This document shows, piece after piece, positions 1-64,000 of a stretch of DNA of 64,000 nucleotides. Position numbers and translations under genes: made by a program. Under the pieces are notes generated by a model that did not search any database, was not told where the DNA came from, and saw only the letters and a list, made by a program, of their open reading frames with translations. Source of the DNA: Methylobacterium sp. NMS14P (lineage in GTDB: Bacteria > Pseudomonadota > Alphaproteobacteria > Rhizobiales > Beijerinckiaceae); the NCBI RefSeq assembly GCF_028583545.1, contig NZ_CP087106.1:1866501-1930500 (forward strand), read 5' to 3'. Position 1 is the first letter of the stretch, and each line of letters opens with the position of its first letter.

Positions 1-396
1 GAGGCCCAGGCCGCGCAGGGCGGGAGCGACGACGTCGAGACCGCCCTGGAGGATCTCAGCCGCACCCTGCTGGCCCACGGGCAGTCGCCGGGCGCGGCGA
101 TGCTCAAGCGCAACCTCGTGGCCCAGGCGCTGCAGTTCCCCGAGCTCGCCCGCCTCGCCCACGAGGAGGGCTGGCTGCGCGGCGTTCGCGCCGTGGCGCA
201 GCTGCTCGACGCCTTCGCGCGGCGCGGGCGGATCGCCGTGGCGGATCCCGAGATCGCGGCCGACCTGTTCCTCAGCCTCGTCCTCGGCCGGTCGTCCCAG
301 GCGACCCTCTACGGCATCGCCACCGACCCGGAAGCGCAGGAGCGGCGGCGGCAGGCGGCGGTGCGGCTGTTCCTCGACGGGGTGCGCCCGCGCTGA
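1..396 (+). CDS. TetR/AcrR-family regulator, C-terminal part only
   Basis: The reading frame is open from the first base, so the N-terminal DNA-binding helix-turn-helix lies outside the window. The visible 131 residues are helical and rich in Ala, Leu and Arg. They resemble the AefR-like ligand-binding half of TetR regulators: an LARLAHEEGW helix, then AADLFLSLVLGR, then a short ERRRQAAVRLFLDGV end. The ligand and target genes cannot be read from this part. Family assignment is by pattern of the C-terminal domain only, so a repressor role is inference. Confidence 0.6.
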   Translation, partial: EAQAAQGGSDDVETALEDLSRTLLAHGQSPGAAMLKRNLVAQALQFPELARLAHEEGWLRGVRAVAQLLDAFARRGRIAVADPEIAADLFLSLVLGRSSQATLYGIATDPEAQERRRQAAVRLFLDGVRPR

Positions 397-650
397 GGGC
401 GGCCGGGGCCGAAGCGGTGCTGTCCGGTCCGGACCCCGCGACGGCCGGGTGCGACCCCGGTGATCCCGGCCGCCGGTGAATCGGCGCGCCGGGCCCCGAA
501 CGGGCCCAACCCGCGATTGCGCCCCTCCCCGCCCGGGCCTATAGTGCGTCATCCCCATTCGACAGCGTGAGACGGGACATCCGGATCTGTCATCCGGAGC
601 CCGCGGCCCGATGCCCGGCCCCCGTCCCGCCAGGCCGGAGCACGAGAAGC

Positions 651-1361
651 ATGTCCCAGGGTCCGCTGATGCCCAAGGCGACCGCCGTCTGGCTGGTCGA
701 GAACACCTCCCTCGCCTTCGAGCAGATCGCCGATTTCTGCAAGCTCCACCCGCTGGAGGTGAAGGGCATCGCCGACGGCGAGGTCGCGGCCGGCATCAAG
801 GGGCTCGACCCGGTCTCCACCGGCCAGCTCACCCGCGACGAGATCGAGAAGGCCCAGAAGGCCCCGCACTACAAGCTCAAGCCCGCCGTCTCGAAGGTGA
901 AGCTGCCGGAGGTGAAGCGCACCACCAAGGGTCCGCGCTACACCCCCCTCTCCCGCCGCCAGGACCGGCCGAACGCCATCCTGTGGCTGCTGCGCAATCA
1001 CCCGGAGCTGAAGGATTCGCAGATCATCCGGCTCGTGGGCACCACCAAGTCGACGATCCAGCAGATCCGCGAGCGCACCCACTGGAACTCGGGCTCGCTC
1101 CAGCCGATGGACCCGGTGACGCTGGGCCTGACCACCCAGATCAACCTCGACTTCGAGGTCCAGCGCGCGGCGGCCGACCGCCCGGCCGCGGTGGCGGCCG
1201 AGTCCGGCGCGTCGCTGCTGCCGGCCGAGGTCTCCACGGCCCGCGACGCCGACGAGCGGGAGCACGAGGACGATCACGGCGGCCGCGAGGAGCGACTCGA
1301 CGCCGATTCGGTCTTCGCCAAGCTCAAGGGCCGGCACCAGGACGAGGACGACGAGGACTAG
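651..1361 (+). CDS. trcR: Cell-cycle transcriptional regulator TrcR (DUF1013)
   Basis: A 236-residue protein with the conserved DUF1013 core near its N-terminus (MPKATAVWLVENTSLAFEQI, then FCKLHPLEVKGIADGE). A second block follows around residues 95-150 (RQDRPNAILWLLRNHPELKD, then IIRLVGTTKSTIQQIRERTH), which looks like a helix-turn-helix. The family is alphaproteobacterial and has been named TrcR, a regulator linked to cell-cycle transcription. The C-terminus is acidic (DEDDED). The ATG at 651 is preceded by GAGAAG; a second in-frame ATG at 669, directly before PKAT, is equally possible. The longer frame from 567 adds a Pro/Arg-rich leader that looks non-coding. It converges with the MFS gene across a strong hairpin. 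Confidence 0.85.
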   Translation: MSQGPLMPKATAVWLVENTSLAFEQIADFCKLHPLEVKGIADGEVAAGIKGLDPVSTGQLTRDEIEKAQKAPHYKLKPAVSKVKLPEVKRTTKGPRYTPLSRRQDRPNAILWLLRNHPELKDSQIIRLVGTTKSTIQQIRERTHWNSGSLQPMDPVTLGLTTQINLDFEVQRAAADRPAAVAAESGASLLPAEVSTARDADEREHEDDHGGREERLDADSVFAKLKGRHQDEDDED

Positions 1362-1424
1362 GAACCGGCCGGCGCCGGCCCGGCCGAAGGCAGGGCGGGC
1401 GCCCCGGACGGCCCGTGCAGGACG

Positions 1425-1455
1425 CGGCCCCCGGCTCCCTCGGAGCCGGGGGCCG
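1425..1455. terminator. Hairpin between convergent trcR and MFS gene
   Basis: A perfect 14-bp inverted repeat (CGGCCCCCGGCTCC and its complement) around a 3-nt loop. It lies between the two convergent stop codons and has no T-tract on either side. It probably ends transcription from both directions, or at least stabilises both mRNA 3' ends. Confidence 0.7.
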
Positions 1456-1512
1456 CTCCGCGTCGGGTCGGATCTTAGGGGTGCCCGCCGGCGGGGCGGA
1501 GGCCGGGCCGGC

Positions 1513-2862
1513 CTATTCCGGCAGCGGCCGGCCCCGGGTCTCCGGCATGAACCACGGCACGACGAGGCCGATCACGTAGACGCTGGACAGGGTCAGCGCC
1601 GCCGCGGCGACGCCCCCGAAGGCGGTCACGATCTGCCCGGCCAGGATCGGGAAGATCCAGGCGATCAGCCGCGCGCCGTTGAAGACCGCGCTCGACGCCG
1701 TCGCCCGGACCGCCGGGGTGAACAGCTCCGCGAGGTAGATCGCCATCCACGAGAAGGCGAAGCCCAGGGTGAAGAACCCGTTCAGGAAGGCGAGCGCCAT
1801 GAACGGCACCAGCCCGCCGGTCCAGAGATAGCAGGCGAGCGACGTGGCGATGCAGCCGGCATAGGTCACGAGCAGGAAGGCGCGGCGCCCGATCGCGTCG
1901 GCCACGAAGCCCGAGATCACGTAGGCGGTGATCGCCCCGATGTTGTAGACGATGCCCATGCGCGGGCCCCAGACATTGGCCGGCGCGCCCGCGGCCTTGG
2001 CGAGCCCCTCCGTGTAGGCCGGCAGCCAGGACGAGACCGCCCACCAGCCCACCGTGGTGGCGAAGGACAGGAGCGTGGCGAGCAGGACCCGCCGCCGGCT
2101 CTCGGGCTCGCGGAAGATCTCCGTCAGGGAGAACGGGCGCCGCGCGCTCCGCGGCGCGCGGTGCGCGTCCTCCGCGGTGGCCGCCCAGCGCTGCGCCTTG
2201 AGCGCCCGCATCCACTGCTCGGATTCCTCCAGCGCCCGGCGCAGGTACAGGCACACGAAGGCCGGCAGCGCGCCCAGCGCGAACAGGATCCGCCAGGATT
2301 CCGCGCCCAGCGGCTCGGTGGCGGCGAGCACGGCCCACACGATGGCGGCGAGCACCGCGCCGCCGCCGAAGCCCGATTGCAGGAAGCCGCAGCCCTTCGG
2401 CCGCGCCCGGTTCGGCCAGGTCTCGGCCACGAGGGCGATGCCGGTGGACCATTCCGAGCCGATGGCGAGCCCGGTGATGAAGCGCAGCAGCGCGAGCTGC
2501 GCGAAGCTCTCCGCGAAGGCGGTGAGCCCCGTGAACAGCGCGTAGCCCAGGATCGACACCATCATCATGCGCTTGCGGCCGATATAGTCGGCCGCGATCC
2601 CGCCCATCAGGCCTCCGATCCCCCAGCCGAGCAGGGTGATGCCGATGGCGAGACCCACGTAGAAGGCCGGCGCCTGGGCCTGCTCGGGGGTGAGGATCGA
2701 GGCCAGCGCCGGGCGCAGGGCGTAGACCAGCGCCACCGCCTCGTAGCCGTCGAAGATCCAGCCGAGATAGCTGCCCCACAGGATCCGCCAGTGGCGCCGG
2801 GTCAGACCCGCGTGCCACGGAGCGCCGGCCGTCCCGCGCATGCCCACGTCGCCCGCGTCCAT
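1513..2862 (-). CDS. MFS transporter (sialate/aromatic-acid symporter-like)
   Basis: A 449-residue major facilitator protein with about twelve hydrophobic segments. The loop 2-3 signature is clear (GGIAADYIGRKR), and LLRFITGLAIGSEWSTGIAL follows in helix 4, as in the metabolite:H+ and sialate/aromatic-acid symporter groups. The ATG at 2862 is chosen because GGAGGAA lies 7 nt upstream. The longer frame to 2955 would add 31 residues with no membrane or family character. It sits alone between trcR (convergent) and the amidohydrolase gene, so the substrate cannot be inferred from neighbours. An inner-membrane proton-coupled importer of a small organic acid is the likely role. Confidence 0.85.
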   Translation of the reverse strand: MDAGDVGMRGTAGAPWHAGLTRRHWRILWGSYLGWIFDGYEAVALVYALRPALASILTPEQAQAPAFYVGLAIGITLLGWGIGGLMGGIAADYIGRKRMMMVSILGYALFTGLTAFAESFAQLALLRFITGLAIGSEWSTGIALVAETWPNRARPKGCGFLQSGFGGGAVLAAIVWAVLAATEPLGAESWRILFALGALPAFVCLYLRRALEESEQWMRALKAQRWAATAEDAHRAPRSARRPFSLTEIFREPESRRRVLLATLLSFATTVGWWAVSSWLPAYTEGLAKAAGAPANVWGPRMGIVYNIGAITAYVISGFVADAIGRRAFLLVTYAGCIATSLACYLWTGGLVPFMALAFLNGFFTLGFAFSWMAIYLAELFTPAVRATASSAVFNGARLIAWIFPILAGQIVTAFGGVAAAALTLSSVYVIGLVVPWFMPETRGRPLPE

Positions 2863-3031
2863 CGCCCGTTCCTCCCGCCCGGGGCACGTCGGCGGCGCCC
2901 GCCCCGCCCTGATAGGTCGGTTGTGGCATCGGGTCGACCATATCCGAGTGGCCACCCCGGCGCCTCGGCGATCATGATCGCATCACGCCTTCACTTTTCA
3001 CGTGCGGCGCGGCGCGGACGCGGCGCGAGTC

Positions 3032-4057
3032 TCAGCGCGCGGCGTCGAAGGCGGCGAGGAAGGCCGCGAGGTTGTCCGGCAGGGCCGCGCAGAGGTAGCC
3101 GCCCTCCTGGACCAGGGCCGTGGGCAGCCCGGCCCGGGCGATCCGCTCCGCCGCCCCGACGAAGCCCGCCCGGGAGACCGCGAGGGCGCCGATCGGGTCG
3201 TCCGCGGCGGCGTCGAGGCCCAGCGCCACCACGAGGGCCCGGGGCCGGTGCGCGGCGATCGCCCCGAGGGCCGCCTCTACGGCCTCGAGCCAGGGCGCGT
3301 CCCCCGAGCCCGGCGGAAGCGGCAGGTTGCGGTTGAACCCCGCCCCCGCCCCGGCGCCGGTCTCGTCGGCGTAGCCGGCGAAGAACGGGAAGTAGTCGGA
3401 CGGGTCGGCGTGGACCGAGACGGTCAGCACGTCGGCGCGGGCGTAGAAGATCCCCTGCGTGCCGTTGCCGTGATGGACGTCGATGTCGAGGATCGCCACC
3501 GGGCCGCCGGTCGCGGCGCGCATCCGCTCGGCCGCGATGGCGCTGTTGTTGAGGAAGCAGAAGCCGCCGGCGGAGTCCGCGTAGGCGTGGTGGCCGGGCG
3601 GGCGGCACAGGGCGTAGGCGTGCCCCGCCGCTAGCGCCGTGTCGGCGGCCGCGACCGCGCACTGCGCCGACCCGTAGACCGCCGCCCAGGTACCGGCGCG
3701 GATCGGCGTCGAGGTGTCGGCGGTGTAGAGGCCCAGGCGCCCGAGGAGGCCGGCGGGCTTCCGGTGCATCTGCGGCCGCGCGAAGGCGCCCGTCAGGATC
3801 TCGTCGCCGATGCCGGGGATCTCGTCCCGGCGCGCCCAGGCCCCGGCCAGGAACGCCACGTAGTCCGGGTCGTGCACGGCCCGGATCGGGTCGAGGCCGT
3901 GATCGGCCGGCTCGGCGAGGTCGTGGCCGCCCCGCAGCGCCGCGTCCCGCAGGATCGCGTAGCGGGCGGCCTGCTCGGGATGCGGGATCGGCGCGCCGCG
4001 CCGCATGTAGCGTTCGGGATCGTGCCGGCTCGAATCGGGCGTGTGGACGATGCGCAT
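3032..4057 (-). CDS. Histone-deacetylase-family amidohydrolase
   Basis: A 341-residue zinc amidohydrolase of the arginase/deacetylase fold. The visible catalytic set is complete: the His pair in RPPGHHAY (H156, H157), metal ligands in DIDVHHGNGTQ (D193, H195), the third metal Asp in LGLDAAADD (D282), and the transition-state Tyr in QEGGY (Y321). Bacterial members include acetylpolyamine amidohydrolases and acetoin-utilisation-type deacetylases. The length and PYRMRRG-less N-terminus do not decide between them, though acetylpolyamine or another small acetylated amine is plausible. It follows the HD-GYP gene on the same strand by about 30 bp, with no clear ribosome-binding site, so it may be co-transcribed. 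Confidence 0.85.
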   Translation of the reverse strand: MRIVHTPDSSRHDPERYMRRGAPIPHPEQAARYAILRDAALRGGHDLAEPADHGLDPIRAVHDPDYVAFLAGAWARRDEIPGIGDEILTGAFARPQMHRKPAGLLGRLGLYTADTSTPIRAGTWAAVYGSAQCAVAAADTALAAGHAYALCRPPGHHAYADSAGGFCFLNNSAIAAERMRAATGGPVAILDIDVHHGNGTQGIFYARADVLTVSVHADPSDYFPFFAGYADETGAGAGAGFNRNLPLPPGSGDAPWLEAVEAALGAIAAHRPRALVVALGLDAAADDPIGALAVSRAGFVGAAERIARAGLPTALVQEGGYLCAALPDNLAAFLAAFDAAR

Positions 4058-4088
4058 GCCGGCAGGTTAGGGCCCGCCGGGCCGCGCG

Positions 4089-5576
4089 TCATCCGCCCGG
4101 GACGGACTCGCGGGACGCACCCGCATGGGTCGCACCCGCATGGGACGCACCCGGATGGGACGGGCTCAGATGAGGTAGACGGTGCCGTCCGCGCGGAACA
4201 CCTTCGGGCAGTTCGCCCCGTCCACGAGGCGCTGGGCATCCTCGAGGGAGATCCCGTGCGCCAGGGCGATCTCCGGCAGCGTCTTCCAGGTCGGGGTCAT
4301 GGTCCGGCTCCGTCCGTGATCCGTGCGGGTCGGGGATCAACGGCGCAAACGCGTCCGGGTTCGCCGACGGTGCGGGGGAGGATGCCGGGGACGAGTCCAG
4401 GGACGAGTCCAGGGACGGTTTCAGGAGCGTGTCGAGGGTGTCGGCGCGCCACCCCGTGGGGACGGACGCGGCCGGGGCGACCTCGCGGAGCAGGGTCGGG
4501 ACCCGGGCCCAGGGTTCCGTGACCGGCCCGGCGCTCGGCCGCACCGCCGCCCGGTTCTGCCCGCCGGCGACGCGGATGTCCGGGAAGCGCGCGCAGAACG
4601 CCGCCACGCAGTCCGGATCGAAATGGCGACCGCTCTCGGCACGGACGCAGTCCAGGGCCGCCTCGAAGGACATCGCGTCCTTGTAGGGCCGCGCCGTGGT
4701 CAGGGCGTCGAACACGTCCGCCACCGCGACGATCCGGGCCGAGAGAGGGATGGCGGCGCCGGCGAGCCCGTGCGGGTAGCCGCCGCCGTCCCACCGCTCG
4801 TGGTGGAACTCGGCGATCTCCGCGGCCAGCCGGATCAGCTCGGAGGCGCTCCCGCCCAGGATGCGCCGGCCGATCGCCGGGTGCGTCTTGACGAGGTCGA
4901 ACTCGTCCCGGTCGAGCCGGCCGGGCTTCAGCAGGACGCCGTCCGGGATGCCGACCTTGCCGACATCGTGCAGCGGCGCCGCGAGGTAGAGGTTGCGGCA
5001 GGTCTCCGGCGCCAGCCCGAGCCCCTCGGCCACGATCTGGCTGTAGCGGGCCACCCGCCACGTGTGGTCGCCGGTGTCGTTGTCGCGGTACTCGACCGCC
5101 AGCGCGAGCCGGAAGATGATCTCCTCCTCGCGCTCGCGCATGTGGCGCAGGGCGGCCTCCACCTCGCCGTCGAGCCAGGCGGCCTGCTCGGCCAGCCGCC
5201 GCACCGCACGGGCGAGCCGGATCATGTTGCGCAGGCGGACGGTGAGCTCGACGCCCTGCATGGACTTGTCGAGGAAATCGGTCGCCCCGGCCTCCAGGGC
5301 GGCGAGCCGCACTGCGTCCGAGATGTCGCTGGTGACCATCACGATGGGCACCTGCGCGTAGTGCGGGATGGTCCGCATCTGCCGGATGAAGGCGATCCCG
5401 TCGATGTCGGGCATGTGGCAGTCGACCAGGACGAGGTCGAAGGCCCGCGTCCGCGCCTCGACCATGGCGGCGACCGGGTCGCCGTGATCGGTGACCGACA
5501 CGTCGGGCTTGGCCTCCAGGAGGAGGCGCAGCCGCATCCGCATGGTGGCGCTGTCGTCGACGAGGAGCGCGTCCAT
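4089..5576 (-). CDS. Response regulator with HD-GYP domain (c-di-GMP phosphodiesterase-like)
   Basis: A 495-residue two-domain protein. Residues 1-120 are a receiver with the acidic pair D7-D8, phosphoacceptor D52 in LVDCHMPDIDG and K104. A helical linker follows, then an HD-GYP domain at about 155-335 with LHDVGK (H203-D204), the FHHERWDGGGYP block (H258-H259, GYP at 266-268) and an intact metal-binding pattern. The protein should hydrolyse cyclic di-GMP in response to a sensor kinase that is not in the window. ATG 5576 opens directly into the receiver; the longer frame to 5696 adds a non-domain leader. After about residue 345 the protein becomes a Pro/Ser-rich tail that ends in a repeated pentapeptide and overlaps another gene in a different frame. 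The native C-terminus is therefore doubtful. Confidence 0.88.
   Translation of the reverse strand: MDALLVDDSATMRMRLRLLLEAKPDVSVTDHGDPVAAMVEARTRAFDLVLVDCHMPDIDGIAFIRQMRTIPHYAQVPIVMVTSDISDAVRLAALEAGATDFLDKSMQGVELTVRLRNMIRLARAVRRLAEQAAWLDGEVEAALRHMREREEEIIFRLALAVEYRDNDTGDHTWRVARYSQIVAEGLGLAPETCRNLYLAAPLHDVGKVGIPDGVLLKPGRLDRDEFDLVKTHPAIGRRILGGSASELIRLAAEIAEFHHERWDGGGYPHGLAGAAIPLSARIVAVADVFDALTTARPYKDAMSFEAALDCVRAESGRHFDPDCVAAFCARFPDIRVAGGQNRAAVRPSAGPVTEPWARVPTLLREVAPAASVPTGWRADTLDTLLKPSLDSSLDSSPASSPAPSANPDAFAPLIPDPHGSRTEPDHDPDLEDAAGDRPGARDLPRGCPAPRGRGELPEGVPRGRHRLPHLSPSHPGASHAGATHAGASRESVPGG
4112..4156. repeat. Three tandem 15-bp repeats in the HD-GYP 3' end
   Basis: Three head-to-tail copies of GGGACGCACCCGCAT with single-base changes (copy 2 has T for A, copy 3 has G for C). 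In the HD-GYP frame they encode a repeated (S/T)H(A/P)GA. They lie beyond the stop of the 44-codon gene and may have grown by slippage. Confidence 0.85.
4166..4300 (-). CDS. 44-residue protein overlapping the HD-GYP 3' end, function unknown
   Basis: The frame reads MTPTWKTLPEIALAHG, then ISLEDAQRLVDG and ANCPKVFRADGTVYLI. It looks like a compact helix-plus-strand mini-protein, perhaps HTH-like (PEIALAHGISLEDAQRLV), rather than random low-complexity coding. The ATG is preceded by GGAG 7 nt upstream, a better ribosome site than many neighbours have. It lies wholly inside the annotated HD-GYP frame, same strand, other frame. Balanced amino-acid composition against the biased Pro/Arg/His composition of the overlapping tail suggests this is the real gene here. 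Function unknown. Confidence 0.55.
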   Translation of the reverse strand: MTPTWKTLPEIALAHGISLEDAQRLVDGANCPKVFRADGTVYLI

Positions 5577-6009
5577 CAGCGGCTCCCGGACCGGCGCAGG
5601 CGATCGCGGGGCGGCCGCCGGACCGGGTATGTCGACACAGGAACCATCGCCGCGACGCCTCGCAAGACTGTCGAGCAGCATTGAATGATGCGGCATTAAC
5701 GGGTGGTAAATCGTCGCTCTGGGTTATATTTGGGAGATTTATTTTAATCAGAAGCGTAGTGCGCGTGAATTCCTGTCCTCGTCTGTCGGAGACAGGTGAG
5801 GCCGCGGCGATCGACGGGCGGAGAGCCGGCCTCGTCCGCTCCGGTGCGCCTGAAAGAGCGGCGCGTCTGTAATGGGGATCACCGCGGCCCGGCTTCGAGA
5901 CGAAGGGTTGACGCGGCCGCGCGGCCCCCCGACGGAGACGGGGACCGGGACGGGTCCCAGGCGGCCCGGGGCGCGCCGGCCGGACGGCGCGGCGGGAGGC
6001 GCCTTCGCG
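5577..6009. other. Divergent intergenic region with an AT-rich island
   Basis: This 433-bp gap separates the HD-GYP gene (leftward) from the LysR gene (rightward). About 5690-5770 is much richer in A and T than the rest of the window and holds TTATATTT and TTTATTTTAAT runs, so it is the likely promoter zone of the HD-GYP gene. TTAA-N7-TAAA at 5696-5710 is one base away from the CtrA half-site pair TTAA-N7-TTAA. The right part (5780-6000) is GC-rich, and I see no gene in it. Confidence 0.5.
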
Positions 6010-6894
6010 ATGATGCGGTTCGATCTCGTCGATCTCGGCCTGTTCCGGCACGTGGTCGAGGCCGGCTCGATCACCCACGGGGCCGCGCGGGCGAACCTCG
6101 CCCTGGCGGCCGCCTCGACGCGGATCCGGCTGATGGAGGAATCCCTCGGCGCCGCCCTGCTGACCCGTGGCCGGCAGGGCGTCAGCCCGACCCCGGCCGG
6201 GCGCGCGCTCCTCGTCCATGCCCGGGAGGTGCTGGCCGGGGTGGAGCGCCTGCGCGAGGAGATGGCGGCCTTCTCGGGGAGCGCCTTCGGCCAGATCCGG
6301 GTGCTGGCCAACACCAACGCGCTGACCGAGTTCCTGCCGGAGGCGCTCTCGGCCTTCCTGGCCGATCACCCCGGGATCGGCGTCGAGATCGACGAGCGCA
6401 CCTCCGAGGAGATCGTCGGGCTGGTGGCCGAGGGGGCGGCCGATCTCGGCATCCTGTCCGGCACGGTCGATACCGGGTCGCTGCAGACCTTCCCGTTCCG
6501 GGAGGACCGGTTCGTGCTGGTGGCGGCCCGGGACCATCCCCTGGCGGCGCGCGGGACGATCCCGTTCGCCGAGGTGCTCGGCCACGACCTCGTCGGCCTC
6601 GACCGCCGCAGCGCCATCAGCCGCTTCCTCGTCGCCCAGGCGGTGCGCGAGGGGCGGCCGATGCGCCTGCGGGTCCAGCTCCGGGGCTTCGACGCCGTCT
6701 GCCGGCTCGTCGAGGCGCGGGTCGGGCTGGCGGTCCTGCCCGAGAGCGCCGCCGCCCGCGCCGCCCAGGGCCTCGCCCTCGCGGTCGTGCCCCTCGCCGA
6801 CGCCTGGGCGCGGCGCGACCTGACCCTGTGCCTGCGCGACCTCGACGGATTGCCGCCGTTCATCCGGGCCTTCGTGGCGGAGCTGCGCGCCTGA
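6010..6894 (+). CDS. LysR-family transcriptional regulator
   Basis: A 294-residue LysR-type regulator. The N-terminal winged helix-turn-helix is seen in FDLVDLGLFRHVVEAGSITH, then ARANLALAAASTRIRLMEES and LGAALLTRGRQGVSPTPAGR. From about residue 90 the periplasmic-binding-like effector domain begins (FGQIRVLANTNALTEFLPEA). The ATG at 6010 (or the adjacent one at 6013) is chosen because GGGAGG lies about 10 nt upstream; the frame from 5872 adds a Gly/Pro/Arg leader. No adjacent divergent operon suggests a target: the next gene is a flavoprotein on the same strand 249 bp downstream. The effector is unknown. Confidence 0.88.
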   Translation: MMRFDLVDLGLFRHVVEAGSITHGAARANLALAAASTRIRLMEESLGAALLTRGRQGVSPTPAGRALLVHAREVLAGVERLREEMAAFSGSAFGQIRVLANTNALTEFLPEALSAFLADHPGIGVEIDERTSEEIVGLVAEGAADLGILSGTVDTGSLQTFPFREDRFVLVAARDHPLAARGTIPFAEVLGHDLVGLDRRSAISRFLVAQAVREGRPMRLRVQLRGFDAVCRLVEARVGLAVLPESAAARAAQGLALAVVPLADAWARRDLTLCLRDLDGLPPFIRAFVAELRA

Positions 6895-7143
6895 GCGGAG
6901 GCCGCGGACCGCGCCGCGGAACCATTCGACGCTCGCCGACATGATCCGCGTCGTCCGGGGCGCGATCCGCGCAGGGCCGCCGCGGCGTCCGGTCGGGACT
7001 GTCCCGGGGCCGGGTATCCCCGGTCTCCGGCACGGTCCCTGCCCGGCGGACCGGAGCGTCGGGACCCGGACGCCGTCCCGCGCCGCGCGGCCCTCGTCCG
7101 CCCGGCGCGCCGGGGCGGCCGGACTCAGGCGGCGGAGGGAAGC

Positions 7144-8337
7144 GTGAACGCGGGGGGCGTGGACCAGGTTGAGGTCGCGGTGATCGGGGCGGGACTGGCC
7201 GGGAGCTGCCTCGCCGGCGCCCTTGCCCGCGCCGGGATCCGGGTCGCGCTGATCGACGCGCAGGCCGGCCACGCGGCGGCGCGGCGGGAGTTCCGGGCGG
7301 AGAAGTTCGGGGCCGACCAGATGGCGCTGTTCGCGGGCCTGGGCTTCGGGCCCGCCCTGCGGGCCCGCACCACCGAGACCCGGGAGGTCGCGGTGGTGCG
7401 GTACGGCCGGCTGGCCTGCCGGGAGGCGGCCCGCGAGTGGGGGGCGCCCTACCCCGTGCTGGTCCGGGCGGTGCGGGAGGCCCTGCCGGCGGGGCTGCTG
7501 CGGCCGGGCCGGGTCGCGGATCTCGCCCTCGGGCCGGAGCGCCAGGAGATCACCCTCGGCGACGGGAGCCGGCTCGCGGCGCGCCTCGTCGTCCTCGCCA
7601 CCGGGCTCGGGCAGGCGCTGCACGCACGGGCCGGCCTGCGCCGGCGCGTCCTCAGCCCGCGCCACTCGCTGGCGGCGGGGTTCGACATGGCGGCGCCGCG
7701 CGACCGCTTCCCGTTCCCGGCGCTGACCTACTTCTCCGAGGGGTTCGGCGGCCGCGACGCCTACCTGACCCTGTTCCCCCTCGGGACGGTCATGCGGGCC
7801 AACCTGTTCTGCTACCGCGATCCCGGCGAGGCCTGGGTCGCGGACCTGCGCCGGGACCCGGCGGCCACCCTCCGGGCGACGATGCCCCGCCTGCCCGCCG
7901 CCTGCCCCGACCTCGCGGTCGCCGGGCCCCTCGAGATCCGGCCGATCGACCTCGTCCGGACCGAGGGGGTGGAGCGCGACGGTCTGGTGGTGATCGGCGA
8001 CGCCTTTCAGACCGCCTGCCCGGTCACCGGCACGGGGATCGGCAAGCTCCTCACCGATGCCGACCGGCTCGCCCGCGTCCACGTGCCGGCCTGGCTCGCC
8101 ACGCCCGGCATGGGCCGGGACAAGATCGCGGCCTTCTACGCCGACCCGGTCAAGCGGGCCTGCGACGCCCGCAGCCTGCGCGCCAGCCGGTACGCCCGCG
8201 GACTCGCGGTGGAGACCGGCGCCCTGTGGCGGGCCCGGCGCCTGCGCAACCGCGTCGCCCGCACGGCGATCCGCCTCGCCGCGGACGGGCCCCAGGCCGC
8301 GGCCTCCCTGGCGCTCAGCCTCGCGCTGGGGTTGTAG
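7144..8337 (+). CDS. FAD-dependent oxidoreductase / monooxygenase-like flavoprotein
   Basis: A 397-residue flavoprotein with an N-terminal Rossmann dinucleotide site (AVIGAGLAGSCLAGALARAG) followed by an acidic strand end (ALIDAQ). The second FAD motif comes near residue 280 (DGLVVIGDAFQTACPVTGTG), where a GD is followed by a small-residue turn as in aromatic hydroxylases and geranylgeranyl-reductase relatives. The GTG start has GGAGGGA 4 nt upstream. The C-terminus is an Ala/Leu-rich helix without a clear membrane anchor. Substrate unknown; FAD-binding assignment is firm, reaction type is not. It is a single gene between the LysR regulator and a convergent small membrane protein. Confidence 0.75.
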   Translation: MNAGGVDQVEVAVIGAGLAGSCLAGALARAGIRVALIDAQAGHAAARREFRAEKFGADQMALFAGLGFGPALRARTTETREVAVVRYGRLACREAAREWGAPYPVLVRAVREALPAGLLRPGRVADLALGPERQEITLGDGSRLAARLVVLATGLGQALHARAGLRRRVLSPRHSLAAGFDMAAPRDRFPFPALTYFSEGFGGRDAYLTLFPLGTVMRANLFCYRDPGEAWVADLRRDPAATLRATMPRLPAACPDLAVAGPLEIRPIDLVRTEGVERDGLVVIGDAFQTACPVTGTGIGKLLTDADRLARVHVPAWLATPGMGRDKIAAFYADPVKRACDARSLRASRYARGLAVETGALWRARRLRNRVARTAIRLAADGPQAAASLALSLALGL

Positions 8338-8367
8338 GGCCGCCGGGCGCGCCCGCGCGCGGCCGAG

Positions 8368-8736
8368 TCAGCGCCACCGCTCGTCCGTACAGGCCAGCAG
8401 GTAGACGACGTGCATGCAGCGCGCCTGGGCGGCCTGCGAGGGCGCGTCGCCCATGCAGGCGCGCATCCCGACGGAGAGCAGGTCGCGATCGACGTCCTGA
8501 TCCCGCGCGCAGGTGAAGATCGGCTGGAAGCCCTCGAACCGGCTCACCTGCCAGAAGATGACCATGACCGCGAGCAGGCAGAACGTGCAGACCAGGACCC
8601 GGCTGTCGTAGAACCAGTGCCGCCGCCCGGCATCCGCGGCGTCGCGCGCGCTCACCCCGTCACCGGGCCCGTCACCAGGCCCGTCACCAGGCCCGTCACC
8701 GGGGGCGCCCGCCCGGCCCCCCCTCCTTCTCGGCAT
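8368..8736 (-). CDS. Small single-pass membrane protein, function unknown
   Basis: A 122-residue protein with a Gly/Asp/Pro repeat at about residues 12-27, one hydrophobic helix (VLVCTFCLLAVMVIFWQV), and a Cys-containing C-terminal region (CARDQD, ACMGDA, ARCMHVVYLLACTDE). The Cys spacing suggests two disulfides if that part is periplasmic. I do not recognise the family. The PGDG repeat comes from a 12-bp tandem repeat in the DNA, so the N-terminal length probably varies between strains. Confidence 0.5.
   Translation of the reverse strand: MPRRRGGRAGAPGDGPGDGPGDGPGDGVSARDAADAGRRHWFYDSRVLVCTFCLLAVMVIFWQVSRFEGFQPIFTCARDQDVDRDLLSVGMRACMGDAPSQAAQARCMHVVYLLACTDERWR
8656..8703. repeat. Four tandem 12-bp repeats
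   Basis: Four copies of CCCGTCACC(A/G)GG lie inside the N-terminal part of the small membrane protein gene. They encode PGDG units on the minus strand. Being a multiple of three, copy changes would keep the frame. Confidence 0.85.
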
Positions 8737-8793
8737 CGGATCGCCCTCTCCCTCGCGCCGGATCCTCCGGCCGCGCGCCGCCCGCCGGGGCCG

Positions 8794-9228
8794 TCACTCG
8801 ATCACCTCCACGATCCGGCGCGACCGCGGATCGACGAGGATCGGGTGGTCGTTGACGATCGTGTAGCTGTAATCCGGCAAGGCGAACTCCCGCGGGACAT
8901 CGTAGTACACGATGCCGTCCTCGGGGAGCACCGTCCCGACCCGCACGGGGCCCGCGAGCGCGACGGAGGGGCGGCGCTCGCCGAGGGCGTAGATGCGGAA
9001 CCGCTCCCGCCGGTCGACGCCGAGGATGCCGTTGGCCGTGCCCACGGCCGCACCGATCGCGCCGCCGACGATCGCCCCGAGGGGGCCCGCCATCTCCTCG
9101 CCGCGCGAGGCGCCCTCCTGGGCCCCGCGCTCGAGCCCCTGCGCCCGCGCCCCCGCGGCGAGGCCCAGGGGGGCCGCAAGGGGGCCCGCCAGGGTGGCGA
9201 GGAGCGCCAGAGATGCCGCGATCCGCAT
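8794..9228 (-). CDS. DUF1236-type secreted protein
   Basis: A 144-residue protein with a signal peptide (MRIAASLALLATLAGPLAAP, Ala-rich cleavage region ending ARA) and a Gly/Ala-rich stretch (GAIVGGAIGAAVGTANGILG) that looks like a glycine-zipper. The C-terminal block (YSYTIVNDHPILVDP, then RSRRIVEVIE) is the DUF1236 signature common in Hyphomicrobiales. The ATG at 9228 is chosen because it starts the signal peptide; the longer frame to 9411 is an Arg/Pro-rich leader. It probably acts in the periplasm or outer envelope; molecular role unknown. It is divergent from the ThDP enzyme across 181 bp. Confidence 0.75.
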   Translation of the reverse strand: MRIAASLALLATLAGPLAAPLGLAAGARAQGLERGAQEGASRGEEMAGPLGAIVGGAIGAAVGTANGILGVDRRERFRIYALGERRPSVALAGPVRVGTVLPEDGIVYYDVPREFALPDYSYTIVNDHPILVDPRSRRIVEVIE

Positions 9229-9409
9229 GATGTGTCGTCCTGGTCGGTGGCGTGGATCGTCGGGCCTGCGCCCGGGGGCGCGGGCGCGTCCCGGACGGAG
9301 GGTACGCCGAAAAGGCTGCCGACCGGTTGCCGCCCGGCGCGGGGCGGCGGCATTGCCCCGGTCCGCCCATGGGGTAGCCTCCGGCTGATTCCGTCGGAGA
9401 GGACAGGGC

Positions 9410-11098
9410 ATGCCGATCGAGACCGTGGAGACCGCCGGCCGCCGCCGGGGCGCCGACCTCCTGGTGGAGGTGCTGCGCTCGGAAGGGGTGCGCTACATCT
9501 TCGGCAATCCCGGCACCACCGAGTTGCCGCTCATCGACGCGCTCACCGAGGCGCCCGACATCGCCTACATCCTCGCCCTGCAGGAGGCGACCGCGGTGGC
9601 CATGGCGGACGGCTACGCGCAGGGCGCCCGCCGGCCCGCCTTCCTCAACCTGCACACGGCGGGCGGCCTCGGCCACGCCATGGGCGGGCTGGTGAATTCC
9701 CAGGTCTCCGGCACGCCGCTCGTGGTCACCGCCGGGCAGCAGGATCTCCGCCACGCGCTCACCGACCCGCTGCTGATGGGCGACCTCGTCGCCATCGCCG
9801 ACCCGGTGATGAAGTGGGCCCGCGAGGTGACGAGCCCGGACCAGATCCCGATCCTGCTGCGCCGGGCCTTCCACGACGCGGGGGCCGCCCCGTCCGGCCC
9901 GGTCTTCCTGTCCCTGCCCATGGACGTGATGGAGGCGATGAGCACGGTCCCGGCCGGCGAGACCTCGACCATCGACCAGCGGGCGGTGGCGGGCTCCCTC
10001 GACCGGCTGGCCGAGAAACTCGCCGCGATCGCGCCGGGCCGCCTCGCCCTGATCGCGGGCGACGAGATCGACGCCTCGGACGCCTCGGCGCAGATGGTGG
10101 CGCTCGCCGACCTGCTGGCGGCGCCGGTCTACGGCTCGTCCTGGCCGGCCCACATCCCCTTCCCCACCGCGCACCCGCTCTGGGCCGGGAACCTGCCGAC
10201 CCGGGCGGACGCCATCGCCGACATCCTCGGGCGCTACGACGCGGTGTTCGCGCTGGGCGGCAAGTCGCTGATCACCGTGCTCTACTCGGAGGTGTCGGCG
10301 GTGCCGCCGGGGGTGCAGGTCTTCCAGCTCTCGGCGGACGTGCGCGACCTCGGGCGCACCTACGCCACCTGCCTGTCGACGGTGGGCGACATCCGCGCCT
10401 CCCTCGACGCCCTGCTGCCGCTGCTCGCGCCCCGCCTCGCCGACCGGGCCGACGCCTTCGCGGGCCTGCGCGCCCAGGCGGTGACCGCCCGGGTCGAGCG
10501 CCGGGCGAAGCTCGCCGCCGCCGCCGACGCGGCCTTCGAGGATCCGGTGATCGCGCCGCTGGTCGCCGCCCGGGAGGTGGCCCGCGCGGTCGGCGCCGAG
10601 ACCACCATCGTGGACGAGGCGCCCGCGACGCTCACCCACCTGCGCACCTTCCTCGACAGCCCCTCGGCGCACCAGTACGCGGCGATGCGCGGCGGCGTGC
10701 TCGGCTGGGGCATGCCGGCCGCGGTCGGCTTCTCCCTGGGGCTCGATCGCGCGCCCGTGGTCTGCGTCGTGGGCGACGGGGCCGCGATGTACTCGCCCCA
10801 GGCCCTCTGGACGGCGGCGCACGAGAAGCTGCCGGTCACCTTCGTGGTGATCAACAACGCCGAGTACAACATCCTCAAGACCTTCATGAAGGGCCAGGCG
10901 CACTACGCCTCGGTGCGCGCCAACCGCTTCATCGCCATGGACCTCACCGACCCGCGGATCGACTTCCCGGCGCTGGCCGCCTCCATGGGCGTGCCGGCCC
11001 GGCGGGTGACCCGGGCCGCCGACATCGCCCCGGCGATCGAGGCCGGGATCCGGTCGGGGGGCACCAACCTCGTCGAGGTGGTGGTGCGGGCGACCTGA
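9410..11098 (+). CDS. Benzoylformate-decarboxylase-like ThDP enzyme
   Basis: A 562-residue thiamine diphosphate enzyme with the three usual domains. The N-terminal pyrimidine-binding part has GNPGTTEL (T36 where benzoylformate decarboxylase has Ser), LQEA with the ThDP-activating Glu (E59) and NLHTAGGLGHAMG (H82). FPTAHP supplies the second active-site His (about H255). The C-terminal diphosphate-binding motif starts at VVGDGA and ends at INN about 30 residues later. These match benzoylformate decarboxylase more closely than acetolactate synthase. The reaction would be non-oxidative decarboxylation of an aryl or alkyl 2-oxoacid. GGAGAGGACAGGGC precedes the ATG. No mandelate-pathway genes are beside it, so the true substrate is open. 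Confidence 0.82.
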   Translation: MPIETVETAGRRRGADLLVEVLRSEGVRYIFGNPGTTELPLIDALTEAPDIAYILALQEATAVAMADGYAQGARRPAFLNLHTAGGLGHAMGGLVNSQVSGTPLVVTAGQQDLRHALTDPLLMGDLVAIADPVMKWAREVTSPDQIPILLRRAFHDAGAAPSGPVFLSLPMDVMEAMSTVPAGETSTIDQRAVAGSLDRLAEKLAAIAPGRLALIAGDEIDASDASAQMVALADLLAAPVYGSSWPAHIPFPTAHPLWAGNLPTRADAIADILGRYDAVFALGGKSLITVLYSEVSAVPPGVQVFQLSADVRDLGRTYATCLSTVGDIRASLDALLPLLAPRLADRADAFAGLRAQAVTARVERRAKLAAAADAAFEDPVIAPLVAAREVARAVGAETTIVDEAPATLTHLRTFLDSPSAHQYAAMRGGVLGWGMPAAVGFSLGLDRAPVVCVVGDGAAMYSPQALWTAAHEKLPVTFVVINNAEYNILKTFMKGQAHYASVRANRFIAMDLTDPRIDFPALAASMGVPARRVTRAADIAPAIEAGIRSGGTNLVEVVVRAT

Positions 11099-11117
11099 GC
11101 GGGCGGCCAGGGGGCTC

Positions 11118-12446
11118 TCACTCCAACCCCGGCACCGGCACCCCGAAGGCCGCCGCCAGCAGCACCATGTTGAGGGCGAGCACCAGGGCGGCCCCCGCCA
11201 CGGCCGCGGCCTGGGTGAGCGGCCCGTTGGCGAACGGGCCCATCACGCTGCGGCGCCGGGTGAACACCACCAGCGCCACCATCGGGACCGGCAGGGCGAG
11301 CGACAGCACCACCTGCGACAGGACCAGCGCCTGCGTCGGGTCGACCCCGATCGCCACCACCGCGAAGGCCGGCAGCATGGTCACGAGCCGGCGGGCGAGG
11401 AGCGGGATGCGCCAGCCGGTGAAGCCCTGCATCACCAGCTGCCCGGCGAGCGTGCCCACCACCGAGGAGGAGATGCCGGAGGCGAGCAGCGACACCAGGA
11501 AGGCCGCCCCCGCGGCGGGCCCGAGGAGCGGCGTCAGGGTGCGGTAGGCCTCGCCGATCTCCGCCACCTCGCTGTGGCCGACGTGGAAGGCCGCCGCCGC
11601 CATGATCACCATCGCCATGTTGACGAGGCCCGCCAGCAGCAGCGCCACCACCACCTCGCGGTTCGAGTAGCGCACCAGCAGGCGCCGGTCGGCCTCGGTG
11701 CGGGGGTTGCCCCGCCCCTGGGTCAGGCCCGAATGCAGGAACAGCGCGTGCGGCATCACGGTGGCGCCGATGATCCCGACCGCGATGGTGAGCGCCTGCG
11801 CGTCCGGGATCCGCGGGGTGACGAGGCCCTTGGCGGCCTCGCCCCAGGCCACCGGCGCGACGAGGAGCTCGACCGCGTAGCAGAGGCCGATCGTGCCGAC
11901 CATCGCGCCGATTGCGATCTCCAGCGGCCGGAAGCCCTCGTGCTCCAGGAGCAGGATCGCGTAGGTGACCACCGCGGTGATCGCCATGCCGGCCATCAGC
12001 GGCATGCCGGTGAGCAGCGACAGGCCGATGGCGCCGCCGAGGAACTCCGCGAGGTCGGTCGCCATGGCGGCGACCTCGCTGATGCCCCACAGCGCGAGGC
12101 GCACCGGCCGCGTCGTCGCGTCCCGGCAATGCTCGGCGAGGTTCTTGCCCGTCACGATGCCGAGCTTGGCCGACAGGGCCTGGAACAGCATCGCCGTCAG
12201 GTTGGCGAGCAGCACCACCCAGAGCAGGCCGTAGCCGTAGCGGGCGCCGGCCTGGATGTTGGTCGCGAAATTCCCGGGGTCCATGTAGGCGATCGACGCC
12301 GTCACGGCCGGGCCGGCGAACAGCAGGAACCGGGCCCGGCCGCCGGGACGGCCGTCGAGGACGTCGCGGATCGCGCCCTCGGTCCGCCGGCTCATCGCCC
12401 CGGGCGCGGCGCGCCCGGGGGCCGTCGCGGCGTTCGGCGCCACCAT
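11118..12446 (-). CDS. mntH: Nramp-family manganese/divalent metal transporter MntH
   Basis: A 442-residue Nramp transporter with eleven or so membrane helices. It has the metal-binding DPGN motif in helix 1 (ASIAYMDPGNFATNIQAG) and the helix 6 MPH motif (GIIGATVMPHALFLHSGL), both diagnostic. It should import Mn2+ (and possibly Fe2+) with protons across the inner membrane. Translation probably starts at ATG 12446, which has GAGGAG 9 nt upstream; a GTG two codons earlier is less well placed. It is divergent from mntR, and a palindromic MntR box lies just upstream of its start, so repression by Mn-bound MntR is expected. Confidence 0.93.
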   Translation of the reverse strand: MVAPNAATAPGRAAPGAMSRRTEGAIRDVLDGRPGGRARFLLFAGPAVTASIAYMDPGNFATNIQAGARYGYGLLWVVLLANLTAMLFQALSAKLGIVTGKNLAEHCRDATTRPVRLALWGISEVAAMATDLAEFLGGAIGLSLLTGMPLMAGMAITAVVTYAILLLEHEGFRPLEIAIGAMVGTIGLCYAVELLVAPVAWGEAAKGLVTPRIPDAQALTIAVGIIGATVMPHALFLHSGLTQGRGNPRTEADRRLLVRYSNREVVVALLLAGLVNMAMVIMAAAAFHVGHSEVAEIGEAYRTLTPLLGPAAGAAFLVSLLASGISSSVVGTLAGQLVMQGFTGWRIPLLARRLVTMLPAFAVVAIGVDPTQALVLSQVVLSLALPVPMVALVVFTRRRSVMGPFANGPLTQAAAVAGAALVLALNMVLLAAAFGVPVPGLE

Positions 12447-12465
12447 GCTCACCCTCTCCTCAAAG

Positions 12466-12483
12466 ATATAGCGGAGGCTATAT
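12466..12483. promoter_or_regulatory. MntR box upstream of mntH
   Basis: A perfect inverted repeat ATATAGC-GGAG-GCTATAT, flanked by AAAG on the left. It matches the E. coli-type MntR operator layout (CATAGC, four bases, GCTATG inside A/T flanks). It lies 20 nt upstream of the mntH start codon, in the gap between divergent mntH and mntR, and is one of the few A/T-rich spots there. Repression of mntH is the likely role; control of mntR is possible but its start is 150 bp away. Confidence 0.85.
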
Positions 12484-12632
12484 TCAGGGTTCGGCGCCGG
12501 GATTCAAGGGTCAGGTTTCGAGGGCCGGGATTCGCGGGGCCCGCACCGCCTCCGCGGGACTCCCCTCCCCGGGGCGGTGTTTGCTAGACAGGGGTCGGGG
12601 CGGCCCGCGCGGGCCGTGGTGGGGGAGAGCCG

Positions 12633-13094
12633 ATGCAGGAACCGTCCGAGCCGGGCTCGCCCGAGACCGTGCTGGTCGATCCCGAGCGCCACGTGGAGAG
12701 CTTCCGCCAGGCCCGCGAGGCGCGGCGCTCGGAGCTCGTGGAGGATTACGTCGAGCTGATCGACGACCTGATCGGCGACGGCGGCGAGGCGCGGCAGGTG
12801 GACATCGCGGCCCGGCTCGGCGTGGCGCAGCCGACCGTCGCCAAGATGCTGAAGCGCCTGTGCGAGGACGGGTTCGTCCAGCAGCGGCCCTATCGCGGCG
12901 TGTTCCTGACCGAGGCCGGCCGCCGGCTCGCCGCGCAGGCCCGGGAGCGCCACCGCATCGTCGAGCGCTTCCTGTGCGCGCTGGGGGTGAGCCCCGAGAC
13001 GGCCCGGCGGGACGCGGAGGGGATCGAGCACCACGTCAGCGCCGAGACGCTCGCGGCGTTCCGCGCCTTCGCGGAGCGGCACGGGGGGGCGTGA
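12633..13094 (+). CDS. mntR: Manganese-responsive regulator MntR
   Basis: A 153-residue DtxR/MntR-family repressor. An N-terminal arm leads into the winged helix ([12 protein letters not shown], then [20 protein letters not shown] and [10 protein letters not shown]). The dimer and metal-binding helices include [11 protein letters not shown] and [10 protein letters not shown], where the His, Glu and Glu-x-x-Glu-His-type ligands of MntR are retained. There is no SH3-like third domain, as expected for MntR rather than DtxR. A GGGGGAGAG sequence precedes the ATG. Being divergent from mntH with a palindromic operator between them, it should repress Mn uptake when Mn is sufficient. Confidence 0.92.
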
Positions 13095-13112
13095 CCGGCG
13101 CCTCTCCGGCCC

Positions 13113-14309
13113 TCACACCATCGGCGCCGCCACCTTCTGGCGCAGGCCCAGGATCACCGCCCGGAGCATCTCGGCCCCGGCCTCGCCGGCATCCGGCAGG
13201 GTGCCGGTGCGGGAGGCGTAGATCCGCTCGTGCACGAAGGCGAGCTTGGCGATCACCGCAGGCGTCAGCTTGAACGGGTAGAGCGCCGGCTGGCCCATGC
13301 TGTGGGACAGCGAGTTGATCGCGTAGGTGAGCGGCAGCCACGCGGCGATCAGCCGGTCGAGGTCGGCCGTGTTGTACGGGTCGAAGTCGATCACCGTCGG
13401 CGCCTGGGGCACGGACTGCCCCCGCTGGCGCAGGCGCGGGCGCACGTGCAGCTCGAAGGTCGAGGCGGTCTCCACCGTGTCGACGATGTGCAGGTAATGC
13501 GCGAAGGTCTCGGCGAAGTCCTCCCACGGATGGGCCGTGGCGTAGGCCGAGACGTAGGCCTCGTCCCAGTCGGCGGGGGCGCCCTTGGCGTAGTGCTCCT
13601 GCAGGGCCTGGACGTAGTTCAGCCGCTCGTCGCCGAACAGGGCTCGGAAGGGCTCCCAGGAGGGGCTGTTCAGCACCAGCAGGTACCAGAAGTAATGCCC
13701 GATCTCGTGCCGGAAATGGCCGAGCAGGGTGCGGTAATGCTCGCCGAACAGGATCCGGCGGCGCTCCCGCTCGACGTCGTCGGCCTCGGCGATGTTCATG
13801 GTGATCAGGCCGTTGATGTGGCCCGTCAGCACCGGCGGCCCGCCGGAGACGCTCTCGGACGGGTCGACCAGGAAGTCGAAGGCCAGCCCGTCCGTGTACT
13901 GGGCGCGGGTGGCGAGCGGCAGTTCCAGGCGCAGCAGCGAGTAGAACAGCCGGTGCTTGGCCGCCTCGATCGGGCGCCAGCGCGCGAGGTTCCAGGGCTG
14001 CGACAGGTCCGGGACCACGCGGTTGTGGCGGCAGGCGGTGCAGTAGATGTCGGGGCTGTCCTCCGGCACCAGCCAGTTGCAGGCCTGCGCGAGGGCGTTG
14101 TTGCACCGCCGGTAGCGCCGGCCGGGATCCGCGTAGGCGTGGAAGACCTGCGCCCCGCCCATCAGCGGGTGGGCCGAGAGCCCCTGGGGCTCCAGCGCCG
14201 AGACCTCGTGGACCGTGCAGGCGTAGCCCAGCGGCCGCGCGCAGCTCTCGCAGGCGGTCGCCTCGAAGGTGACCGGCTGGTCGCAGGCCTGGCACTGGAA
14301 GATCTTCAT
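13113..14309 (-). CDS. Zinc-ribbon putative metallopeptidase
   Basis: A 398-residue protein of the putative zinc-binding metallopeptidase family (PF10005/PF15887 type). The N-terminus is a zinc ribbon (CQACDQPVTFEATACESCAR); a second Cys pair, CTACRHN, comes near residue 90. The gluzincin-like HExxH is in FRHEIGHYFWYLLV, and EDFAETFAHYLH downstream supplies the likely third ligand. No signal peptide, so it is probably cytoplasmic. ATG 14309 is chosen because the ribbon begins at once; the frame to 14654 runs into the opposite gene. It is divergent from the transglutaminase gene across 195 bp, which suggests a shared peptide-processing role. Confidence 0.82.
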   Translation of the reverse strand: MKIFQCQACDQPVTFEATACESCARPLGYACTVHEVSALEPQGLSAHPLMGGAQVFHAYADPGRRYRRCNNALAQACNWLVPEDSPDIYCTACRHNRVVPDLSQPWNLARWRPIEAAKHRLFYSLLRLELPLATRAQYTDGLAFDFLVDPSESVSGGPPVLTGHINGLITMNIAEADDVERERRRILFGEHYRTLLGHFRHEIGHYFWYLLVLNSPSWEPFRALFGDERLNYVQALQEHYAKGAPADWDEAYVSAYATAHPWEDFAETFAHYLHIVDTVETASTFELHVRPRLRQRGQSVPQAPTVIDFDPYNTADLDRLIAAWLPLTYAINSLSHSMGQPALYPFKLTPAVIAKLAFVHERIYASRTGTLPDAGEAGAEMLRAVILGLRQKVAAPMV

Positions 14310-14504
14310 GGCGCGGTCCCGGGCCGGCGGCCGGCCCACCTGCCGGTCAAGCGGGGCCGGGCGGCAAAGTTCCTGCCGAGCGACCGGGTGGCGGCGCCGC
14401 ACGGAAATTGCTTGCCGGCGGGGTAGTATCGCATAACCGCGCGGTGGGCGCCGGCGCCAGGGACCGGCAGCGCGACCGCGTTCGATCCTTCCGACGGAGC
14501 CATC

Positions 14505-17500
14505 GTGTCGATCAGAGCCGCCCTGCACCACGTCACGCATTACCGCTACGACCGGCCGATCAGCCTGGGCCCCCAGGTGATCCGCCTGCGCCCGGCCCCC
14601 CACGCGCGCACCAAGGTCCCGGCCTACGCGCTCACGGTGACGCCGGCCAACCACTTCCTGAACTGGCAGCAGGATCCGAGCGGCAACTGGCTCGCCCGCC
14701 TCGTCTTCCCGGAGAAGACCGACGAGCTGAAGATCGAGGTCGACCTCACCGTCGACATGGCGGTGATCAACCCGTTCGACTTCTTCGTGGAGGATTACGC
14801 GCAGGTCCGGCCGTTCGCGTACGACCCCGGCCTCGCCGAGGAGCTGGCCCCCTACCTCGCCCCGGTCGACGCGGAGTGTCCGGAGATGGAGGCGCTGCTC
14901 GCCCGTCTCCCCACGGAGCCCAGCACCGTCCAGTTCCTAGTGGCGCTGAACGGCCTGATCGCCCGCGAGACCGCCTACGGCGTCCGCATGGAGCCGGGCG
15001 TCCAGACCCCCGCCGAGACCCTGCGGCTGAAGAGCGGCTCCTGCCGCGACTCGGCGTGGCTGCTCGTGCAGGTGCTGCGCCGGATCGGCCTCGCCGCCCG
15101 GTTCGTCTCCGGCTACCTGATCCAGCTCGTGCCCGACACGACCGCGGTCGACGGGCCGACCGGCGCGTCGTCGGACTTCACCGACCTGCACGCCTGGGCC
15201 GAGGTCTACCTGCCGGGCGCCGGCTGGGTCGGGATGGACGCCACCTCGGGCCTGCTCACCGGCGAGGGCCACATCCCGCTGGCCGCGACGCCGCACTACC
15301 ACTCGGCCGCGCCGATCTCGGGGGCGATGGAGCCCGCCGAGACCGCGTTCGACTTCAAGATGACCATCACCCGCGTCGCCGAGACGCCGCGGATCACCAA
15401 GCCGTTCCCGGAGGCGGTCTGGGCCGCCATGGACGCGCTGGGCGAGCGGGTCGACGCCGACCTCGCCGCGCAGGACGTGCGCCTGACCATGGGCGGCGAG
15501 CCGACCTTCGTGTCGGTGGACGACTTCGAAGCGCCCGAGTGGAACATCGCGGCCGTCGGCCCGACCAAGCGGGGACTCGCCGACCAGCTGATCCGGCGCC
15601 TGCGCGACCGGTTCGGCCCGGGGGGGCTGCTCCATTACGGCCAGGGCAAGTGGTATCCCGGCGAGAGCCTGCCGCGCTGGGCCTTCGCGCTCTACTGGCG
15701 CAAGGACGGCCAGCCGATCTGGCGCAACCCGGACCTGATCGCTCCGGAAGCCGCCCCCGGGCAGGCGGGGACGGCCACCATCGCGCGGGCCGAGGCGTTC
15801 GCCGACGCGCTGGCCCGCCGCCTCGGCCTCGCCGACTACGTCTTCCCGGCCTTCGAGGACGGCGAGCTCTGGGAGAGGAAGACCGCGGCGCTGCCGGTCA
15901 ACGTCACGCCGGCCGACGCCAAGTCGGGCTCGGTGGAGTTCGATGCCCGGATCAGGCGGGTCTACGCGCGGGGCCTCGGGGAGGCGGCCGGCTACGTCCT
16001 GCCGCTGGCGAGCCTGCCCACCGGCCAGGACGGCGAGGCCGACCGGGTCTGGATCTCGGAGAAGTGGGACTTCCGGCGCGGCGCCGCCTTCCTGGTGCCG
16101 GGGGACTCGCCGGTGGGCTTCCGCCTGCCCCTGTCGTCCCTGCCCTACGTGCCGCCGGAGCACTACCCGTACTACCAGCCGCAGGACCCGCTGGAGCCCC
16201 GCGCCGCCCTCCCCGACGGGCATCCCGGCGCCACGGTGGTCAACGGCGCCGGCGTCACCGGCGTCGCGGTGCGCACGGCCCTGTCGATCGAGCCCCGCGA
16301 CGGGGTGGTGCGGGTGTTCATGCCGCCGGTGCAGCGCGCCGACGAGTATCTCGAACTCGCCGGCCACCTGGAGGCGGTGGCCGCCGAGCTGGGGCTGCCG
16401 ATCCACCTCGAGGGCTACGAGCCGCCCTACGACCCGCGCATCGGCGTGATCAAGGTGACGCCCGATCCCGGCGTGATCGAGGTGAACGTCCACCCGGCCG
16501 CCTCCTGGCGGGAGGCGGTCGCCATCACCACCGACCTCTACGCCGAGGCCCGCCAGACCCGGCTCGGCGCGGAGAAGTTCATGACCGACGGGCGCCACAC
16601 CGGCACCGGCGGCGGCAACCACGTGGTCATGGGCGGCGTCACGCCGGACGATTCGCCGTTCCTGCGCCGGCCCGACCTGCTGAAGAGCCTCGTGCTGTAC
16701 TGGCAGCGCCACCCGGCGCTCTCGTACCTGTTCTCGGGCCTCTACATCGGGCCCACGAGCCAGGCGCCGCGCATGGACGAGGCCCGCCACGACGGGCTCT
16801 ACGAGCTCGAGATCGCGCTGGCCCAGGTGCCGGCCCCGGACGCGCCCAACATCCCGCGCTGGCTCGTCGACCGGATCTTCCGCAACATTCTCGTCGACGT
16901 CACCGGCAACACCCACCGGGCCGAGATCTGCATCGACAAGCTCTACTCGCCGGACGGCCCGACCGGGCGCCTCGGCCTCCTGGAGTTCCGCGCCTTCGAG
17001 ATGCCGCCGGACGCGCGGATGAGCCTCGCGCAGCAGCTCCTGCTCCGCGCCCTCGTGGCCTGGCTGTGGCGCGAGCCCCAGACCGGGAGTTGTGTCCGCT
17101 GGGGCACGAACCTCCACGATCGGTTCATGCTGCCGCATTTCCTCTGGTCCGACTTCCTCTCGGTGCTGGAGGATCTGCGGGCGGCGGGGTACGCTTTCGA
17201 TCCGGTCGCCTTCGAGGCGCAGGCCCTGTTCCGCTTCCCGGTCTTCGGCACGATCGAGCAGGGCGGGGTCCGGATGGAGTTGCGCCAGGCGCTCGAGCCC
17301 TGGCACGTGATGGGCGAGGAAGGGACCAGCGGGGGCACCGTGCGCTTCGTCGACAGCTCGGTCGAGCGGCTGCAGGTCAGGGTCGAGGGCTTCGTGCCCG
17401 AGCGGCACGTCATCGCCTGCAACGGCCGCCGCCTGCCCATGACCTCCACCGGCCGCGGCGGCGAGGCCGTGGCGGGCCTGCGCTTCAAGGCGTGGCAGCC

Positions 17501-17783
17501 GGCCTCCTCGCTGCACCCGACCATTCCGGCCCACTCGCCGCTGACCTTCGACATCCTCGACGCCTGGAGCGGGCGCTCCCTCGGCGGCTGCCGCTACCAC
17601 GTCGCCCATCCGGGCGGGCGCAACTACGAGACCCATCCGGTCAACGCCTACGAGGCGGAGGGGCGGCGCCTCGCCCGGTTCCAGCCGAACGGCCACACGC
17701 CGGGCCGGGTGGACATGCCCCGCCCGGAACCGAGCGCCGAGTTCCCGCTGACCCTCGACCTGCGGACGCCGGCCCCGCAATGA
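14505..17783 (+). CDS. Transglutaminase-like / DUF2126 protein
   Basis: A 1092-residue two-part protein. Residues 1-280 are a bacterial transglutaminase-like domain: the beta-sandwich N-terminus ([20 protein letters not shown]), then the papain-like triad in [12 protein letters not shown] (C180), [12 protein letters not shown] (H229) and WVGMDATSG (D245). About 310-1080 is the DUF2126 region, with strongly conserved blocks such as [18 protein letters not shown] and [12 protein letters not shown]. The GTG start has GGAG 7 nt upstream. Members of this family occur with circularly permuted ATP-grasp and Alpha-E proteins, exactly as here. The catalytic domain is more likely a peptidase or amidase than a protein crosslinker. 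The substrate is unknown. Confidence 0.9.
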
Positions 17784-17842
17784 TCCGCGATGTTCGGACA
17801 TCCGGGTCGGACACCGGCGCGGGCGACAGAGCGCGACGCGCC

Positions 17843-17997
17843 CCCTCTCCCGTGCGGGAGAGGGTTGGGGTGAGGGACGAGAGGCTTCAGGAGCGGGCAC
17901 TCCTCCATCGACGCGCGTTCGCGTCGCGCTTCATCCGGCGAGACCTGATCCCTCACCCGGCTTCCTGCGCGAGCAGACCTCTCCCGCACGGGAGAGG
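17843..17997. repeat. Paired CCCTCTCCCG hairpins (dispersed repeat family)
   Basis: Two near-palindromes, CCCTCTCCCGTGCGGGAGAG (17843 on) and CCTCTCCCGCACGGGAGAGG (17978-17997), sit 115 bp apart. Between them TTGGGGTGAGGG and CCCTCACCCGG form an outer inverted repeat, so the whole unit can fold into one long structure. It lies in the 289-bp gap between the DUF2126 and ATP-grasp genes. Related copies are at 49146 and 56192. Confidence 0.8.
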
Positions 17998-18072
17998 GGA
18001 CCCGCGCTCCGCTCTGCAGCCACGTCGTCCACGACGTGTGGCTCCGCGGGCCGCGATGACCCGGTATCCGTG

Positions 18073-20610
18073 ATGGAGGCGGCGCTCGCGGGCAGCCGCG
18101 GCCGGGCCGAGCGGCCGGAGGGCGCGCGGGAGCGCGTCGCCCGCTGGAGCGCGGGCTACCGCCCGGCGCCCGGCCGGCCGGACGAGTTCCTGGGCCCCGA
18201 CGGCGCGCCCCGCGGGGCGTGGCCGCGCCTGCTCGACCGTCTCGGCGGCCTCACCGAGCCGGAGATCATGGCCCGCTTCGTCGCGGCGGAGCGGCACATC
18301 CGGGACGCGGGCATCTCGTTCCGCATCGCCGGCGACCAGCGCGAGCATCCCTGGCCGCTGGGCTGCCTGCCCCTGGTGATCGAGGGGGCGGAGTGGGCGG
18401 CGCTCAGCGCCGGGATCGTCCAGCGCGCGGAGCTGATGGAGGCGATCCTCGCCGACGCCTACGGCGAGGGCCGGCTGGTCGCCGAGGGGCTGCTCCCCGC
18501 CGCGATCGTGGCCGGCACGCCCGAGTTCCTGCACCCGCTCCACGGGGTCGCGCCCCCCGGCGGCCACTACCTCAAGCTCTACGCCGCCGATCTCGGCCGG
18601 GGGCCGGACGGGCGCTGGCAGGTGCTCGCCGACCGGACCCAGGCGCCCTCGGGCCTCGGCTGGGCGCTGGAGAACCGCATGGTCCTGGCCCGGACCTTCC
18701 CGGACTTCTTCCAGGACCTCCACGTCGAGCGCCTGCCGGCCTTCTTCCAGGCGTTCCGCGACGGGCTGGCGCTGGGGGCGGAGCGCGCCGACCCGCGGAT
18801 CTGCCTGCTGACCTCCGGCCCCTACAGCAGCACCTACGTCGAGCAGGCGGCGCTCGCCCGCTATCTCGGCCTGATGCTGGTGGAGGGCGACGACCTCGTC
18901 ATGCGGGACGGGTGCCTGCACGTGCGTACCGTCTCGGGCCTGAAGCGGGCCGACGCCCTGTGGCGGCGGATCGACGCCGACTTCCTCGACCCCCTGGAGC
19001 TGAACCCGGCCTCGCGGCTCGGCGTGCCCGGCATCCTCGACGCCCTGCGCAACGGCTCCCTGGTGATGGCCAACATGCCGGGCGCGGGGCTCGTCGAGTC
19101 GGCCGCGCTCGCCCCCTATCTCGACGGCATCGCCCGGCGCGTCCTCGGCGAGCCCCTGCGGCTCGGCCACCCGCGCACGTGGTGGTGCGGCGACCTCGAG
19201 GGCCTGGCGCACGCGCGGGCCAACCTCGACAGCCTGACCCTGCGCCCGGCCGCCACGCCGCAGCGCGGCGCGGCGCGCGACGCGATCCTGGCCGGCCCGG
19301 TCCTGGCGGCGGAGCGGGAGCGGGTCGTGGCGGCCCTGCGCGACCGGCCCTTCGACTACGTCGCCCAGGAGGCGGCGCCGCTCTCGACCATGCCGGGCTG
19401 GGAGCGCGGTCCGGACGGCCTGTTCCTGACGCCCCGCCCCTTCGCGGTCCGCGTCTTCGCCGCGCGGACGCCGCTCGGCTGGCAGGTCATGCCCGGCGGC
19501 TTCTGCCGGGTCTCGGAGCGCGAGGACGTCGACCCGATCGAGCTGCGGCTCGGCATCCGCTCCGCCGACGTCTGGGTCCTGTCCGAGGCGCCGGTCGCCG
19601 CGCCCCTGATCGGCACGCAGGCGGCCCCGCGGGTGCGGCGGGTCGGCGGCCACCTCCCCGCCCGGGCCGCCGACGGCCTGTTCTGGCTCGGCCGCTACCT
19701 GGAGCGCGGCGAGGCGGTGATCCGGCTGGTGCTGGCCCATCTGCGCAGCGTCGGCGACGCGGTCGGGACCGACATCTCGGGCGCCCTCGACACGCCGGCG
19801 GCCCTGGCGCTCCGGGCCCTGCTGCACGAGTGGGGCGCCATCGGTGCGGCCGACCTGCCCACCGCCCGCCTCGCCCAGGAGGCGCTGGCCGGGCGGGACC
19901 GGCCCGGCTCGGCCCGGTCCCACGTCATCGCGGCCCGCCGCAACGCCGCCGCGCTCCGCGCCCGCCTGTCGGGCGAGGCGTGGCGGGTGCTCGCCGACCT
20001 GAACGAGTTCCTGTCCCTCAACACCGCGCGGGCCTTCACCGAGTCGCAGCTCGCGGGCCGCGCAGAGCGGGCGCTGAGCCAGCTCGCGGCGCTCGCCGGC
20101 CTCACCCACGAGAACATGAGCCGGGCCGAGGGCTGGCACTTCATCGAGCTCGGCCGGCGGATCGAGCGGGCGATCAACACCGGCGCCTTCGCGCTGGCCT
20201 TCGCCAACGACGAGGCGACCCCCGGCTGCCTCGGGGTGATGCTGTCCCTGTGCGATTCGCAGATCAGCTACGGGCGGCGCTACCTGCAGGGGGCGGCCCT
20301 CGACCCCGTGCGCGACATGGTGCTGCTCGACCCCTACAACCCGCGCTCGATCGCCTTCCAGGCGGAGGCGATCACCCGGCACCTCGCCGACCTGCCGGCG
20401 CTCGCCGCGGACGGGATCCCCGAGCCCCATTGCCGCCTCGCCACCCGGATCCTGGCGGAGCTGCGCAGCGGCGAGGCCGCGGATTTCGACGCCGTGCGCC
20501 TGACCGCGCTCGCGACCGACCTCGAGCGCCTCGCCGACGGCATCGCGGCCCGCTACTTCCCCACCGGGCCGAACGCGCTGCGCCCCGAGAAGCTGACGGG
20601 GCTGGCTTGA
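18073..20610 (+). CDS. Circularly permuted ATP-grasp fused to Alpha-E domain
   Basis: An 845-residue fusion. Residues about 60-500 are the circularly permuted type-2 ATP-grasp (DUF404/DUF407): FRIAGDQREHPWPLGCLPLV, then LLTSGPYSSTYVEQAALARY and a Gly/Trp-rich block (HPRTWWCGDLEG). From about residue 525 the Alpha-E domain begins (HLPARAADGLFWLGRYLERG) and runs helical to the end (DLERLADGIAARYFP). The ATP-grasp part should form an amide or peptide-like bond using ATP; the Alpha-E part is thought to bind or handle the product. In many bacteria these are two neighbouring genes. ATG 18073 is used; an adjacent GTG at 18070 is possible. It lies between two transglutaminase-like genes, all on the same strand. 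Confidence 0.9.
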   Translation: MEAALAGSRGRAERPEGARERVARWSAGYRPAPGRPDEFLGPDGAPRGAWPRLLDRLGGLTEPEIMARFVAAERHIRDAGISFRIAGDQREHPWPLGCLPLVIEGAEWAALSAGIVQRAELMEAILADAYGEGRLVAEGLLPAAIVAGTPEFLHPLHGVAPPGGHYLKLYAADLGRGPDGRWQVLADRTQAPSGLGWALENRMVLARTFPDFFQDLHVERLPAFFQAFRDGLALGAERADPRICLLTSGPYSSTYVEQAALARYLGLMLVEGDDLVMRDGCLHVRTVSGLKRADALWRRIDADFLDPLELNPASRLGVPGILDALRNGSLVMANMPGAGLVESAALAPYLDGIARRVLGEPLRLGHPRTWWCGDLEGLAHARANLDSLTLRPAATPQRGAARDAILAGPVLAAERERVVAALRDRPFDYVAQEAAPLSTMPGWERGPDGLFLTPRPFAVRVFAARTPLGWQVMPGGFCRVSEREDVDPIELRLGIRSADVWVLSEAPVAAPLIGTQAAPRVRRVGGHLPARAADGLFWLGRYLERGEAVIRLVLAHLRSVGDAVGTDISGALDTPAALALRALLHEWGAIGAADLPTARLAQEALAGRDRPGSARSHVIAARRNAAALRARLSGEAWRVLADLNEFLSLNTARAFTESQLAGRAERALSQLAALAGLTHENMSRAEGWHFIELGRRIERAINTGAFALAFANDEATPGCLGVMLSLCDSQISYGRRYLQGAALDPVRDMVLLDPYNPRSIAFQAEAITRHLADLPALAADGIPEPHCRLATRILAELRSGEAADFDAVRLTALATDLERLADGIAARYFPTGPNALRPEKLTGLA

Positions 20611-20618
20611 TGTTGTGT

Positions 20619-20665
20619 GTCCTTGACGCTGCCGCCTCAAGGACGATCCGCAGCAGGGGCTGCGG
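20619..20665. repeat. Two adjacent hairpins between ATP-grasp and transglutaminase genes
   Basis: The first is GTCCTTGA with its complement around a 10-nt loop (20619-20644). The second is CCGCAGC-AGGG-GCTGCGG (20648-20665). No T-tract follows. They could attenuate or process the polycistronic message in this 115-bp gap. Confidence 0.55.
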
Positions 20666-20725
20666 CGCGCCTTCGCGCTTGCCGGCGACCGCAGGCGACG
20701 GACGTCGCGATGGGCGGTCGCTGGG

Positions 20726-21625
20726 ATGATCTACACGCTGCGCCACCGCACCGCCTACCGCTACGGCCGGCCGGTGCACTTCGCCCGCTGCACCCTGCGG
20801 CTCAAACCGCAGGACGGCGAGGGCCAGAGCGTGCTGGCGAGCGCCGTCACGATCGACCCGAGCCCCGCCCGCGCGGTCATGCGGCGCGACTATCTCGGGA
20901 TCGACGCGGTGGCGATCACCCTGGAGACGCCGCACACCGCCTTCAGCGTCGAGGCGCTCTCCACCGTGCGGGTCGAGCGCCCGGCCCCGCCGCCGCCGGA
21001 ATCCGGGACGTCCTGGGAGCGGGTCCGCGACGCCGTCCTGGCGGGGCGCGACCTCGGCGGCCGGGCGCCGGTGCACTTCCTGTTCCCGAGCGGCCGGGTG
21101 CCGCTGCTGCCCGCGATCGCCGACTACGCGCGCCCGAGCTTCGCCGCCGGCCGCAGCGCCTACGGGGCGGCCCACGACCTGATGCTGCGGATCGGCCGGG
21201 ATTTCCGCTTCGACGCCCGGGCCACCACCGTCTCGACGCCGCTCGCGGAGTCCTTCGCGCTCCGGGCCGGGGTCTGCCAAGACTTTGCCCACGTGATGAT
21301 CGCCGCCCTGCGCGGCATGGGCCTGCCGGCGGCCTATGTCAGCGGCTACCTGCGCACCGTGCCGCCGCCCGGCCGCCCGCGCCTGCGCGGGGCGGATGCG
21401 AGCCACGCCTGGGTGGCGGTCTGGTGCGGCGAGGGCTGGCTCGGCCTCGACCCGACCAACGGCGTCGCGGTGCGGGACGACCACATCGTGGTGGCCCGCG
21501 GCCGCGACTACGGCGACGTGGCGCCGGTCGACGGCATCGTCAGCGGCTCGGGCAAGCAGCGCCTCAAGGTCGAGGTCGACGTCATCCCCGACACCGAGAC
21601 GCAGGATCTCGCGCTGGTGGGGTGA
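20726..21625 (+). CDS. Transglutaminase-family cysteine peptidase-like protein
   Basis: A 299-residue protein with a bacterial transglutaminase N-terminal domain (YTLRHRTAYRYGRPVHFARC, residues 3-22) and a core with an intact triad: RAGVCQDFAHVM (C184), DASHAWVAVWCG (H227) and GLDPTNG (D242). It is a shorter paralogue of the N-terminal half of the DUF2126 protein upstream. Standard for this gene cluster is a transglutaminase of this size beside ATP-grasp and Alpha-E. The ATG at 20726 begins the conserved N-terminus, with only a weak ribosome site. It probably cleaves an isopeptide or peptide made by the ATP-grasp partner. That is inference from context. Confidence 0.88.
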   Translation: MIYTLRHRTAYRYGRPVHFARCTLRLKPQDGEGQSVLASAVTIDPSPARAVMRRDYLGIDAVAITLETPHTAFSVEALSTVRVERPAPPPPESGTSWERVRDAVLAGRDLGGRAPVHFLFPSGRVPLLPAIADYARPSFAAGRSAYGAAHDLMLRIGRDFRFDARATTVSTPLAESFALRAGVCQDFAHVMIAALRGMGLPAAYVSGYLRTVPPPGRPRLRGADASHAWVAVWCGEGWLGLDPTNGVAVRDDHIVVARGRDYGDVAPVDGIVSGSGKQRLKVEVDVIPDTETQDLALVG

Positions 21626-21631
21626 GGTGAC

Positions 21632-21724
21632 GCTCCGTCATCGCGAGCGCAGCGAAGCGACCCAGGGCGGCGCGACATCCCCGAAGATGGCGCGACACTG
21701 GATCGCTCCGCTCGCAAGGACGGA
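21632..21724. repeat. CGTCAT-type dispersed inverted repeat, copy 1
   Basis: The left arm reads CGTCATCGCGAGCGCAGCGA and the right arm CTGGATCGCTCCGCTCGCAA, which pair imperfectly around a variable centre. It is one of three related copies in the window (others at 37750 and 41016), all in gene gaps. The sequence type is common in alphaproteobacterial genomes. Confidence 0.85.
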
Positions 21725-21761
21725 GATGTCGCGGACGCCACCCTCACCACCCTCACTACCC

Positions 21762-22373
21762 TCACCACATCGTCTTGGCCGCCCGCTCCGGCCATTCCGC
21801 GTCGTAGCGCTGGCCGCCAACCGCGCCCGCGGTCAGCGCCGCCAGGATCGCCCCGGGGGTCGGCAGGCTCGCCGGGTCGACGCGGGCTTCCGGATCCCAC
21901 AGCTTCGCCCGGATGATCGCCCGGGCGCACTGGAAGTAGATCTCCGCGACCGTGATCACGACCGCGGTGCGCGGCGCGTGGCCGTCGACGCTGAAGGACG
22001 CGAGGAGCTCCGGGTCGGCCGAGATCACCGCTCGCCCGTTCACCCGGAGCGTCGTGCCCGAGCCCGGGATCAGGAACAGCAGCGCCACCCGCGGATCGCG
22101 CACGATGTTGCGCAGCGAGTCGATCCGGTTGTTGCCGCGCCGGTCCGGCAGGATCAGCGTGCGCGAGTCGGCGACCCGCACGAAGCCCGGCTGGTCCCCG
22201 CGCGGGCTGCAGTCGAGCCCCTCCGGGCCGGCGGTCGCCAGCACCGCGAAGGGCGAGGCCGCGATCAGCGCCGCGTAGTCCGGCGTGATCGCGGCCGCCA
22301 CCTTCACCGTGGAGGCGGGCGCCAGGGGCGCGCTGTAGATCGCCTCCAGCGCGGCGAGATCGTCGACGATCAT
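21762..22373 (-). CDS. Pyridoxamine 5'-phosphate oxidase-family flavoprotein
   Basis: A 203-residue split-barrel flavoprotein of the MSMEG_1061-type PPOX group. Visible blocks are FAVLATAGPEGLDCSPRGDQ (residues 42-61), LILPDRRGNNRIDSLRNIVR and ALLFLIPGSGTTLRVNGRA, which form the FMN-binding barrel. A C-terminal region (EIYFQCARAIIRAKLWD) is usual in this subgroup. It is more likely an FMN- or F420-type reductase of unknown substrate than true PdxH, whose C-terminal signature is missing. It starts 7 bp after lysK ends on the same strand, so the two are probably co-transcribed. Confidence 0.82.
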   Translation of the reverse strand: MIVDDLAALEAIYSAPLAPASTVKVAAAITPDYAALIAASPFAVLATAGPEGLDCSPRGDQPGFVRVADSRTLILPDRRGNNRIDSLRNIVRDPRVALLFLIPGSGTTLRVNGRAVISADPELLASFSVDGHAPRTAVVITVAEIYFQCARAIIRAKLWDPEARVDPASLPTPGAILAALTAGAVGGQRYDAEWPERAAKTMW

Positions 22374-22380
22374 CGTGCCC

Positions 22381-24087
22381 TCACGCGACCGGGGCCGCCT
22401 TGCCGGCCGCGAAGGCCTCGTGCTCGGCCACGAGCGCCCCCGACAGGGCCGCGGCGATCAGGCCGCGGGTCTCGTCGACGCCGTAGAGGGCCACGAAGGA
22501 GCCGAACCGGGGTCCGCGCGCCTCGCCGAACAGCACGTTGTAGAGGCTCGTGAACCACGCCTGCGACACGCCGGGCCGCCCGTCCGGGCTCTTGGCCTTG
22601 CCGGACGTGTCGGGGAAGTGGCGCCGCCCGACCTCGTAGACCGCCGCCTGCAGGGCCTCCGGGTCGGTGGAGCCGGCATGTTCCCGGAGGGTCTCCGCGA
22701 GGTCCTCGAGCGCCGCCCGTTCCTCGGGCGTCGGCGCCCGGTAGGTCTTGGCCGGCCGCACGAAGTCCGAGAAGTACTTCAGCGCGTGCCTGACCAGCCG
22801 GTCGAGGCCCGGATGGGTCTCCGGACCGGTCCGCGGCGCGTAGCGGCGGATGAAGCCCCACAGCACCGCCGGATCCTCGGTGTTGGCGACCGCCGCGAGG
22901 TTGAGCAGCATCGCGAAGGTCAGGCTCGCGCCCTCGACCCGCTCGGGCTCCGGCGGATTGCCGGCATGGAGGTGCCAGACCGGGTTGCCCAGCCGCAGCT
23001 TCGCGTCCTGGCCGGCGTAGCGGTCGAGGAAGCCGATATACTCGTCGACGTGCCGGGGGATCACGTCGAAGAACAGGCGCTTGGCCTCGCGCGGCTTGTT
23101 GTACATGAACAGGGCCAGCGATTCCGGCGTGCCGTAGGTGAGCCACGCGTCGATCGTCAGGCCGTTGCCCTTCGACTTCGAGATCTTCTGGCCCTTCTCG
23201 TCGAGGAACAGCTCGTAGTTGAAGCCCTCCGGCGGCTCGCCGCCGAGCGCCCGGGCGATCCTGGCCGAGAGCTTGACCGAGTCGATCAGGTCCTTGCCGG
23301 CCATCTCGTAATCGACGCCGAGCGCCACCCAGCGCATCGCCCAGTCGGGCTTCCACTGCAGCTTGGCGTGGCCGCCGGTCACCGGGGTCTCGTAGCGCTC
23401 GCCGGTGGCGGGATCGCGCCACACGATCGTGCCGCTCTCCGCCTTCACCTCGTCGATCGGCACCTGCATCACGTGGCCGGTGACCGGGTGGAGCGGCAGG
23501 AACGGCGAGTAGCTCGCCGAGCGCTCGGCCCGCAGCGACGGCAGCATGATCTCCATCACGGAATCGTAGCGCTCCAGCACGCGCAGCAGCACCGTGTCGA
23601 ACACGCCCGCGCGGTAGCACTCGGTCGCTGAGCGGAACTCGTAGGCGAACCCGAACGCGTCGAGGAAGCGGCGCAACTCGGCGTTGTTGTGCGCCCCGAA
23701 GCTGTCGTGGGTGCCGAACGGGTCCGGCACGCGGGTGAGCGGCTGGTTGAGGTGGGCGGCCAGCATCTCCCGGTTCGGGACGTTGTCGGGCACCTTGCGC
23801 AGCCCGTCCATGTCGTCCGAGAAGGCGATCAGCCGGGTCGGCACCGCGTCGCGGGTGAGCACCCGGAAGGCGTGCCGCACCATGGAGGTGCGGGCGACCT
23901 CGCCGAACGTGCCGATATGCGGCAGGCCCGACGGGCCGTAGCCGGTCTCGAACAGCACCTCGGTCTTGCCGGATTTCTCCAGCCGCGCCACGAGCTTGCG
24001 CGCCTCCTCGAAGGGCCAGGCGGCGGCGTTGGCGGCGGCCTCGATGGTGTCGGGGTCGAGGGTCAGGGCTGGGGGGGCGGCTGGCAT
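22381..24087 (-). CDS. lysK: Class I lysyl-tRNA synthetase
   Basis: A 568-residue class I LysRS, the archaeal-type enzyme that many alphaproteobacteria use instead of class II. The HIGH-equivalent is LPHIG (H57), and KMSKS is KISKSKG (301-307). Other family blocks are [15 protein letters not shown] and [15 protein letters not shown]. The C-terminal helical domain is complete. It charges tRNA-Lys in the cytoplasm and should be essential unless a class II enzyme exists elsewhere. The start at 24087 is supported by the usual distance to the HIGH motif. The PPOX gene follows at once. Confidence 0.95.
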
Positions 24088-24216
24088 GTCTTCTGGGATG
24101 TACGCGAATTGGACGCGCGCACCCTAGAGCGGTTCGCACCGGAGCGGAACGCCCGGCGGTGCAACCGGGGTTCCAGTCCCGTGTAAGCGGGGGGACACGG
24201 TACCTGTGCCGGGCGT

Positions 24217-24490
24217 TCAAGCTTGCTGCTGCCGAGCGGTGTGGCGAATCCCGAGGATGAGGATCTCGTCATCCGCAACGCGATCGGTGATGGCATAGGG
24301 ATAGGGACGTGCCACGACGCGCCTGATGCCGCCCCGGGCCGTCATCGAACCCACGAAGGGGTGGTTGCAGCAGAAGGTCCATGAGCGCCTGCAGACGCTT
24401 CTGCACACGACGCGCGCCGTGCGGATTTCGCTGGGCGATGTAGGTGAGCACGCTGTCGAGTTGGTCAGCCGCGGGGCGGGTTAGACGCAG
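24217..24490 (-). pseudogene. RelE/ParE-type toxin gene, frameshifted
   Basis: Two overlapping frames each carry half of a ParE-like toxin. The first frame, from 24490, reads LRLTRPAADQLDSVLTYIAQ, then RNPHGARRVQKRLQALMDLL. After a run of four G on the plus strand (24358-24361) the family pattern moves to the next frame: FVGSMTARGGIRRVVARPYP, then YAITDRVADDEILILGIRH. Removing one base of that run joins them into a protein of about 90 residues ending RQQQA. No ATG or GTG precedes LRLTRP in frame, only CTG. It overlaps the antitoxin stop, the normal arrangement. The toxin is therefore probably inactive, unless the extra base is a sequencing error. Confidence 0.7.
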
Positions 24491-24738
24491 TCTGACAGCC
24501 CATGCTTGGCCCAGATGGCGCGCACCTCCGCATCCGTGGCGTAGTCGCCCCGTGCAGCCGCAGCTTCGGATTCGTCGAGTTCCGCCGCCTCCTCCGGCGT
24601 GAACCGATAGATGGAGGCCCCGTCATCCACGAAGGCCAGCATCAGGCGGGCAATCTCGTCCTGCATCTCCGGTGCGAGGACCCGCGCCTTCGCCACGGCC
24701 TTCTCGAGCAGATCCGTTATGCGCCGCTCCTGATCCAT
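24481..24738 (-). CDS. Antitoxin of a ParE/RelE-type module
   Basis: An 85-residue acidic protein with an N-terminal helical half (DQERRITDLLEKAVAKARVL) and the family-typical C-terminus DESEAAAARGDYATDAEVRA followed by IWAKHGL. The E-x-A-x-x-x-G-x-Y/F...D-E/A-E-V-x-A-I-W-x-K-H motif is the toxin-wrapping tail seen in ParE partner antitoxins. The frame is intact. Its stop overlaps the start region of the frameshifted toxin by about 10 bp. It may persist as an orphan antitoxin guarding against a related toxin, or autoregulate the remnant operon. Confidence 0.8.
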   Translation of the reverse strand: MDQERRITDLLEKAVAKARVLAPEMQDEIARLMLAFVDDGASIYRFTPEEAAELDESEAAAARGDYATDAEVRAIWAKHGLSDCV

Positions 24739-24801
24739 GGATACCCGACACCGTGCAGGATCCCCGATTCGCGCTTCCGCCGGAAGCCCCGGTGCGCTCC
24801 C

Positions 24802-25776
24802 TCAGAACGGGCTCACCGGGAAGAACCGCAGGTACAGCTCGGTGTACTTGCCGTCGTCCCAGACCCGCTGGAGCGCGTCGTCCAGCGCCCGGGAGAGGGC
24901 GGCGTCCTCCTGGCGGGTGATCAGGCCGATCCCCTCCCCGAAATAGCGGTTCTCCAGGTAGTCGCCGCCGGTCAGCGCGCAGCAATTCTCCGCGTCCTGG
25001 CCGCCGACGAACAGGGCGAGGTTGAGGCCGTCGGCGAACAGGTAGTCGATCTCGCCGCGCTTGAGCGCGCTCTCGGCCGCCGTGAGGTCGGTGAAGTCCT
25101 TGGGCACGGCCTTCGGGAAGAACGCCTTCAGGTAGGCCGCGTGGGCGCTGCCGGCGATGACCCCGACACCGCGGCCGGCGAGCCCCGCGGCCGAGGGGAC
25201 CGGCAGGCCCTTGTCGGTCCGGGCCGCGAAGCGCGCCGGCCAGCGGAAATACGGCCGCGTCGCCAGGAATCGCGACCGCAGGGACGCGGTCAGCGGGATG
25301 GCGGCCGCGACCACGTCGCCCTGCTTGCCGTCGAGGGCGTCCAGCAGGGTGTCGAAGCGGCGCGCCTGCACCGTGCAGGTGATCGTCAGCTTCTCGCAGA
25401 CGGCCCGGGCGAGCTCGACCACGAAGCCCGTCGGGTTGCCGTCGGGGCCGGCGAAGTGCAGCGGCGGGAACTCGTCGTCCGTGAGGAAGCGGACCGCCCG
25501 GCCGGTCTGCGGCGCCTCGATCCGCTCGCCTCGGCTGCGCGGGTTCCAGAAATCCGGCACCGTAACGGCGGGGGCGGCGGTAGCCCCGGCGGTGGCAGGG
25601 GCAGCTGCGGTAGCGGGCGCGGTCGGGGGCGCCGCGGCACCGGCCGGCCCCGGTGCCGCGAGGAGCGCCGCGACCGCGCCCGCGACGATCCAGGATGGGA
25701 TGGCTGTCCTATCGCCTCTTGACGACGGGGACGGGGCGGTGCTCCTCTCGGAGCGCGGGGGCGGGGACTGGCTCAC
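24802..25776 (-). CDS. ABC-type solute-binding protein, family 3 (amino-acid type)
   Basis: A 324-residue secreted protein: a cytoplasmic leader, a hydrophobic signal segment (WIVAGAVAALLAAPGPAGAA), then an Ala/Pro/Thr-rich linker to about residue 70. The binding domain follows: VRFLTDDEFPPLHFAGPDGN, then PTGFVVELARAVCEKL, and GRGVGVIAGSAHAAYLKAFF in lobe 2. This is the family 3 fold for polar amino acids and related solutes. No permease or ATPase gene is adjacent, so it is an orphan binding protein or a sensor subunit. It is divergent from the glycosyltransferase gene across only 45 bp. The start could be internal to the 5' leader. Confidence 0.8.
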   Translation of the reverse strand: MSQSPPPRSERSTAPSPSSRGDRTAIPSWIVAGAVAALLAAPGPAGAAAPPTAPATAAAPATAGATAAPAVTVPDFWNPRSRGERIEAPQTGRAVRFLTDDEFPPLHFAGPDGNPTGFVVELARAVCEKLTITCTVQARRFDTLLDALDGKQGDVVAAAIPLTASLRSRFLATRPYFRWPARFAARTDKGLPVPSAAGLAGRGVGVIAGSAHAAYLKAFFPKAVPKDFTDLTAAESALKRGEIDYLFADGLNLALFVGGQDAENCCALTGGDYLENRYFGEGIGLITRQEDAALSRALDDALQRVWDDGKYTELYLRFFPVSPF

Positions 25777-25821
25777 CCCCCTCCTCTACCACGTCCTCGG
25801 GCCGCGGGGGGAGCGCGCGGC

Positions 25822-27741
25822 GTGTCGTTCCAGCGCCCGCCCGCGGGGCCGGAGGCCCTGCCGCCCGAGATCGCCTTCCTGCTGGCCGAGGGCGTCGACG
25901 GGCGGCTGCTGGTCCGGGCCGCCGCCGCGGCGGCCGCGGCCGGGACCGACGCGGCGACCGCGCTGATGAATGCCGGCCTGATCGCGGAATCGGCCTACTA
26001 CGCGGCCCTGGCCCGGGCGCTCGGCGCGCCCTACCTCGACGGCCCGATCCCGTTCGGCCTGGGCCTGCGCTTCCCCGACAGTCTCGTGGCCGGCCTCGCG
26101 CCGCTGGCGCCGGGCTCGGTGGCGCCCTGGGTGCTGGCGCCGCGCGGGCGGGCGATCGCGGACCTCCTCGACGCCGCCGGCCACGCCGCTGGCCACGCCG
26201 CCGTGCCGGCGATCACCAGCCCCACGCGCCTGCGCGAGGCCGTGTTCGCGTCCGTCCCCGGGCAGGTGGCGGATCACGCGGCGCACGACCTGCGGCGGCA
26301 CAGCCCCGAGCGGGCGGCCGCCCCCGAGCCGGCCCTCCGCTGGCTGCTGGTCCTCGCCCTCGCCGGCACCGCCGCGCTCTGCCTGTGCGCGGCGCTGCCG
26401 GCCCCGCTGGCGCGCGCGGCGATGACGGCCGGGCAGGTCCTGTTCCTGGCCATGGCGACCCTGCGGATCGCGGCCCTCGCCATCGCGGCCCCGGTGGCCG
26501 CGGAGGCGGTGGCGCCCCTCGCCGAGACCGACCTGCCGGTCTACACGATCCTCGTCCCCCTCCACCGGGAGGCGGCGGTGGTGCCGGACCTGCTCAGGGC
26601 GCTCTCCGCCCTCGACTATCCGGCCGCCAAGCTCGACATCAAGCTGCTGCTCGAGGCGGACGACGCGGAGACCGCCTCGGCCCTCCCCCGCGACACCCTG
26701 CCGGCCCGGTTCGAGGTGATCACGGTGCCGCCGGGCGGCCCGCGCACCAAGCCGCGGGCGCTCAACGCCGCCCTACCGCTGGCCCGCGGCGCCCTGCTCA
26801 CGGTCTACGACGCCGAGGACGTGCCCGATCCCGGGCAGCTGCGGCTGGCGGCCGCCCTGTTCGCGCGCCTGCCCGCGCGCACCGCCTGCCTCCAGGGGCG
26901 GCTGGTGATCGACAATGCCGGCGATTCGCGCCTCGCCCGCGCCTTCGCCCTCGAATATGCCGGGCTGTTCGACGTGCTGAACCCGGCCTTCGCCCGCTGC
27001 GGCCTGCCGGTCCCGCTGGGCGGCACCTCGATGCACCTGCGCACCCGCGTGGTGCGGGCGCTGCACGGCTGGGACGCCCACAACGTCACCGAGGACGCGG
27101 ATCTCGGCCTGCGCCTCGCCCTGGCGGGCTACACGGTCGGCGACCTGCCCAGCCCCACCTTCGAGGAGGCGCCGGCCCGCCTCGGGCCCTGGCTCGGCCA
27201 GCGCACCCGCTGGCTGAAGGGCCTGGTCCAGACGAGCCTCACCCACGGGCGGCGCCCGCTGGCCAACGCCCGCAGGCTCGGCGGCCTGGAGACGCTCTGC
27301 GCCGCCGCCCTGGTCCCCGGGACGGTGGTCTCGGCGCTCGCCTACCCGGTCTGCCTCGCCGCGGCGGCGTGGTCCTTCCTGGTCCGGGAGATCCCGGCCG
27401 CCCCCGTCTTCCTGGACAACCTCTCCACGGGGCTCGCCATCACGCTGTTCGGGACGGGGCTCGCCGCCCTGGTCCTGCCCGCCCTCGTGGGCTGCGCCCG
27501 GCGCGGCTGGGGGGATCTCGCCCGGTCGGTCCCGTGGATGCCGGTCTACTTCCTCCTGGTCAGCCTGGCCGCGTGGCTGGCGCTGATCGAGCTGGTGCGC
27601 GCGCCGCTGCGCTGGAACAAGACCCGGCACGGCCTCGCGCGGACCTCCCGCAGCGGCCGGCGTCGCCGCCGTGGGGAATACCCTGCGACAGCCTGCGACA
27701 CCGGGCCAGGGCCGGGCGGCGGCGCATGCGCGTCGGCTTGA
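25822..27741 (+). CDS. Membrane family-2 glycosyltransferase with N-terminal T2SS-E-like domain
   Basis: A 639-residue processive-type glycosyltransferase. The first 150 residues (LIAESAYYAALARALGAPYL) resemble the N-terminal domain of type II secretion ATPases, a fusion seen in rhizobial glycosyltransferases. Two hydrophobic helices follow (about 170-235). The catalytic GT2 core then has YTILVPLHREAAVV, DAED (330-333), TEDAD with the likely base (E424-D425), and QRTRW (460-464), the processive-polymer motif. Further membrane helices end the protein. It should move a sugar from a nucleotide donor to a growing chain at the inner membrane. The GTG start has GGAG 8-9 nt upstream. Polymer identity unknown. 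Confidence 0.85.
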   Translation: MSFQRPPAGPEALPPEIAFLLAEGVDGRLLVRAAAAAAAAGTDAATALMNAGLIAESAYYAALARALGAPYLDGPIPFGLGLRFPDSLVAGLAPLAPGSVAPWVLAPRGRAIADLLDAAGHAAGHAAVPAITSPTRLREAVFASVPGQVADHAAHDLRRHSPERAAAPEPALRWLLVLALAGTAALCLCAALPAPLARAAMTAGQVLFLAMATLRIAALAIAAPVAAEAVAPLAETDLPVYTILVPLHREAAVVPDLLRALSALDYPAAKLDIKLLLEADDAETASALPRDTLPARFEVITVPPGGPRTKPRALNAALPLARGALLTVYDAEDVPDPGQLRLAAALFARLPARTACLQGRLVIDNAGDSRLARAFALEYAGLFDVLNPAFARCGLPVPLGGTSMHLRTRVVRALHGWDAHNVTEDADLGLRLALAGYTVGDLPSPTFEEAPARLGPWLGQRTRWLKGLVQTSLTHGRRPLANARRLGGLETLCAAALVPGTVVSALAYPVCLAAAAWSFLVREIPAAPVFLDNLSTGLAITLFGTGLAALVLPALVGCARRGWGDLARSVPWMPVYFLLVSLAAWLALIELVRAPLRWNKTRHGLARTSRSGRRRRRGEYPATACDTGPGPGGGACASA

Positions 27742-27841
27742 TCTGGATCAGTCGCGGCGCCGCGCCGGGCCGCTAGCTTGGCCGGCCGGCACCCGCCCGC
27801 GCCGCGGGCGGCCGGCGATTCGCCTCGCGGTGGTCCAAGCG

Positions 27842-28087
27842 ATGCCGGCCTATCACCTCCGACGCACCCTCGAGCACGCGGACGGCCGCTGCGGCCTCGC
27901 CTTCGCCAGCGACTGTGTGGAGGCGGACGACGCGGAGGCGGCGATCCGCAGCGCCCGCGACCTGTGCCGCACCGCCGCCAACATGCTCCTGACCGGGGCG
28001 GTGCTGACGGATTCCTTCGGCCGGATCCTGTGGTCGTTCACCCTGGCGCTGGCCCGGGAGCCGCTCTGCGTCCGGCCGACGAGCTGA
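27842..28087 (+). CDS. Small protein, function unknown
   Basis: An 81-residue protein starting MPAYHLRRTLEHADG, with an acidic middle (CVEADDAEAAIRSARDLCRT) and an ending typical of short globular alpha/beta proteins (FGRILWSFTLALAREP). I do not recognise a family. The in-frame ATG at 27842 gives an even protein; the frame from 27671 overlaps the glycosyltransferase end. It lies 100 bp after the glycosyltransferase gene. Confidence 0.5.
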   Translation: MPAYHLRRTLEHADGRCGLAFASDCVEADDAEAAIRSARDLCRTAANMLLTGAVLTDSFGRILWSFTLALAREPLCVRPTS

Positions 28088-28204
28088 GGGCCGCGCGGAT
28101 CGGGACGCGGATCGGCTTGCCGTGCAACGCCCGCGGCCCGCGCGCCGTTGTCCCGCACGGGCGTGGCCCGGAGGGGTGCCGACAGAGTTGCCGGGAGAGC
28201 TGCC

Positions 28205-28441
28205 ATGAGCACGATCGCGATCCTGATCGGCACGCAGGCGGGCGCGCGCCTCCTGGCCGCCGCCTCCGAGCGGGAGGCGGCCCTCTCGGCCGAGGCCTTC
28301 CTGCTGCGCCTGCCCGTCCGCGCGCTCCCGGCGCCCCTCTGGGTGCAGTGCGCCGACCCGGCGGTCAGCGGCCGCCTCACCGGCTACCTGAACGGCCTGC
28401 AGGCCGAGCAGGTGCGCGAGCGCGATCCCCGCCGGGTCTGA
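28205..28441 (+). CDS. Small protein, function unknown
   Basis: A 78-residue protein (MSTIAILIGTQAGARLLAAA at the start, then ALPAPLWVQCADPAVSGRLT). GGGAGAG precedes the ATG by 6 nt, good for this genome. No family is recognised and no signal or membrane segment is clear. It lies 72 bp before mazG on the same strand. Confidence 0.55.
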   Translation: MSTIAILIGTQAGARLLAAASEREAALSAEAFLLRLPVRALPAPLWVQCADPAVSGRLTGYLNGLQAEQVRERDPRRV

Positions 28442-28513
28442 CGCCCGGCGCCGAGGCCCGGCGATCCCCGGGACGGATTTCCCTGCGCCGCGCCGTGCGC
28501 TAACGCCGTCCGC

Positions 28514-29431
28514 ATGAGCGAGACACGCGACGCGGGCCGGTCCGGGCCGAACGGGGTGCGGGACGACGATCCGGCCGCGGAGGCGCCCCTGGGCCGGCTC
28601 CTGCGCCTGATGGCGGCCCTGCGCGATCCCGTCGCCGGCTGCCCCTGGGACGTGGCGCAGAGCTTCGCCACCATCGTCCCCTACACGATCGAGGAGGCCT
28701 ACGAGGTCGCCGACGCGGTGGCGCGGGGGGACCTCGGCGACCTGCGCGACGAGCTCGGCGACCTGCTGCTCCAGGTGGTGTTCCACGCCCGCATGGCCGA
28801 GGAGCGGGGCGCCTTCGCGTTCGACGACGTGGCCCGCGCCATCGGCGACAAGCTGGTCCGGCGCCACCCCCACGTCTTCACCCCGGACGGCGCGCCCCTG
28901 CCCGCCGGCTCGGCCCTGCGCGACCCCGCGGCGGTCGAGGCACAGTGGGCGGCGATCAAGGCGCGGGAGCGGGCGGCCCGGCAGGCGGAGCGGCTGGACG
29001 CGGGGCTCGCGCCGGACCCGGCACCCGACCCCCTCGGCGGCGTCGCGCGGGCGCTGCCGGCCCTCGCCCGGGCGGAGAAGATCTCCCGGCGCGCGGCCGC
29101 CCACGGCTTCGACTGGGACGACGCCACCCAGGTCGTCGACAAGGTCCGCGAGGAGACCGACGAGGTCGCCGAGGCCCTGGCGGCGGGCGACCCGGAGGCC
29201 CTGTCGGAGGAGATCGGCGACCTCCTGTTCTCGGTGGCGAACCTCGCCCGGCACGCCGGGATCGACCCGGAGACCGCCCTGCGCGACGGCACCGCCAAGT
29301 TCGAGCGCCGCTTCGCCGCCATGGCGCGGCATCTCGCGGCGTCCGGGGGCGCCCTCGGCCGCTCCGACCTCGCCGCCATGGAGGCGGCGTGGCAGGCGGC
29401 CAAGCGCGACGAGGCGGCGGGACAGGCGTAG
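28514..29431 (+). CDS. mazG: Nucleoside triphosphate pyrophosphohydrolase MazG
   Basis: A 305-residue double-domain MazG. The first copy has the start signature LMAALRDPVAGCPWDVAQSF and the EExxE...ExxD metal sites in YTIEEAYEVADAVA and LRDELGDLLLQVVFHARMAE. The second copy repeats it in KVREETDEVAEALAAGDPEA and LSEEIGDLLFSVANLARHAG. The enzyme hydrolyses NTPs and damaged dNTPs to monophosphates and pyrophosphate. The linker (residues 110-175) is longer and more Pro/Ala-rich than in E. coli MazG. A single gene between small unknowns. Confidence 0.93.
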   Translation: MSETRDAGRSGPNGVRDDDPAAEAPLGRLLRLMAALRDPVAGCPWDVAQSFATIVPYTIEEAYEVADAVARGDLGDLRDELGDLLLQVVFHARMAEERGAFAFDDVARAIGDKLVRRHPHVFTPDGAPLPAGSALRDPAAVEAQWAAIKARERAARQAERLDAGLAPDPAPDPLGGVARALPALARAEKISRRAAAHGFDWDDATQVVDKVREETDEVAEALAAGDPEALSEEIGDLLFSVANLARHAGIDPETALRDGTAKFERRFAAMARHLAASGGALGRSDLAAMEAAWQAAKRDEAAGQA

Positions 29432-29562
29432 CGGCGCTGTCAGGCCGCGCCGCCCCGCCCGCTCGCGGCCCGAGATGCCGGCCCGTCGCGGCGGATCCGT
29501 CGGGCTCCGAAACGGCGATCCGACGCGTTGGCGTTCCGGAGGGCGGGCGCTAAACCCGTGCC

Positions 29563-29940
29563 ATGTTCGACGACGCAGCCGCTCAGCGCTATCTCGCGGG
29601 ACTGGCCCCCGTGGCGGCGGGATCGGTGCGCTGGCTCATCTACGATCACGACCGGCAATGGGTCTCGGTCGTGGACGGCGATCTCGCGTCCCTGCGGGAG
29701 GATTGCCTGCACGTCCTCGGCGCCACCGCGGAGGCGGACGCCACCGCGTCCCTCGTCGACGCGATCCGCGAGTTCCTCGCCGAAGGGACGGAGCGCACCC
29801 CGCAGATCGTTGCCCTCTCGTGCGCCGTGCTGATGCAGAGCGTCGGGGATCTCGACGCGGTCTTCGATCGGATCCGGTCCGGCGTCATGGCAACCCTCGT
29901 CTACGCCGAGGACGTCGTGGTCAGGCCCGTCGCCCGGTAG
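29563..29940 (+). CDS. Conserved-looking protein, function unknown
   Basis: A 125-residue soluble protein (MFDDAAAQRYLAGLAPV, then WLIYDHDRQWVSVVDGDLAS and DAVFDRIRSGVMATLVYAED). Balanced composition with alternating strands and helices argues for a real gene. No family is recognised. It follows mazG by 131 bp. Confidence 0.5.
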   Translation: MFDDAAAQRYLAGLAPVAAGSVRWLIYDHDRQWVSVVDGDLASLREDCLHVLGATAEADATASLVDAIREFLAEGTERTPQIVALSCAVLMQSVGDLDAVFDRIRSGVMATLVYAEDVVVRPVAR

Positions 29941-30074
29941 CGCAGGTCGGCACGTGCTCGGCCGCGCCGCGACCCGCGCCGAGCATGCCCGCGGCGATCC
30001 TCCGCGGCGATCCTCCGCGGTGCCCCCGCGCGTCGAGGGCTCGACACGTCGCGGCGCGCGGATATGTTCCGCGC

Positions 30075-30404
30075 ATGCGCTTCACCCTGCCCGTCCTCGC
30101 CGCCCTCGCCGTCACCGCCGCCCTTTCCCGGCCCGCCGCGGCCGAGACGGTCCTCCAGGAGCGGTTCGGCTGCCACACCCAGGAGGTCACGGACCGCCTG
30201 TTCAAGCTGGTCATGGCGGGCGACGAATCCGGCTTCGGCCAGCTGCTGCAGGGCAGCCTCGCCAGCGGCGAGTGCCGGTCGTTCAAGCCCGGCGAGGAGG
30301 TCCGGCTCGAGTCCCGGACGATGAGCTACGGCTGCCTCGCCCTGAAGGACACGCAGGATCGCTGCTACTGGACGCCGCTGAGCGCCATCGAGAAGACGAA
30401 CTGA
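30075..30404 (+). CDS. Small secreted protein, function unknown
   Basis: A 109-residue protein with a clear signal peptide (MRFTLPVLAALAVTAALSRP, cleavage near AAA-ET). The mature part has four Cys (FGCHTQEVT, SGECRSF, MSYGCLAL, DRCYWTP) that could form two disulfides. Function unknown; periplasmic location is inferred from the signal. It converges on the DUF892 gene across a strong hairpin. Confidence 0.65.
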   Translation: MRFTLPVLAALAVTAALSRPAAAETVLQERFGCHTQEVTDRLFKLVMAGDESGFGQLLQGSLASGECRSFKPGEEVRLESRTMSYGCLALKDTQDRCYWTPLSAIEKTN

Positions 30405-30442
30405 CGGCGGACTGACGGCGAACTGACGCGCCCCCGGGCGGC

Positions 30443-30473
30443 GGCGGGCCGGCGCCCGGGGCGCCGGCCCGCC
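30443..30473. terminator. Hairpin between convergent genes
   Basis: A 14-bp perfect stem (GGCGGGCCGGCGCC and its complement) with a 3-nt loop, between two convergent stop codons. No T-tract. Likely a bidirectional terminator. Confidence 0.7.
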
Positions 30474-30491
30474 CGCGCGGCCGGTCCGCGG

Positions 30492-31037
30492 TCAGGCGGC
30501 CTTCTTCCCCCGGCCCTTCGACGGCTCCGCGTCCGGCTCGGCCGACCCGGGCTCGCCCGCGGCGTTGATCGACTCGGCGATCTTCGAGAGCAGCGCGTCG
30601 GTCTTCTTCTCTTCCTGCAGGGTCTCGTCCAGGAGCTTGGCGGCGTCCGCGTAGCCGAGCTGGCCCGCCCAGGTCTTCAGGGTGCCGTAGCGGGCGATCT
30701 CGTAGTGCTCCACCGCCTGGGCGCAGGCGGCCAGCACCGCGTCAGCGGCCGGGCTGTCGGCGAAGTCGTCGAGATCCTCCTCCATCTCCGAGACGATGCC
30801 CTGCATCGCCTCGCAGGTCTTGGCCCGGGCCGGCTTGCCGATGATCTCGAAGACCTGCGTCAGGCGCTCCACCTGCTGGGCGCTCTCCTCGGCGTGGGTC
30901 TCGAAGGCCTGGCGCAGCTCGTCGTGCTCCGCCGCCTTGGCGGATTTCTTGAGCGCCTTCACCGACTGCTTCTCGGCGTAGTAGACGTCCTTCAGGGTCT
31001 CGTAGAAAGCGTCCTGCAGCGTCTTCTGCTTGGCCAT
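30492..31037 (-). CDS. Ferritin-like DUF892 (YciE/YciF-type) protein
   Basis: A 181-residue four-helix protein of the DUF892 family. The start signature is TLQDAFYETLKDVYYAEKQS, and the Glu/His metal-site residues appear in ETHAEESAQQVERL, EAMQGIVSEMEEDL and AVEHYEIARYGTLKTWA. The C-terminus is Glu/Lys-rich (SKGRGKKAA). Members are made under osmotic or general stress in enterics; here the role is inferred. ATG 31037 has GGAG about 9 nt upstream; the longer frame to 31091 adds a basic leader with no family match. Confidence 0.88.
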   Translation of the reverse strand: MAKQKTLQDAFYETLKDVYYAEKQSVKALKKSAKAAEHDELRQAFETHAEESAQQVERLTQVFEIIGKPARAKTCEAMQGIVSEMEEDLDDFADSPAADAVLAACAQAVEHYEIARYGTLKTWAGQLGYADAAKLLDETLQEEKKTDALLSKIAESINAAGEPGSAEPDAEPSKGRGKKAA

Positions 31038-31152
31038 TCGGTCTGTCTCCGCTGGGGGCCGCGCGCCGTGTCGGCGGCGTCTTCCGGGCAACGCCGGTCC
31101 CGCCGGCCGTATCCGGACGATATCTTCGCCCTGTGGAGGAACCTTTCGGGGC

Positions 31153-31323
31153 TCAGCGGCCCGCCCCGTCCGGGCGCGGCTTCCGGCCGGCCCGCGGCGC
31201 GGCGCCCGGCTTCGGGCGCAGGCGGTCGAGGATTGTTTCCAGGGCGCGCTCCACGGCGTCGCGGTCCGGCACGGTCTCCGGCGGTGGCGGGGTTGATCGG
31301 CCCGGGTCGCGGCGCTTCGGCAT
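31153..31323 (-). CDS. Small basic protein, doubtful
   Basis: A 56-residue frame (MPKRRDPGRSTPPPP, then PDRDAVERALETILDRLRP) with one plausible amphipathic helix and basic ends. The ribosome site is weak. No family is recognised. It could be a small DNA-binding-type protein or chance coding in GC-rich DNA. Confidence 0.3.
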   Translation of the reverse strand: MPKRRDPGRSTPPPPETVPDRDAVERALETILDRLRPKPGAAPRAGRKPRPDGAGR

Positions 31324-31419
31324 GTCGTCCGCCCGTATCGGGGCCGGGCGGACCGGTGTTCCGGCCCGCGCGGCGGCTGCCGGCCGGTCGAGCGGCCAGG
31401 ATCCTGAGATCAAAGCCTG

Positions 31420-31444
31420 CCGGGATCCCGGGATCCCGGGATCC
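31420..31444. repeat. GGATCCC palindromic repeat cluster
   Basis: CCGGGATCCCGGGATCCCGG is a 20-bp perfect palindrome made of tandem GGGATCC units, with more GATCCTGAGATC and GATCCTGTGATCAGG nearby. It lies just past the stop of the DoxX gene and may act as its terminator. Confidence 0.6.
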
Positions 31445-31449
31445 TGTGA

Positions 31450-31956
31450 TCAGGGTTCCCGGATGGTTGACGGCGCGTCCGGTCCCGGAGCCGGCGGCGG
31501 CCGCGCCGGATCGCGGGCGGTCCCGGCCGCGCCACCGGCGGACCCGCGGCCCCCGCCGAACGGCCAGTCGATCAGGCCGCCGGCCCAGAGCGCCGCCCAG
31601 ACGAAGACCGGCTGAAAGGCGAGCCGCGGCCCGTGGTACCACCAGGAATCCGGGATGCCGTCGACGTGGACGTGCTCGAAGGCGTGCTTGAGGTTCGCCG
31701 GGTAGACGCAGGCCGCGTAGAGGGCGAGGCCGATCGCGGCCGCCCGGCGGAACCGGCCGGTCAGGAGCCCGGCGGCGCCCGCGATCTCGCACAGGCCGGT
31801 GGCCAGGACGACGAGCCGCGGCTGCGGTACCCAGTCGGGCATCAGCGGCAGCATCGCGTCGGTCGCCACGAGGTGGACCACGCCGACGAACCCGTAGAGC
31901 GCTGCGAGCCCGTAGCGCAGCCGGCGTCGCCCCGTCCCGATCGCCCGGTCGGTCAC
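31450..31956 (-). CDS. DoxX-family membrane protein
   Basis: A 168-residue protein with about four membrane helices: LRYGLAALYGFVGVVHLVAT, RLVVLATGLCEIAGAAGLLT, AAAIGLALYAACVYPANLKH, and LAFQPVFVWAALWAGGLIDW. The DoxX/DoxD-like pattern and the HVDGIPDSWWYHGPRL loop fit the family. Function in bacteria is unsettled, often linked to redox or thiol stress. The GTG start overlaps the pabC stop (GTGA), so it is translationally coupled to the p-aminobenzoate operon. The C-terminus is Gly/Pro-rich. Confidence 0.78.
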   Translation of the reverse strand: MTDRAIGTGRRRLRYGLAALYGFVGVVHLVATDAMLPLMPDWVPQPRLVVLATGLCEIAGAAGLLTGRFRRAAAIGLALYAACVYPANLKHAFEHVHVDGIPDSWWYHGPRLAFQPVFVWAALWAGGLIDWPFGGGRGSAGGAAGTARDPARPPPAPGPDAPSTIREP

Positions 31957-32804
31957 GCGACCGTGTCCTCGGCCGCGCCGCAGGCCTGCGCCACGCGGGC
32001 GCGCAGAGCCGCCATGAGCCGCGTCACCGCCGGGTGGCCGGCGCCCGGGAAGGCCGTGTCGCCGATGGCCGTCACGGGGGCCAGGAGCCGCAGGGAGTTG
32101 GTCAGGAACACGGCCTCCGCGCCGAGGAGATCGGGCAGGCCGAGCGACCGCTCCTCGGCCCGCAGCCCGCATCCGGCGGCGAGACCCAGCACCTCCGCCC
32201 GCACGATGCCGGCGAGCACGCCGTCTCCGAGCGGCGGCGTGACCAGGGCGGTGCCGAACAGGGCGAAGAGATTGCCCGTGCCCGCGCAGGCGACGCGCCC
32301 CCGCGTGTTGCGGAACAGCGCCTCGTCGCAGCCCGCGGCGGCGGCCTCCCGGGCGGCCAGCACCGCATCGAGATAGCCCAGCGTCTTCAGGCGACTGGCG
32401 GGGGAGGTGTCGTTGCGGGCGATGGCTGTCGGCCACAGGCGCAGGGGCGCGAAGGACGCGGCCTTGCTGCTCGGCGCCGCGGTGACGAACAGCGTCGGGT
32501 GCGGATCCTCCGGCGGCTTCAGGCCGCGCGGGCCGGACCCGCGGGTGAGGGTGGTGCGGATCGCGAGCCGCTCGCCCTGGCGGGCGACGGCCCGCACGGC
32601 GTCCCGGATCCGCTCCGCCTCGGCCGGGATTCCCAGCGTCTCCGCGGAGGCCACGAGCCGGGCGATATGGGCGTCCTCGAAGGCGACCCGGCCGCCGAGC
32701 GCCAGTGCGGTGTCGAACAGGCCGTCGCCGAGCGTCAGGCCGCGGTCGGTGTGGTCGAGGGGGGCCGTGGTTCCGGGCGCGAGCGCCCCGTCACGCCACA
32801 GCAT
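31953..32804 (-). CDS. pabC: 4-amino-4-deoxychorismate lyase (PabC)
   Basis: A 283-residue class IV PLP aminotransferase-fold protein. The start block DHTDRGLTLGDGLFDTA and the PLP Lys in SRLKTLGYLDAV (K140) are diagnostic; FRNTRGRVACAGTGNLFALF is the second conserved block. In position directly after pabA it should cleave aminodeoxychorismate to p-aminobenzoate and pyruvate for folate. The family also holds branched-chain aminotransferases, but the neighbours decide. Its start overlaps the pabA end by 14 bp. Confidence 0.88.
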   Translation of the reverse strand: MLWRDGALAPGTTAPLDHTDRGLTLGDGLFDTALALGGRVAFEDAHIARLVASAETLGIPAEAERIRDAVRAVARQGERLAIRTTLTRGSGPRGLKPPEDPHPTLFVTAAPSSKAASFAPLRLWPTAIARNDTSPASRLKTLGYLDAVLAAREAAAAGCDEALFRNTRGRVACAGTGNLFALFGTALVTPPLGDGVLAGIVRAEVLGLAAGCGLRAEERSLGLPDLLGAEAVFLTNSLRLLAPVTAIGDTAFPGAGHPAVTRLMAALRARVAQACGAAEDTVA

Positions 32805-33405
32805 CGCGGCGTCCCTCCGGCCGTTCCCGCCACGCGCGGGCCAGTCCCAAGAAGTTGGCGAACAGGGCGTGGCCGCCCTCGGTCAGGACCGATTCCGGGT
32901 GGAACTGGATGCCGTAGGTCGGGTGGGTCCGGTGCGACAGCGCCATCACCTCCCCCTCCTGCGAGACCGCGTCGACCGCGAGGTGCTGCGCCATGTCGGG
33001 GCCGGGGGTGACCACCAGCGAGTGGTAGCGCCCGACCGGCATCGGCGCCGGCAGACCCGAGAACAGGCGCTCGCCCGCGTGGGCGATCGGCGTCATCTGC
33101 CCGTGCAGGGGCCGCTGCGCCCGCGCGACCGTGCCGCCGAAGGCCGCGCCGATCGCCTGGTGGCCGAGGCAGACGCCGAGGATCGGCACCGCGCCCGACA
33201 GGTCCCGGATCGCCGGCAGGGAGATCCCGGCCTCCGCGGGGGTGCAGGGCCCGGGCGAGACCACCAGGGCCTCCGGTCCGAGCGCCCGGATGCCGGGAAC
33301 GTCCAGCGCGTCGTTGCGCACGACCCGGACCGTCTCGCCGAGCTCCTCCAGGTAGCGGACGACGTTGAAGACGAACGAGTCGTAATTGTCGAGGACGAGG
33401 ATCAT
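32791..33405 (-). CDS. pabA: Aminodeoxychorismate synthase glutamine amidotransferase subunit (PabA)
   Basis: A 204-residue class I glutamine amidotransferase. MILVLDNYDSFVFNVVRYLE opens it. The catalytic Cys is in GVCLGHQAIG (C79), and the His-x-Glu pair in IQFHPES (H169, E171). It supplies ammonia from glutamine to PabB. TrpG has the same fold, but the overlap with a PabB-type partner and with pabC places it in folate synthesis; it might also serve tryptophan synthesis. The start ATG overlaps the pabB stop as ATGA. Confidence 0.9.
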   Translation of the reverse strand: MILVLDNYDSFVFNVVRYLEELGETVRVVRNDALDVPGIRALGPEALVVSPGPCTPAEAGISLPAIRDLSGAVPILGVCLGHQAIGAAFGGTVARAQRPLHGQMTPIAHAGERLFSGLPAPMPVGRYHSLVVTPGPDMAQHLAVDAVSQEGEVMALSHRTHPTYGIQFHPESVLTEGGHALFANFLGLARAWRERPEGRRDAVA

Positions 33406-34775
33406 GCGAAGGCCTCGAACACGCGGGCGGCCTTGGCCAGGGTCTCGTCGTATTCCGGGCCCGGCTCCGACAGCAGCGTCACCCCGCCCCCGGCCTGCAG
33501 GACCGCCTGCCGGTCGTCCATGAACACGGTGCGGATCGCGATCGACGTGTCGAGCGCCCCGTCGAAGCCGATCCGGCCGATGGCGCCGCAGTAGAGTTCC
33601 CGCGCGTCGCCCTCGATCTCCGTGATGATGTCCATGGCGCGGATCTTCGGCGCGCCCGTGATCGAGCCGCCCGGAAAGGTCCCTTCCAAGAGGTCGAGGG
33701 CGTCGAGCCCGTCGCGGAGGTCGCCGGTCACCACCGACACCAGATGGTGGACGTTGGCGTAGGTCTCCAGGCCGCACAGGGTCGGCACGGCGACGCTGCC
33801 CGGCCGGCAGACCCGCGACAGGTCGTTGCGCAGCAGGTCGACGATCATGACGTTCTCGGCCCGCTCCTTGACGCTGGCCTGGAGCGCCTCGGCCGCCGCC
33901 CGGTCGGCCGCCGGGTCATCGAGCCGGCGGGCCGTGCCCTTGATCGGGCGCGTCTCCACGTGCCGGCCGTCGAGGCGGATGAACCGCTCCGGCGAGGACG
34001 AGGCGACGGTCAGGCCCTCCTGTTCCAGGTAGGCCCCGAAGGTCGCCGGATTGGTCTCGCGCAGCCGCCGGTAGAGGGCGAACGGGTCGAAGCCGGCCGG
34101 CAGGTCGGCGGTGAAGCGCTGGGCGATGTTGGCCTGGTAGATGTCGCCGGCCCGGATATAGGCGCGGACCTTTTCGACAGCTTCTTCGTAGGTTTGGCGG
34201 TCGAAGTTCGAGCGCCACGCGAGCGGCTGGGCCGGCCGGGCGGGGGCCGCGGCGGGCGGCTCCGTGCCGCCGAGCAGGTCGGCGAAGCGGGCGAGCCGCG
34301 CCTCCGCGCGGGCCCGCCGCGCGTCCGGCGCGGTCTCGGGGAACCCCGTGGCGACGAGCCGGCCCGTGCCGGCGGCGTGGTCGACGACCAGCGCCGTGTC
34401 GTAGAAATTGAGTGCGATGTCGTCGGTGAGCCCCGCCCGCCGGGCCGGCGGCGCCACCCGTTCCAGCGCCGCGCCGAGGTCGTACGCCAGGTACCCGATC
34501 GCCCCGCCGGGGAACGGCTCGGGCCCGGGCTCGAGCCGGTAGGGCTCGAGGCAGGCCCGGAGCGCCGCCATCGGGCCGCCCGCCACCGGTCGCCCGTCGA
34601 GGGTCGCGCGCCCGTCGCGGTAGCGGAACCGCGCGAACGGGTCGGCGGCCACGATCGAGTGCCGGCCCAGCGGGTCGTGCCGCATGGCGCTGTCGAGGAA
34701 GGCGAGCCCGGGCAGGGCGCGCAGCCGGGCCGCCGCCGCGACGGGATCGATGAAGGGGATCTCTCGGGTCCACAT
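33402..34775 (-). CDS. pabB: Aminodeoxychorismate synthase component I (PabB)
   Basis: A 457-residue chorismate-binding enzyme. PIKGTARR carries the Lys that separates PabB (PIKGT) from anthranilate synthase TrpE (PIAGT). Other family blocks are GDIYQANIAQRFTA, ERAENVMIVDLLRNDLSRVC and FPGGSITGAPKIRAMDII. It amidates chorismate to 4-amino-4-deoxychorismate with PabA. ATG 34775 starts the usual N-terminus; the frame to 34829 adds 18 unlikely residues. First gene of the pabB-pabA-pabC-doxX operon, all with overlapping ends. Confidence 0.92.
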   Translation of the reverse strand: MWTREIPFIDPVAAAARLRALPGLAFLDSAMRHDPLGRHSIVAADPFARFRYRDGRATLDGRPVAGGPMAALRACLEPYRLEPGPEPFPGGAIGYLAYDLGAALERVAPPARRAGLTDDIALNFYDTALVVDHAAGTGRLVATGFPETAPDARRARAEARLARFADLLGGTEPPAAAPARPAQPLAWRSNFDRQTYEEAVEKVRAYIRAGDIYQANIAQRFTADLPAGFDPFALYRRLRETNPATFGAYLEQEGLTVASSSPERFIRLDGRHVETRPIKGTARRLDDPAADRAAAEALQASVKERAENVMIVDLLRNDLSRVCRPGSVAVPTLCGLETYANVHHLVSVVTGDLRDGLDALDLLEGTFPGGSITGAPKIRAMDIITEIEGDARELYCGAIGRIGFDGALDTSIAIRTVFMDDRQAVLQAGGGVTLLSEPGPEYDETLAKAARVFEAFA

Positions 34776-35139
34776 GACCGGGTTCGGGGCCGTTATCCTC
34801 GGGCTGCGCGTCGTCCGCTGCCGTCGCACAGGCGATGCCGCGGGGGAAGCGGCAGTTCCACGCAGGCCCCGCCGCCCCGCGCGGGCGGGCCGTGTCCGGG
34901 GCGCAGGGCGACGCCGCCCTGGGCTGATGTGGGGTCTGAGGAGCCCGTCGTAAAGCTCTGCTGTAACGGCAGGATCGACGGCCGGGCCCAGGCTCGCGCG
35001 CAGGGCCGGTCACCCCTGCGGCGGCCGGCCTCGCGCGGAGGCGCGGGACCCTGTATAGGAGCGCGACCCCGAATTCCTGGTCCCGCGCGCCGGGCGGCCG
35101 ATCGCCGGTCGCCCTGCCGGACCGTCCGACCCGAATGCC
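34776..35139. other. Divergent intergenic region upstream of pabB and rimO
   Basis: A 364-bp gap between divergent pabB and rimO. It is GC-rich with no convincing gene on either strand. CCCTGTATAGGAGCGCGAC (about 35049-35067) could be the -10 region of rimO. GTAAAGCTCTGCTGTAACGG around 34953 is a weaker A/T spot. No repeats or riboswitch-like structure were recognised. Confidence 0.4.
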
Positions 35140-36501
35140 ATGACCGCCACGCCCGCCCCCCGCGGCCCCGCTCCCGGCGCCGCCCCCAAGATCACGGCCC
35201 CCAAGATCTCGTTCGTCTCGCTGGGCTGCCCGAAGGCGCTGGTCGATTCCGAGCGGATCCTCACGCACCTGCGCGCCGAGGGCTACGAGCTGGCTCGCCG
35301 GCACGACGGCGCCGACGTGGTGATCGTCAACACCTGCGGCTTCCTCGATTCGGCCAAGGCGGAGTCGCTCTCGGCGATCGGCGAGGCCATGGCGGAGAAC
35401 GGCCGGGTCATCGTCACCGGCTGCATGGGCGCGCAGCCGGAGGAGATCCGCGAGAAGTACCCCGACCTCCTCGCGGTGACCGGGCCCCAGGCCTACGAGT
35501 CGGTGGTGGCGGCCGTCCACGAGGCGGTGCCGCCGGCCCACGACCCGTTCCTCGACCTCGTGCCGCCGCAGGGGATCAAGCTCACCCCGCGCCACTACGC
35601 CTACCTGAAGATCTCGGAAGGGTGCAGCAACCGCTGCAGCTTCTGCATCATCCCGAGCTTGCGCGGGAACCTCGTCAGCCGCCCCGCCGCCGACGTGCTG
35701 CGCGAGGCCGAGAAGCTGGTGAAGGCCGGCGTGAAGGAGCTGCTGGTCGTCAGCCAGGACACCAGCGCGTACGGCGTCGACATCCGCTACAGTGAGAGCC
35801 CGTGGCAGGACCGCCAGGTCCGCGCGAAGTTCTACGACCTGACCCGGGAACTCGGCGAGCTCGGGGCCTGGGTGCGGCTGCACTACGTCTACCCCTACCC
35901 GCACGTGGACGAGGTCATCCCGCTGATGGCCGAGGGCAAGGTGCTGCCCTACCTCGACATGCCGCTCCAGCACGCGAGCCCCTCCGTGCTCAAGCGCATG
36001 CGCCGCCCCGGCAACCAGGAGCGCCAGCTCGACCGGATCCGCAGCTGGCGGCAGACCTGCCCGGACCTCGCGATCCGCTCGACCTTCATCGTCGGCTTCC
36101 CCGGCGAGACCGAGGCCGAGTTCGAGGAGCTGCTGGCCTGGCTCCAGGAGGCGAAGCTCGATCGCGTCGGCTGCTTCGAGTACGAGCCGGTGGCCGGCGC
36201 CACCGCCAACGCGCTGGGCGACCTCGTGCCGCCGGCGGTGAAGGCCGAGCGCAAGCGCCGGTTCATGGAGACCCAGAACGGCATCGCGCTCCGGCTGCAG
36301 CGGGCCAAGGTTGGCAAGCGGTTGCCCGTCATCGTCGATTCCGTCGAGGGCGGGGTCGCGCGGGGCCGGTCCAAGGCCGACGCGCCGGAGATTGACGGCA
36401 CCGTCCACGCCGCCTTCCGGCGCCCGGTGCGGGTCGGCGACATCGTCACCGTGAAGATCGACCGGGCCGAGGCCTACGACCTCTACGGCAGCGTCGCCTG
36501 A
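35140..36501 (+). CDS. rimO: Ribosomal protein S12 methylthiotransferase RimO
   Basis: A 453-residue radical-SAM methylthiotransferase. The N-terminal UPF0004 domain has its three cluster Cys (C30 in VSLGCPKA, C66 in VNTCGF, C95 in VTGCMG). The radical-SAM triad is GCSNRCSFC (C162, C166, C169). A C-terminal TRAM domain is visible ([20 protein letters not shown]). [13 protein letters not shown] is the RimO form rather than MiaB. It adds a methylthio group to the conserved Asp of S12. The start is the first ATG; the Pro/Ala-rich first 20 residues are unusual but in frame. Confidence 0.94.
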
Positions 36502-36516
36502 CGCGGAACACCGTCG

Positions 36517-36540
36517 CCGCGCCCGCGATGGCGGGCGCGG
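36517..36540. terminator. Hairpin after rimO
   Basis: CCGCGCCCGC-GATG-GCGGGCGCGG, a 10-bp perfect stem 16 bp after the rimO stop, followed by GCCGGACTCCTGTT. A likely terminator, although without a pure T-run. Confidence 0.65.
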
Positions 36541-36643
36541 GCCGGACTCCTGTTGACGCCGCGCCCGGCGCGGCTTGACCCAGCCGTCCCGCCGCGGTCA
36601 TTCAGAACAGAGCGGGAACTGGCGGCGGATCTCCGAGGCGGCG

Positions 36644-37726
36644 ATGGATCCGGAGGTCGCGCTCCGAAAGATCATCCACATCGACATGGACGCGTTCTAC
36701 GCCTCCGTGGAGCAGCGCGACGACCCGTCCCTGCGCGGCCTGCCGCTGGCGGTGGGCGGCTCGCGGGAGCGCGGCGTCGTGGCGGCGGCGAGCTACGAGG
36801 CGCGCAGGTTCGGCGTCCGCTCGGCCATGCCGTCGGCCACCGCCCGCCGGCTCTGCCCGGACCTGCTGTTCGTGAAGCCGCGCTTCGAGGTCTACCGGGC
36901 GGTCTCGGAGGAGATCCGCGCGGTCTTCGCCCGGCACACGGCCGTCATCGAGCCAGTGGCCCTGGACGAGGCCTATCTCGACGTCACCGAGAACCTCCTG
37001 GGACTCCCGACCGCCACGGCCGTGGCGAGGGCGATCCGGGCCGAGATCCTGGAGCGCACCGGCCTGATCGCCTCGGCCGGGGTCTCGTACAACAAGTTCC
37101 TCGCCAAGGTGGCGTCCGACCACAGGAAGCCCGACGCCCTGTTCGTCATCACCCCCGCGATGGGGCCGGACTTCGTGGCGGCGCTGCCGATCGGCCGGTT
37201 CCACGGCGTCGGCCCGGTCACCGAGGCGAAGATGAAGCGGCTCGGGATCGAGACCGGGGCGGACCTGCGCGCCTGGACGCCGGAGCGCCTGCGCGAGACC
37301 TTCGGCTCCGCGGGCGCCTACTACCACGCCGTCGCCCGCGGGATCGACGCGCGGCCGGTCCGCGCCCACCGGGTGCGCAAGTCGATCGGGGCGGAGACCA
37401 CCTTCTCGGACGACACCGCCGCCTTCGAGGTCCTGGCCGCCCGGCTGGCGCCGCTGTTCGACAAGGTCTGGGCGGGGGCCGACGCCAAGGGCATGCGCGC
37501 CCGGACCGTGACCCTGAAGCTCAAGTTCTCGGATTTCGCCCAGGTCACCCGGGCGAGGTCGCTGCCCGTCCCCGTCGCCGACCGGGCCGGGCTGGAGCGG
37601 ATCGGCCTCGACCTGCTGGCCGGCCTGTTCCCCCTGCGGCGCAGCGCGCGGCTGATCGGGGTATCGCTGTCGGGCTTCGCGCAGGACGCGCCCGAGGCGC
37701 CGCTCCAGCTCGGGCTGGCGCTCTGA
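36644..37726 (+). CDS. dinB: DNA polymerase IV (DinB)
   Basis: A 360-residue Y-family polymerase. Palm residues are HIDMDAFYASVEQRDDP (D14) and VALDEAYLDVT (D108-E109). The fingers have VVAAASYEARRFGVRSAMPS, and the little-finger domain starts near residue 240 (VRKSIGAETTFSDD). The length matches PolIV, though the C-terminal beta-clamp peptide is not obvious (the end is PEAPLQLGLAL, and QLGL could serve as a degenerate clamp motif). ATG 36644 has GAGG 5 nt upstream; the longer frame from 36575 is not family-like. It makes error-prone bypass synthesis. No LexA box was recognised upstream. Confidence 0.93.
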   Translation: MDPEVALRKIIHIDMDAFYASVEQRDDPSLRGLPLAVGGSRERGVVAAASYEARRFGVRSAMPSATARRLCPDLLFVKPRFEVYRAVSEEIRAVFARHTAVIEPVALDEAYLDVTENLLGLPTATAVARAIRAEILERTGLIASAGVSYNKFLAKVASDHRKPDALFVITPAMGPDFVAALPIGRFHGVGPVTEAKMKRLGIETGADLRAWTPERLRETFGSAGAYYHAVARGIDARPVRAHRVRKSIGAETTFSDDTAAFEVLAARLAPLFDKVWAGADAKGMRARTVTLKLKFSDFAQVTRARSLPVPVADRAGLERIGLDLLAGLFPLRRSARLIGVSLSGFAQDAPEAPLQLGLAL

Positions 37727-37749
37727 CACGGCCTCCGGGGCAGGCCCAC

Positions 37750-37845
37750 GCTCCGTCATCACGGGCGCGGTGAAGTGACTCAGGGCAGCAGGACATCGGT
37801 CGGCGTGGCGCTGCCCTGGATTGCTTCGCTCCACGCGCAACGACG
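37750..37845. repeat. CGTCAT-type dispersed inverted repeat, copy 2
   Basis: Left arm CGTCATCACGGGCGCGGTGA, then ACTCAGGGCAGCA, centre TCGGCGTGGCGCTG, right arm CTGGATTGCTTCGCTCCACG. It shares centre and arms with the copy at 41016 and arms with the copy at 21632. It occupies most of the gap after dinB. Confidence 0.85.
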
Positions 37846-38010
37846 ACGGTGGGGGAGCGATCAACCGGAAAGCGATGGAGCCGCCGCCGTCATGCACGAC
37901 ACGGCGCCTGTGCGGTTCCGCACGTCGGGAAGGGCGGGTCGATCGCAGAGCGGAGCGATCCGGTACGGATCAGGGTTTTTCGAGCCCGGGCGAACACGAG
38001 GACCCTGTCG

Positions 38011-38235
38011 ATGCCGAAGCACGCCCGCCTGGCCCTGGCCGCCGCGCTCCTATCGGCCCTCGCGGCGGGCGCCGTCCGCGCGGACGGCACATCCGCTTTC
38101 GGGGCCGCCAACGCGGCCCAGCTCCGGGGCTACACCGCCAGCCCGGCCCAGATCTACGTTCCGGCAGGCGGCCCGAGCGCCAAGCCCGCAGCCCCTGCAC
38201 CGCAGCGGCCGAAGCCGCCGGCCCGCGCCCGCTGA
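38011..38235 (+). CDS. Small secreted protein, function unknown
   Basis: A 74-residue protein with a signal peptide (MPKHARLALAAALLSALAAG, cleavage near VRA-DG), a short Ala-rich middle (SAFGAANAAQLRGYTA) and a Pro/Ala/Lys-rich basic end (KPAAPAPQRPKPPARAR). Periplasmic or cell-wall association is inferred. Family unknown. The longer upstream frame from 37849 runs out of the dispersed repeat and is not supported. Confidence 0.55.
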   Translation: MPKHARLALAAALLSALAAGAVRADGTSAFGAANAAQLRGYTASPAQIYVPAGGPSAKPAAPAPQRPKPPARAR

Positions 38236-38237
38236 CG

Positions 38238-38271
38238 GGGCTCGCCCGGGCCGCGCCGGCCCGGGCAGCCC
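38238..38271. terminator. Hairpin between convergent small genes
   Basis: GCCCGGGCC-GCGCC-GGCCCGGGC, a 9-bp stem with a 5-nt loop, extended by flanking GGCT/AGCC. It lies between a rightward and a leftward stop codon. Confidence 0.65.
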
Positions 38272-38286
38272 GTCACGCGGTTCCGG

Positions 38287-38487
38287 TCACGCGTTCTTGC
38301 GCGGCCGGTGGTCCGGGTCGACGCCGCCGTCGAGCTTCGTCTCGTTGTCGACGTCGCCCACGAAGGTCGAATCCGCCTGCAGATCCGCCGGGTCGGCGCC
38401 GCTCATCCCCTTCGAGGTGCCGATCCCGGGATTGCCCTTGAGGTCGGCGTCGGTCGGGGTGTCGGTCTTCAGATGCTTGGACGACAT
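38287..38487 (-). CDS. Small hydrophilic protein, function unknown
   Basis: A 66-residue acidic, disordered-looking protein (MSSKHLKTDTPTDADLKGNP, then DNETKLDGGVDPDHRPRKNA). ATG 38487 has AGGAG 6 nt upstream, a strong site. The composition (Asp, Gly, Thr, Lys) is quite unlike random GC-rich coding here, which supports a real gene. It resembles small stress-induced hydrophilins, but that is inference. Confidence 0.6.
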   Translation of the reverse strand: MSSKHLKTDTPTDADLKGNPGIGTSKGMSGADPADLQADSTFVGDVDNETKLDGGVDPDHRPRKNA

Positions 38488-38586
38488 GCAGGCTCCTGTC
38501 GGATGCTGATGCCGGGCCAACGCACCGGGGCGGAGACGGTCTCCCGCGGCCCGTGCGGCGGTTCGCCTCCCGGTCCCCGCAGGTCC

Positions 38587-39213
38587 TCAGCCGATCTCCG
38601 CCGCCGCGATCCGGCGGACGCCCGCCGCCTCCATCCGCGCCCAGGCCCGCGCGAGCGACCCGTCCACGTCGATCCCGCGCACCGCGTCCGCCACCACGAG
38701 GACGTCGAAACCCGCGTCACGCGCGTCGAGCGCGCTCCAGGCGACGCAGAAGTCGGTGGCGAGGCCGCACACGGCGACGCGGGCGATGCCGCGCTCCCGG
38801 AGCGCCCCCGCGAGGCCGGTGCGCGTGGCCCGGTCGGCCTCGAGGAACGCCGAGTAGCTGTCGACCCGCGGATCCAGCCCCTTGCGCACCACCAGGCTGG
38901 CCCGGTCGGTGGCGAGATCCGGCGCGAAGGCGGCCCCGCGGCTGCCCTGGACGCAGTGGCGCGGCCACAGCACCTGCGGCCCGTAGGGCAGCGCCACGGT
39001 CTCGAACGGCACCCGCCCCGGATGGGTCTCGGCGAAGGAGACGTGGTCCGCCGGATGCCAGTCCTGCATCAGCACCACGTGCCGGAAGCGGTGCTGGAGC
39101 GCGTTGATCGGGCCGATCACCGCGTCGCCCCCCGGGACGGGGAGCGCCCCGCCCGGCAGGAAATCGACCTGCACGTCGACGACGAGGAGCAGGTCGGCGT
39201 TGCCGGGCGTCAC
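38587..39213 (-). CDS. pncA: Nicotinamidase (PncA)
   Basis: A 208-residue isochorismatase-fold amidase. The catalytic triad is visible: D13 in VVDVQVDF, K111 in VVRKGLDP and C156 in GLATDFCVAW. Metal ligands are in QDWHPADH (D51, H53, H57). It converts nicotinamide to nicotinate for NAD salvage. It lies 10 bp after the quinone oxidoreductase gene ends, same strand, so co-transcription is likely. Confidence 0.92.
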   Translation of the reverse strand: MTPGNADLLLVVDVQVDFLPGGALPVPGGDAVIGPINALQHRFRHVVLMQDWHPADHVSFAETHPGRVPFETVALPYGPQVLWPRHCVQGSRGAAFAPDLATDRASLVVRKGLDPRVDSYSAFLEADRATRTGLAGALRERGIARVAVCGLATDFCVAWSALDARDAGFDVLVVADAVRGIDVDGSLARAWARMEAAGVRRIAAAEIG

Positions 39214-39222
39214 GGTCGGTCT

Positions 39223-40200
39223 CTACGGCAGCATCACGATCGAGCCGGTGGTCTCCCGGCCCGCGAGGTCGCGGTGCACCTGCTGCGCCTCGGCCAGCGG
39301 GTAGGTGGCGTTGACGGCGATCTTCACCGCGCCGTCGCGGACCACCTTGAACAGGCGGGCGGCCGCCTCCTCCAGGGTGGCGCGGTTCGACGAGAAGGTC
39401 GCGAGCGTCGGGCGCGTCACGTAGAGCGAGCCGCGCGGGGCCAGCAGGCCGAGGTCGAGCCCGGTGATCGCCCCGGAGGCCGAGCCGAAGCTCGCCAGCA
39501 GGCCGAGCGGCGCGAGGCTGTCCAGCGAGCCCATCAGGGTCGCCTGCCCGACGCCGTCGTAGACCACCGGGACGCCCTTGCCGCCGGTGATCTCGCGGAC
39601 GCGCTTGGCGACGTCCTCCTCGCGGTAGAGGATGACGTGGTCGCAGCCGTTCCGCTTGGCGAGGTCCGCCTTCTCGGGGCTGCCGGCGGTGCCGATCACG
39701 GTGGCGCCGAGGTGCTTGGCCCACTGGCAGGCGATCAGGCCGACGCCGCCGGCGGCCGCCTGCCACAGGATCGTGTCGCCGGGCTTCACCGCGTAGGTCC
39801 GGTGCAGCAGGTACTCGACGGTCAGGCCCTTGAGCATCATGGCGGCGGCGGTCGTCTCGTCGACGCCGTCGGGGATCGGCACGGCCGCGGAGGCCGGGAT
39901 CACCGGCTCCTCGGCGTAGCAGCCGTCCGCCACCGAGCCGTAGGCGACCCGGTCGCCGGGCTTGAACTGGCTGACGCCCTCGCCCACCGCCGTGACGGTG
40001 CCGGCACCCTCCTTGCCGGGGGTGTAGGGCATGTGCGGGGACTTGTAGGCGCCGGTGCGGAAGTAGATGTCGATGAAGTTGACGCCGATGGCCGCCTGCT
40101 TGACCCGGATCTGCCCGGGGCCGGGCTCGGCCAGGGGCACGTCCTCGAAGCGCATCACCTCGGGGCCGCCGTACTCGTAGACCCGGATCGCCTTCGGCAT
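39223..40200 (-). CDS. NADPH:quinone oxidoreductase (zinc-free MDR family)
   Basis: A 325-residue medium-chain reductase of the QOR type. AIGVNFIDIYFRTGAYK and the N-terminal VYEYGGPEVM are family blocks, and AAAGGVGLIACQWAKHLGA is the NADPH-binding Rossmann loop. The zinc-binding Cys set of alcohol dehydrogenases is absent, as expected. It reduces quinones by one electron with NADPH. ATG 40200 has GGGAG 9 nt upstream; the frame to 40272 adds a Pro/Ala leader. Followed by pncA. Confidence 0.9.
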   Translation of the reverse strand: MPKAIRVYEYGGPEVMRFEDVPLAEPGPGQIRVKQAAIGVNFIDIYFRTGAYKSPHMPYTPGKEGAGTVTAVGEGVSQFKPGDRVAYGSVADGCYAEEPVIPASAAVPIPDGVDETTAAAMMLKGLTVEYLLHRTYAVKPGDTILWQAAAGGVGLIACQWAKHLGATVIGTAGSPEKADLAKRNGCDHVILYREEDVAKRVREITGGKGVPVVYDGVGQATLMGSLDSLAPLGLLASFGSASGAITGLDLGLLAPRGSLYVTRPTLATFSSNRATLEEAAARLFKVVRDGAVKIAVNATYPLAEAQQVHRDLAGRETTGSIVMLP

Positions 40201-40392
40201 CGTTGGACTCCCGCTCGCCGCCCCGTCCGGGGGCGTTGCAGCCCGAGATAACGGAGCGCCCGGCGGAGGCAATTTCTTTTTGCCGTCTCGCCCTCCAGTT
40301 GTAACTCGCCCGGTCGCGGCGCCGTTCTGGATCCGTCGCCGCGGGGGGCCTATCTAGCGCCTACCCCTTGTTCGAGCCGAGGTCCGAGATCC

Positions 40393-40689
40393 ATGTCCGG
40401 CACCACCCGCACGAGCGCCGACCTCGATCCGCGCCGCCGCCGCCTCCTCTACCGCGCCTGGCACCGGGGCATCCGCGAGATGGACCTGATCATGGGCCGC
40501 TTCGCCGACGCCGCGATCGGCGAGCTGTCGGAGGCGGAGCTCGACCAGTTCGAGGCGCTGATCGAGGTGCCGGACCGGGACCTGTTCAAGTGGCTCACCG
40601 GCGAGGTCGAGACGCCCTCGAACTACGACACGTCGGTCTGGCGGCGCGTCCGGGCGTTCCACCGGCACGACGCGCCGATCCATTCCTGA
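40393..40689 (+). CDS. sdhE: Succinate dehydrogenase assembly factor SdhE
   Basis: A 98-residue SdhE/CptB-type protein with the signature RGIREMDLIMGRF (residues 26-38; the RGxxE motif) and DRDLFKWLTGE. It promotes covalent FAD attachment to SdhA. The small five-helix size fits. It is 4 bp after a possible promoter in the gap divergent from the quinone oxidoreductase gene. The stop codon lies in the first unit of a 14-bp tandem repeat. Confidence 0.92.
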   Translation: MSGTTRTSADLDPRRRRLLYRAWHRGIREMDLIMGRFADAAIGELSEAELDQFEALIEVPDRDLFKWLTGEVETPSNYDTSVWRRVRAFHRHDAPIHS

Positions 40690-40726
40690 GAGAGCCCGCC
40701 TGAGAGAGCCCGCCTGAGAGAGCCCC
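40685..40726. repeat. Three tandem 14-bp repeats between sdhE and the next gene
   Basis: Three copies of CCTGAGAGAGCCC(G/C) in a row. Each holds TGA and a GAGAG Shine-Dalgarno-like core. The first supplies the sdhE stop and the last lies just before the following ATG. Confidence 0.9.
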
Positions 40727-40727
40727 G

Positions 40728-40958
40728 ATGGACGAACCGAAACCCAATTACGACCACCCGGCCCGGTCGATCGCCACCGAGCTGGTGGTGCGGATCATGC
40801 TGGAGATGATGGAGCGCTCCGATCCGGCGCTCCGCGGAGAGATCCTCCGGCAGGCGACGGCGCGCGCCGCCGCGATGACCGAGCCCATGCCCAACGCGGA
40901 CTTCTTCCGCGGCCGGGTCGAGGCGGCGCTGGCGGAGATCGTCGGGCCCGACGCCTGA
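40728..40958 (+). CDS. Small helical protein, function unknown
   Basis: A 76-residue helical protein (ATELVVRIMLEMMERSDPAL, then ILRQATARAAAMTEPMPN and FFRGRVEAALAEIVG). The GAGAG in the third 14-bp repeat precedes its ATG by 6 nt. Being 38 bp after sdhE on the same strand, it may share that message. No family is recognised. Confidence 0.6.
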   Translation: MDEPKPNYDHPARSIATELVVRIMLEMMERSDPALRGEILRQATARAAAMTEPMPNADFFRGRVEAALAEIVGPDA

Positions 40959-41015
40959 GGGCGAGGGCCGGGGATTTTCATCGCATCCGATCGAAGCTCT
41001 CGGCCGATGCGGCCC

Positions 41016-41112
41016 GCTCCGTCATCACGAGCGCAGCGAAGTGACCCAGGGCAGCGCGTCCTTGGTCAGCGTGGCGCTGCTGGATCGCTTCGCTGCGCTC
41101 GCGAGGATGACC
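41016..41112. repeat. CGTCAT-type dispersed inverted repeat, copy 3
   Basis: Left arm CGTCATCACGAGCGCAGCGA, centre with GGTCAGCGTGGCGCTG, right arm CTGGATCGCTTCGCTGCGCT. Arms pair over about 17 bp. It fills part of the 295-bp gap before mfd. Confidence 0.88.
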
Positions 41113-41253
41113 ACCGTTCCCTGCCGCAGCGGAACCGCCATATAGGGCCTTCGGCCGTGACCGCGGGGACGCTTTATCGCGGCGGCCCGTTGGGCTAACG
41201 CCACCCGACCTCCTCCCCTGACGCGCCCGGCGGGACTCCCCGCGAAAGACCCG

Positions 41254-44200
41254 ATGGCCAAGCCTCAGCCGAAGCCCCCCGCCCCCGCCGCCAAGCCGCA
41301 GGTCGCGCGCTTCGCGCTGCCGAAATCCTCCGCGCTCGCCCGGGCGATCGACGCCCTGAAGCGCGGCGACAGCCCGGTGCTGGCGAACGCCCCGGAGGGC
41401 TTCGACGCCCTCGCCCTCGCCGACCTCGCCCGCGCCCTGGCGCCGACCGTCGACGCGCCGGCCGTGCTGGTCCACGTGGCGCGCGATTCCGGCCGCTCGG
41501 CCTCGTTCCAGGCGGCCCTCGGCTTCGTCGCGCCCGAGATGGACGTGATGAGCCTGCCGGCCTGGGACTGCCAGCCCTACGACCGGGTCTCGCCGACGAC
41601 GGCGGTCGCCGCCGCCCGGATGACGGCGCTGGCCCGCCTCGCCCGCACCCGCTCGGCCGAGGAGAGGCCGCGCATCCTCTGCACCACCGTCAACGCCCTG
41701 GTGCAGCGGGTGCCGCCCCGCGCCCACATCGCCCGGGAGGCGTTCTCGGCCGCGATCGGCAACGTCGTGGCGATGGACGACGTGGTGGCCTGGGTCGAGG
41801 CCAACGGCTTCCTGCGCACCGGGACGGTGCGCGACACCGGCGAGTACGCGGTGCGCGGCGGCATCCTTGACCTGTCGCCGCCGGGCTTGGCCGCGCCGAT
41901 CCGCCTCGACTTCTTCGGCGACACGCTGGAATCGATCCGCGCCTTCGACCCGGAGACGCAGCGCACCACCGGCCAGCTCCGCTCGCTGGACCTGATGCCG
42001 ATGAGCGAGGTCCAGCTCACCACGGAGACGATCCGGCGCTTCCGCCAGAACTACATCCAGAGCTTCGGCGCGGCGACCCGGGACGACCGGCTCTACGAGA
42101 CCGTGAGCGAGGGGCGGCGCTACGCCGGCCTCGAGCACTGGATGCCGCTGTTCTACGACCACCTCGACACGCTGTTCGACTATCTCGGCGGCGTGCCGCT
42201 GGTCTTCGACCCGCAGGTGGAGGACGCCGCCGCCGAGCGGATCGCGCTGGTCCAGGACTACTATCAGGCCCGCGAGGGCGCGATGAAGACGCCGCAGCCC
42301 GGCGTCGCCCCCTACAAGCCCCTGCCGCCCCGCGCCCTCTACCTGACGCCGAACGAGCTGAAGGAGCGGATCGGCGCCGCCACGGTGGCGCGGCTGACCC
42401 CGTTCGCGCAGCCCGAATCGTCCGAGCGCGCCGTCATCGATTGCGGCGCGAAATCCGGACGGAACTTCGCCCCCGAGCGGGCCGACGAGAACGCCAGCGT
42501 GTTCGACGCCGCGGTGGCGCATATCCGCGACCTCCAGGGATCCGGTCACCACGTGATCCTGGGCGCGTGGTCCGACGGCTCCCGCGACCGGCTCTGCGGC
42601 GTGCTCACCGACCACGGCCTGAAGAAGCCCGTGGCGATCACCCGGCTCACCGACGTCTACGCGCTCAAGCGCGGCACCGACGCGGCGGTCGCCGTCTGGG
42701 GCCTGGAGGCGGGCTTCACCGCGGGCGAGCTGGCCGTCGTCTCCGAGGGCGACATCCTGGGCGACCGGCTGGTCCGCCAGAAGCGCAAGGCCAAGCGGCC
42801 GCAGGACGTGATCCTGGAGGTGCAGGCGCTCCAGCCCGGCGACCTCGTGGTCCACGCCGACCACGGCATCGGCCGGTTCGTCGGCCTCAAGACGATCCAC
42901 GCCGCCGGCGCTCCGCACGACTGCCTGGAGCTGCAGTACACCGGCGGCCTGCTGCTGCTGCCGGTGGAGAACATCGAGCTCCTGACCCGCTACGGCTCGG
43001 AGGATTCCGAGGTCGCCCTCGACCGCCTCGGCGGCGGCGCGTGGCAGGCCCGCAAGGCCAAGATGAAGCGCCGCATCCTCGAGATGGCGGGCGAGCTGAT
43101 CAAGGTCGCGGCCCAGCGCTTCGTCCGGAAGGCCCCGGCCCTGCAGGCGCCCGAGGGGCTCTACGGGGAGTTCGCCGCGCGCTTCCCGTTCGAGGAGACC
43201 GAGGACCAGGCCAACGCCATCGACGCGGTGCTGGACGACCTCAATGCCGGCCGGCCCATGGACCGGCTGGTCTGCGGCGACGTCGGCTTCGGCAAGACCG
43301 AGGTGGCGCTCCGCGCCGCCTTCGCGGCGGCGATCTCCGGCAAGCAGGTGGCGGTGATCGTCCCCACGACGCTGCTGGCCCGCCAGCATTTCCGGACCTT
43401 CGCGGAGCGCTTCAAGGGCCTGCCGGTCCAGGTGGCGCAGCTCTCGCGCTTCGCCTCCGCGGGGGAGATGAAGCAGACGCGGGCGGGGCTCATCGCCGGC
43501 ACGGTCGACATCGTGGTCGGCACCCACGCCCTCTTGGCCAAGAACATCGCCTTCAAGGATCTCGGCCTGATCATCGTGGACGAGGAGCAGCATTTCGGCG
43601 TCGCCCACAAGGAGCGGCTGAAGGCGCTCCAGGCCGACGTCCACGTGCTGACGCTCTCGGCGACCCCGATCCCGCGCACGCTCCAGCTCGCCATGACGGG
43701 GGTGCGCGAGCTCTCGATCATCGCGACCCCGCCGGTCGACCGGCTGGTGGTGCGCACCTTCGTGACGCCGTTCGACCCGCTGACCATCCGGGAGGCGCTG
43801 CTGCGCGAGCGCTACCGCGGCGGCCAGTCCTTCTACGTGGTGCCGCGGATCGAGGATCTGGCCGAGGTCAAGAAGTTCCTCGACGCCGAGATGCCCGAGA
43901 TCAAGGTCGCGGTCGCCCACGGCCAGATGGCGGCGGGCCAGCTCGAGGACGTGATGACCGCCTTCTACGAGGGCAAGTTCGACGTCCTGCTCTCGACCAC
44001 GATCGTGGAATCGGGCCTCGACATCCCCACCGCCAACACGCTGATCGTGCACCGGGCCGACATGTTCGGCCTCGCGCAGCTCTACCAGCTGCGCGGCCGC
44101 GTCGGGCGCTCGAAGGCGCGGGCCTACGCGCTGTTCACGACGCCGGCGAACCGCCAGCTCACCGCCCAGGCCGAGCAGCGCCTCAAGGTGCTCCAGAGCC

Positions 44201-44850
44201 TCGACACGTTGGGCGCGGGCTTCCAGCTCGCGTCCCACGACCTCGACATCCGCGGCGCCGGCAACCTCCTCGGCGACGCCCAGTCGGGCCACATCAAGGA
44301 GGTCGGCTACGAGCTCTACCAGCAGATGCTGGAGGACGCGGTGACGGCGCTCAAGGCCGGCATCGAGGACGTGCCCGAGGAGGCGTGGTCGCCGACCATC
44401 GCGCTCGGCGCGCCCGTGACGATCCCGGAGGATTACGTCGAGGATCTCGGGGTGCGGCTGGCGCTCTACCGGCGGCTCGCCACCCTCCAGGACGATTCCG
44501 AGATGGAGAGCTTCGGCGCCGAGATGATCGACCGGTTCGGGCCGCTGCCGCCGGAGGTGGAGCAGCTCCTCAAGATCGGCACGATCAAGATCCTCTGCCT
44601 CAAGGCCAACGTCGAGAAGGTCGAGGCCGGGCCGAAGGGCGTGGTGGTCCATTTCCGCGACCGCTCCTACGCCAACCCGCAGGGGCTGGTGGCCTACGTC
44701 GCCGAGCAGGCGTCGTTCGCGAAGGTGCGGCCCGACATGAGCGTGGTGTTCGTGCGCGAGCTGACCACGGTCCCGGCCCGGCTCAAGACCGCCACCGAGG
44801 TGCTGCGCAGCCTCGTGACGATCGCCGAGCGGGCGAAGAAGGCGGCGTGA
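41254..44850 (+). CDS. mfd: Transcription-repair coupling factor Mfd
   Basis: A 1198-residue Mfd. The N-terminal UvrB-homology module is followed near residue 530 by the CarD-like RNA-polymerase interaction domain (DLVVHADHGIGRFVGLKTIH). The RecG-like translocase has Walker A GDVGFGKTEVAL (about 675), the Walker B VDEEQHFG (about 775) and DIPTANTLIVHRADMFGLAQ, and ends with the TRCF domain (ALGAPVTIPEDYVEDLGVRL). It removes RNA polymerase stalled at lesions and recruits UvrA. The first 25 residues are Pro/Lys/Ala-rich. The full-length antisense frame over this gene is a shadow. Confidence 0.96.
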   Translation: MAKPQPKPPAPAAKPQVARFALPKSSALARAIDALKRGDSPVLANAPEGFDALALADLARALAPTVDAPAVLVHVARDSGRSASFQAALGFVAPEMDVMSLPAWDCQPYDRVSPTTAVAAARMTALARLARTRSAEERPRILCTTVNALVQRVPPRAHIAREAFSAAIGNVVAMDDVVAWVEANGFLRTGTVRDTGEYAVRGGILDLSPPGLAAPIRLDFFGDTLESIRAFDPETQRTTGQLRSLDLMPMSEVQLTTETIRRFRQNYIQSFGAATRDDRLYETVSEGRRYAGLEHWMPLFYDHLDTLFDYLGGVPLVFDPQVEDAAAERIALVQDYYQAREGAMKTPQPGVAPYKPLPPRALYLTPNELKERIGAATVARLTPFAQPESSERAVIDCGAKSGRNFAPERADENASVFDAAVAHIRDLQGSGHHVILGAWSDGSRDRLCGVLTDHGLKKPVAITRLTDVYALKRGTDAAVAVWGLEAGFTAGELAVVSEGDILGDRLVRQKRKAKRPQDVILEVQALQPGDLVVHADHGIGRFVGLKTIHAAGAPHDCLELQYTGGLLLLPVENIELLTRYGSEDSEVALDRLGGGAWQARKAKMKRRILEMAGELIKVAAQRFVRKAPALQAPEGLYGEFAARFPFEETEDQANAIDAVLDDLNAGRPMDRLVCGDVGFGKTEVALRAAFAAAISGKQVAVIVPTTLLARQHFRTFAERFKGLPVQVAQLSRFASAGEMKQTRAGLIAGTVDIVVGTHALLAKNIAFKDLGLIIVDEEQHFGVAHKERLKALQADVHVLTLSATPIPRTLQLAMTGVRELSIIATPPVDRLVVRTFVTPFDPLTIREALLRERYRGGQSFYVVPRIEDLAEVKKFLDAEMPEIKVAVAHGQMAAGQLEDVMTAFYEGKFDVLLSTTIVESGLDIPTANTLIVHRADMFGLAQLYQLRGRVGRSKARAYALFTTPANRQLTAQAEQRLKVLQSLDTLGAGFQLASHDLDIRGAGNLLGDAQSGHIKEVGYELYQQMLEDAVTALKAGIEDVPEEAWSPTIALGAPVTIPEDYVEDLGVRLALYRRLATLQDDSEMESFGAEMIDRFGPLPPEVEQLLKIGTIKILCLKANVEKVEAGPKGVVVHFRDRSYANPQGLVAYVAEQASFAKVRPDMSVVFVRELTTVPARLKTATEVLRSLVTIAERAKKAA

Positions 44851-44963
44851 CGGTCCTCCCGGCAGGCCTCCTCGGGACGCGGTAGCGGGTGGGACAGTCG
44901 CGCGATCGTTGCACGCGCGACGCATCTCTGCTCTCTCCGCCCCGAAGCCCAGGAGACGCGTGG

Positions 44964-46328
44964 ATGGCAAACCCGGCGCAGGTCACCGGCGCGCCCGAGC
45001 CGGTGAAGGCCGCGCCGGGCGCCTTCCTCACGCCCCTGTTCACCGACCGGCGCGTCGCCGCGGTGCTCGGGCTCGGCTTCGCGCAGGGCATCCCGTTCCT
45101 GCTCGTCTACGCGACGCAGTCGGCGTGGCTCGTCCAGGCGAAGGTGCCGCTCGCCACGATCGGGCTGATGAGCGAGCTGACCATCGCCTACAAGCTCAAG
45201 TTCCTCTGGGCGCCGTTCCTCGACCGCCACGACGCGCCGCTCATCGGCCGCTGGCTCGGGCGGCGCCGGGGCTGGATCGTCGCCACGCAGATCCTGGTGG
45301 CGCTGGCGCTCGCCGGCGTCGCCTTCGGCGACCCGGCCCACTGGCTCGCCTGGACGGTGGCGTTCTCCCTGGCGCTCGGCGTCGCGGGCGCCACCCAGGA
45401 CGTGGTGATCGACGGCTGGCGCATCACCGCCGCGCCCCCCGAGCAGCAGGCGCTGATGTCGTCCTGGGCCGAGATCGGCTTCCGGATCGGCAACCTCGCG
45501 GCCGGCGCCGGCGCCCTCTACCTGTCCGACGCGTATGGCTGGCGCGTGGCCTACCTGTGCATGGCCGCGCTGATGGCGCCCGGCACGGTCGCGGCGCTCC
45601 TCGCCCCCGAGCCCCCCGCCCCCGAGACGCCCGCCACCGGCGGCTTCGTCGAGACCGTCTGGGCGCCGATCCGCGACCTCCTCGCCCGGCTCGGGCCGCT
45701 GGCCGTCCCGGTGCTGGCGCTGGTCGCGGGCTTCCGGATGCCCGGCTACGTCTCGAACGCCATGGCGATCCCGCTGTTCAAGACGCTCGGCTACACCAAC
45801 ACCGACATCGCGACGGTGACGAAGCTGTTCGGCTTCTGGATCGCGCTCGGCGGCACCTTCCTGGCCAGCGCCATCATCCCGCGGATCGGCATGATGGCGA
45901 GCCTGCTGATCGGCACCGTGACGGCCTCGGCCTCGCACCTGGCCCTCGCCTACCTCGCCTGGCACGGCGGCCACGGCGGGGCGGCGTTCTGGACCTTCGC
46001 GCTGACCGTCGGCATCGACGGCTTCGCCTACGCCTTCGCGTCGATCGTGCTGATCACCTACATGTCGCGGCTCTCGGCCACCGCCCACGCGGCGAGCCAG
46101 TACGCCCTGCTGACCTCGCTCTGCGCCCTGCCCGGCAGCCTGCTCGCCGGGTTCTCGGGCTTCGTGATCGAGTGGACCGGCTTCGCGTGGTTCTTCGTCG
46201 GGACGTCGCTGATCGGCGTGCCGGTGGCCCTGCTCTGCCTGCTGGTCGCGCGCCGGCACGGGCCGATGGAGCTGGCGGGGGACGCGCTCGGGCACGCGGC
46301 CGGGGACGCGCCGGATCGGGCCACCTGA
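44964..46328 (+). CDS. AmpG-like muropeptide permease (MFS)
   Basis: A 454-residue MFS protein of the AmpG group. Typical blocks are GFAQGIPFLLVYATQSAWLV, IAYKLKFLWAPFLDRHDAPL and GATQDVVIDGWRI (the AmpG DVxxDGW). About twelve helices are visible. It should import anhydro-muropeptides for cell-wall recycling; some members carry other cargo. ATG 44964 has AGGAGA 8 nt upstream. It follows mfd by about 110 bp and precedes a DUF2778 murein-type protein, supporting a cell-wall role. Confidence 0.85.
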   Translation: MANPAQVTGAPEPVKAAPGAFLTPLFTDRRVAAVLGLGFAQGIPFLLVYATQSAWLVQAKVPLATIGLMSELTIAYKLKFLWAPFLDRHDAPLIGRWLGRRRGWIVATQILVALALAGVAFGDPAHWLAWTVAFSLALGVAGATQDVVIDGWRITAAPPEQQALMSSWAEIGFRIGNLAAGAGALYLSDAYGWRVAYLCMAALMAPGTVAALLAPEPPAPETPATGGFVETVWAPIRDLLARLGPLAVPVLALVAGFRMPGYVSNAMAIPLFKTLGYTNTDIATVTKLFGFWIALGGTFLASAIIPRIGMMASLLIGTVTASASHLALAYLAWHGGHGGAAFWTFALTVGIDGFAYAFASIVLITYMSRLSATAHAASQYALLTSLCALPGSLLAGFSGFVIEWTGFAWFFVGTSLIGVPVALLCLLVARRHGPMELAGDALGHAAGDAPDRAT

Positions 46329-46515
46329 GGCTGTGTCCCAACACGGGAACGCGCGCGGAAACTGTCTCTTCAGCGGGGATTAACCACACCGCGGCTTAAT
46401 GGGGTGGACGGTTGATGTCCTCCCCAGACGGGTGACCCGGGCCACGTGCGCGAGAACGGCTCTCGCGGGCGAACGGCGGCGGCTGCCCAGGGGAAGCGCG
46501 TACGCGAGTTCCCGA

Positions 46516-47880
46516 ATGGCCCAGGCTGCGTTGTCCCTCGCCGCGTTCCAGACCGCGTATCCGAGCGCGGAACCGGCGCGACCGGCGCCCCCGCGCCCCA
46601 CCTACGTCGAGACCGCCTACGATCCGGTCGTCCGCACCCGGGCGCCCTACCCGAGCGCCATGCGGCGCGCACGTCGCCGCGCCCGGCTGACGGCGCTCAT
46701 CGCCCTCACCGGCGTCAGCCTCGCCGGCTGGGCCGTGTTCAGCCACCCGCAGGGGCCGGCCCGCCCCGAGGCGGAGTCCGTCGCGGCGGCCGGGCCGGCC
46801 GCCGTCCCGCCCCCGCAGGCCGTGGCGCCGCGGCCGAGCCTCGCCTGGATGCTCGACCGGAGCCCGGCGCTGGGCGCCGGCACCGCCACGGCCTTCGGGG
46901 GCGAGGCCCCGCCGGTCCCCGGCTTCCAGGTCGCCGCCGCCGCCCCGTCCCCGGCGGTCCGGGAGATCGCCCGGCAGGTCGCGCAGGCGGAGCGGGCGCG
47001 GGCCGCCCAGGTCCGGATGGCCCAGGCCAAAGCTGCAGAGAGAGTCGCGGACAAGATCGGCGAGAAGGCCGGCGAGAAGGGGGCGGGGGCGCCGGTCCGG
47101 ATGGCCGCGGCCGAGCCCGCCCCCGCCGCCCTCGCACCCGTCCCCGTTCCCGCTCTGGTGCCGCTGCCGGTGGCGCGCCCGGCCGAGCTGCGGCGCGCGC
47201 CGGCGGCGCCGCCCGCGCGGGTGGCGAGCCGCGCCCTGCCCCGGACCCGCGACGTGTTCCGCGCCGCGATGGCCGAGGAGCCGTCCTTCTTCGAGAAGCT
47301 GTTCGGGGTCGGCGCCGCGGCGCCGTCTCAGGATAGCCGCCAGGACAGCCGACAGGAGCCCCGTCAGGCGCTGGCCTATGCCAGCCCGGACGCCCTGCCG
47401 CAGGAGGCGCCGCGCACCCGGATCAGCCCGGAGCCCGATTCGGTGGCCGGCACGGCCGTCTACGACATCACCGCCCGCACGGTGACGCTGCCCTCCGGCG
47501 AGGTGCTGGAGGCCCATTCCGGCCTCGGCGAGCACATGGACAACCCGCGCTACGTCCACCTGCGCATGCGCGGCTCGACCCCGCCCGGCACCTACACGCT
47601 GACCGAGCGCGAGCGCCTGTTCCACGGGGTCCGGGCGATCCGGCTCAACCCGGTGGGCGGCAGCGCCGCGATCCACGGCCGCGACGGTCTGCTGGCCCAC
47701 ACCTACATGCTGCGGCAGCCCGGCGCCTCGAACGGCTGCGTCTCGTTCCGCGACTACAACCGCTTCCTGCAGGCCTTCCTGCGGGGCGAGGTCCGGCGCC
47801 TCGTGGTGGTGGCCGGCAGCGAGGCCGGCGGCATCCTCAACCGGATCGGCATGATCGGCCGCCGGGGCGGCCGGGGCTGA
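46516..47880 (+). CDS. DUF2778 L,D-transpeptidase-like envelope protein
   Basis: A 454-residue (from 46516) inner-membrane-anchored protein. One membrane helix near residue 60 (LTALIALTGVSLAGWAVF) follows a basic stretch. A long Pro/Ala-rich linker leads to the C-terminal DUF2778 domain, about residues 310-450: GEVLEAHSGLGEHMDNPRYV, then GGSAAIHGRDGL with the conserved His and SNGCVSFRDYNRFL with the catalytic-type Cys. DUF2778 is the family of the Tlde1 L,D-transpeptidase/carboxypeptidase. Here it is probably a housekeeping murein enzyme, as no type VI genes are adjacent. ATG 46516 is one choice; an in-frame ATG at 46399 would add 39 residues. Confidence 0.82.
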   Translation: MAQAALSLAAFQTAYPSAEPARPAPPRPTYVETAYDPVVRTRAPYPSAMRRARRRARLTALIALTGVSLAGWAVFSHPQGPARPEAESVAAAGPAAVPPPQAVAPRPSLAWMLDRSPALGAGTATAFGGEAPPVPGFQVAAAAPSPAVREIARQVAQAERARAAQVRMAQAKAAERVADKIGEKAGEKGAGAPVRMAAAEPAPAALAPVPVPALVPLPVARPAELRRAPAAPPARVASRALPRTRDVFRAAMAEEPSFFEKLFGVGAAAPSQDSRQDSRQEPRQALAYASPDALPQEAPRTRISPEPDSVAGTAVYDITARTVTLPSGEVLEAHSGLGEHMDNPRYVHLRMRGSTPPGTYTLTERERLFHGVRAIRLNPVGGSAAIHGRDGLLAHTYMLRQPGASNGCVSFRDYNRFLQAFLRGEVRRLVVVAGSEAGGILNRIGMIGRRGGRG

Positions 47881-47909
47881 GGATCGGCGGCCCCGGCGGC
47901 GCGCCGGGC

Positions 47910-47957
47910 CGAACGTCCGAAATCACGAACGTCCGAAATCACGAACGTCCGGGATCA
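47910..47957. repeat. Three tandem 16-bp repeats upstream of the CoA-ester lyase
   Basis: Three adjacent copies of CGAACGTCCGAAATCA, the third ending GGGATCA. They lie 81 bp upstream of the lyase start and 30 bp after the DUF2778 stop. The spacing of about 1.5 helical turns could suit iterated regulator binding. Confidence 0.88.
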
Positions 47958-48037
47958 CTTCGGCGCGGCGCGGCTTTACGCGCCCGCCCAAGCTGCCTTA
48001 ACGGGGCTCAGACGCCAGCCCTGACAAGAGGCACCCG

Positions 48038-49087
48038 ATGAAACTGCCCCGCCGCTTCTTCCAGCCCCTCGCCACCGGCGCGCCGGCCCCGTTCCGCGAG
48101 CTGCCGGTGCGGCTGGAGCGGATGATCCACTTCGTGCCGCCCCACAACGACAAGGTCCGCGCCCGCGTGCCGGACCTCGCCGGGACCGTCGACGTGGTGC
48201 TGGGCAACCTGGAGGACGCGGTCCCGGCCGACCAGAAGGAGGCGGCCCGCAAGGGCTTCGTGGCCATGGCCCAGGCCACCGACTTCGCCGCCACCGGCAC
48301 CGGCCTCTGGACCCGGATCAATGCCCTCAACTCGCCCTGGATCTTGGACGACCTGTTCACGATCGTGGCCGAGGTCGGCGACAAGCTCGACGTCGTGATG
48401 GTGCCCAAGGTCGAGGGGCCGTGGGACATCCACTACGTCGACCAGCTCCTCGCCCAGCTCGAGGCGCGCCACGGCGTGACGAAGCCGATCCTGGTCCACG
48501 CGATCCTGGAGACCGCCGAGGGCGTCGCCAACGTCGACGCCATCGCGTCGGCCTCGCCCCGGATGCACGGCATGAGCCTCGGGCCGGCGGATCTCGCGGC
48601 GTCCCGCGGCATGAAGACCACCCGGGTCGGCGGCGGCCACCCGGATTACCGGGTGATCGCCGACCCGGCGGGCGACGCGCCCCGGGCGAGCGCCCAGCAG
48701 GACCTCTGGCACTACACCATCGCCAAGATGGTCGACGCCTGCATGGCCAACGGCATCAAGGCCTTCTACGGCCCGTTCGGCGACTTCTCCGACGGCGACG
48801 CCTGCGAGGCGCAGTTCCGCAACGCCTTCCTGATGGGCTGCGCCGGCGCCTGGACGCTGCACCCGAGCCAGGTGGCGATCGCCAAGCGGGTCTTCGCGCC
48901 GGACCCGGCCGAGGTGGCCTTCGCGGCCCGGATCGTCGAGGCCATGCCGGACGGCACCGGCGCCGTGATGCTCGACGGCAAGATGCAGGACGACGCCACC
49001 TGGAAGCAGGCCAAGGTCATCGTGGACCTCGCCAGGCTGGTCGCCGCGAAGGACCCGGAGCTGGCGGCGGTCTACAAGCTGGGGTGA
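48038..49087 (+). CDS. Malyl-CoA-lyase-like enzyme (HpcH/HpaI family)
   Basis: A 349-residue CoA-ester lyase. Conserved features are [17 protein letters not shown] (metal-site Glu-Asp), [44 protein letters not shown], and the C-terminal [12 protein letters not shown] and [13 protein letters not shown]. These match L-malyl-CoA/beta-methylmalyl-CoA lyases and citramalyl-CoA lyases. In methylotrophs such enzymes serve the serine cycle or ethylmalonyl-CoA pathway, but no other serine-cycle gene is here, so it may be a paralogue of the main mclA. The start follows a TTAACGGGG region with weak ribosome site (CAAGAGGCACCCG). Confidence 0.88.
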
Positions 49088-49145
49088 GCGGGCTGCCGGG
49101 GCCGCGTGTGGCGGTCCCGATACGGCGTCCGCGAGTCGCGACGCG

Positions 49146-49240
49146 CCCCCTCTCCCGCACGGGAGAGGGGGCCTGACGCTGCCGGCGAGACCGGGCTCGC
49201 CGTCCTTCCCGGCCGTTGCAACATGGTCGGATACGGCTCT
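49146..49240. repeat. CCCTCTCCCG repeat, extended copy
   Basis: The hairpin CCCCTCTCCCGCACGGGAGA with flanks is followed by GGCCGTTGCAACATGGTCGG and GGCTCTAG. The copy at 56192 has the same hairpin core and the same tail form (GGCCGTTGCACCACGATCGG, then GGCCCTAG), so the unit is about 95-100 bp. It lies between the convergent lyase and GlxA genes. Confidence 0.82.
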
Positions 49241-49247
49241 AGGCCCC

Positions 49248-50231
49248 TCACCCGCCGAACCGCGCCCGGTACTCCTGCGGCGTCGCCGCGACGTGCCGCA
49301 GGAAGCTGCGCCGCATCGTCTCCTCGGAGCCGAAGCCGCAGGTCCGGGCGACGCGCTTCACCGGCTGCGCCGTCTCGGCGAGCGCGCGCCGGGCCGCCTC
49401 GACCCGCAGGCGCTCCACGGCCCTGGCCGGGGTCAGGCCGGTCGCCTCGCGATAGTGCCGGCTCAGGCTGCGCGCGCTCATCCCGGCCGCCGCGGCGAGC
49501 GCCGGCAGCGACAGGTCGCCGGCCAAGTTGTCGGCGACGTAGGCGTGGAGCCGCCCGAACCGCTCCTCGCCCGCCTGCAGCGCCAGCGCCGCGCTGAACT
49601 GCGCCTGCCCGCCGGGGCGCTTGAGGAACATCACGAGGTGGCGCGCCACCGTCAGGGCGGTCGCGCGGCCGAGATCCTCCTCGACCAGCGCCAGGGCCAG
49701 GTCGATGCCCGCCGTCACCCCCGCCGAGGACCAGACCGGGCCGTCGCGCACGAAGATCGGGTCGGGCTCGATCCGGGCGCGCCGGTAGCGGGCGGCGAGC
49801 GCCCCGCACTGCGTCCAGTGGGTCACGGCCCGCCGCCCGTCGAGGAGTCCCGCCGCCCCGAGCAGGAACGCGCCGGTGCAGACCGACGCGACCCGGCGGG
49901 CCCGGCCCGCCCGGGCCCGCACCCAGGCCACCAGGGCGGCGTCGTCGCAGGCCGCGACGACGCCGGGGCCGCCCGCGATCACCAGCGTGTCCACCGGCGC
50001 GTCGGGATCCGGCAATGGGTTGGCCACCAGCCGCAGGCCCGCCGAGGCGGTGAGTCCCGGGTCGCCGGCCGCGATCACCCGCGGCGCGTAGGGCATCCCG
50101 GCGCCGCCGTGCTCGTTGGCGGTGGCGAAGACCTGGAGCGGCCCGGCCACGTCGAGGAGCTGCACCGACGGGAAGGCCAGCACCTCGACCGGGCGCGGCG
50201 GATCTGGCGAGAAACGAGGGCTCTTTGGCAT
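49248..50231 (-). CDS. GlxA-family AraC regulator with DJ-1/PfpI domain
   Basis: A 327-residue regulator. The N-terminal DJ-1/PfpI domain has PVEVLAFPSVQLLDVAGPLQ and the nucleophile-elbow Cys in VASVCTGAFLLGAAGLL. The C-terminal AraC double helix-turn-helix is LSLPALAAAAGMSARSLSRH, then CGFGSEETMRRSFLRHVAAT. ATG 50231 is taken; a GTG at 50273 would overlap the divergent gene's leader. It is head-to-head with a second DJ-1/PfpI gene 53 bp away, which it probably regulates. The inducer is unknown. Confidence 0.88.
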   Translation of the reverse strand: MPKSPRFSPDPPRPVEVLAFPSVQLLDVAGPLQVFATANEHGGAGMPYAPRVIAAGDPGLTASAGLRLVANPLPDPDAPVDTLVIAGGPGVVAACDDAALVAWVRARAGRARRVASVCTGAFLLGAAGLLDGRRAVTHWTQCGALAARYRRARIEPDPIFVRDGPVWSSAGVTAGIDLALALVEEDLGRATALTVARHLVMFLKRPGGQAQFSAALALQAGEERFGRLHAYVADNLAGDLSLPALAAAAGMSARSLSRHYREATGLTPARAVERLRVEAARRALAETAQPVKRVARTCGFGSEETMRRSFLRHVAATPQEYRARFGG

Positions 50232-50284
50232 TTCGGCCAGATCCTGACGCGCTAGGATCTCCCTGTCCACCACGGAGGCCCGGC

Positions 50285-51007
50285 ATGATCCCGCCCGACA
50301 CCCACCTGCAGATCGGCTCGCTCCTGTTCGAGGGGCTGGACCAGATCGACCTCACCGGCCCGTTCGAGGTCCTGTCCCGGGTGCCCAACAGCACCTACCG
50401 GGTCTACGCGCCGGGCCCGGGGCCCGTCCGCGACGTCCGCGGCCTCCGGATGCTGCCGGACGCCACGCTCGGCGAGGCCCCGCGGCTCGACGTGCTGCAC
50501 GTCCCGGGCGGCACGGGCCAGGAGGCCCTGATGCGGGACGCGGCCGTGCTCGGCTGGATCCGCGACCAGGTGGCCGGGGCCGGCCACGTCCTCTCGGTCT
50601 GCACCGGCGCCCTGATCCTCGGCGCGGCCGGCCTGCTGGTCGGGCGGCGGGCCACGACCTACTGGAACGCCGTGCACCTGCTCCCGTTCTTCGGCGCCGA
50701 GCCGGTGGACGCGCGCGTGGTGATCGACCGCGACGCGGACGACCGCACCTGGGTGTTCGCGGCCGGCGTCACCGCGGGCATCGACGGCGCGCTGCAGCTC
50801 GCCGCCGCGCTGCGCGGCGAGGAGGCCGCCCGGACCATCCAGCTCGGCATGCAGTACGCCCCCGAGCCCCCGTTCGACAGCGGCACGCCCCGCACGGCCT
50901 CCCCGGCCACCGTGGCGCGGGCGCGGGCGGCGGCGGCCGACATCACGGCCCGGCGCGAGGAAACCGCCCGGGCGATCGCGGCCGAGCTCGGCATCCGGAT
51001 CCCGTAG
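50285..51007 (+). CDS. DJ-1/PfpI-family protein (isonitrile-hydratase-like)
   Basis: A 240-residue DJ-1/PfpI protein. LFEGLDQIDLTGPFEVLSRV near the N-terminus and the Cys elbow VLSVCTGALILGAAGLLVGR are typical; RATTYWNAVHLLPFFGAEPV and the GVTAGIDGALQLAA block follow. These features fit the isonitrile hydratase (InhA) branch, though the substrate cannot be assigned. GGAGG lies 7 nt before the ATG. Divergent from the GlxA regulator and 10 bp before the NTF2-like gene. Confidence 0.82.
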   Translation: MIPPDTHLQIGSLLFEGLDQIDLTGPFEVLSRVPNSTYRVYAPGPGPVRDVRGLRMLPDATLGEAPRLDVLHVPGGTGQEALMRDAAVLGWIRDQVAGAGHVLSVCTGALILGAAGLLVGRRATTYWNAVHLLPFFGAEPVDARVVIDRDADDRTWVFAAGVTAGIDGALQLAAALRGEEAARTIQLGMQYAPEPPFDSGTPRTASPATVARARAAAADITARREETARAIAAELGIRIP

Positions 51008-51017
51008 GAGACCTCCG

Positions 51018-51416
51018 ATGGACCTCACCCACGTTCGCGCCTTCGCGGCCGCCCTGGCGGCGAAGGACCGGGACGCCATGCTGGCGCAGATGGCCGAGGG
51101 GGTGGTGCTCAACACCCCGCTCGCCGCCGAGCCCGTGCGCGGGAAGGCGGCGATCCGGCCGGTGGTCGACGCCCTGCTGGCGGCGGTCGACGCCTTCGAG
51201 GTCCGCGAGATCCTGGAAGGCCCCGCGCACGCCGCCGCCTTCTTCGGCGCGACGGCCGGCCCGCACCGCCTCGACGGGATGGATTACTGGCGCCTCGACG
51301 CGGCCGGGCGCATCGCCGAGATGACCGTCCTGTGGCGGCCGCTGCCGGAGGCGATCGCCGTCCGGGACCGCCTGGCCCGCGCCGCGGAGACGCCGACTTC
51401 CGCGGCGACCGGGTGA
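51018..51416 (+). CDS. NTF2/SnoaL-like small protein
   Basis: A 132-residue cone-shaped NTF2-like protein (MDLTHVRAFAAALAAKDRDA, then MAEGVVLNTPLAAEPVRGKA and LDGMDYWRLDAAGRIAEMTV). The family serves as isomerases, hydrolases or binding proteins. TAGGAG 7 nt upstream is a good ribosome site. It follows the DJ-1 gene by 10 bp, so the two probably share a message and a pathway. Function unknown. Confidence 0.75.
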   Translation: MDLTHVRAFAAALAAKDRDAMLAQMAEGVVLNTPLAAEPVRGKAAIRPVVDALLAAVDAFEVREILEGPAHAAAFFGATAGPHRLDGMDYWRLDAAGRIAEMTVLWRPLPEAIAVRDRLARAAETPTSAATG

Positions 51417-51463
51417 CACGATCCGTCATCGGACCTATCTGTCCGATCTGGACGGGTTGAACC

Positions 51464-51802
51464 ATGTCGGACGTAACACTGAGAACCGCGAAATTCGCGA
51501 TCGGCGCCGTGGTGCGCCACCGGATCTACCCGTTCCGGGGCGTCGTGTTCGACGTCGACCCGGTGTTCGACAACACCGAGGAATGGTGGCTGTCGATCCC
51601 CGAGGAGGTCCGGCCGCGCAAGGACCAGCCCTTCTACCACCTGCTCGCCGAGAACGCCGAGACCGAGTACGTGGCCTACGTGTCGGAGCAGAACCTCCTG
51701 CCCGACACGTCGGGCGAGGCCCTGCGCCACGCCGGCATCGCCGAGATGTTCGAGCGCGACGCCGCCGGCGCGTACCGGATGCGCGACCGCGCCACGAACT
51801 GA
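51464..51802 (+). CDS. hspQ: Heat-shock protein HspQ
   Basis: A 112-residue protein with the HspQ/YccV signature FAIGAVVRHRIYPFRGVVFD, then PVFDNTEEWWLSIPEEVRPR and PFYHLLAENAETEYVAYVSE. In enterics HspQ is a hemimethylated-DNA-binding, Lon-modulating protein; the family match is clear. No heat-shock promoter was recognised in the 47-bp gap upstream. Confidence 0.9.
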   Translation: MSDVTLRTAKFAIGAVVRHRIYPFRGVVFDVDPVFDNTEEWWLSIPEEVRPRKDQPFYHLLAENAETEYVAYVSEQNLLPDTSGEALRHAGIAEMFERDAAGAYRMRDRATN

Positions 51803-51814
51803 GGCGCCCGGTCC

Positions 51815-52885
51815 GTGAAGGTCCTGGCAAGCGGCGGGCGCTCGTCTGCCGCGACGGCCCGTGCCGTCGGACGAGCCCGCCCCGTGGTCGCCAACCCCCG
51901 CATCGCCGCTGCGCTCCTGCTCGCTGGCCTGCTCACGGGCGCGGCGCGCGCCAACGACAGCGCGGCCGAGCTCGATGCCGGCGGCCTCGTCCTGCGGCGC
52001 GAGCCCGGGATCGTGCTGGCGAGCGAGGACCTGTCGATCGCCCGCGACCGGATCGACGTGTCCTACCTGTTCCGCAATCAGGTTCAGGAGCCGCGCACGG
52101 TGCGGATCGCCTTCCCGCTGCCGCCGATCGACGGGCGGGAGCTCAGCTTCTCGGCCCTGGCGCTGCCCCGGCCCGACAGCCCGAACTTCGTCGGCTTCAC
52201 CGTCACGGTCGACGGCAAGCCCCTCGAGCCCGAGCTGGAGGAGCGCGCCTTCGTGGGCGAGCGCGAGGTGACGGACCTGCTGCGCCGGCACGGCCTGCCG
52301 CTGAACCCGCTGCGCTTCGACGCGATCAGCACGGCGGCCAAGCGGATCGGCGCGCCCGAATGGGCCGCGCTGGTCAAGGCCGGGCTCTTCCCCGACGTCC
52401 CCGACACGCCGGACCGGATGACCGAGGGGCTCTGGCGCGGCGAGGCCAAGTTCCACTGGCTCCAGACCTTCCCGCCCGGGCAGGAGGTCCGGATCGCCCA
52501 CAGCTACGCGCCCGTGAACGGCGCCCATTTCCTCGACCTCAAGGAAGCGTCCCGCCCGGGCTACCGGGCGACCTACTGCCTGGACGAGGCCGGGCTCGCG
52601 GCGATCCGACGCCTGCACGCGAAGGCGGCCGGTCCCGGCGGCTACCTGCGGGCGACCGTAGTACCCTACATCGTCACCACGGCGCGCAACTGGGCCGCGC
52701 CGATCGGGCGCTTCACCCTGACGGTCGACAAGGGCAGCCCGGAGGCGGTCGTCAGCTTCTGCCGCACGGACATCCGGAAGACCGGGCCGACCACGTTCCG
52801 CTGGGAGGCCCGGGACTACGTGCCCGACCAGGACCTGCGCGTGCTGATCGTCCAGCCGGCCTCGGGGACCCCGGGGACCCGTTAG
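51815..52885 (+). CDS. DUF4424-type secreted protein
   Basis: A 356-residue protein with a signal peptide (VVANPRIAAALLLAGLLTGA, cleavage near ARA-ND) and a mature part of beta-rich repeats (DVSYLFRNQVQEPRTVRIAF, then KFHWLQTFPPGQEVRIAHSY). This is the DUF4424 pattern. There is a GTG at 51815 (GAGG 10 nt upstream) and another at 51884 nearer the signal peptide; the second would give the more usual signal. Function unknown, periplasm likely. It converges on IalB across a hairpin pair. Confidence 0.72.
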   Translation: MKVLASGGRSSAATARAVGRARPVVANPRIAAALLLAGLLTGAARANDSAAELDAGGLVLRREPGIVLASEDLSIARDRIDVSYLFRNQVQEPRTVRIAFPLPPIDGRELSFSALALPRPDSPNFVGFTVTVDGKPLEPELEERAFVGEREVTDLLRRHGLPLNPLRFDAISTAAKRIGAPEWAALVKAGLFPDVPDTPDRMTEGLWRGEAKFHWLQTFPPGQEVRIAHSYAPVNGAHFLDLKEASRPGYRATYCLDEAGLAAIRRLHAKAAGPGGYLRATVVPYIVTTARNWAAPIGRFTLTVDKGSPEAVVSFCRTDIRKTGPTTFRWEARDYVPDQDLRVLIVQPASGTPGTR

Positions 52886-52908
52886 GTCTCGCCGCCGGGC
52901 GGGTCGAA

Positions 52909-52966
52909 CGCGAGGGGCCGAACCTCGCGGCCCGGCCCCCGATACGGACCCGCCGCGCGGCGGGTC
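52909..52966. terminator. Two hairpins between convergent DUF4424 and IalB genes
   Basis: CGCGAGG-GGCCGAA-CCTCGCG (52909-52929) and the perfect palindrome GACCCGCCGCGCGGCGGGTC (52947-52966). They lie between the two stop codons and probably end both messages. Confidence 0.7.
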
Positions 52967-52974
52967 GATGGCGC

Positions 52975-53754
52975 TTACTTGGCGGCCGGGGCCGGCGCCG
53001 GCGCCGCACCGGCGGCCGGGGCGGCGCCCTGCTGCTGCTCGAGCTTCTTGCGCATGTCCTCGGAGCGCTTCTCCAGCTCGGCCTGGAGCTTCTTCTGCTG
53101 CTCCTCGAGGACCTTCGGGTCGATGGCCGGGCCGTCGAAGGCCTTGCCGAAGCCGGCCAGCGGCACCGCGAAGGTGACCTCGCGCTGGGTCTGGTTCTGG
53201 ACCGAGACGTTCAGGGTCGTGCCCTTCTTCATCGCGGCGATCACGCCGGCATCGACGCCGCCGGCCTCGGCGAAGCAGCCGTTCGGGAAGCAGACCGCGA
53301 AGCGGCCGGCGGTCGCCGCCTGGCCGTCGACGCTGAAGCGGATGCCCGGCTGCAGCAGCAGGCCGAGCGGCAGCAGGTAGCGCACCACGCGCACCTCCTG
53401 CTTCTGGGCGGCGTTCTTCATCTCGTAGACCGCCACGGCCAGCACCGGCTGGCCCTGGTCGGACACGAAGTCGCGGGTCGTGTAGCAGATGTCGGTGCCC
53501 GAACCCTGATCCTTGCCGCAGACCTTGGTCCAGTCGGCCTGGCTCGGCTCGGACTTCACCGCGACGATCTGCGGGCCCGTCTGGGCGGCCGGGGTGTTGG
53601 CCGCGGGGGTGCCCGGGGCGGTCGGCGCCGGGGCGGCCGGCGCGGGCGCGGCGGGCTTCTTCGGCTGCGCCAGGGCCGGCGCGGCCGCGAGGCCGAGGCC
53701 CGCGAGACCGAGGAGGGCGGCGCGGGCGAGCGTCGCGGTGCGGGTGAAGGACAT
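52975..53754 (-). CDS. Invasion-associated locus B (IalB) family protein
   Basis: A 259-residue secreted protein. The signal peptide is LARAALLGLAGLGLAAAPAL (cleavage at ALA-QP), followed by a Pro/Ala linker. The IalB domain has its paired Cys (WTKVCGKDQGSGTDICYTTR, and FAVCFPNGCFAEAG) and RYLLPLGLLLQPGIRFSVDG. The C-terminus is a Gln/Lys/Glu coiled coil (EEQQKKLQAELEKRSEDMRK) and an Ala/Pro tail, longer than usual. The family is periplasmic, of unknown housekeeping role outside Bartonella. ATG 53754 starts the signal peptide. Confidence 0.87.
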   Translation of the reverse strand: MSFTRTATLARAALLGLAGLGLAAAPALAQPKKPAAPAPAAPAPTAPGTPAANTPAAQTGPQIVAVKSEPSQADWTKVCGKDQGSGTDICYTTRDFVSDQGQPVLAVAVYEMKNAAQKQEVRVVRYLLPLGLLLQPGIRFSVDGQAATAGRFAVCFPNGCFAEAGGVDAGVIAAMKKGTTLNVSVQNQTQREVTFAVPLAGFGKAFDGPAIDPKVLEEQQKKLQAELEKRSEDMRKKLEQQQGAAPAAGAAPAPAPAAK

Positions 53755-54142
53755 CGGCTCTGACCCCTTGGAACGGACGTGTGTGGCTGGCAGGACGCGG
53801 AGCCGGCCTGGCGGCAGGTCCGCCGGAGCGACCGGCCGCCCGCCGCGTTGGCGCACCGCCCGGAGCTCCGGATGAATCGGTCCGGCCATCGGGCGGGACG
53901 GGCGCCCGTCTGCGCGCATCCCCCGCCCCGGCGACCGGGCGGCCTGCCTTTCCCCTCGAATGAGGCGAAGGCATGACACCGCGGCCTCGGAGGCTGTCGG
54001 AACCGTCCTGGCCGCGCCCGGCCCCCGATAGGCTCCCATCCGCCCGGCCGCAAGCGCGACGTTGCGCGGCCCTCTTAGCGGTCGGTTAACCCTGCCGGGC
54101 CGAGATGATAGAGGTTCTGCAGGATCGGCGGGGGCGGCGGGA
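53755..54142. other. Divergent intergenic region
   Basis: This 388-bp gap lies between IalB (leftward) and the ANL-like gene (rightward). The longer frames through it are Arg/Pro-rich and not gene-like. TTAG-N7-TTAA at 54075-54089 differs by one base from the CtrA-type TTAA-N7-TTAA pair and lies near the start of the right-hand gene. I see nothing else. Confidence 0.4.
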
Positions 54143-55477
54143 TTGAGCGCGTTGGCGGTGGCGGAGTGGGCGGCCGACGCCGCACCGGACGCGTCCGCGC
54201 GATCCGAGGACGCGCCCGACGGCCTGGCCGGCGCGCCGCTGGGCGGGCTGTTCGGCGGGCTGTCCGACGGTCTCGCGACCCGCCTGTTCGCCGCCGCCCT
54301 GACGGGCCCGCAGCGCACGGTCCTGCGTGATTCGGGGGACCGGGTCGCGTGGTGCGGGCGCCCGTCCATTACCTGGACCTACGCGGCCGCCGCCGAGATC
54401 GTCGGGCGGCTCGCCCGCGGCATCGGCGCGTGGCGGCTCCCGGCCGGCAGCCGGGTCGGGCTGTGGTATTCGGGCGGTGCCGAATCGGCCCTGGCCCACC
54501 TCGCCGTCGAGGCGGCGGGCCACCTGCCCTGCGCGATGCCCGCCCTCTGGGACGAGGCGGAGCTCTCCGCCGGGATCGAGGCGGCGGGCCTCGTGGCCGT
54601 GCTGACGGAGGGCCGCCGCGGCGCGCGCCGGCCCGCCGAGGACCTCACCCGCGCGGCCATGCGCCATTTCGCCCTGCGCTACCTCGCGGCCTTCGGCCCG
54701 AGCGTGCCGGACGGCGTGATCAGCCTCGACGCGATGGCCCTGGAGCGGGGCGTGGTCGAGCCGGCGCCGAGCCGCGGCCTCGTCACCTTCGCGGCCGGCG
54801 ATCCCGGCCGGCCGGTCTACCGCACCGCCGCGGCGCTGGCGGCGGCGGTCGCCGCCCATCTCGACGCGCTGCCCGTGACCGCGGACGAGCGGGTCCTGAC
54901 GCTCCTGCCCGGCCACGACCTGCGCGGCCTCGTGACCGGCCTGGGCACCGCCCTGGCGGCCGGCGCCGGCCTGGAGACCGTGCTGCCCTTCGACGAGGCC
55001 GGGTTCCGCGCCGCCCTTCTGCGGCCGGTGCCGACGCGGCTGGTGGTCCCGGCGCGGGTCGAATCGGCCCTCGCCGCCCTGCCGCTGCCCTGGACCGTCC
55101 GGGTCCTCGACGTGGTCCACCGCGCGCCCGCCCGGCTGACCCCCCGCGGCGCCGGGCCCGCGGGCCCGCAGCGCCTCGAGTCCCTGGTCCTGGGCGAGGC
55201 GCTGGTGCTCACGCGCCCCGGCCCGGACGACCTCGCCGCGACCCTGGCCGAGCCCGAGGGGGCCTTCCTGCCCCGCGATCTCTTGGACCTCGCCGGCGGC
55301 GCCGACGGCGCTCTCGCCTGCCGGGGCGCGGCCTGCGCGGCGGTCCCGCTCGCCCGCGGCGAGACCCCGGCGACGGATCCCCTGGCGTGGCGGAGCACGG
55401 GCTTCCGGCCGCTCCGCGCGGACGGGCTCGCGGATGGCACGGTGACGGCGATCGCCGCGACGGTCCCGTCCGCCTGA
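54143..55477 (+). CDS. Degenerate adenylate-forming (ANL/AMP-binding) protein
   Basis: A protein of about 444 residues that follows the ANL fold in its N-terminal part (SITWTYAAAAEIVGRLARGI, then GSRVGLWYSGGAESALAHLA and AGHLPCAMPALWDEAEL). The ATP P-loop, normally (S/T)SG(S/T)TG-x-PK, is degraded to TFAAGDPGRPV at about residues 213-224, losing the invariant Lys. The C-terminal lid with its catalytic Lys is missing or unrecognisable; the length is about 100 residues short. The start is unclear: TTG 54143 has GGCGG just before it, TTG 54062 is longer. It is probably a non-catalytic paralogue. Role unknown. Confidence 0.55.
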   Translation: MSALAVAEWAADAAPDASARSEDAPDGLAGAPLGGLFGGLSDGLATRLFAAALTGPQRTVLRDSGDRVAWCGRPSITWTYAAAAEIVGRLARGIGAWRLPAGSRVGLWYSGGAESALAHLAVEAAGHLPCAMPALWDEAELSAGIEAAGLVAVLTEGRRGARRPAEDLTRAAMRHFALRYLAAFGPSVPDGVISLDAMALERGVVEPAPSRGLVTFAAGDPGRPVYRTAAALAAAVAAHLDALPVTADERVLTLLPGHDLRGLVTGLGTALAAGAGLETVLPFDEAGFRAALLRPVPTRLVVPARVESALAALPLPWTVRVLDVVHRAPARLTPRGAGPAGPQRLESLVLGEALVLTRPGPDDLAATLAEPEGAFLPRDLLDLAGGADGALACRGAACAAVPLARGETPATDPLAWRSTGFRPLRADGLADGTVTAIAATVPSA

Positions 55478-55638
55478 ACGGCGGACGATCCCCGGTTCAT
55501 CCGGCACTCAGGCGGCGCGGATAATCTCGCATCTGCACACGGACCGACGGATCCGATCCGCCTGTTCGCGGGTTCTGCATCGGATTGTCGTGACGGCTAT
55601 CTTTCCAAGCCGTCCCGGATGGAGTACCGCTCAAGCTT

Positions 55639-55983
55639 ATGGGTGCGCTGCAACAAGTGCTCGTGGTCGACGACGGCGTCCGCGCCGTGGACCGGTCCCT
55701 CTCGGGCGAGCTGGCCAGCCTCGGATACGCGAGCGTGACCGCCTCGATGGAGGCGGCGGACGACGTGCTGACCGTGATCGCCCGCCCGGCCGCCGTGCTG
55801 CTCCAGGCGCCCACCCGCCGGGATCCGGCCTACGCGCGCCGCGCCGCCCGCCTCCGCGGCCAGCTGCGCGAGCGCGGCATCCCGGTGATCCTCATCGGTG
55901 ATTCGGGCGAGGCCCGCGCCGGCGGCCCGGTCGATCTCGCGACCCGGCTCGGCGCCTACGTGGCCGCGCAGCCGGATCTCTGA
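55639..55983 (+). CDS. Receiver-like protein lacking the phosphoacceptor
   Basis: A 114-residue protein with the CheY-like start QVLVVDDGVRAVDRSLSGEL (D11-D12) and alternating alpha/beta layout to RERGIPVILIGDSGEARAGG. At the place of the phosphoacceptor Asp it has Gln (AAVLLQAPT, Q56), and the conserved Lys near the end is not evident. It is thus a pseudo-receiver, possibly signalling by partner binding. A single gene; no kinase is adjacent. The ribosome site is weak (GGAG 14 nt away). Confidence 0.6.
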   Translation: MGALQQVLVVDDGVRAVDRSLSGELASLGYASVTASMEAADDVLTVIARPAAVLLQAPTRRDPAYARRAARLRGQLRERGIPVILIGDSGEARAGGPVDLATRLGAYVAAQPDL

Positions 55984-56288
55984 GGCCCGTCTCCGCCTTC
56001 AACGCGGGCGGCCACCGCGCCCGGACGCGTGCGACGCGACGGAGGCCGCGCCGGGGCCGAGCGCCGCCTGGAATAACCCATCACTGCCTCCGCTGGTACT
56101 CCCGCAACCCAGGACGGGGGAGCGAATCGGGCCGCCGTCGCCCGGGACAGGGCCGACGGCCGAGCCCGTCCGTGCCGGGGGACGCGCGGCTCCCCTCGCC
56201 CGCACGGGAGAGGGGGCAGGGCACGGCGCGGCTGTCTCGACCGGAGATGCCTGTCGTCCTGGCCGTTGCACCACGATCGGGCGCGGCC
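55984..56288. other. Convergent intergenic region carrying a dispersed repeat
   Basis: This 305-bp gap lies between the receiver-like gene (rightward) and the UbiH-type gene (leftward). From 56192 it holds the second extended copy of the CCCTCTCCCG repeat, whose tail GGCCCTAG includes the UbiH stop codon. The left part, 55984-56190, has no recognisable gene. Confidence 0.6.
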
Positions 56289-56291
56289 CTA
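56192..56291. repeat. CCCTCTCCCG repeat, second extended copy
   Basis: The hairpin CCCCTCGCCCGCACGGGAGA is followed at about 56260 by GGCCGTTGCACCACGATCGG and GGCCCTAG, parallel to the unit at 49146-49240. Both extended copies abut the 3' end of a minus-strand gene that faces a plus-strand gene. Confidence 0.78.
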
Positions 56292-57518
56292 GCGCGCCGC
56301 CCGCATCAGCTCCGGCGCGCCGATTCGCGGCAGCACGCCCTCCCGCATCACCAGGCGCCGCAGCGGCCCGAGCTGCGTCATCGCCAGCAGGCCGAGGCCG
56401 CGCAGCGCGTCGACCGGCAGCAGGTCGGTGAGCAGGCTGCGGTTGAGGAGATCGACCGCGGCGGTGCGCGCGGCCGTGTCGACGCGGCGCGCCCGCGCGT
56501 AGCCGTCGAGCACGGCGCGGGAGCCGGGATCGCGGCGGTCGCGGGCGGCGGCCAGCACCGCGTCGCGCAGGGTCGCGGCGTCGCGCAGGCCGAGATTGAG
56601 CCCCTGCGCGCCGATCGGCGGGAAGACGTGGGCCGCCTCCCCGATCAGCGCGAGCCGCGGCGCCACCGGGGTCGCCGCCGCGAGGCCGCGCATCGGCACG
56701 AGGCCCCGGGGACCGTCAACCCGCATGGCGCCGAGCATCGCCCGGGCCTGCCGCTCCACCGCCTGCCCCAGCGCCGCGTCGTCGAGGGCGGCGAGCCGCC
56801 GGGCCGCCCCCTCCCCGGTCACCCAGACGAGGCTGGACCGGTGGCCGCCCGGCAGCGGCACCAGGGTGAAGGGCCCCGACCGGGTGTGAAACTCGGTGGA
56901 GACGTCGCGGTGCGGGCGCGCGTGGGCCAGGATCGTGGTGATGGCGCTCTGCGGGTAGGTCCAGTCGTGCACGCGGACGCCGCTGGCGGCCCGCAGCGGC
57001 GAGCGGGCCCCGTCGGCCCCCACCACGAGCCGGGCCTCGACGCTCGTCCCGTCCGCCAGCGCGACCCGCGCGGCCGTCTCGCCGGCCACGGTACCGGCGG
57101 CATCCGCCTCGAACAGGGTGAGGTTGTCCTGCGCCCGGGCGCGGGCGCGCAGGCTCTCGACCAGGCGGGCGCTCTCGACGTTCCAGCCGAAGGCGTCGAG
57201 GCCGATCTCGGCGGCGCGGAACTGCGCCGGCGGTGGCCGGAACAGGCTGCCGGTGTCGTCGATGATCTGCAGCGTGCAGAGCGGGCTCGCGTGCGGCGCC
57301 ACCGCCTCCCAGGCGCCGAGCGCCTCCAGCAGGCGCACCGACCCGTCGAGGAGCGCGACGGTCCGTCCGTCCGCCACCGGGGCGTGGCGCCCGATCAGCG
57401 CCGTGGGGATCCCTTCGCGGGCGACCGCCAGCGCGGCGGCGAGCCCCGCGGCCCCGGCTCCGACCACCGCGACCGCGAACGGCGCGCCGGCTTCTTCGAT
57501 CTCGGCTCCTTCGGACAT
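56289..57518 (-). CDS. UbiH/UbiF-type FAD monooxygenase
   Basis: A 409-residue aromatic hydroxylase-family flavoprotein. FAD site 1 is AVAVVGAGAAGLAAALAVAR (GxGxxG at G20-G25); the mid-protein LVVGADGARSPLRAASGVRV is the DG motif; site 2 is ALIGEAAHVFPPIGAQGLNL, the UbiH GD/E-AAH form. It should hydroxylate a polyprenyl-phenol in ubiquinone synthesis, but which ring position cannot be read. ATG 57518 is used; the frame to 57677 overlaps the divergent gene. It is divergent from a methyltransferase, though that is not UbiG/UbiE-like in sequence. Confidence 0.85.
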   Translation of the reverse strand: MSEGAEIEEAGAPFAVAVVGAGAAGLAAALAVAREGIPTALIGRHAPVADGRTVALLDGSVRLLEALGAWEAVAPHASPLCTLQIIDDTGSLFRPPPAQFRAAEIGLDAFGWNVESARLVESLRARARAQDNLTLFEADAAGTVAGETAARVALADGTSVEARLVVGADGARSPLRAASGVRVHDWTYPQSAITTILAHARPHRDVSTEFHTRSGPFTLVPLPGGHRSSLVWVTGEGAARRLAALDDAALGQAVERQARAMLGAMRVDGPRGLVPMRGLAAATPVAPRLALIGEAAHVFPPIGAQGLNLGLRDAATLRDAVLAAARDRRDPGSRAVLDGYARARRVDTAARTAAVDLLNRSLLTDLLPVDALRGLGLLAMTQLGPLRRLVMREGVLPRIGAPELMRAAR

Positions 57519-57612
57519 GCTGCCCCGCACGATCTCCGCTCGTTCCCGTGCCGGTCGGACCTCGCTCGCCGGAGGCCCGGGAGAAGGCCGGCGCGTCTCC
57601 CGCGCACGGCAC

Positions 57613-58416
57613 GTGCCCGTATCTGAGCTTTCGGGTATCTCTGCCAAGCCCGATCCGCGAAGGCCACAGCGCCGCATCCCGGAGGCGCATCTCCACGCCT
57701 GTTACGACCGGCTGATCGCCGCCGGGCTGTTCCCGGCGCGCGGCCGGATCTGCGACGCGGGCTGCGGCACCGGCCAGATCTCCCTGCCCCTCGCCGGACG
57801 CGGCTACGCAGTCGCGGGCTACGACATCGCGGTCGAGATGGTGCAGCGTGCCCGGGCGAAGCTGCCGGCCGGGCTGGACGCCCTCTACGCGGTGGCGGAT
57901 GTCCGCGCCCTGCCCGAGGCGGATCGCGCCTGCGACGCGGTGGTCGTCTCCAAGCTGTTCATGCACATCGCCGACTGGCAGGCGGCGGTCCTGGAGCTGG
58001 TCCGGGTGGCGAGGCCCGGCGCGCCGATCGCCCACCTGCGCGACCGGGGCGCCTACGGCACGGCGGTCCGCCGCCACTTCGCGGCGCGCCTCCGCGCGGC
58101 CGGCTTCGCGCGGCTGTTCCTCGGGCCCGATCCCGGCTCCAGCGCGGAGCTCGTCGCCTTCCTGGCCGGCCGGGGCTGGTCGCCGGTCCCGGTGGCGACG
58201 GCGGATCTCACGTGGCGCTTCGACACGTCGGCCGCCGAGACCCTCCGGGGCCTGCGCGAGCGGATCTTCGCCGAGTTCTGGTACGTGCCGGAGGCCGCCT
58301 ACGCGGCGGCCCTGGCCGAGACCGAGGCCTGGGCGGCGGCCGAGCCCGGCGGCCTCGACCGCGCCGAGACCATGACGGCCCGTCTCGCGGTCGACCTGTT
58401 CCGGGCCGGCGGCTGA
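57613..58416 (+). CDS. Class I SAM-dependent methyltransferase
   Basis: A 267-residue (from GTG 57613) methyltransferase. The SAM-binding motif I is GRICDAGCGTGQISLPLAGR, then the acidic strand end AVAGYDIAVEM, motif II-like LPEADRACDAVVVSKLFMHI and motif III AVLELVRVARPGAPIAHLRD. The substrate domain is small. The true start is uncertain: no ATG is available near HLHACYDRL, and the long open frame upstream overlaps the UbiH-type gene. Substrate unknown. It lies 25 bp before the convergent hydrolase gene. Confidence 0.78.
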   Translation: MPVSELSGISAKPDPRRPQRRIPEAHLHACYDRLIAAGLFPARGRICDAGCGTGQISLPLAGRGYAVAGYDIAVEMVQRARAKLPAGLDALYAVADVRALPEADRACDAVVVSKLFMHIADWQAAVLELVRVARPGAPIAHLRDRGAYGTAVRRHFAARLRAAGFARLFLGPDPGSSAELVAFLAGRGWSPVPVATADLTWRFDTSAAETLRGLRERIFAEFWYVPEAAYAAALAETEAWAAAEPGGLDRAETMTARLAVDLFRAGG

Positions 58417-58441
58417 CCCATCGGCTGACTCATCGGCTGGC

Positions 58442-59326
58442 TCAGCGCAGGAACGCCGCCAGCTCCGAGACAACCGCGTCCGGCCGCTCCTCCTGGAGGG
58501 TGTGGCCGCAATCCAGCGCCCGGCCCGAGACGTCGGTCGCCTTCTCGCGCCACGTCTCCAGCACGTCGTAGGTCCGGCCGACCACGCCCTTCGCCCCCCA
58601 CAGCGCCAGCAGCGGCGCGGTGACCCGGGCCTCGGCATCGGCCGCGTCGTGCTCCAGGTCGATCCCGGCCGCCGCCCGGTAATCCTCGCAGATCGCGTGG
58701 CGGCAGGCCGGGTCGGCGTAGCAGCGCAGGTACTCGGCGAAGAGCTCCGGCGGGGTCGAGCCGGGGGTCTTCGACTGGCCCTCGACGTGGTGGCGCAGGA
58801 AGTATTCCGGGTCGGCCCCGATCAGCGTCTCCGGCAGGGGGTGGGGCTGGATGAAGAAGAACCACCAGAAATAGCGGGTGGCGAAATCCTTGTCGGTGCG
58901 CGCGTACATGGTCGCGGTCGGCGCGATGTCGAGGACGGCGACGCGCTCGACGGCGGCGGCGTGGTCCAGGGCGAGGCGGTGGGCGACCCGGCCGCCCCGG
59001 TCGTGGCCGACGACGGCGAAGCGCGCGTGCCCGAGCGCCCGCATCAGGGCCGCCGCGTCCGCCGCCATGGCGCGCTTGGCGTAGTTGGCGTGGCGCTCGC
59101 CCCCCGGCGGCTTGGCCGAATCGCCGTAGCCGCGCAGGTCCATCGCCACCACGGTGCGGTGCTCCGCGAGGCGCGGCGCGACGTGGAGCCACGTCGACAG
59201 CGTCTGCGGATGGCCGTGCAGGAGCAGCACCGGCGGCCCGGACCCGGCCGAGCGGGCGTTGATCGTCACGCCGGGCGCGGTCTCGATCCGGTGCCGGTCG
59301 AAACCCGGCAGGAAGTCGCGGGCCAT
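58442..59326 (-). CDS. Fluoroacetate/haloacetate dehalogenase-like alpha/beta hydrolase
   Basis: A 294-residue hydrolase close to the fluoroacetate dehalogenase and epoxide-hydrolase-like group. The oxyanion region is LLLHGHPQTLSTWLHVAPRL; the nucleophile is VVGHDRGGRVAHRL (D109, with R110 and R113 as in the carboxylate-binding pair), and the catalytic His is DCGHTLQEE. At the place of the halide-pocket His-Trp of the characterised enzyme I read Trp-Trp (RYFWWFFFIQP, W154-W155), from memory of the alignment. So dehalogenase activity is uncertain. ATG 59326 is chosen; it diverges from recG across about 100 bp. Confidence 0.8.
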   Translation of the reverse strand: MARDFLPGFDRHRIETAPGVTINARSAGSGPPVLLLHGHPQTLSTWLHVAPRLAEHRTVVAMDLRGYGDSAKPPGGERHANYAKRAMAADAAALMRALGHARFAVVGHDRGGRVAHRLALDHAAAVERVAVLDIAPTATMYARTDKDFATRYFWWFFFIQPHPLPETLIGADPEYFLRHHVEGQSKTPGSTPPELFAEYLRCYADPACRHAICEDYRAAAGIDLEHDAADAEARVTAPLLALWGAKGVVGRTYDVLETWREKATDVSGRALDCGHTLQEERPDAVVSELAAFLR

Positions 59327-59424
59327 GGATTCGGTCTCCGGGTTCGGTCTCCATCCTGCCGCACTGGCGCGCCGGGATGCACCGGATGATAAGGCGCCTC
59401 CGGCACCATGTCCGCCGAACCGCC

Positions 59425-61644
59425 ATGACAGATGCACGCGCGACTCAGGACCCGGCCTTGAAGGATTCCGACGCGGCCGATGCGCCGGCGGCGGAGGCCG
59501 CCCCCGCGCCTGCCGTCGCCCCGACTCTGCGGCCGAGCATCCTCGACCCGCTCTTCGCGCCGGCCCGCGCCCTGCCGGGGATCGGGCCGAAGATGGCGCC
59601 GCTCATCGAGAAGCTGCTCGGCACCCCCGAGCGCGAGGCCCGGGTCGTGGACCTGCTGTTCCACCTGCCCCAGGGCGGCGTGGCGCGGAAGCTCATGGGC
59701 TCGATCAGCGAGGCCCCCACCGGCGAGCCGGTGACGATCGGCGTCACCGTGGTGGCGCACCGCCCGGCCCAGGCCGGGCCCGGCCGGCGCCCGCACCGGG
59801 TGCTGGTGGAGGATGCCTCCGGCGAGATCTCCCTGGTCTTCTTCGGCATGCCCCGCCCCCGGGTGGAGAAGATGCTGCCGCTCGGGGCGCACCGCTACAT
59901 CACCGGCCGGATCGACCTCTGGGACGGCACCCGCCAGATGGTCCACCCGTCGCGGATCGTGGACGAGGCGGGCCTGGCCGAGCTGCCCGCCGTCGAGCCG
60001 GTCTACGGCGCCACCGAGGGGCTGACCTCCCGGGCGATCAACAAGCTCGCGGTCGCGGCCCTCGACCGGCTGCCGGTCCTGCCGGAATGGCAGGACCCGG
60101 CCTGGCTGGAGCGGAACCGCCTGCCGCCCTTCGCGGACGCGCTCCGCCTCGAGCACCGCCCCGAGGAGGCGCCCCCGAAGGCCGAGGACCCGCTCCAGCC
60201 GCCGCCCGCGACGCCGTCCCGGAAGCGGCTGGCCTACGACGAGCTCCTCGCCTCGCAATTGGCACTCGCCCTCCTGCGCGCCCGCCAGCGGCGCAAGGCC
60301 GGCCGCGTCAATGCCGGCGACGGGGCCCTGAGCGCCCGCCTCGAGGCCGCCCTCCCCTTCGCGCTGACCGGCGCCCAGGCGCGGGCGGTGGCGGAGATCC
60401 GCGCCGACCTCGCGGCGCCCCGGCGGATGCTGCGCCTGCTCCAGGGCGATGTCGGCTCGGGCAAGACCGCGGTGGCCCTGCTCGCGATGGCCTCGGCGGT
60501 CGAGGCCGGGCGTCAGGCCGCCCTGATGGCGCCCACCGAGATCCTGGCACGGCAGCATTTCGAGCGGCTGAAACCGCTGGCCGGTCCCCTGCGCCTGCGC
60601 CTGATGACTGGCCGCGACCGGGCCGCGGAGCGCAAGGCGACGCTCGCCGACCTCGCCGCGGGCGAGATCGACATCCTGGTCGGCACCCACGCCCTGTTCC
60701 AGGAGGCGGTGACGTTCCGCGACCTCGGCCTCGCGGTGGTGGACGAGCAGCACCGGTTCGGCGTCCACCAGCGCCTCGCGCTCGGCGCCAAGGGCGAGGC
60801 GGTCGATTTCCTGGTCATGACCGCGACGCCGATCCCCCGCACCCTGGCGCTGACCTTCTTCGGCGACATGGACGTCTCGATCCTCGACGAGAAGCCCGCC
60901 GGCCGGCAGCCGATCCGCACGATCACGCTGCCGACCGAGCGGATCGACGAGGTCGTGGCCGGCCTCGCCCGGGCGATCGCCGGGGGCGAGCGGGTCTACT
61001 GGATCTGCCCCCTGGTGGAGGAATCGGAGTTCGTCGACCTCGCCGCCGCGGCCGAGCGCTTCGACGACCTGCGGAAGCACTTCGGCGACGCGGTCGGGCT
61101 GATCCACGGCAAGATGCCGGGCCCCGAGAAGGACGCCGCCATGGCCCGCTTCGCCGCCGGGGAGACCGAGCTCCTGGTCTCGACCACGGTGGTGGAGGTC
61201 GGGGTCGACGTGCCCGAGGCCACCATCATGGTGATCGAGCACGCGGAGCGCTTCGGGCTGGCGCAGCTGCACCAGCTCCGCGGCCGGGTCGGGCGCGGCT
61301 CGAAGGCCTCCTCGTGCCTGCTGCTCTACCGGGGGCCCCTCGGGCAGGTGTCCCGGGCCCGGCTCGAGATGATGCGCGCGAGCGAGGACGGCTTCCGCAT
61401 CGCCGAGGCCGACCTGAAGCTGCGCGGCGAGGGCGAGGTGCTCGGCACCCGGCAATCCGGCATGGCGGCGTTCCGGCTGGCGCGGCTGGAGAGCGACGCC
61501 GCCCTGCTGGAGGCGGCCCGCGACGACGCGCGGATGATCGTGGAGCGCGATCCCGGCCTCAGGAGCCCGCGGGGGCAGGCGCTGCGGGTGCTGCTCTACC
61601 TGTTCGAGCGGGAGGCCGCGATCCGGCTGATCGGGGCCGGATGA
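59425..61644 (+). CDS. recG: ATP-dependent DNA helicase RecG
   Basis: A 739-residue RecG. The wedge domain lies in residues about 60-190 (OB-fold region VEDASGEISLVFFGMPRPRV). Helicase motifs are Walker A LQGDVGSGKTAVA (about 342), Walker B VVDEQHRFGVHQRLAL (about 438), TATPIPRTLALTFFGDMDVS and the motif VI region AERFGLAQLHQLRGRVGRGS. It regresses stalled forks and branched DNA. The Ala/Pro-rich N-terminal 40 residues are typical of this group. ATG 59425 is chosen (59377 also open). A perfect palindrome follows 4 bp after the stop. Confidence 0.95.
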   Translation: MTDARATQDPALKDSDAADAPAAEAAPAPAVAPTLRPSILDPLFAPARALPGIGPKMAPLIEKLLGTPEREARVVDLLFHLPQGGVARKLMGSISEAPTGEPVTIGVTVVAHRPAQAGPGRRPHRVLVEDASGEISLVFFGMPRPRVEKMLPLGAHRYITGRIDLWDGTRQMVHPSRIVDEAGLAELPAVEPVYGATEGLTSRAINKLAVAALDRLPVLPEWQDPAWLERNRLPPFADALRLEHRPEEAPPKAEDPLQPPPATPSRKRLAYDELLASQLALALLRARQRRKAGRVNAGDGALSARLEAALPFALTGAQARAVAEIRADLAAPRRMLRLLQGDVGSGKTAVALLAMASAVEAGRQAALMAPTEILARQHFERLKPLAGPLRLRLMTGRDRAAERKATLADLAAGEIDILVGTHALFQEAVTFRDLGLAVVDEQHRFGVHQRLALGAKGEAVDFLVMTATPIPRTLALTFFGDMDVSILDEKPAGRQPIRTITLPTERIDEVVAGLARAIAGGERVYWICPLVEESEFVDLAAAAERFDDLRKHFGDAVGLIHGKMPGPEKDAAMARFAAGETELLVSTTVVEVGVDVPEATIMVIEHAERFGLAQLHQLRGRVGRGSKASSCLLLYRGPLGQVSRARLEMMRASEDGFRIAEADLKLRGEGEVLGTRQSGMAAFRLARLESDAALLEAARDDARMIVERDPGLRSPRGQALRVLLYLFEREAAIRLIGAG

Positions 61645-61648
61645 ACGG

Positions 61649-61674
61649 TTTCCTGAACGGATCCGTTCAGGAAA
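61649..61674. repeat. 26-bp perfect palindrome after recG
   Basis: The arm TTTCCTGAACGGA is followed without spacer by its exact complement. Two bases downstream, TCCGGCC-TTCCTGAAC-GGCCGGA forms a 7-bp stem whose loop repeats the TTCCTGAAC of the palindrome arm. Together they may terminate recG or extrude as a cruciform. Confidence 0.85.
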
Positions 61675-61941
61675 GTCCGGCCTTCCTGAACGGCCGGATC
61701 CGGAATCGTCGCCGCGCGGCCGGATCGATACTTCGATGCGCCAATGTCACAGGCGCCCTGAAAAGATGAATTTTATCAGGGTCTTGGCGGGAATGCGCGG
61801 AAGCTTGGCGGCGACGGGTCGGCGGTCCGGAGGGCTCCGGACAGGCCTCGTGACCTTGCATCAGCCATATTCTTCCCTTAACTGGAGATGAACGAATGGC
61901 CCGGTAAGCCGGGACATCACGGACGAATCTGGAGGACGGAC

Positions 61942-62265
61942 ATGTCGAACGGACTGTTCCAAGGCCTGCCGGGCTCCCACGAGATGGCCGGTGCCCACGC
62001 CCTGCCGACCGAGCCCTGGCTCCTGCCGATCACGGATCGCGCCGCCGAGGCGGCGGGCAAGACCGCGGACGAGTTGCAGGCCGCCGTGCGCCGGGCGTCC
62101 CGGCCCTTCTGGCTGGCCGCCAACGGGCTCTGCATCGCGCTGGGGCTCGCGCTCACCCTGCAATGCGCGTCCGGCTGGGGCCCGACGGCGCCCCGCAGCG
62201 CCGTGACGGTCGCGCAGGCGGCGTCGCCGACCATCGCGCCGCAGACGGCCTCGCTGCAGCGCTGA
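61942..62265 (+). CDS. Small membrane protein, function unknown
   Basis: A 107-residue protein with a strong ribosome site (GGAGG 7 nt before the ATG). The N-terminal 50 residues are soluble (SHEMAGAHALPTEPWLLPIT), then a basic patch (RRASRPFW) and one membrane helix (LAANGLCIALGLALTLQCAS). The C-terminal tail is Ala/Ser/Thr-rich. Family unknown. It is followed by a good intrinsic terminator, so it is an independent transcription unit. Confidence 0.65.
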   Translation: MSNGLFQGLPGSHEMAGAHALPTEPWLLPITDRAAEAAGKTADELQAAVRRASRPFWLAANGLCIALGLALTLQCASGWGPTAPRSAVTVAQAASPTIAPQTASLQR

Positions 62266-62292
62266 GCCGCGCCGACAGCCCGAACATCCAGG

Positions 62293-62320
62293 GCCGTCCC
62301 GCGCGCGGGGCGGCTTTTTT
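62293..62320 (+). terminator. Intrinsic terminator after the small membrane protein
   Basis: GCCGTCCCGC and its near-complement GCGGGGCGGC form a stem with one G-T pair, followed by six T (62315-62320). This is the best Rho-independent terminator in the window, oriented for the rightward gene. Confidence 0.88.
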
Positions 62321-62547
62321 CGTGGTCCGCCGCCGTTCCCGAGCACGGACGGAGCGGCTCGGGCACCGGATCAACCGGCGCGCGGCCCGATCCTGAGGTG
62401 CCGAAGCGGAGCGGAGACCTCGCTCGGGGCCCGCCGACGCGGACATCTCAGGATGAGGGCGTCGGGTGAGAGCACCCGATCAGCCTGCCGGGAGGCGTTG
62501 CCGTGTCCCGCGGACCGGCCGACGCGAGTCTGCCCGGGCCGCCAGCC

Positions 62548-63438
62548 TCACGCGTCCTGCGGCTCCCGACGGGGCACCGGGCCGCCGGCCTGCTGGGCCG
62601 TCCGCAGGCTGGCCGCCATGGCGTTGAGGCGGCCCTGCGGGTCCTCCGGCTGGATCACCCCGGCCGACATCACCAGCTTGGCGGCGTCGTCGACGCTGAT
62701 GGCGAGCTCCACCACCTCCGCGCGCGGCAGGTAGAAGAAGAAGCCCGTGGTCGGATTGGGCGCGCAGGGCAGGAAGACGCCGACGAGGTCGTCCGCCGGC
62801 GCCCCCCGGGCCCGCAGCGCCCCCTCGACCTCGTGGGCCGCCGGGGCGGACAGGAACACCACCGACCACGTGCCCTTCACGGGGAACTCCACGAGCCCCA
62901 CCGTGCGGAACGAGGTGCCGTTGGCCGAGAACAGCGTCTCGAAGATCTGCCGCAGGCCCTTGTAGAGGCCGGAGATCACGGGGGTCCGCGCCAGCAGGAC
63001 CTCGCCGAACTCGATCACCGAGCGTCCGACCAGGTTCGCCGTGAGGAAGCCCAGCAGCGTCACCGCCAGGAACGCGATCACGAGGCCGAGGCCCGGGATC
63101 GAGAACGGCAGGTAATGGTCCGGCAGGTAGCTCGCCGGCACCAGCGGCTTCACGAACGAATCGATCAGCGCGATGAACCACCACGTGATGTAGGCGGTGA
63201 TGGCCAGCGGGCCGGCGACGATGATGCCGGTGAGGAAATAGGTGCGCAGCCGGCCGCGCGCGCTGACCCGCGTCTTCGGGGCGCCGCCGCCCGCCGCGGC
63301 GGCGTCGGGCTCGGGAGCCTGGATCGGCGGGGGAATCGGCGCCACGGGTGCCCTCTCGGCCGCACCGCGCGCGGCGATGACGCTGCGAGGCTCGTCCCCC
63401 GCTGGCAGAGAGGTAGCGGTTGCGCTTGTCCGCCTCAA
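62548..63438 (-). CDS. DUF502 membrane protein
   Basis: A 296-residue protein with a Pro/Ala-rich N-terminus, two membrane helices (YFLTGIIVAGPLAITAYITW, then LGLVIAFLAVTLLGFLTANL) and the DUF502 core (TPVISGLYKGLRQIFETLFS, GLVEFPVKGTWSVVFLS, CAPNPTTGFFFYLPRAEVVE). The tail ends in Arg/Glu. Function unknown; plant relatives are Golgi-associated. The frame opens with TTG at 63438; a GTG at 63345 is a later choice. It lies 17 bp after the kinase gene on the same strand. Confidence 0.85.
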   Translation of the reverse strand: MRRTSATATSLPAGDEPRSVIAARGAAERAPVAPIPPPIQAPEPDAAAAGGGAPKTRVSARGRLRTYFLTGIIVAGPLAITAYITWWFIALIDSFVKPLVPASYLPDHYLPFSIPGLGLVIAFLAVTLLGFLTANLVGRSVIEFGEVLLARTPVISGLYKGLRQIFETLFSANGTSFRTVGLVEFPVKGTWSVVFLSAPAAHEVEGALRARGAPADDLVGVFLPCAPNPTTGFFFYLPRAEVVELAISVDDAAKLVMSAGVIQPEDPQGRLNAMAASLRTAQQAGGPVPRREPQDA

Positions 63439-63455
63439 GGGCGGCCCCGCCGCCC

Positions 63456-64000
63456 TCAGGCGTCCGGACCAGGCGGTCGGGCGGCGGGGACCGGCATCGC
63501 GTCCCGGGGAATCACGGCGCCGCGATGCCCGATCACCGCCCCGGCCAGGCGGTGCGCCTCGGCGGCGGCGGCCTCCGGCGCCAGCCCGGCGATGCGCGCC
63601 GCGAGGTAGCCCGCCGCGAAACTGTCGCCCGCCGCCGTCGTGTCGACGACCCGCGCGGCGCGCCCGGCCGGAACGGCGGTGTCGGCCGCGCCGTGCAGCA
63701 CCCGGGCGACGGGGCCCGATGCGCCCGAGACCTTGAGCACGATCTCGGCCCGGCCGCGGTGGCGCAGCACCTCGTCCTCGCCCGCCGCGCCGAAGAGCCA
63801 GTCCAGATCCTCAGCCGAGGCGAAGATCACGTCGGCCAGGGCCAGGGCTGTGCGGAAGGCCGCCCAGGCCTCGTCCCGGTCGGGCCAGCCGCGGGGACGG
63901 TAATTGGTGTCGAAGGCGACCTGGCCGCCCCGGCTCCGCAGGCGCGACAGCGTCTCGAACAGGGCGGCGCGCCCGGTCTCGCCGTAGAGCGAGAGGCTGA
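63456..64000 (-). CDS. PfkB-family sugar kinase, probably 2-keto-3-deoxygluconate kinase; 5' end outside window
   Basis: The frame is open to the right window edge, so the N-terminus is missing. Visible are LSLYGETGRAALFETLSRLR, VAFDTNYRPRGWP (a block typical of KdgK) and the PfkB signature 2 VVDTTAAGDSFAAGYLAARI with the catalytic Asp. EDLDWLFGA is also usual in KDG kinases. It should phosphorylate 2-keto-3-deoxygluconate or a close sugar acid in the Entner-Doudoroff branch. Family assignment is firm; exact sugar is inferred. Confidence 0.8.
   Translation of the reverse strand, partial: SLSLYGETGRAALFETLSRLRSRGGQVAFDTNYRPRGWPDRDEAWAAFRTALALADVIFASAEDLDWLFGAAGEDEVLRHRGRAEIVLKVSGASGPVARVLHGAADTAVPAGRAARVVDTTAAGDSFAAGYLAARIAGLAPEAAAAEAHRLAGAVIGHRGAVIPRDAMPVPAARPPGPDA

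Follow-up and report, generated by a model that had tools for sequence, protein, structure and literature searches.

Which protein of a four-gene block in a Methylobacterium genome would form an amide bond, which would break it, and does the metallopeptidase gene that diverges from the other three belong with them? The block (Table 1) lies in the window, the whole stretch of 64,000 nucleotides that was analysed; its genome is referred to as G000, other sampled genomes carry G-numbers and loci carry L-numbers. All four genes were found by domain search with the domains given in the first-pass annotation, among them the 845-residue fusion of ATP-grasp and Alpha-E. The metallopeptidase is taken to start at MKIFQC, its relatives beginning MKxFxC, and a 513-residue ORF up to 14654 was rejected since it overruns this start. 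By domain search, one flank of the cassette encodes MntR-type and MntH-type proteins and the other a PPOX flavoprotein, and no Anbu was found beside the cassette genes in these scanned flanks. The MntH-type transporter and MntR-type regulator genes (11118-13094) adjoin the metallopeptidase gene.

Table 1. Features of the cassette, with positions in the window.
Feature	Position	Strand	Basis
Metallopeptidase, zinc-ribbon PF10005 + gluzincin-like PF15887, 398 aa	13113..14309	-	domain search, alignment
Divergent intergenic region, 195 bp	14310..14504	.	sequence scan
Putative sigma-54 site (-24/-12 type), oriented towards the metallopeptidase gene and ~53 nt upstream of its start	14364..14378	-	2 mismatches; score 12.5 of 14.5
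Transglutaminase-DUF2126 (PF08379+PF01841+PF09899), 1092 aa	14505..17783	+	domain search, alignment, predicted fold
Gap of 289 bp with two palindromes	17784..18072	.	sequence scan
ATP-grasp/Alpha-E fusion (PF14403/PF04174+PF04168), 845 aa	18073..20610	+	domain search, alignment, fold
A-D-R (codons 186-188), where intact relatives have the metal-ligand motif E-D-N	18628..18636	+	alignments
Second transglutaminase-fold protein (PF08379+PF01841), 299 aa	20726..21625	+	domain search, homologous ORFs

Clusters of predicted amidoligases and transglutaminases, like Anbu operons, are an already known kind, and those of the Anbu-operon type with ATP-grasp, Alpha-E and transglutaminase were reportedly studied by Iyer in 2009. 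In the accessible parts of two papers, the Anbu operon is described as four genes, for ATP-grasp, Alpha-E, a transglutaminase-like protein and Anbu (PMC6376114, PMC5666114). The cassette has homologous ATP-grasp, Alpha-E and transglutaminase-fold proteins in common with it, but differs in joining ATP-grasp and Alpha-E in one protein with a degenerate ATP-grasp, in having DUF2126 as an additional component and in having a metallopeptidase rather than Anbu as neighbour; the apparent pseudo-ATP-grasp, a nested occurrence and the optional metallopeptidase set it apart from the known kind. The genome of the window has a separate operon at locus L038, where ATP-grasp, Alpha-E and transglutaminase genes accompany one for an Anbu-like protein (5176-5928; PF00227, 26 bits), which we take to be Anbu from the start of its sequence and its operon. 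RloABC / RimK-RimB of Pseudomonas likewise embody the idea of ATP-grasp plus transglutaminase-fold protein plus peptidase, but unlike the cassette have a RimK-like ATP-grasp, an aspartic peptidase and an inactive membrane transglutaminase (PMC12239564); the accessible main text of that paper makes no mention of DUF2126 or alpha-E. Searches of the accessible literature found nothing pairing any two or more of COG2308, COG2307, COG4307 and COG4196, no paper on DUF2126 and, with combined component terms, no Anbu-operon literature since 2018. No product of these genes is reported in the accessible parts of the literature on them.

The fused protein consists of a circularly permuted ATP-grasp (residues ~37-505) and Alpha-E (~529-830). 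The overall fold and family profile of the former are those of circularly permuted ATP-grasps, and the fold is clearly that of glutathionylspermidine/glutathione synthetases. At the metal site of the window protein D173 is kept, E186 is replaced by A and N188 by R, and the Mg-ligand pattern D...E-x-N is absent. An alignment of 23 fused and seven separate proteins showed that the fused ones lack E186, N188, K391, the glycine-rich loop and the NSSQGGGSK stretch; the ESGGYG loop is eroded in all 23, leaving neither the ATP lysine nor its loop. When the alignment was enlarged to 189 rows (163 with at least 700 aa, 23 separate and three short rows that are fragments of fused proteins), E at 186 and N at 188 each occurred in 0/163 fused rows, K391 in 6/163 and K344 in 1/163, the window having R and A, while 23/23 separate rows had E, N, K and K. 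Because 117 of the 163 fused rows came from a list of near relatives and 46 from the window and the loci, the taxonomic spread of the degeneracy rests on the 46. The intact motif D...LEDN...VVKPxNESGGYG aligns with D318, E330-Y-N332 and K533 of E. coli Gss, its metal and ATP ligands; at the profile level the intact ATP-grasps and Gss did not match significantly.

A tree of 70 ATP-grasp rows, from which the four trait columns had been removed, had 46/46 fused rows degenerate and 24/24 separate rows canonical, and the fused/separate and degenerate/canonical splits took one change each with support 100 (a fast method, with flags on several long branches; L002 is the copy from the window itself). 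The separate ATP-grasp of the same genome (L001; it is the ATP-grasp gene of L038) has canonical residues. A third ATP-grasp paralogue, which stands alone in G069 (L165, 3224-4672), had canonical metal/ATP residues and a long branch. The DUF2126-linked ATP-grasp thus looks like a pseudo-ligase; wording such as inactive, pseudo or degenerate ATP-grasp was not found among the listed matches in the accessible DUF403/404/407 literature, a body that did not include Iyer 2009.

That the fused ATP-grasp is nevertheless a working peptide ligase, whose product the transglutaminases and the metallopeptidase process, was implied by the first-pass annotation and is in our view very improbable. The synthetase fold and D173, E257, D274, D499 and W501 are retained, and the ATP-grasp of an Anbu operon released phosphate from ATP, albeit in the four-gene operon (accessible part of PMC6376114), but the Glu and Asn ligands are lost in every fused row, the lysines in nearly all, and the loop is eroded in those aligned, the very ligands on whose presence that annotation had let its proposal depend. 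Its block that could make and cleave an amide stays plausible if ligation is assigned to DUF2126, the likelier candidate; a ligase role of the fused ATP-grasp is unsupported. With these ligands gone, ATP-driven amide formation by the cassette is more likely to be due to DUF2126, a predicted GS-like enzyme, and biochemical work is redirected to DUF2126 and the separate ATP-grasp.

In the transglutaminase-DUF2126 protein the transglutaminase-fold domain spans residues 1 to ~280 and DUF2126 residues ~300-911, the latter a predicted amidoligase by its Pfam name; the first-pass annotation was silent on this and on the degeneracy of the ATP-grasp active site. The triad C180/H229/D245 was invariant in 30/30 aligned rows; a rougher check of DUF2126-size ORFs, which were mechanical and cut at 300 residues, gave CHD in 38/49 and other residues in 11/49. 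In the second transglutaminase-fold protein the triad is C184/H227/D242, with CHD in 36/38 homologous ORFs and CCD in two. Full Cys-His-Asp triads had been claimed for both proteins and are present, and by them both are predicted thiol enzymes, of peptidase or transferase type.

For DUF2126 a structure model of middling quality (pLDDT 71.8) predicts the GS fold. Residues E332, E659, H706, E827 and R829 were invariant in 30/30 rows; by GS motifs and a non-significant YbdK-type alignment, they may correspond to GS metal and nucleotide residues. Profile comparison with the GS, GshA-type and YbdK-type families gave no significant match (best P 0.033, YbdK type), and a sequence search against solved structures returned nothing convincing. 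Given this pLDDT and the non-significant profile comparison, we only infer that the GS active site is intact. The predicted fold is that of GS and gamma-glutamylmethylamide synthetase, from which DUF2126 differs in having no significant sequence relation and an extra N-terminal transglutaminase-fold domain. E. coli Gss unites a synthetase and a thiol amidase in one chain, the layout predicted for transglutaminase-DUF2126, and shares the ATP-grasp fold with the cassette's fused protein; unlike in Gss, the thiol domain would here be joined to a GS-like synthetase, and the ATP-grasp would be a separate, apparent pseudo-ligase.

Profile searches of 120 Pseudomonadota genomes found DUF2126 in 40, the metallopeptidase in 17, CP_ATPgrasp_2 in 70 (69 above cut-off) and Alpha-E in 69, which makes these widespread genes. 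By hand count a separate intact-type ATP-grasp occurred in 69/69 Alpha-E genomes and the fused type in 37 of these 69; the intact type was called by score and length, its residues being checked in the 189-row alignment and the tree rows. All 40 DUF2126 genomes fall inside the set of 69 (chance 2e-13, ignoring kinship), and DUF2126 therefore seems to require the intact ATP-grasp/Alpha-E system. The fused type was present in 35/40 DUF2126 genomes (hand count; in G085 it is truncated at a contig end) and was not found in G036, G049, G064, G076 and G097, some of them drafts. The description of ATP-grasp and Alpha-E as usually separate genes thus does not hold here, with fusion in 37/120 genomes and ordinary for the DUF2126-linked type. 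An ATP-grasp of either type lay within 10 kb of DUF2126 in 38/40 genomes (in G064 it is elsewhere, in G049 DUF2126 is at a contig end), and a separate one in 26/40. In Actinomycetota, Mycobacterium Rv2566-Rv2569c may have a comparable gene order.

PafA and Dop are enzymes that attach or remove a small tag. A set for tagging and untagging proteins, in which a GS-fold DUF2126 handles a small tag and Anbu or the metallopeptidase degrades the tagged proteins, would suit the predicted fold and the Anbu-like protein in the separate operon of the genome; in a survey of DUF2126 neighbours (21 loci, 15 families) Anbu-like proteins were found at five loci of three families, and a tagging role has been proposed for Anbu operons (PMC6376114, accessible part). 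This account is nonetheless unlikely, as no small tag-like gene recurred beside DUF2126 in the 21 loci (ORFs of at least 90 aa) and YbAnbu was without peptidase activity in the accessible part of the same paper. A response regulator that combines three receiver domains with a cyclase domain lay near DUF2126 at four loci of four families (e.g. L157 3576-5315). The other recurrent neighbour clusters (numbers 3-12 except 8) look spurious because they overlap cassette genes in most members.

The zinc-ribbon HExxH metallopeptidase bears out its first description: PF10005 and PF15887 were found, the latter a gluzincin-type domain with HExxH and a downstream Glu, and H201, E202 and H205 of the motif H201-E202-x-x-H205 were, with E263 and E267, invariant in 17/17 sequences. 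Judging by the motif, E267 is a candidate third ligand. Sequence comparison with solved structures gave no convincing relative (best E 0.46). In 5/17 carrier genomes (G000, G028, G095, G050, G102) the metallopeptidase and the system are no more than 10 kb apart, against 0.16 expected (P 4e-7, ignoring kinship; G000 and G028 share a genus); the Alpha-E set is present in 16/17 carriers (P 0.0005) and DUF2126 in 11/17 (P 0.004). Scanning a single genome for each species and keeping the best 80 of 576 confirmed stretches, a selection biased for that reason to close relatives, gave 28 loci linked within 10 kb, with DUF2126 in 24, mostly divergent from the metallopeptidase, and ATP-grasp in 25. They include Burkholderiales, a Saccharospirillum, a Hymenobacter and a Ferruginibacter, the last two with no DUF2126 in the stretch. 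Gluconacetobacter (L094) and Ferruginibacter (L111) have the fused ATP-grasp/Alpha-E, a transglutaminase and the metallopeptidase, and no DUF2126 in the stretch.

It is quite unlikely, though a shade less so than a working fused ligase, that the metallopeptidase is an unrelated neighbour. Linkage is absent in 12/17 carrier genomes and at 52 of the best 80 of 576 loci (11/52 with a flank below 5 kb), where ORF clusters are shared among the neighbours of the unlinked genes, but the five linked genomes far exceed expectation and linkage is scattered over the protein tree (81 rows, of which 29 are linked, 41 unlinked and 11 uncalled), taking at least 12 changes, four of them forced by starred branches. 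Moreover, the metallopeptidase abuts an Anbu-like gene in G102 and is flanked in Caballeronia Lep1P3 by DUF2126 on one side and Alpha-E/ATP-grasp on the other. The place of the metallopeptidase in the block, which the first-pass annotation had made dependent on conserved linkage, is upheld above chance and in several lineages, yet since it lies within 10 kb in just 4/40 DUF2126 genomes (hand count) it is a real but optional partner of the system. At the Caballeronia sp. Lep1P3 locus (L223) the fused ATP-grasp/Alpha-E matches only in short pieces (6235-7272) and no gene is annotated for that region, DUF2126 and the metallopeptidase being annotated.

A nitrogen signal comes from a related cluster of B. 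cenocepacia H111, comprising DUF404/407, DUF403, a transglutaminase-like and a large transglutaminase-like protein, the last probably a DUF2126 protein; as described in the accessible part of the source, it is NtrC- and sigma-54-dependent and adjoins urease, glnA, urate oxidase and transport genes (PMC5491218). P. putida Anbu is reported to be up in nitrogen limitation (cited in the accessible parts of PMC6376114 and PMC5666114). The candidate sigma-54 element in the window had a score reached by 0/300 shuffles, and its position was kept only in the nearest relatives (L043, L044) among the Methylobacterium/Methylorubrum loci scanned. The best such site facing DUF2126 in the window was not significant (p 0.09). 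As sigma-54-like matches in the whole window were not above chance (15 vs 20 expected) and no NtrC-like palindrome was found in the window scan, NtrC/sigma-54 control of this cassette is suggestive only. Among 25 divergent loci scanned at a score of at least 12.5 (the divergent linked locus L077 left out), a site faced the metallopeptidase in ten (the window, L043, L044, L047, L102, L106, L121 and L221-L223; in L047 at a distance of 315 nt), comprising 6/6 Burkholderiales loci and 4/13 Methylobacterium/Methylorubrum or same-genus loci, and faced DUF2126 in four (L054, L102, L106, L121).

A nitrogen-scavenging degradative set, whose cysteine and zinc peptidases open amide-linked material with DUF2126 as a hydrolase or in amine salvage, draws on this regulation and setting of the H111 cluster, on the sites in all the Burkholderiales loci and on the balance of domains, three being of hydrolase type and a single one, possibly intact, of ligase type. 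It is improbable all the same, on a par with tagging, for the GS fold is retained in DUF2126, which suggests ATP use.

The reading preferred here, to which we give an even chance, is an accessory, nitrogen-responsive set for amide ligation and cleavage, working alongside the separate ATP-grasp/Alpha-E/transglutaminase/Anbu operon of the same genome. Transglutaminase-DUF2126 would be two-headed, its GS-like half forming an amide or isopeptide bond with ATP and its Cys-His-Asp half hydrolysing or transferring such a bond, the glutathionylspermidine synthetase/amidase layout in other folds. The ATP-grasp/Alpha-E protein would serve as a pseudo-ligase, a binding scaffold or regulator that perhaps pairs up with the intact ATP-grasp; trimming or release of products would fall to the metallopeptidase and the other transglutaminase-fold protein; and the cassette may be made, or made more, when nitrogen is scarce. 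What the data show are the domains, the lost ligase residues, the fold predicted for DUF2126, the linkage and the nested occurrence; we infer these reactions, the scaffold role and the nitrogen role in Methylobacterium from the patterns above, which point to nitrogen limitation as a growth condition and to the metallopeptidase as a further protein to include. More tentatively, and possible rather than probable, the ATP-grasp may have been duplicated once, fused to Alpha-E and stripped of catalysis to become a non-catalytic partner, with the DUF2126 double enzyme building and breaking an amide under nitrogen starvation and the metallopeptidase as an optional releaser.

Two further patterns lie in the non-coding DNA of the cassette. 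A GCA(C/T)G-N4-TTGC motif upstream of DUF2126 (14397-14411 in the window; also in the Methylobacterium/Methylorubrum loci L032, L043-L046 and L048-L052) was rejected as a sigma-54 site, the GG being absent. The palindrome CCCTCTCCCG-NN-CGGGAGAGGG, with at most two mismatches, has four copies in the window against 0 expected (17843-17864, 17977-17998, 49148-49169, 56193-56214), the first two both within the 289 bp that separate DUF2126 from the fused gene; the starts chosen for G028, a genome of the same genus, make these two genes overlap.
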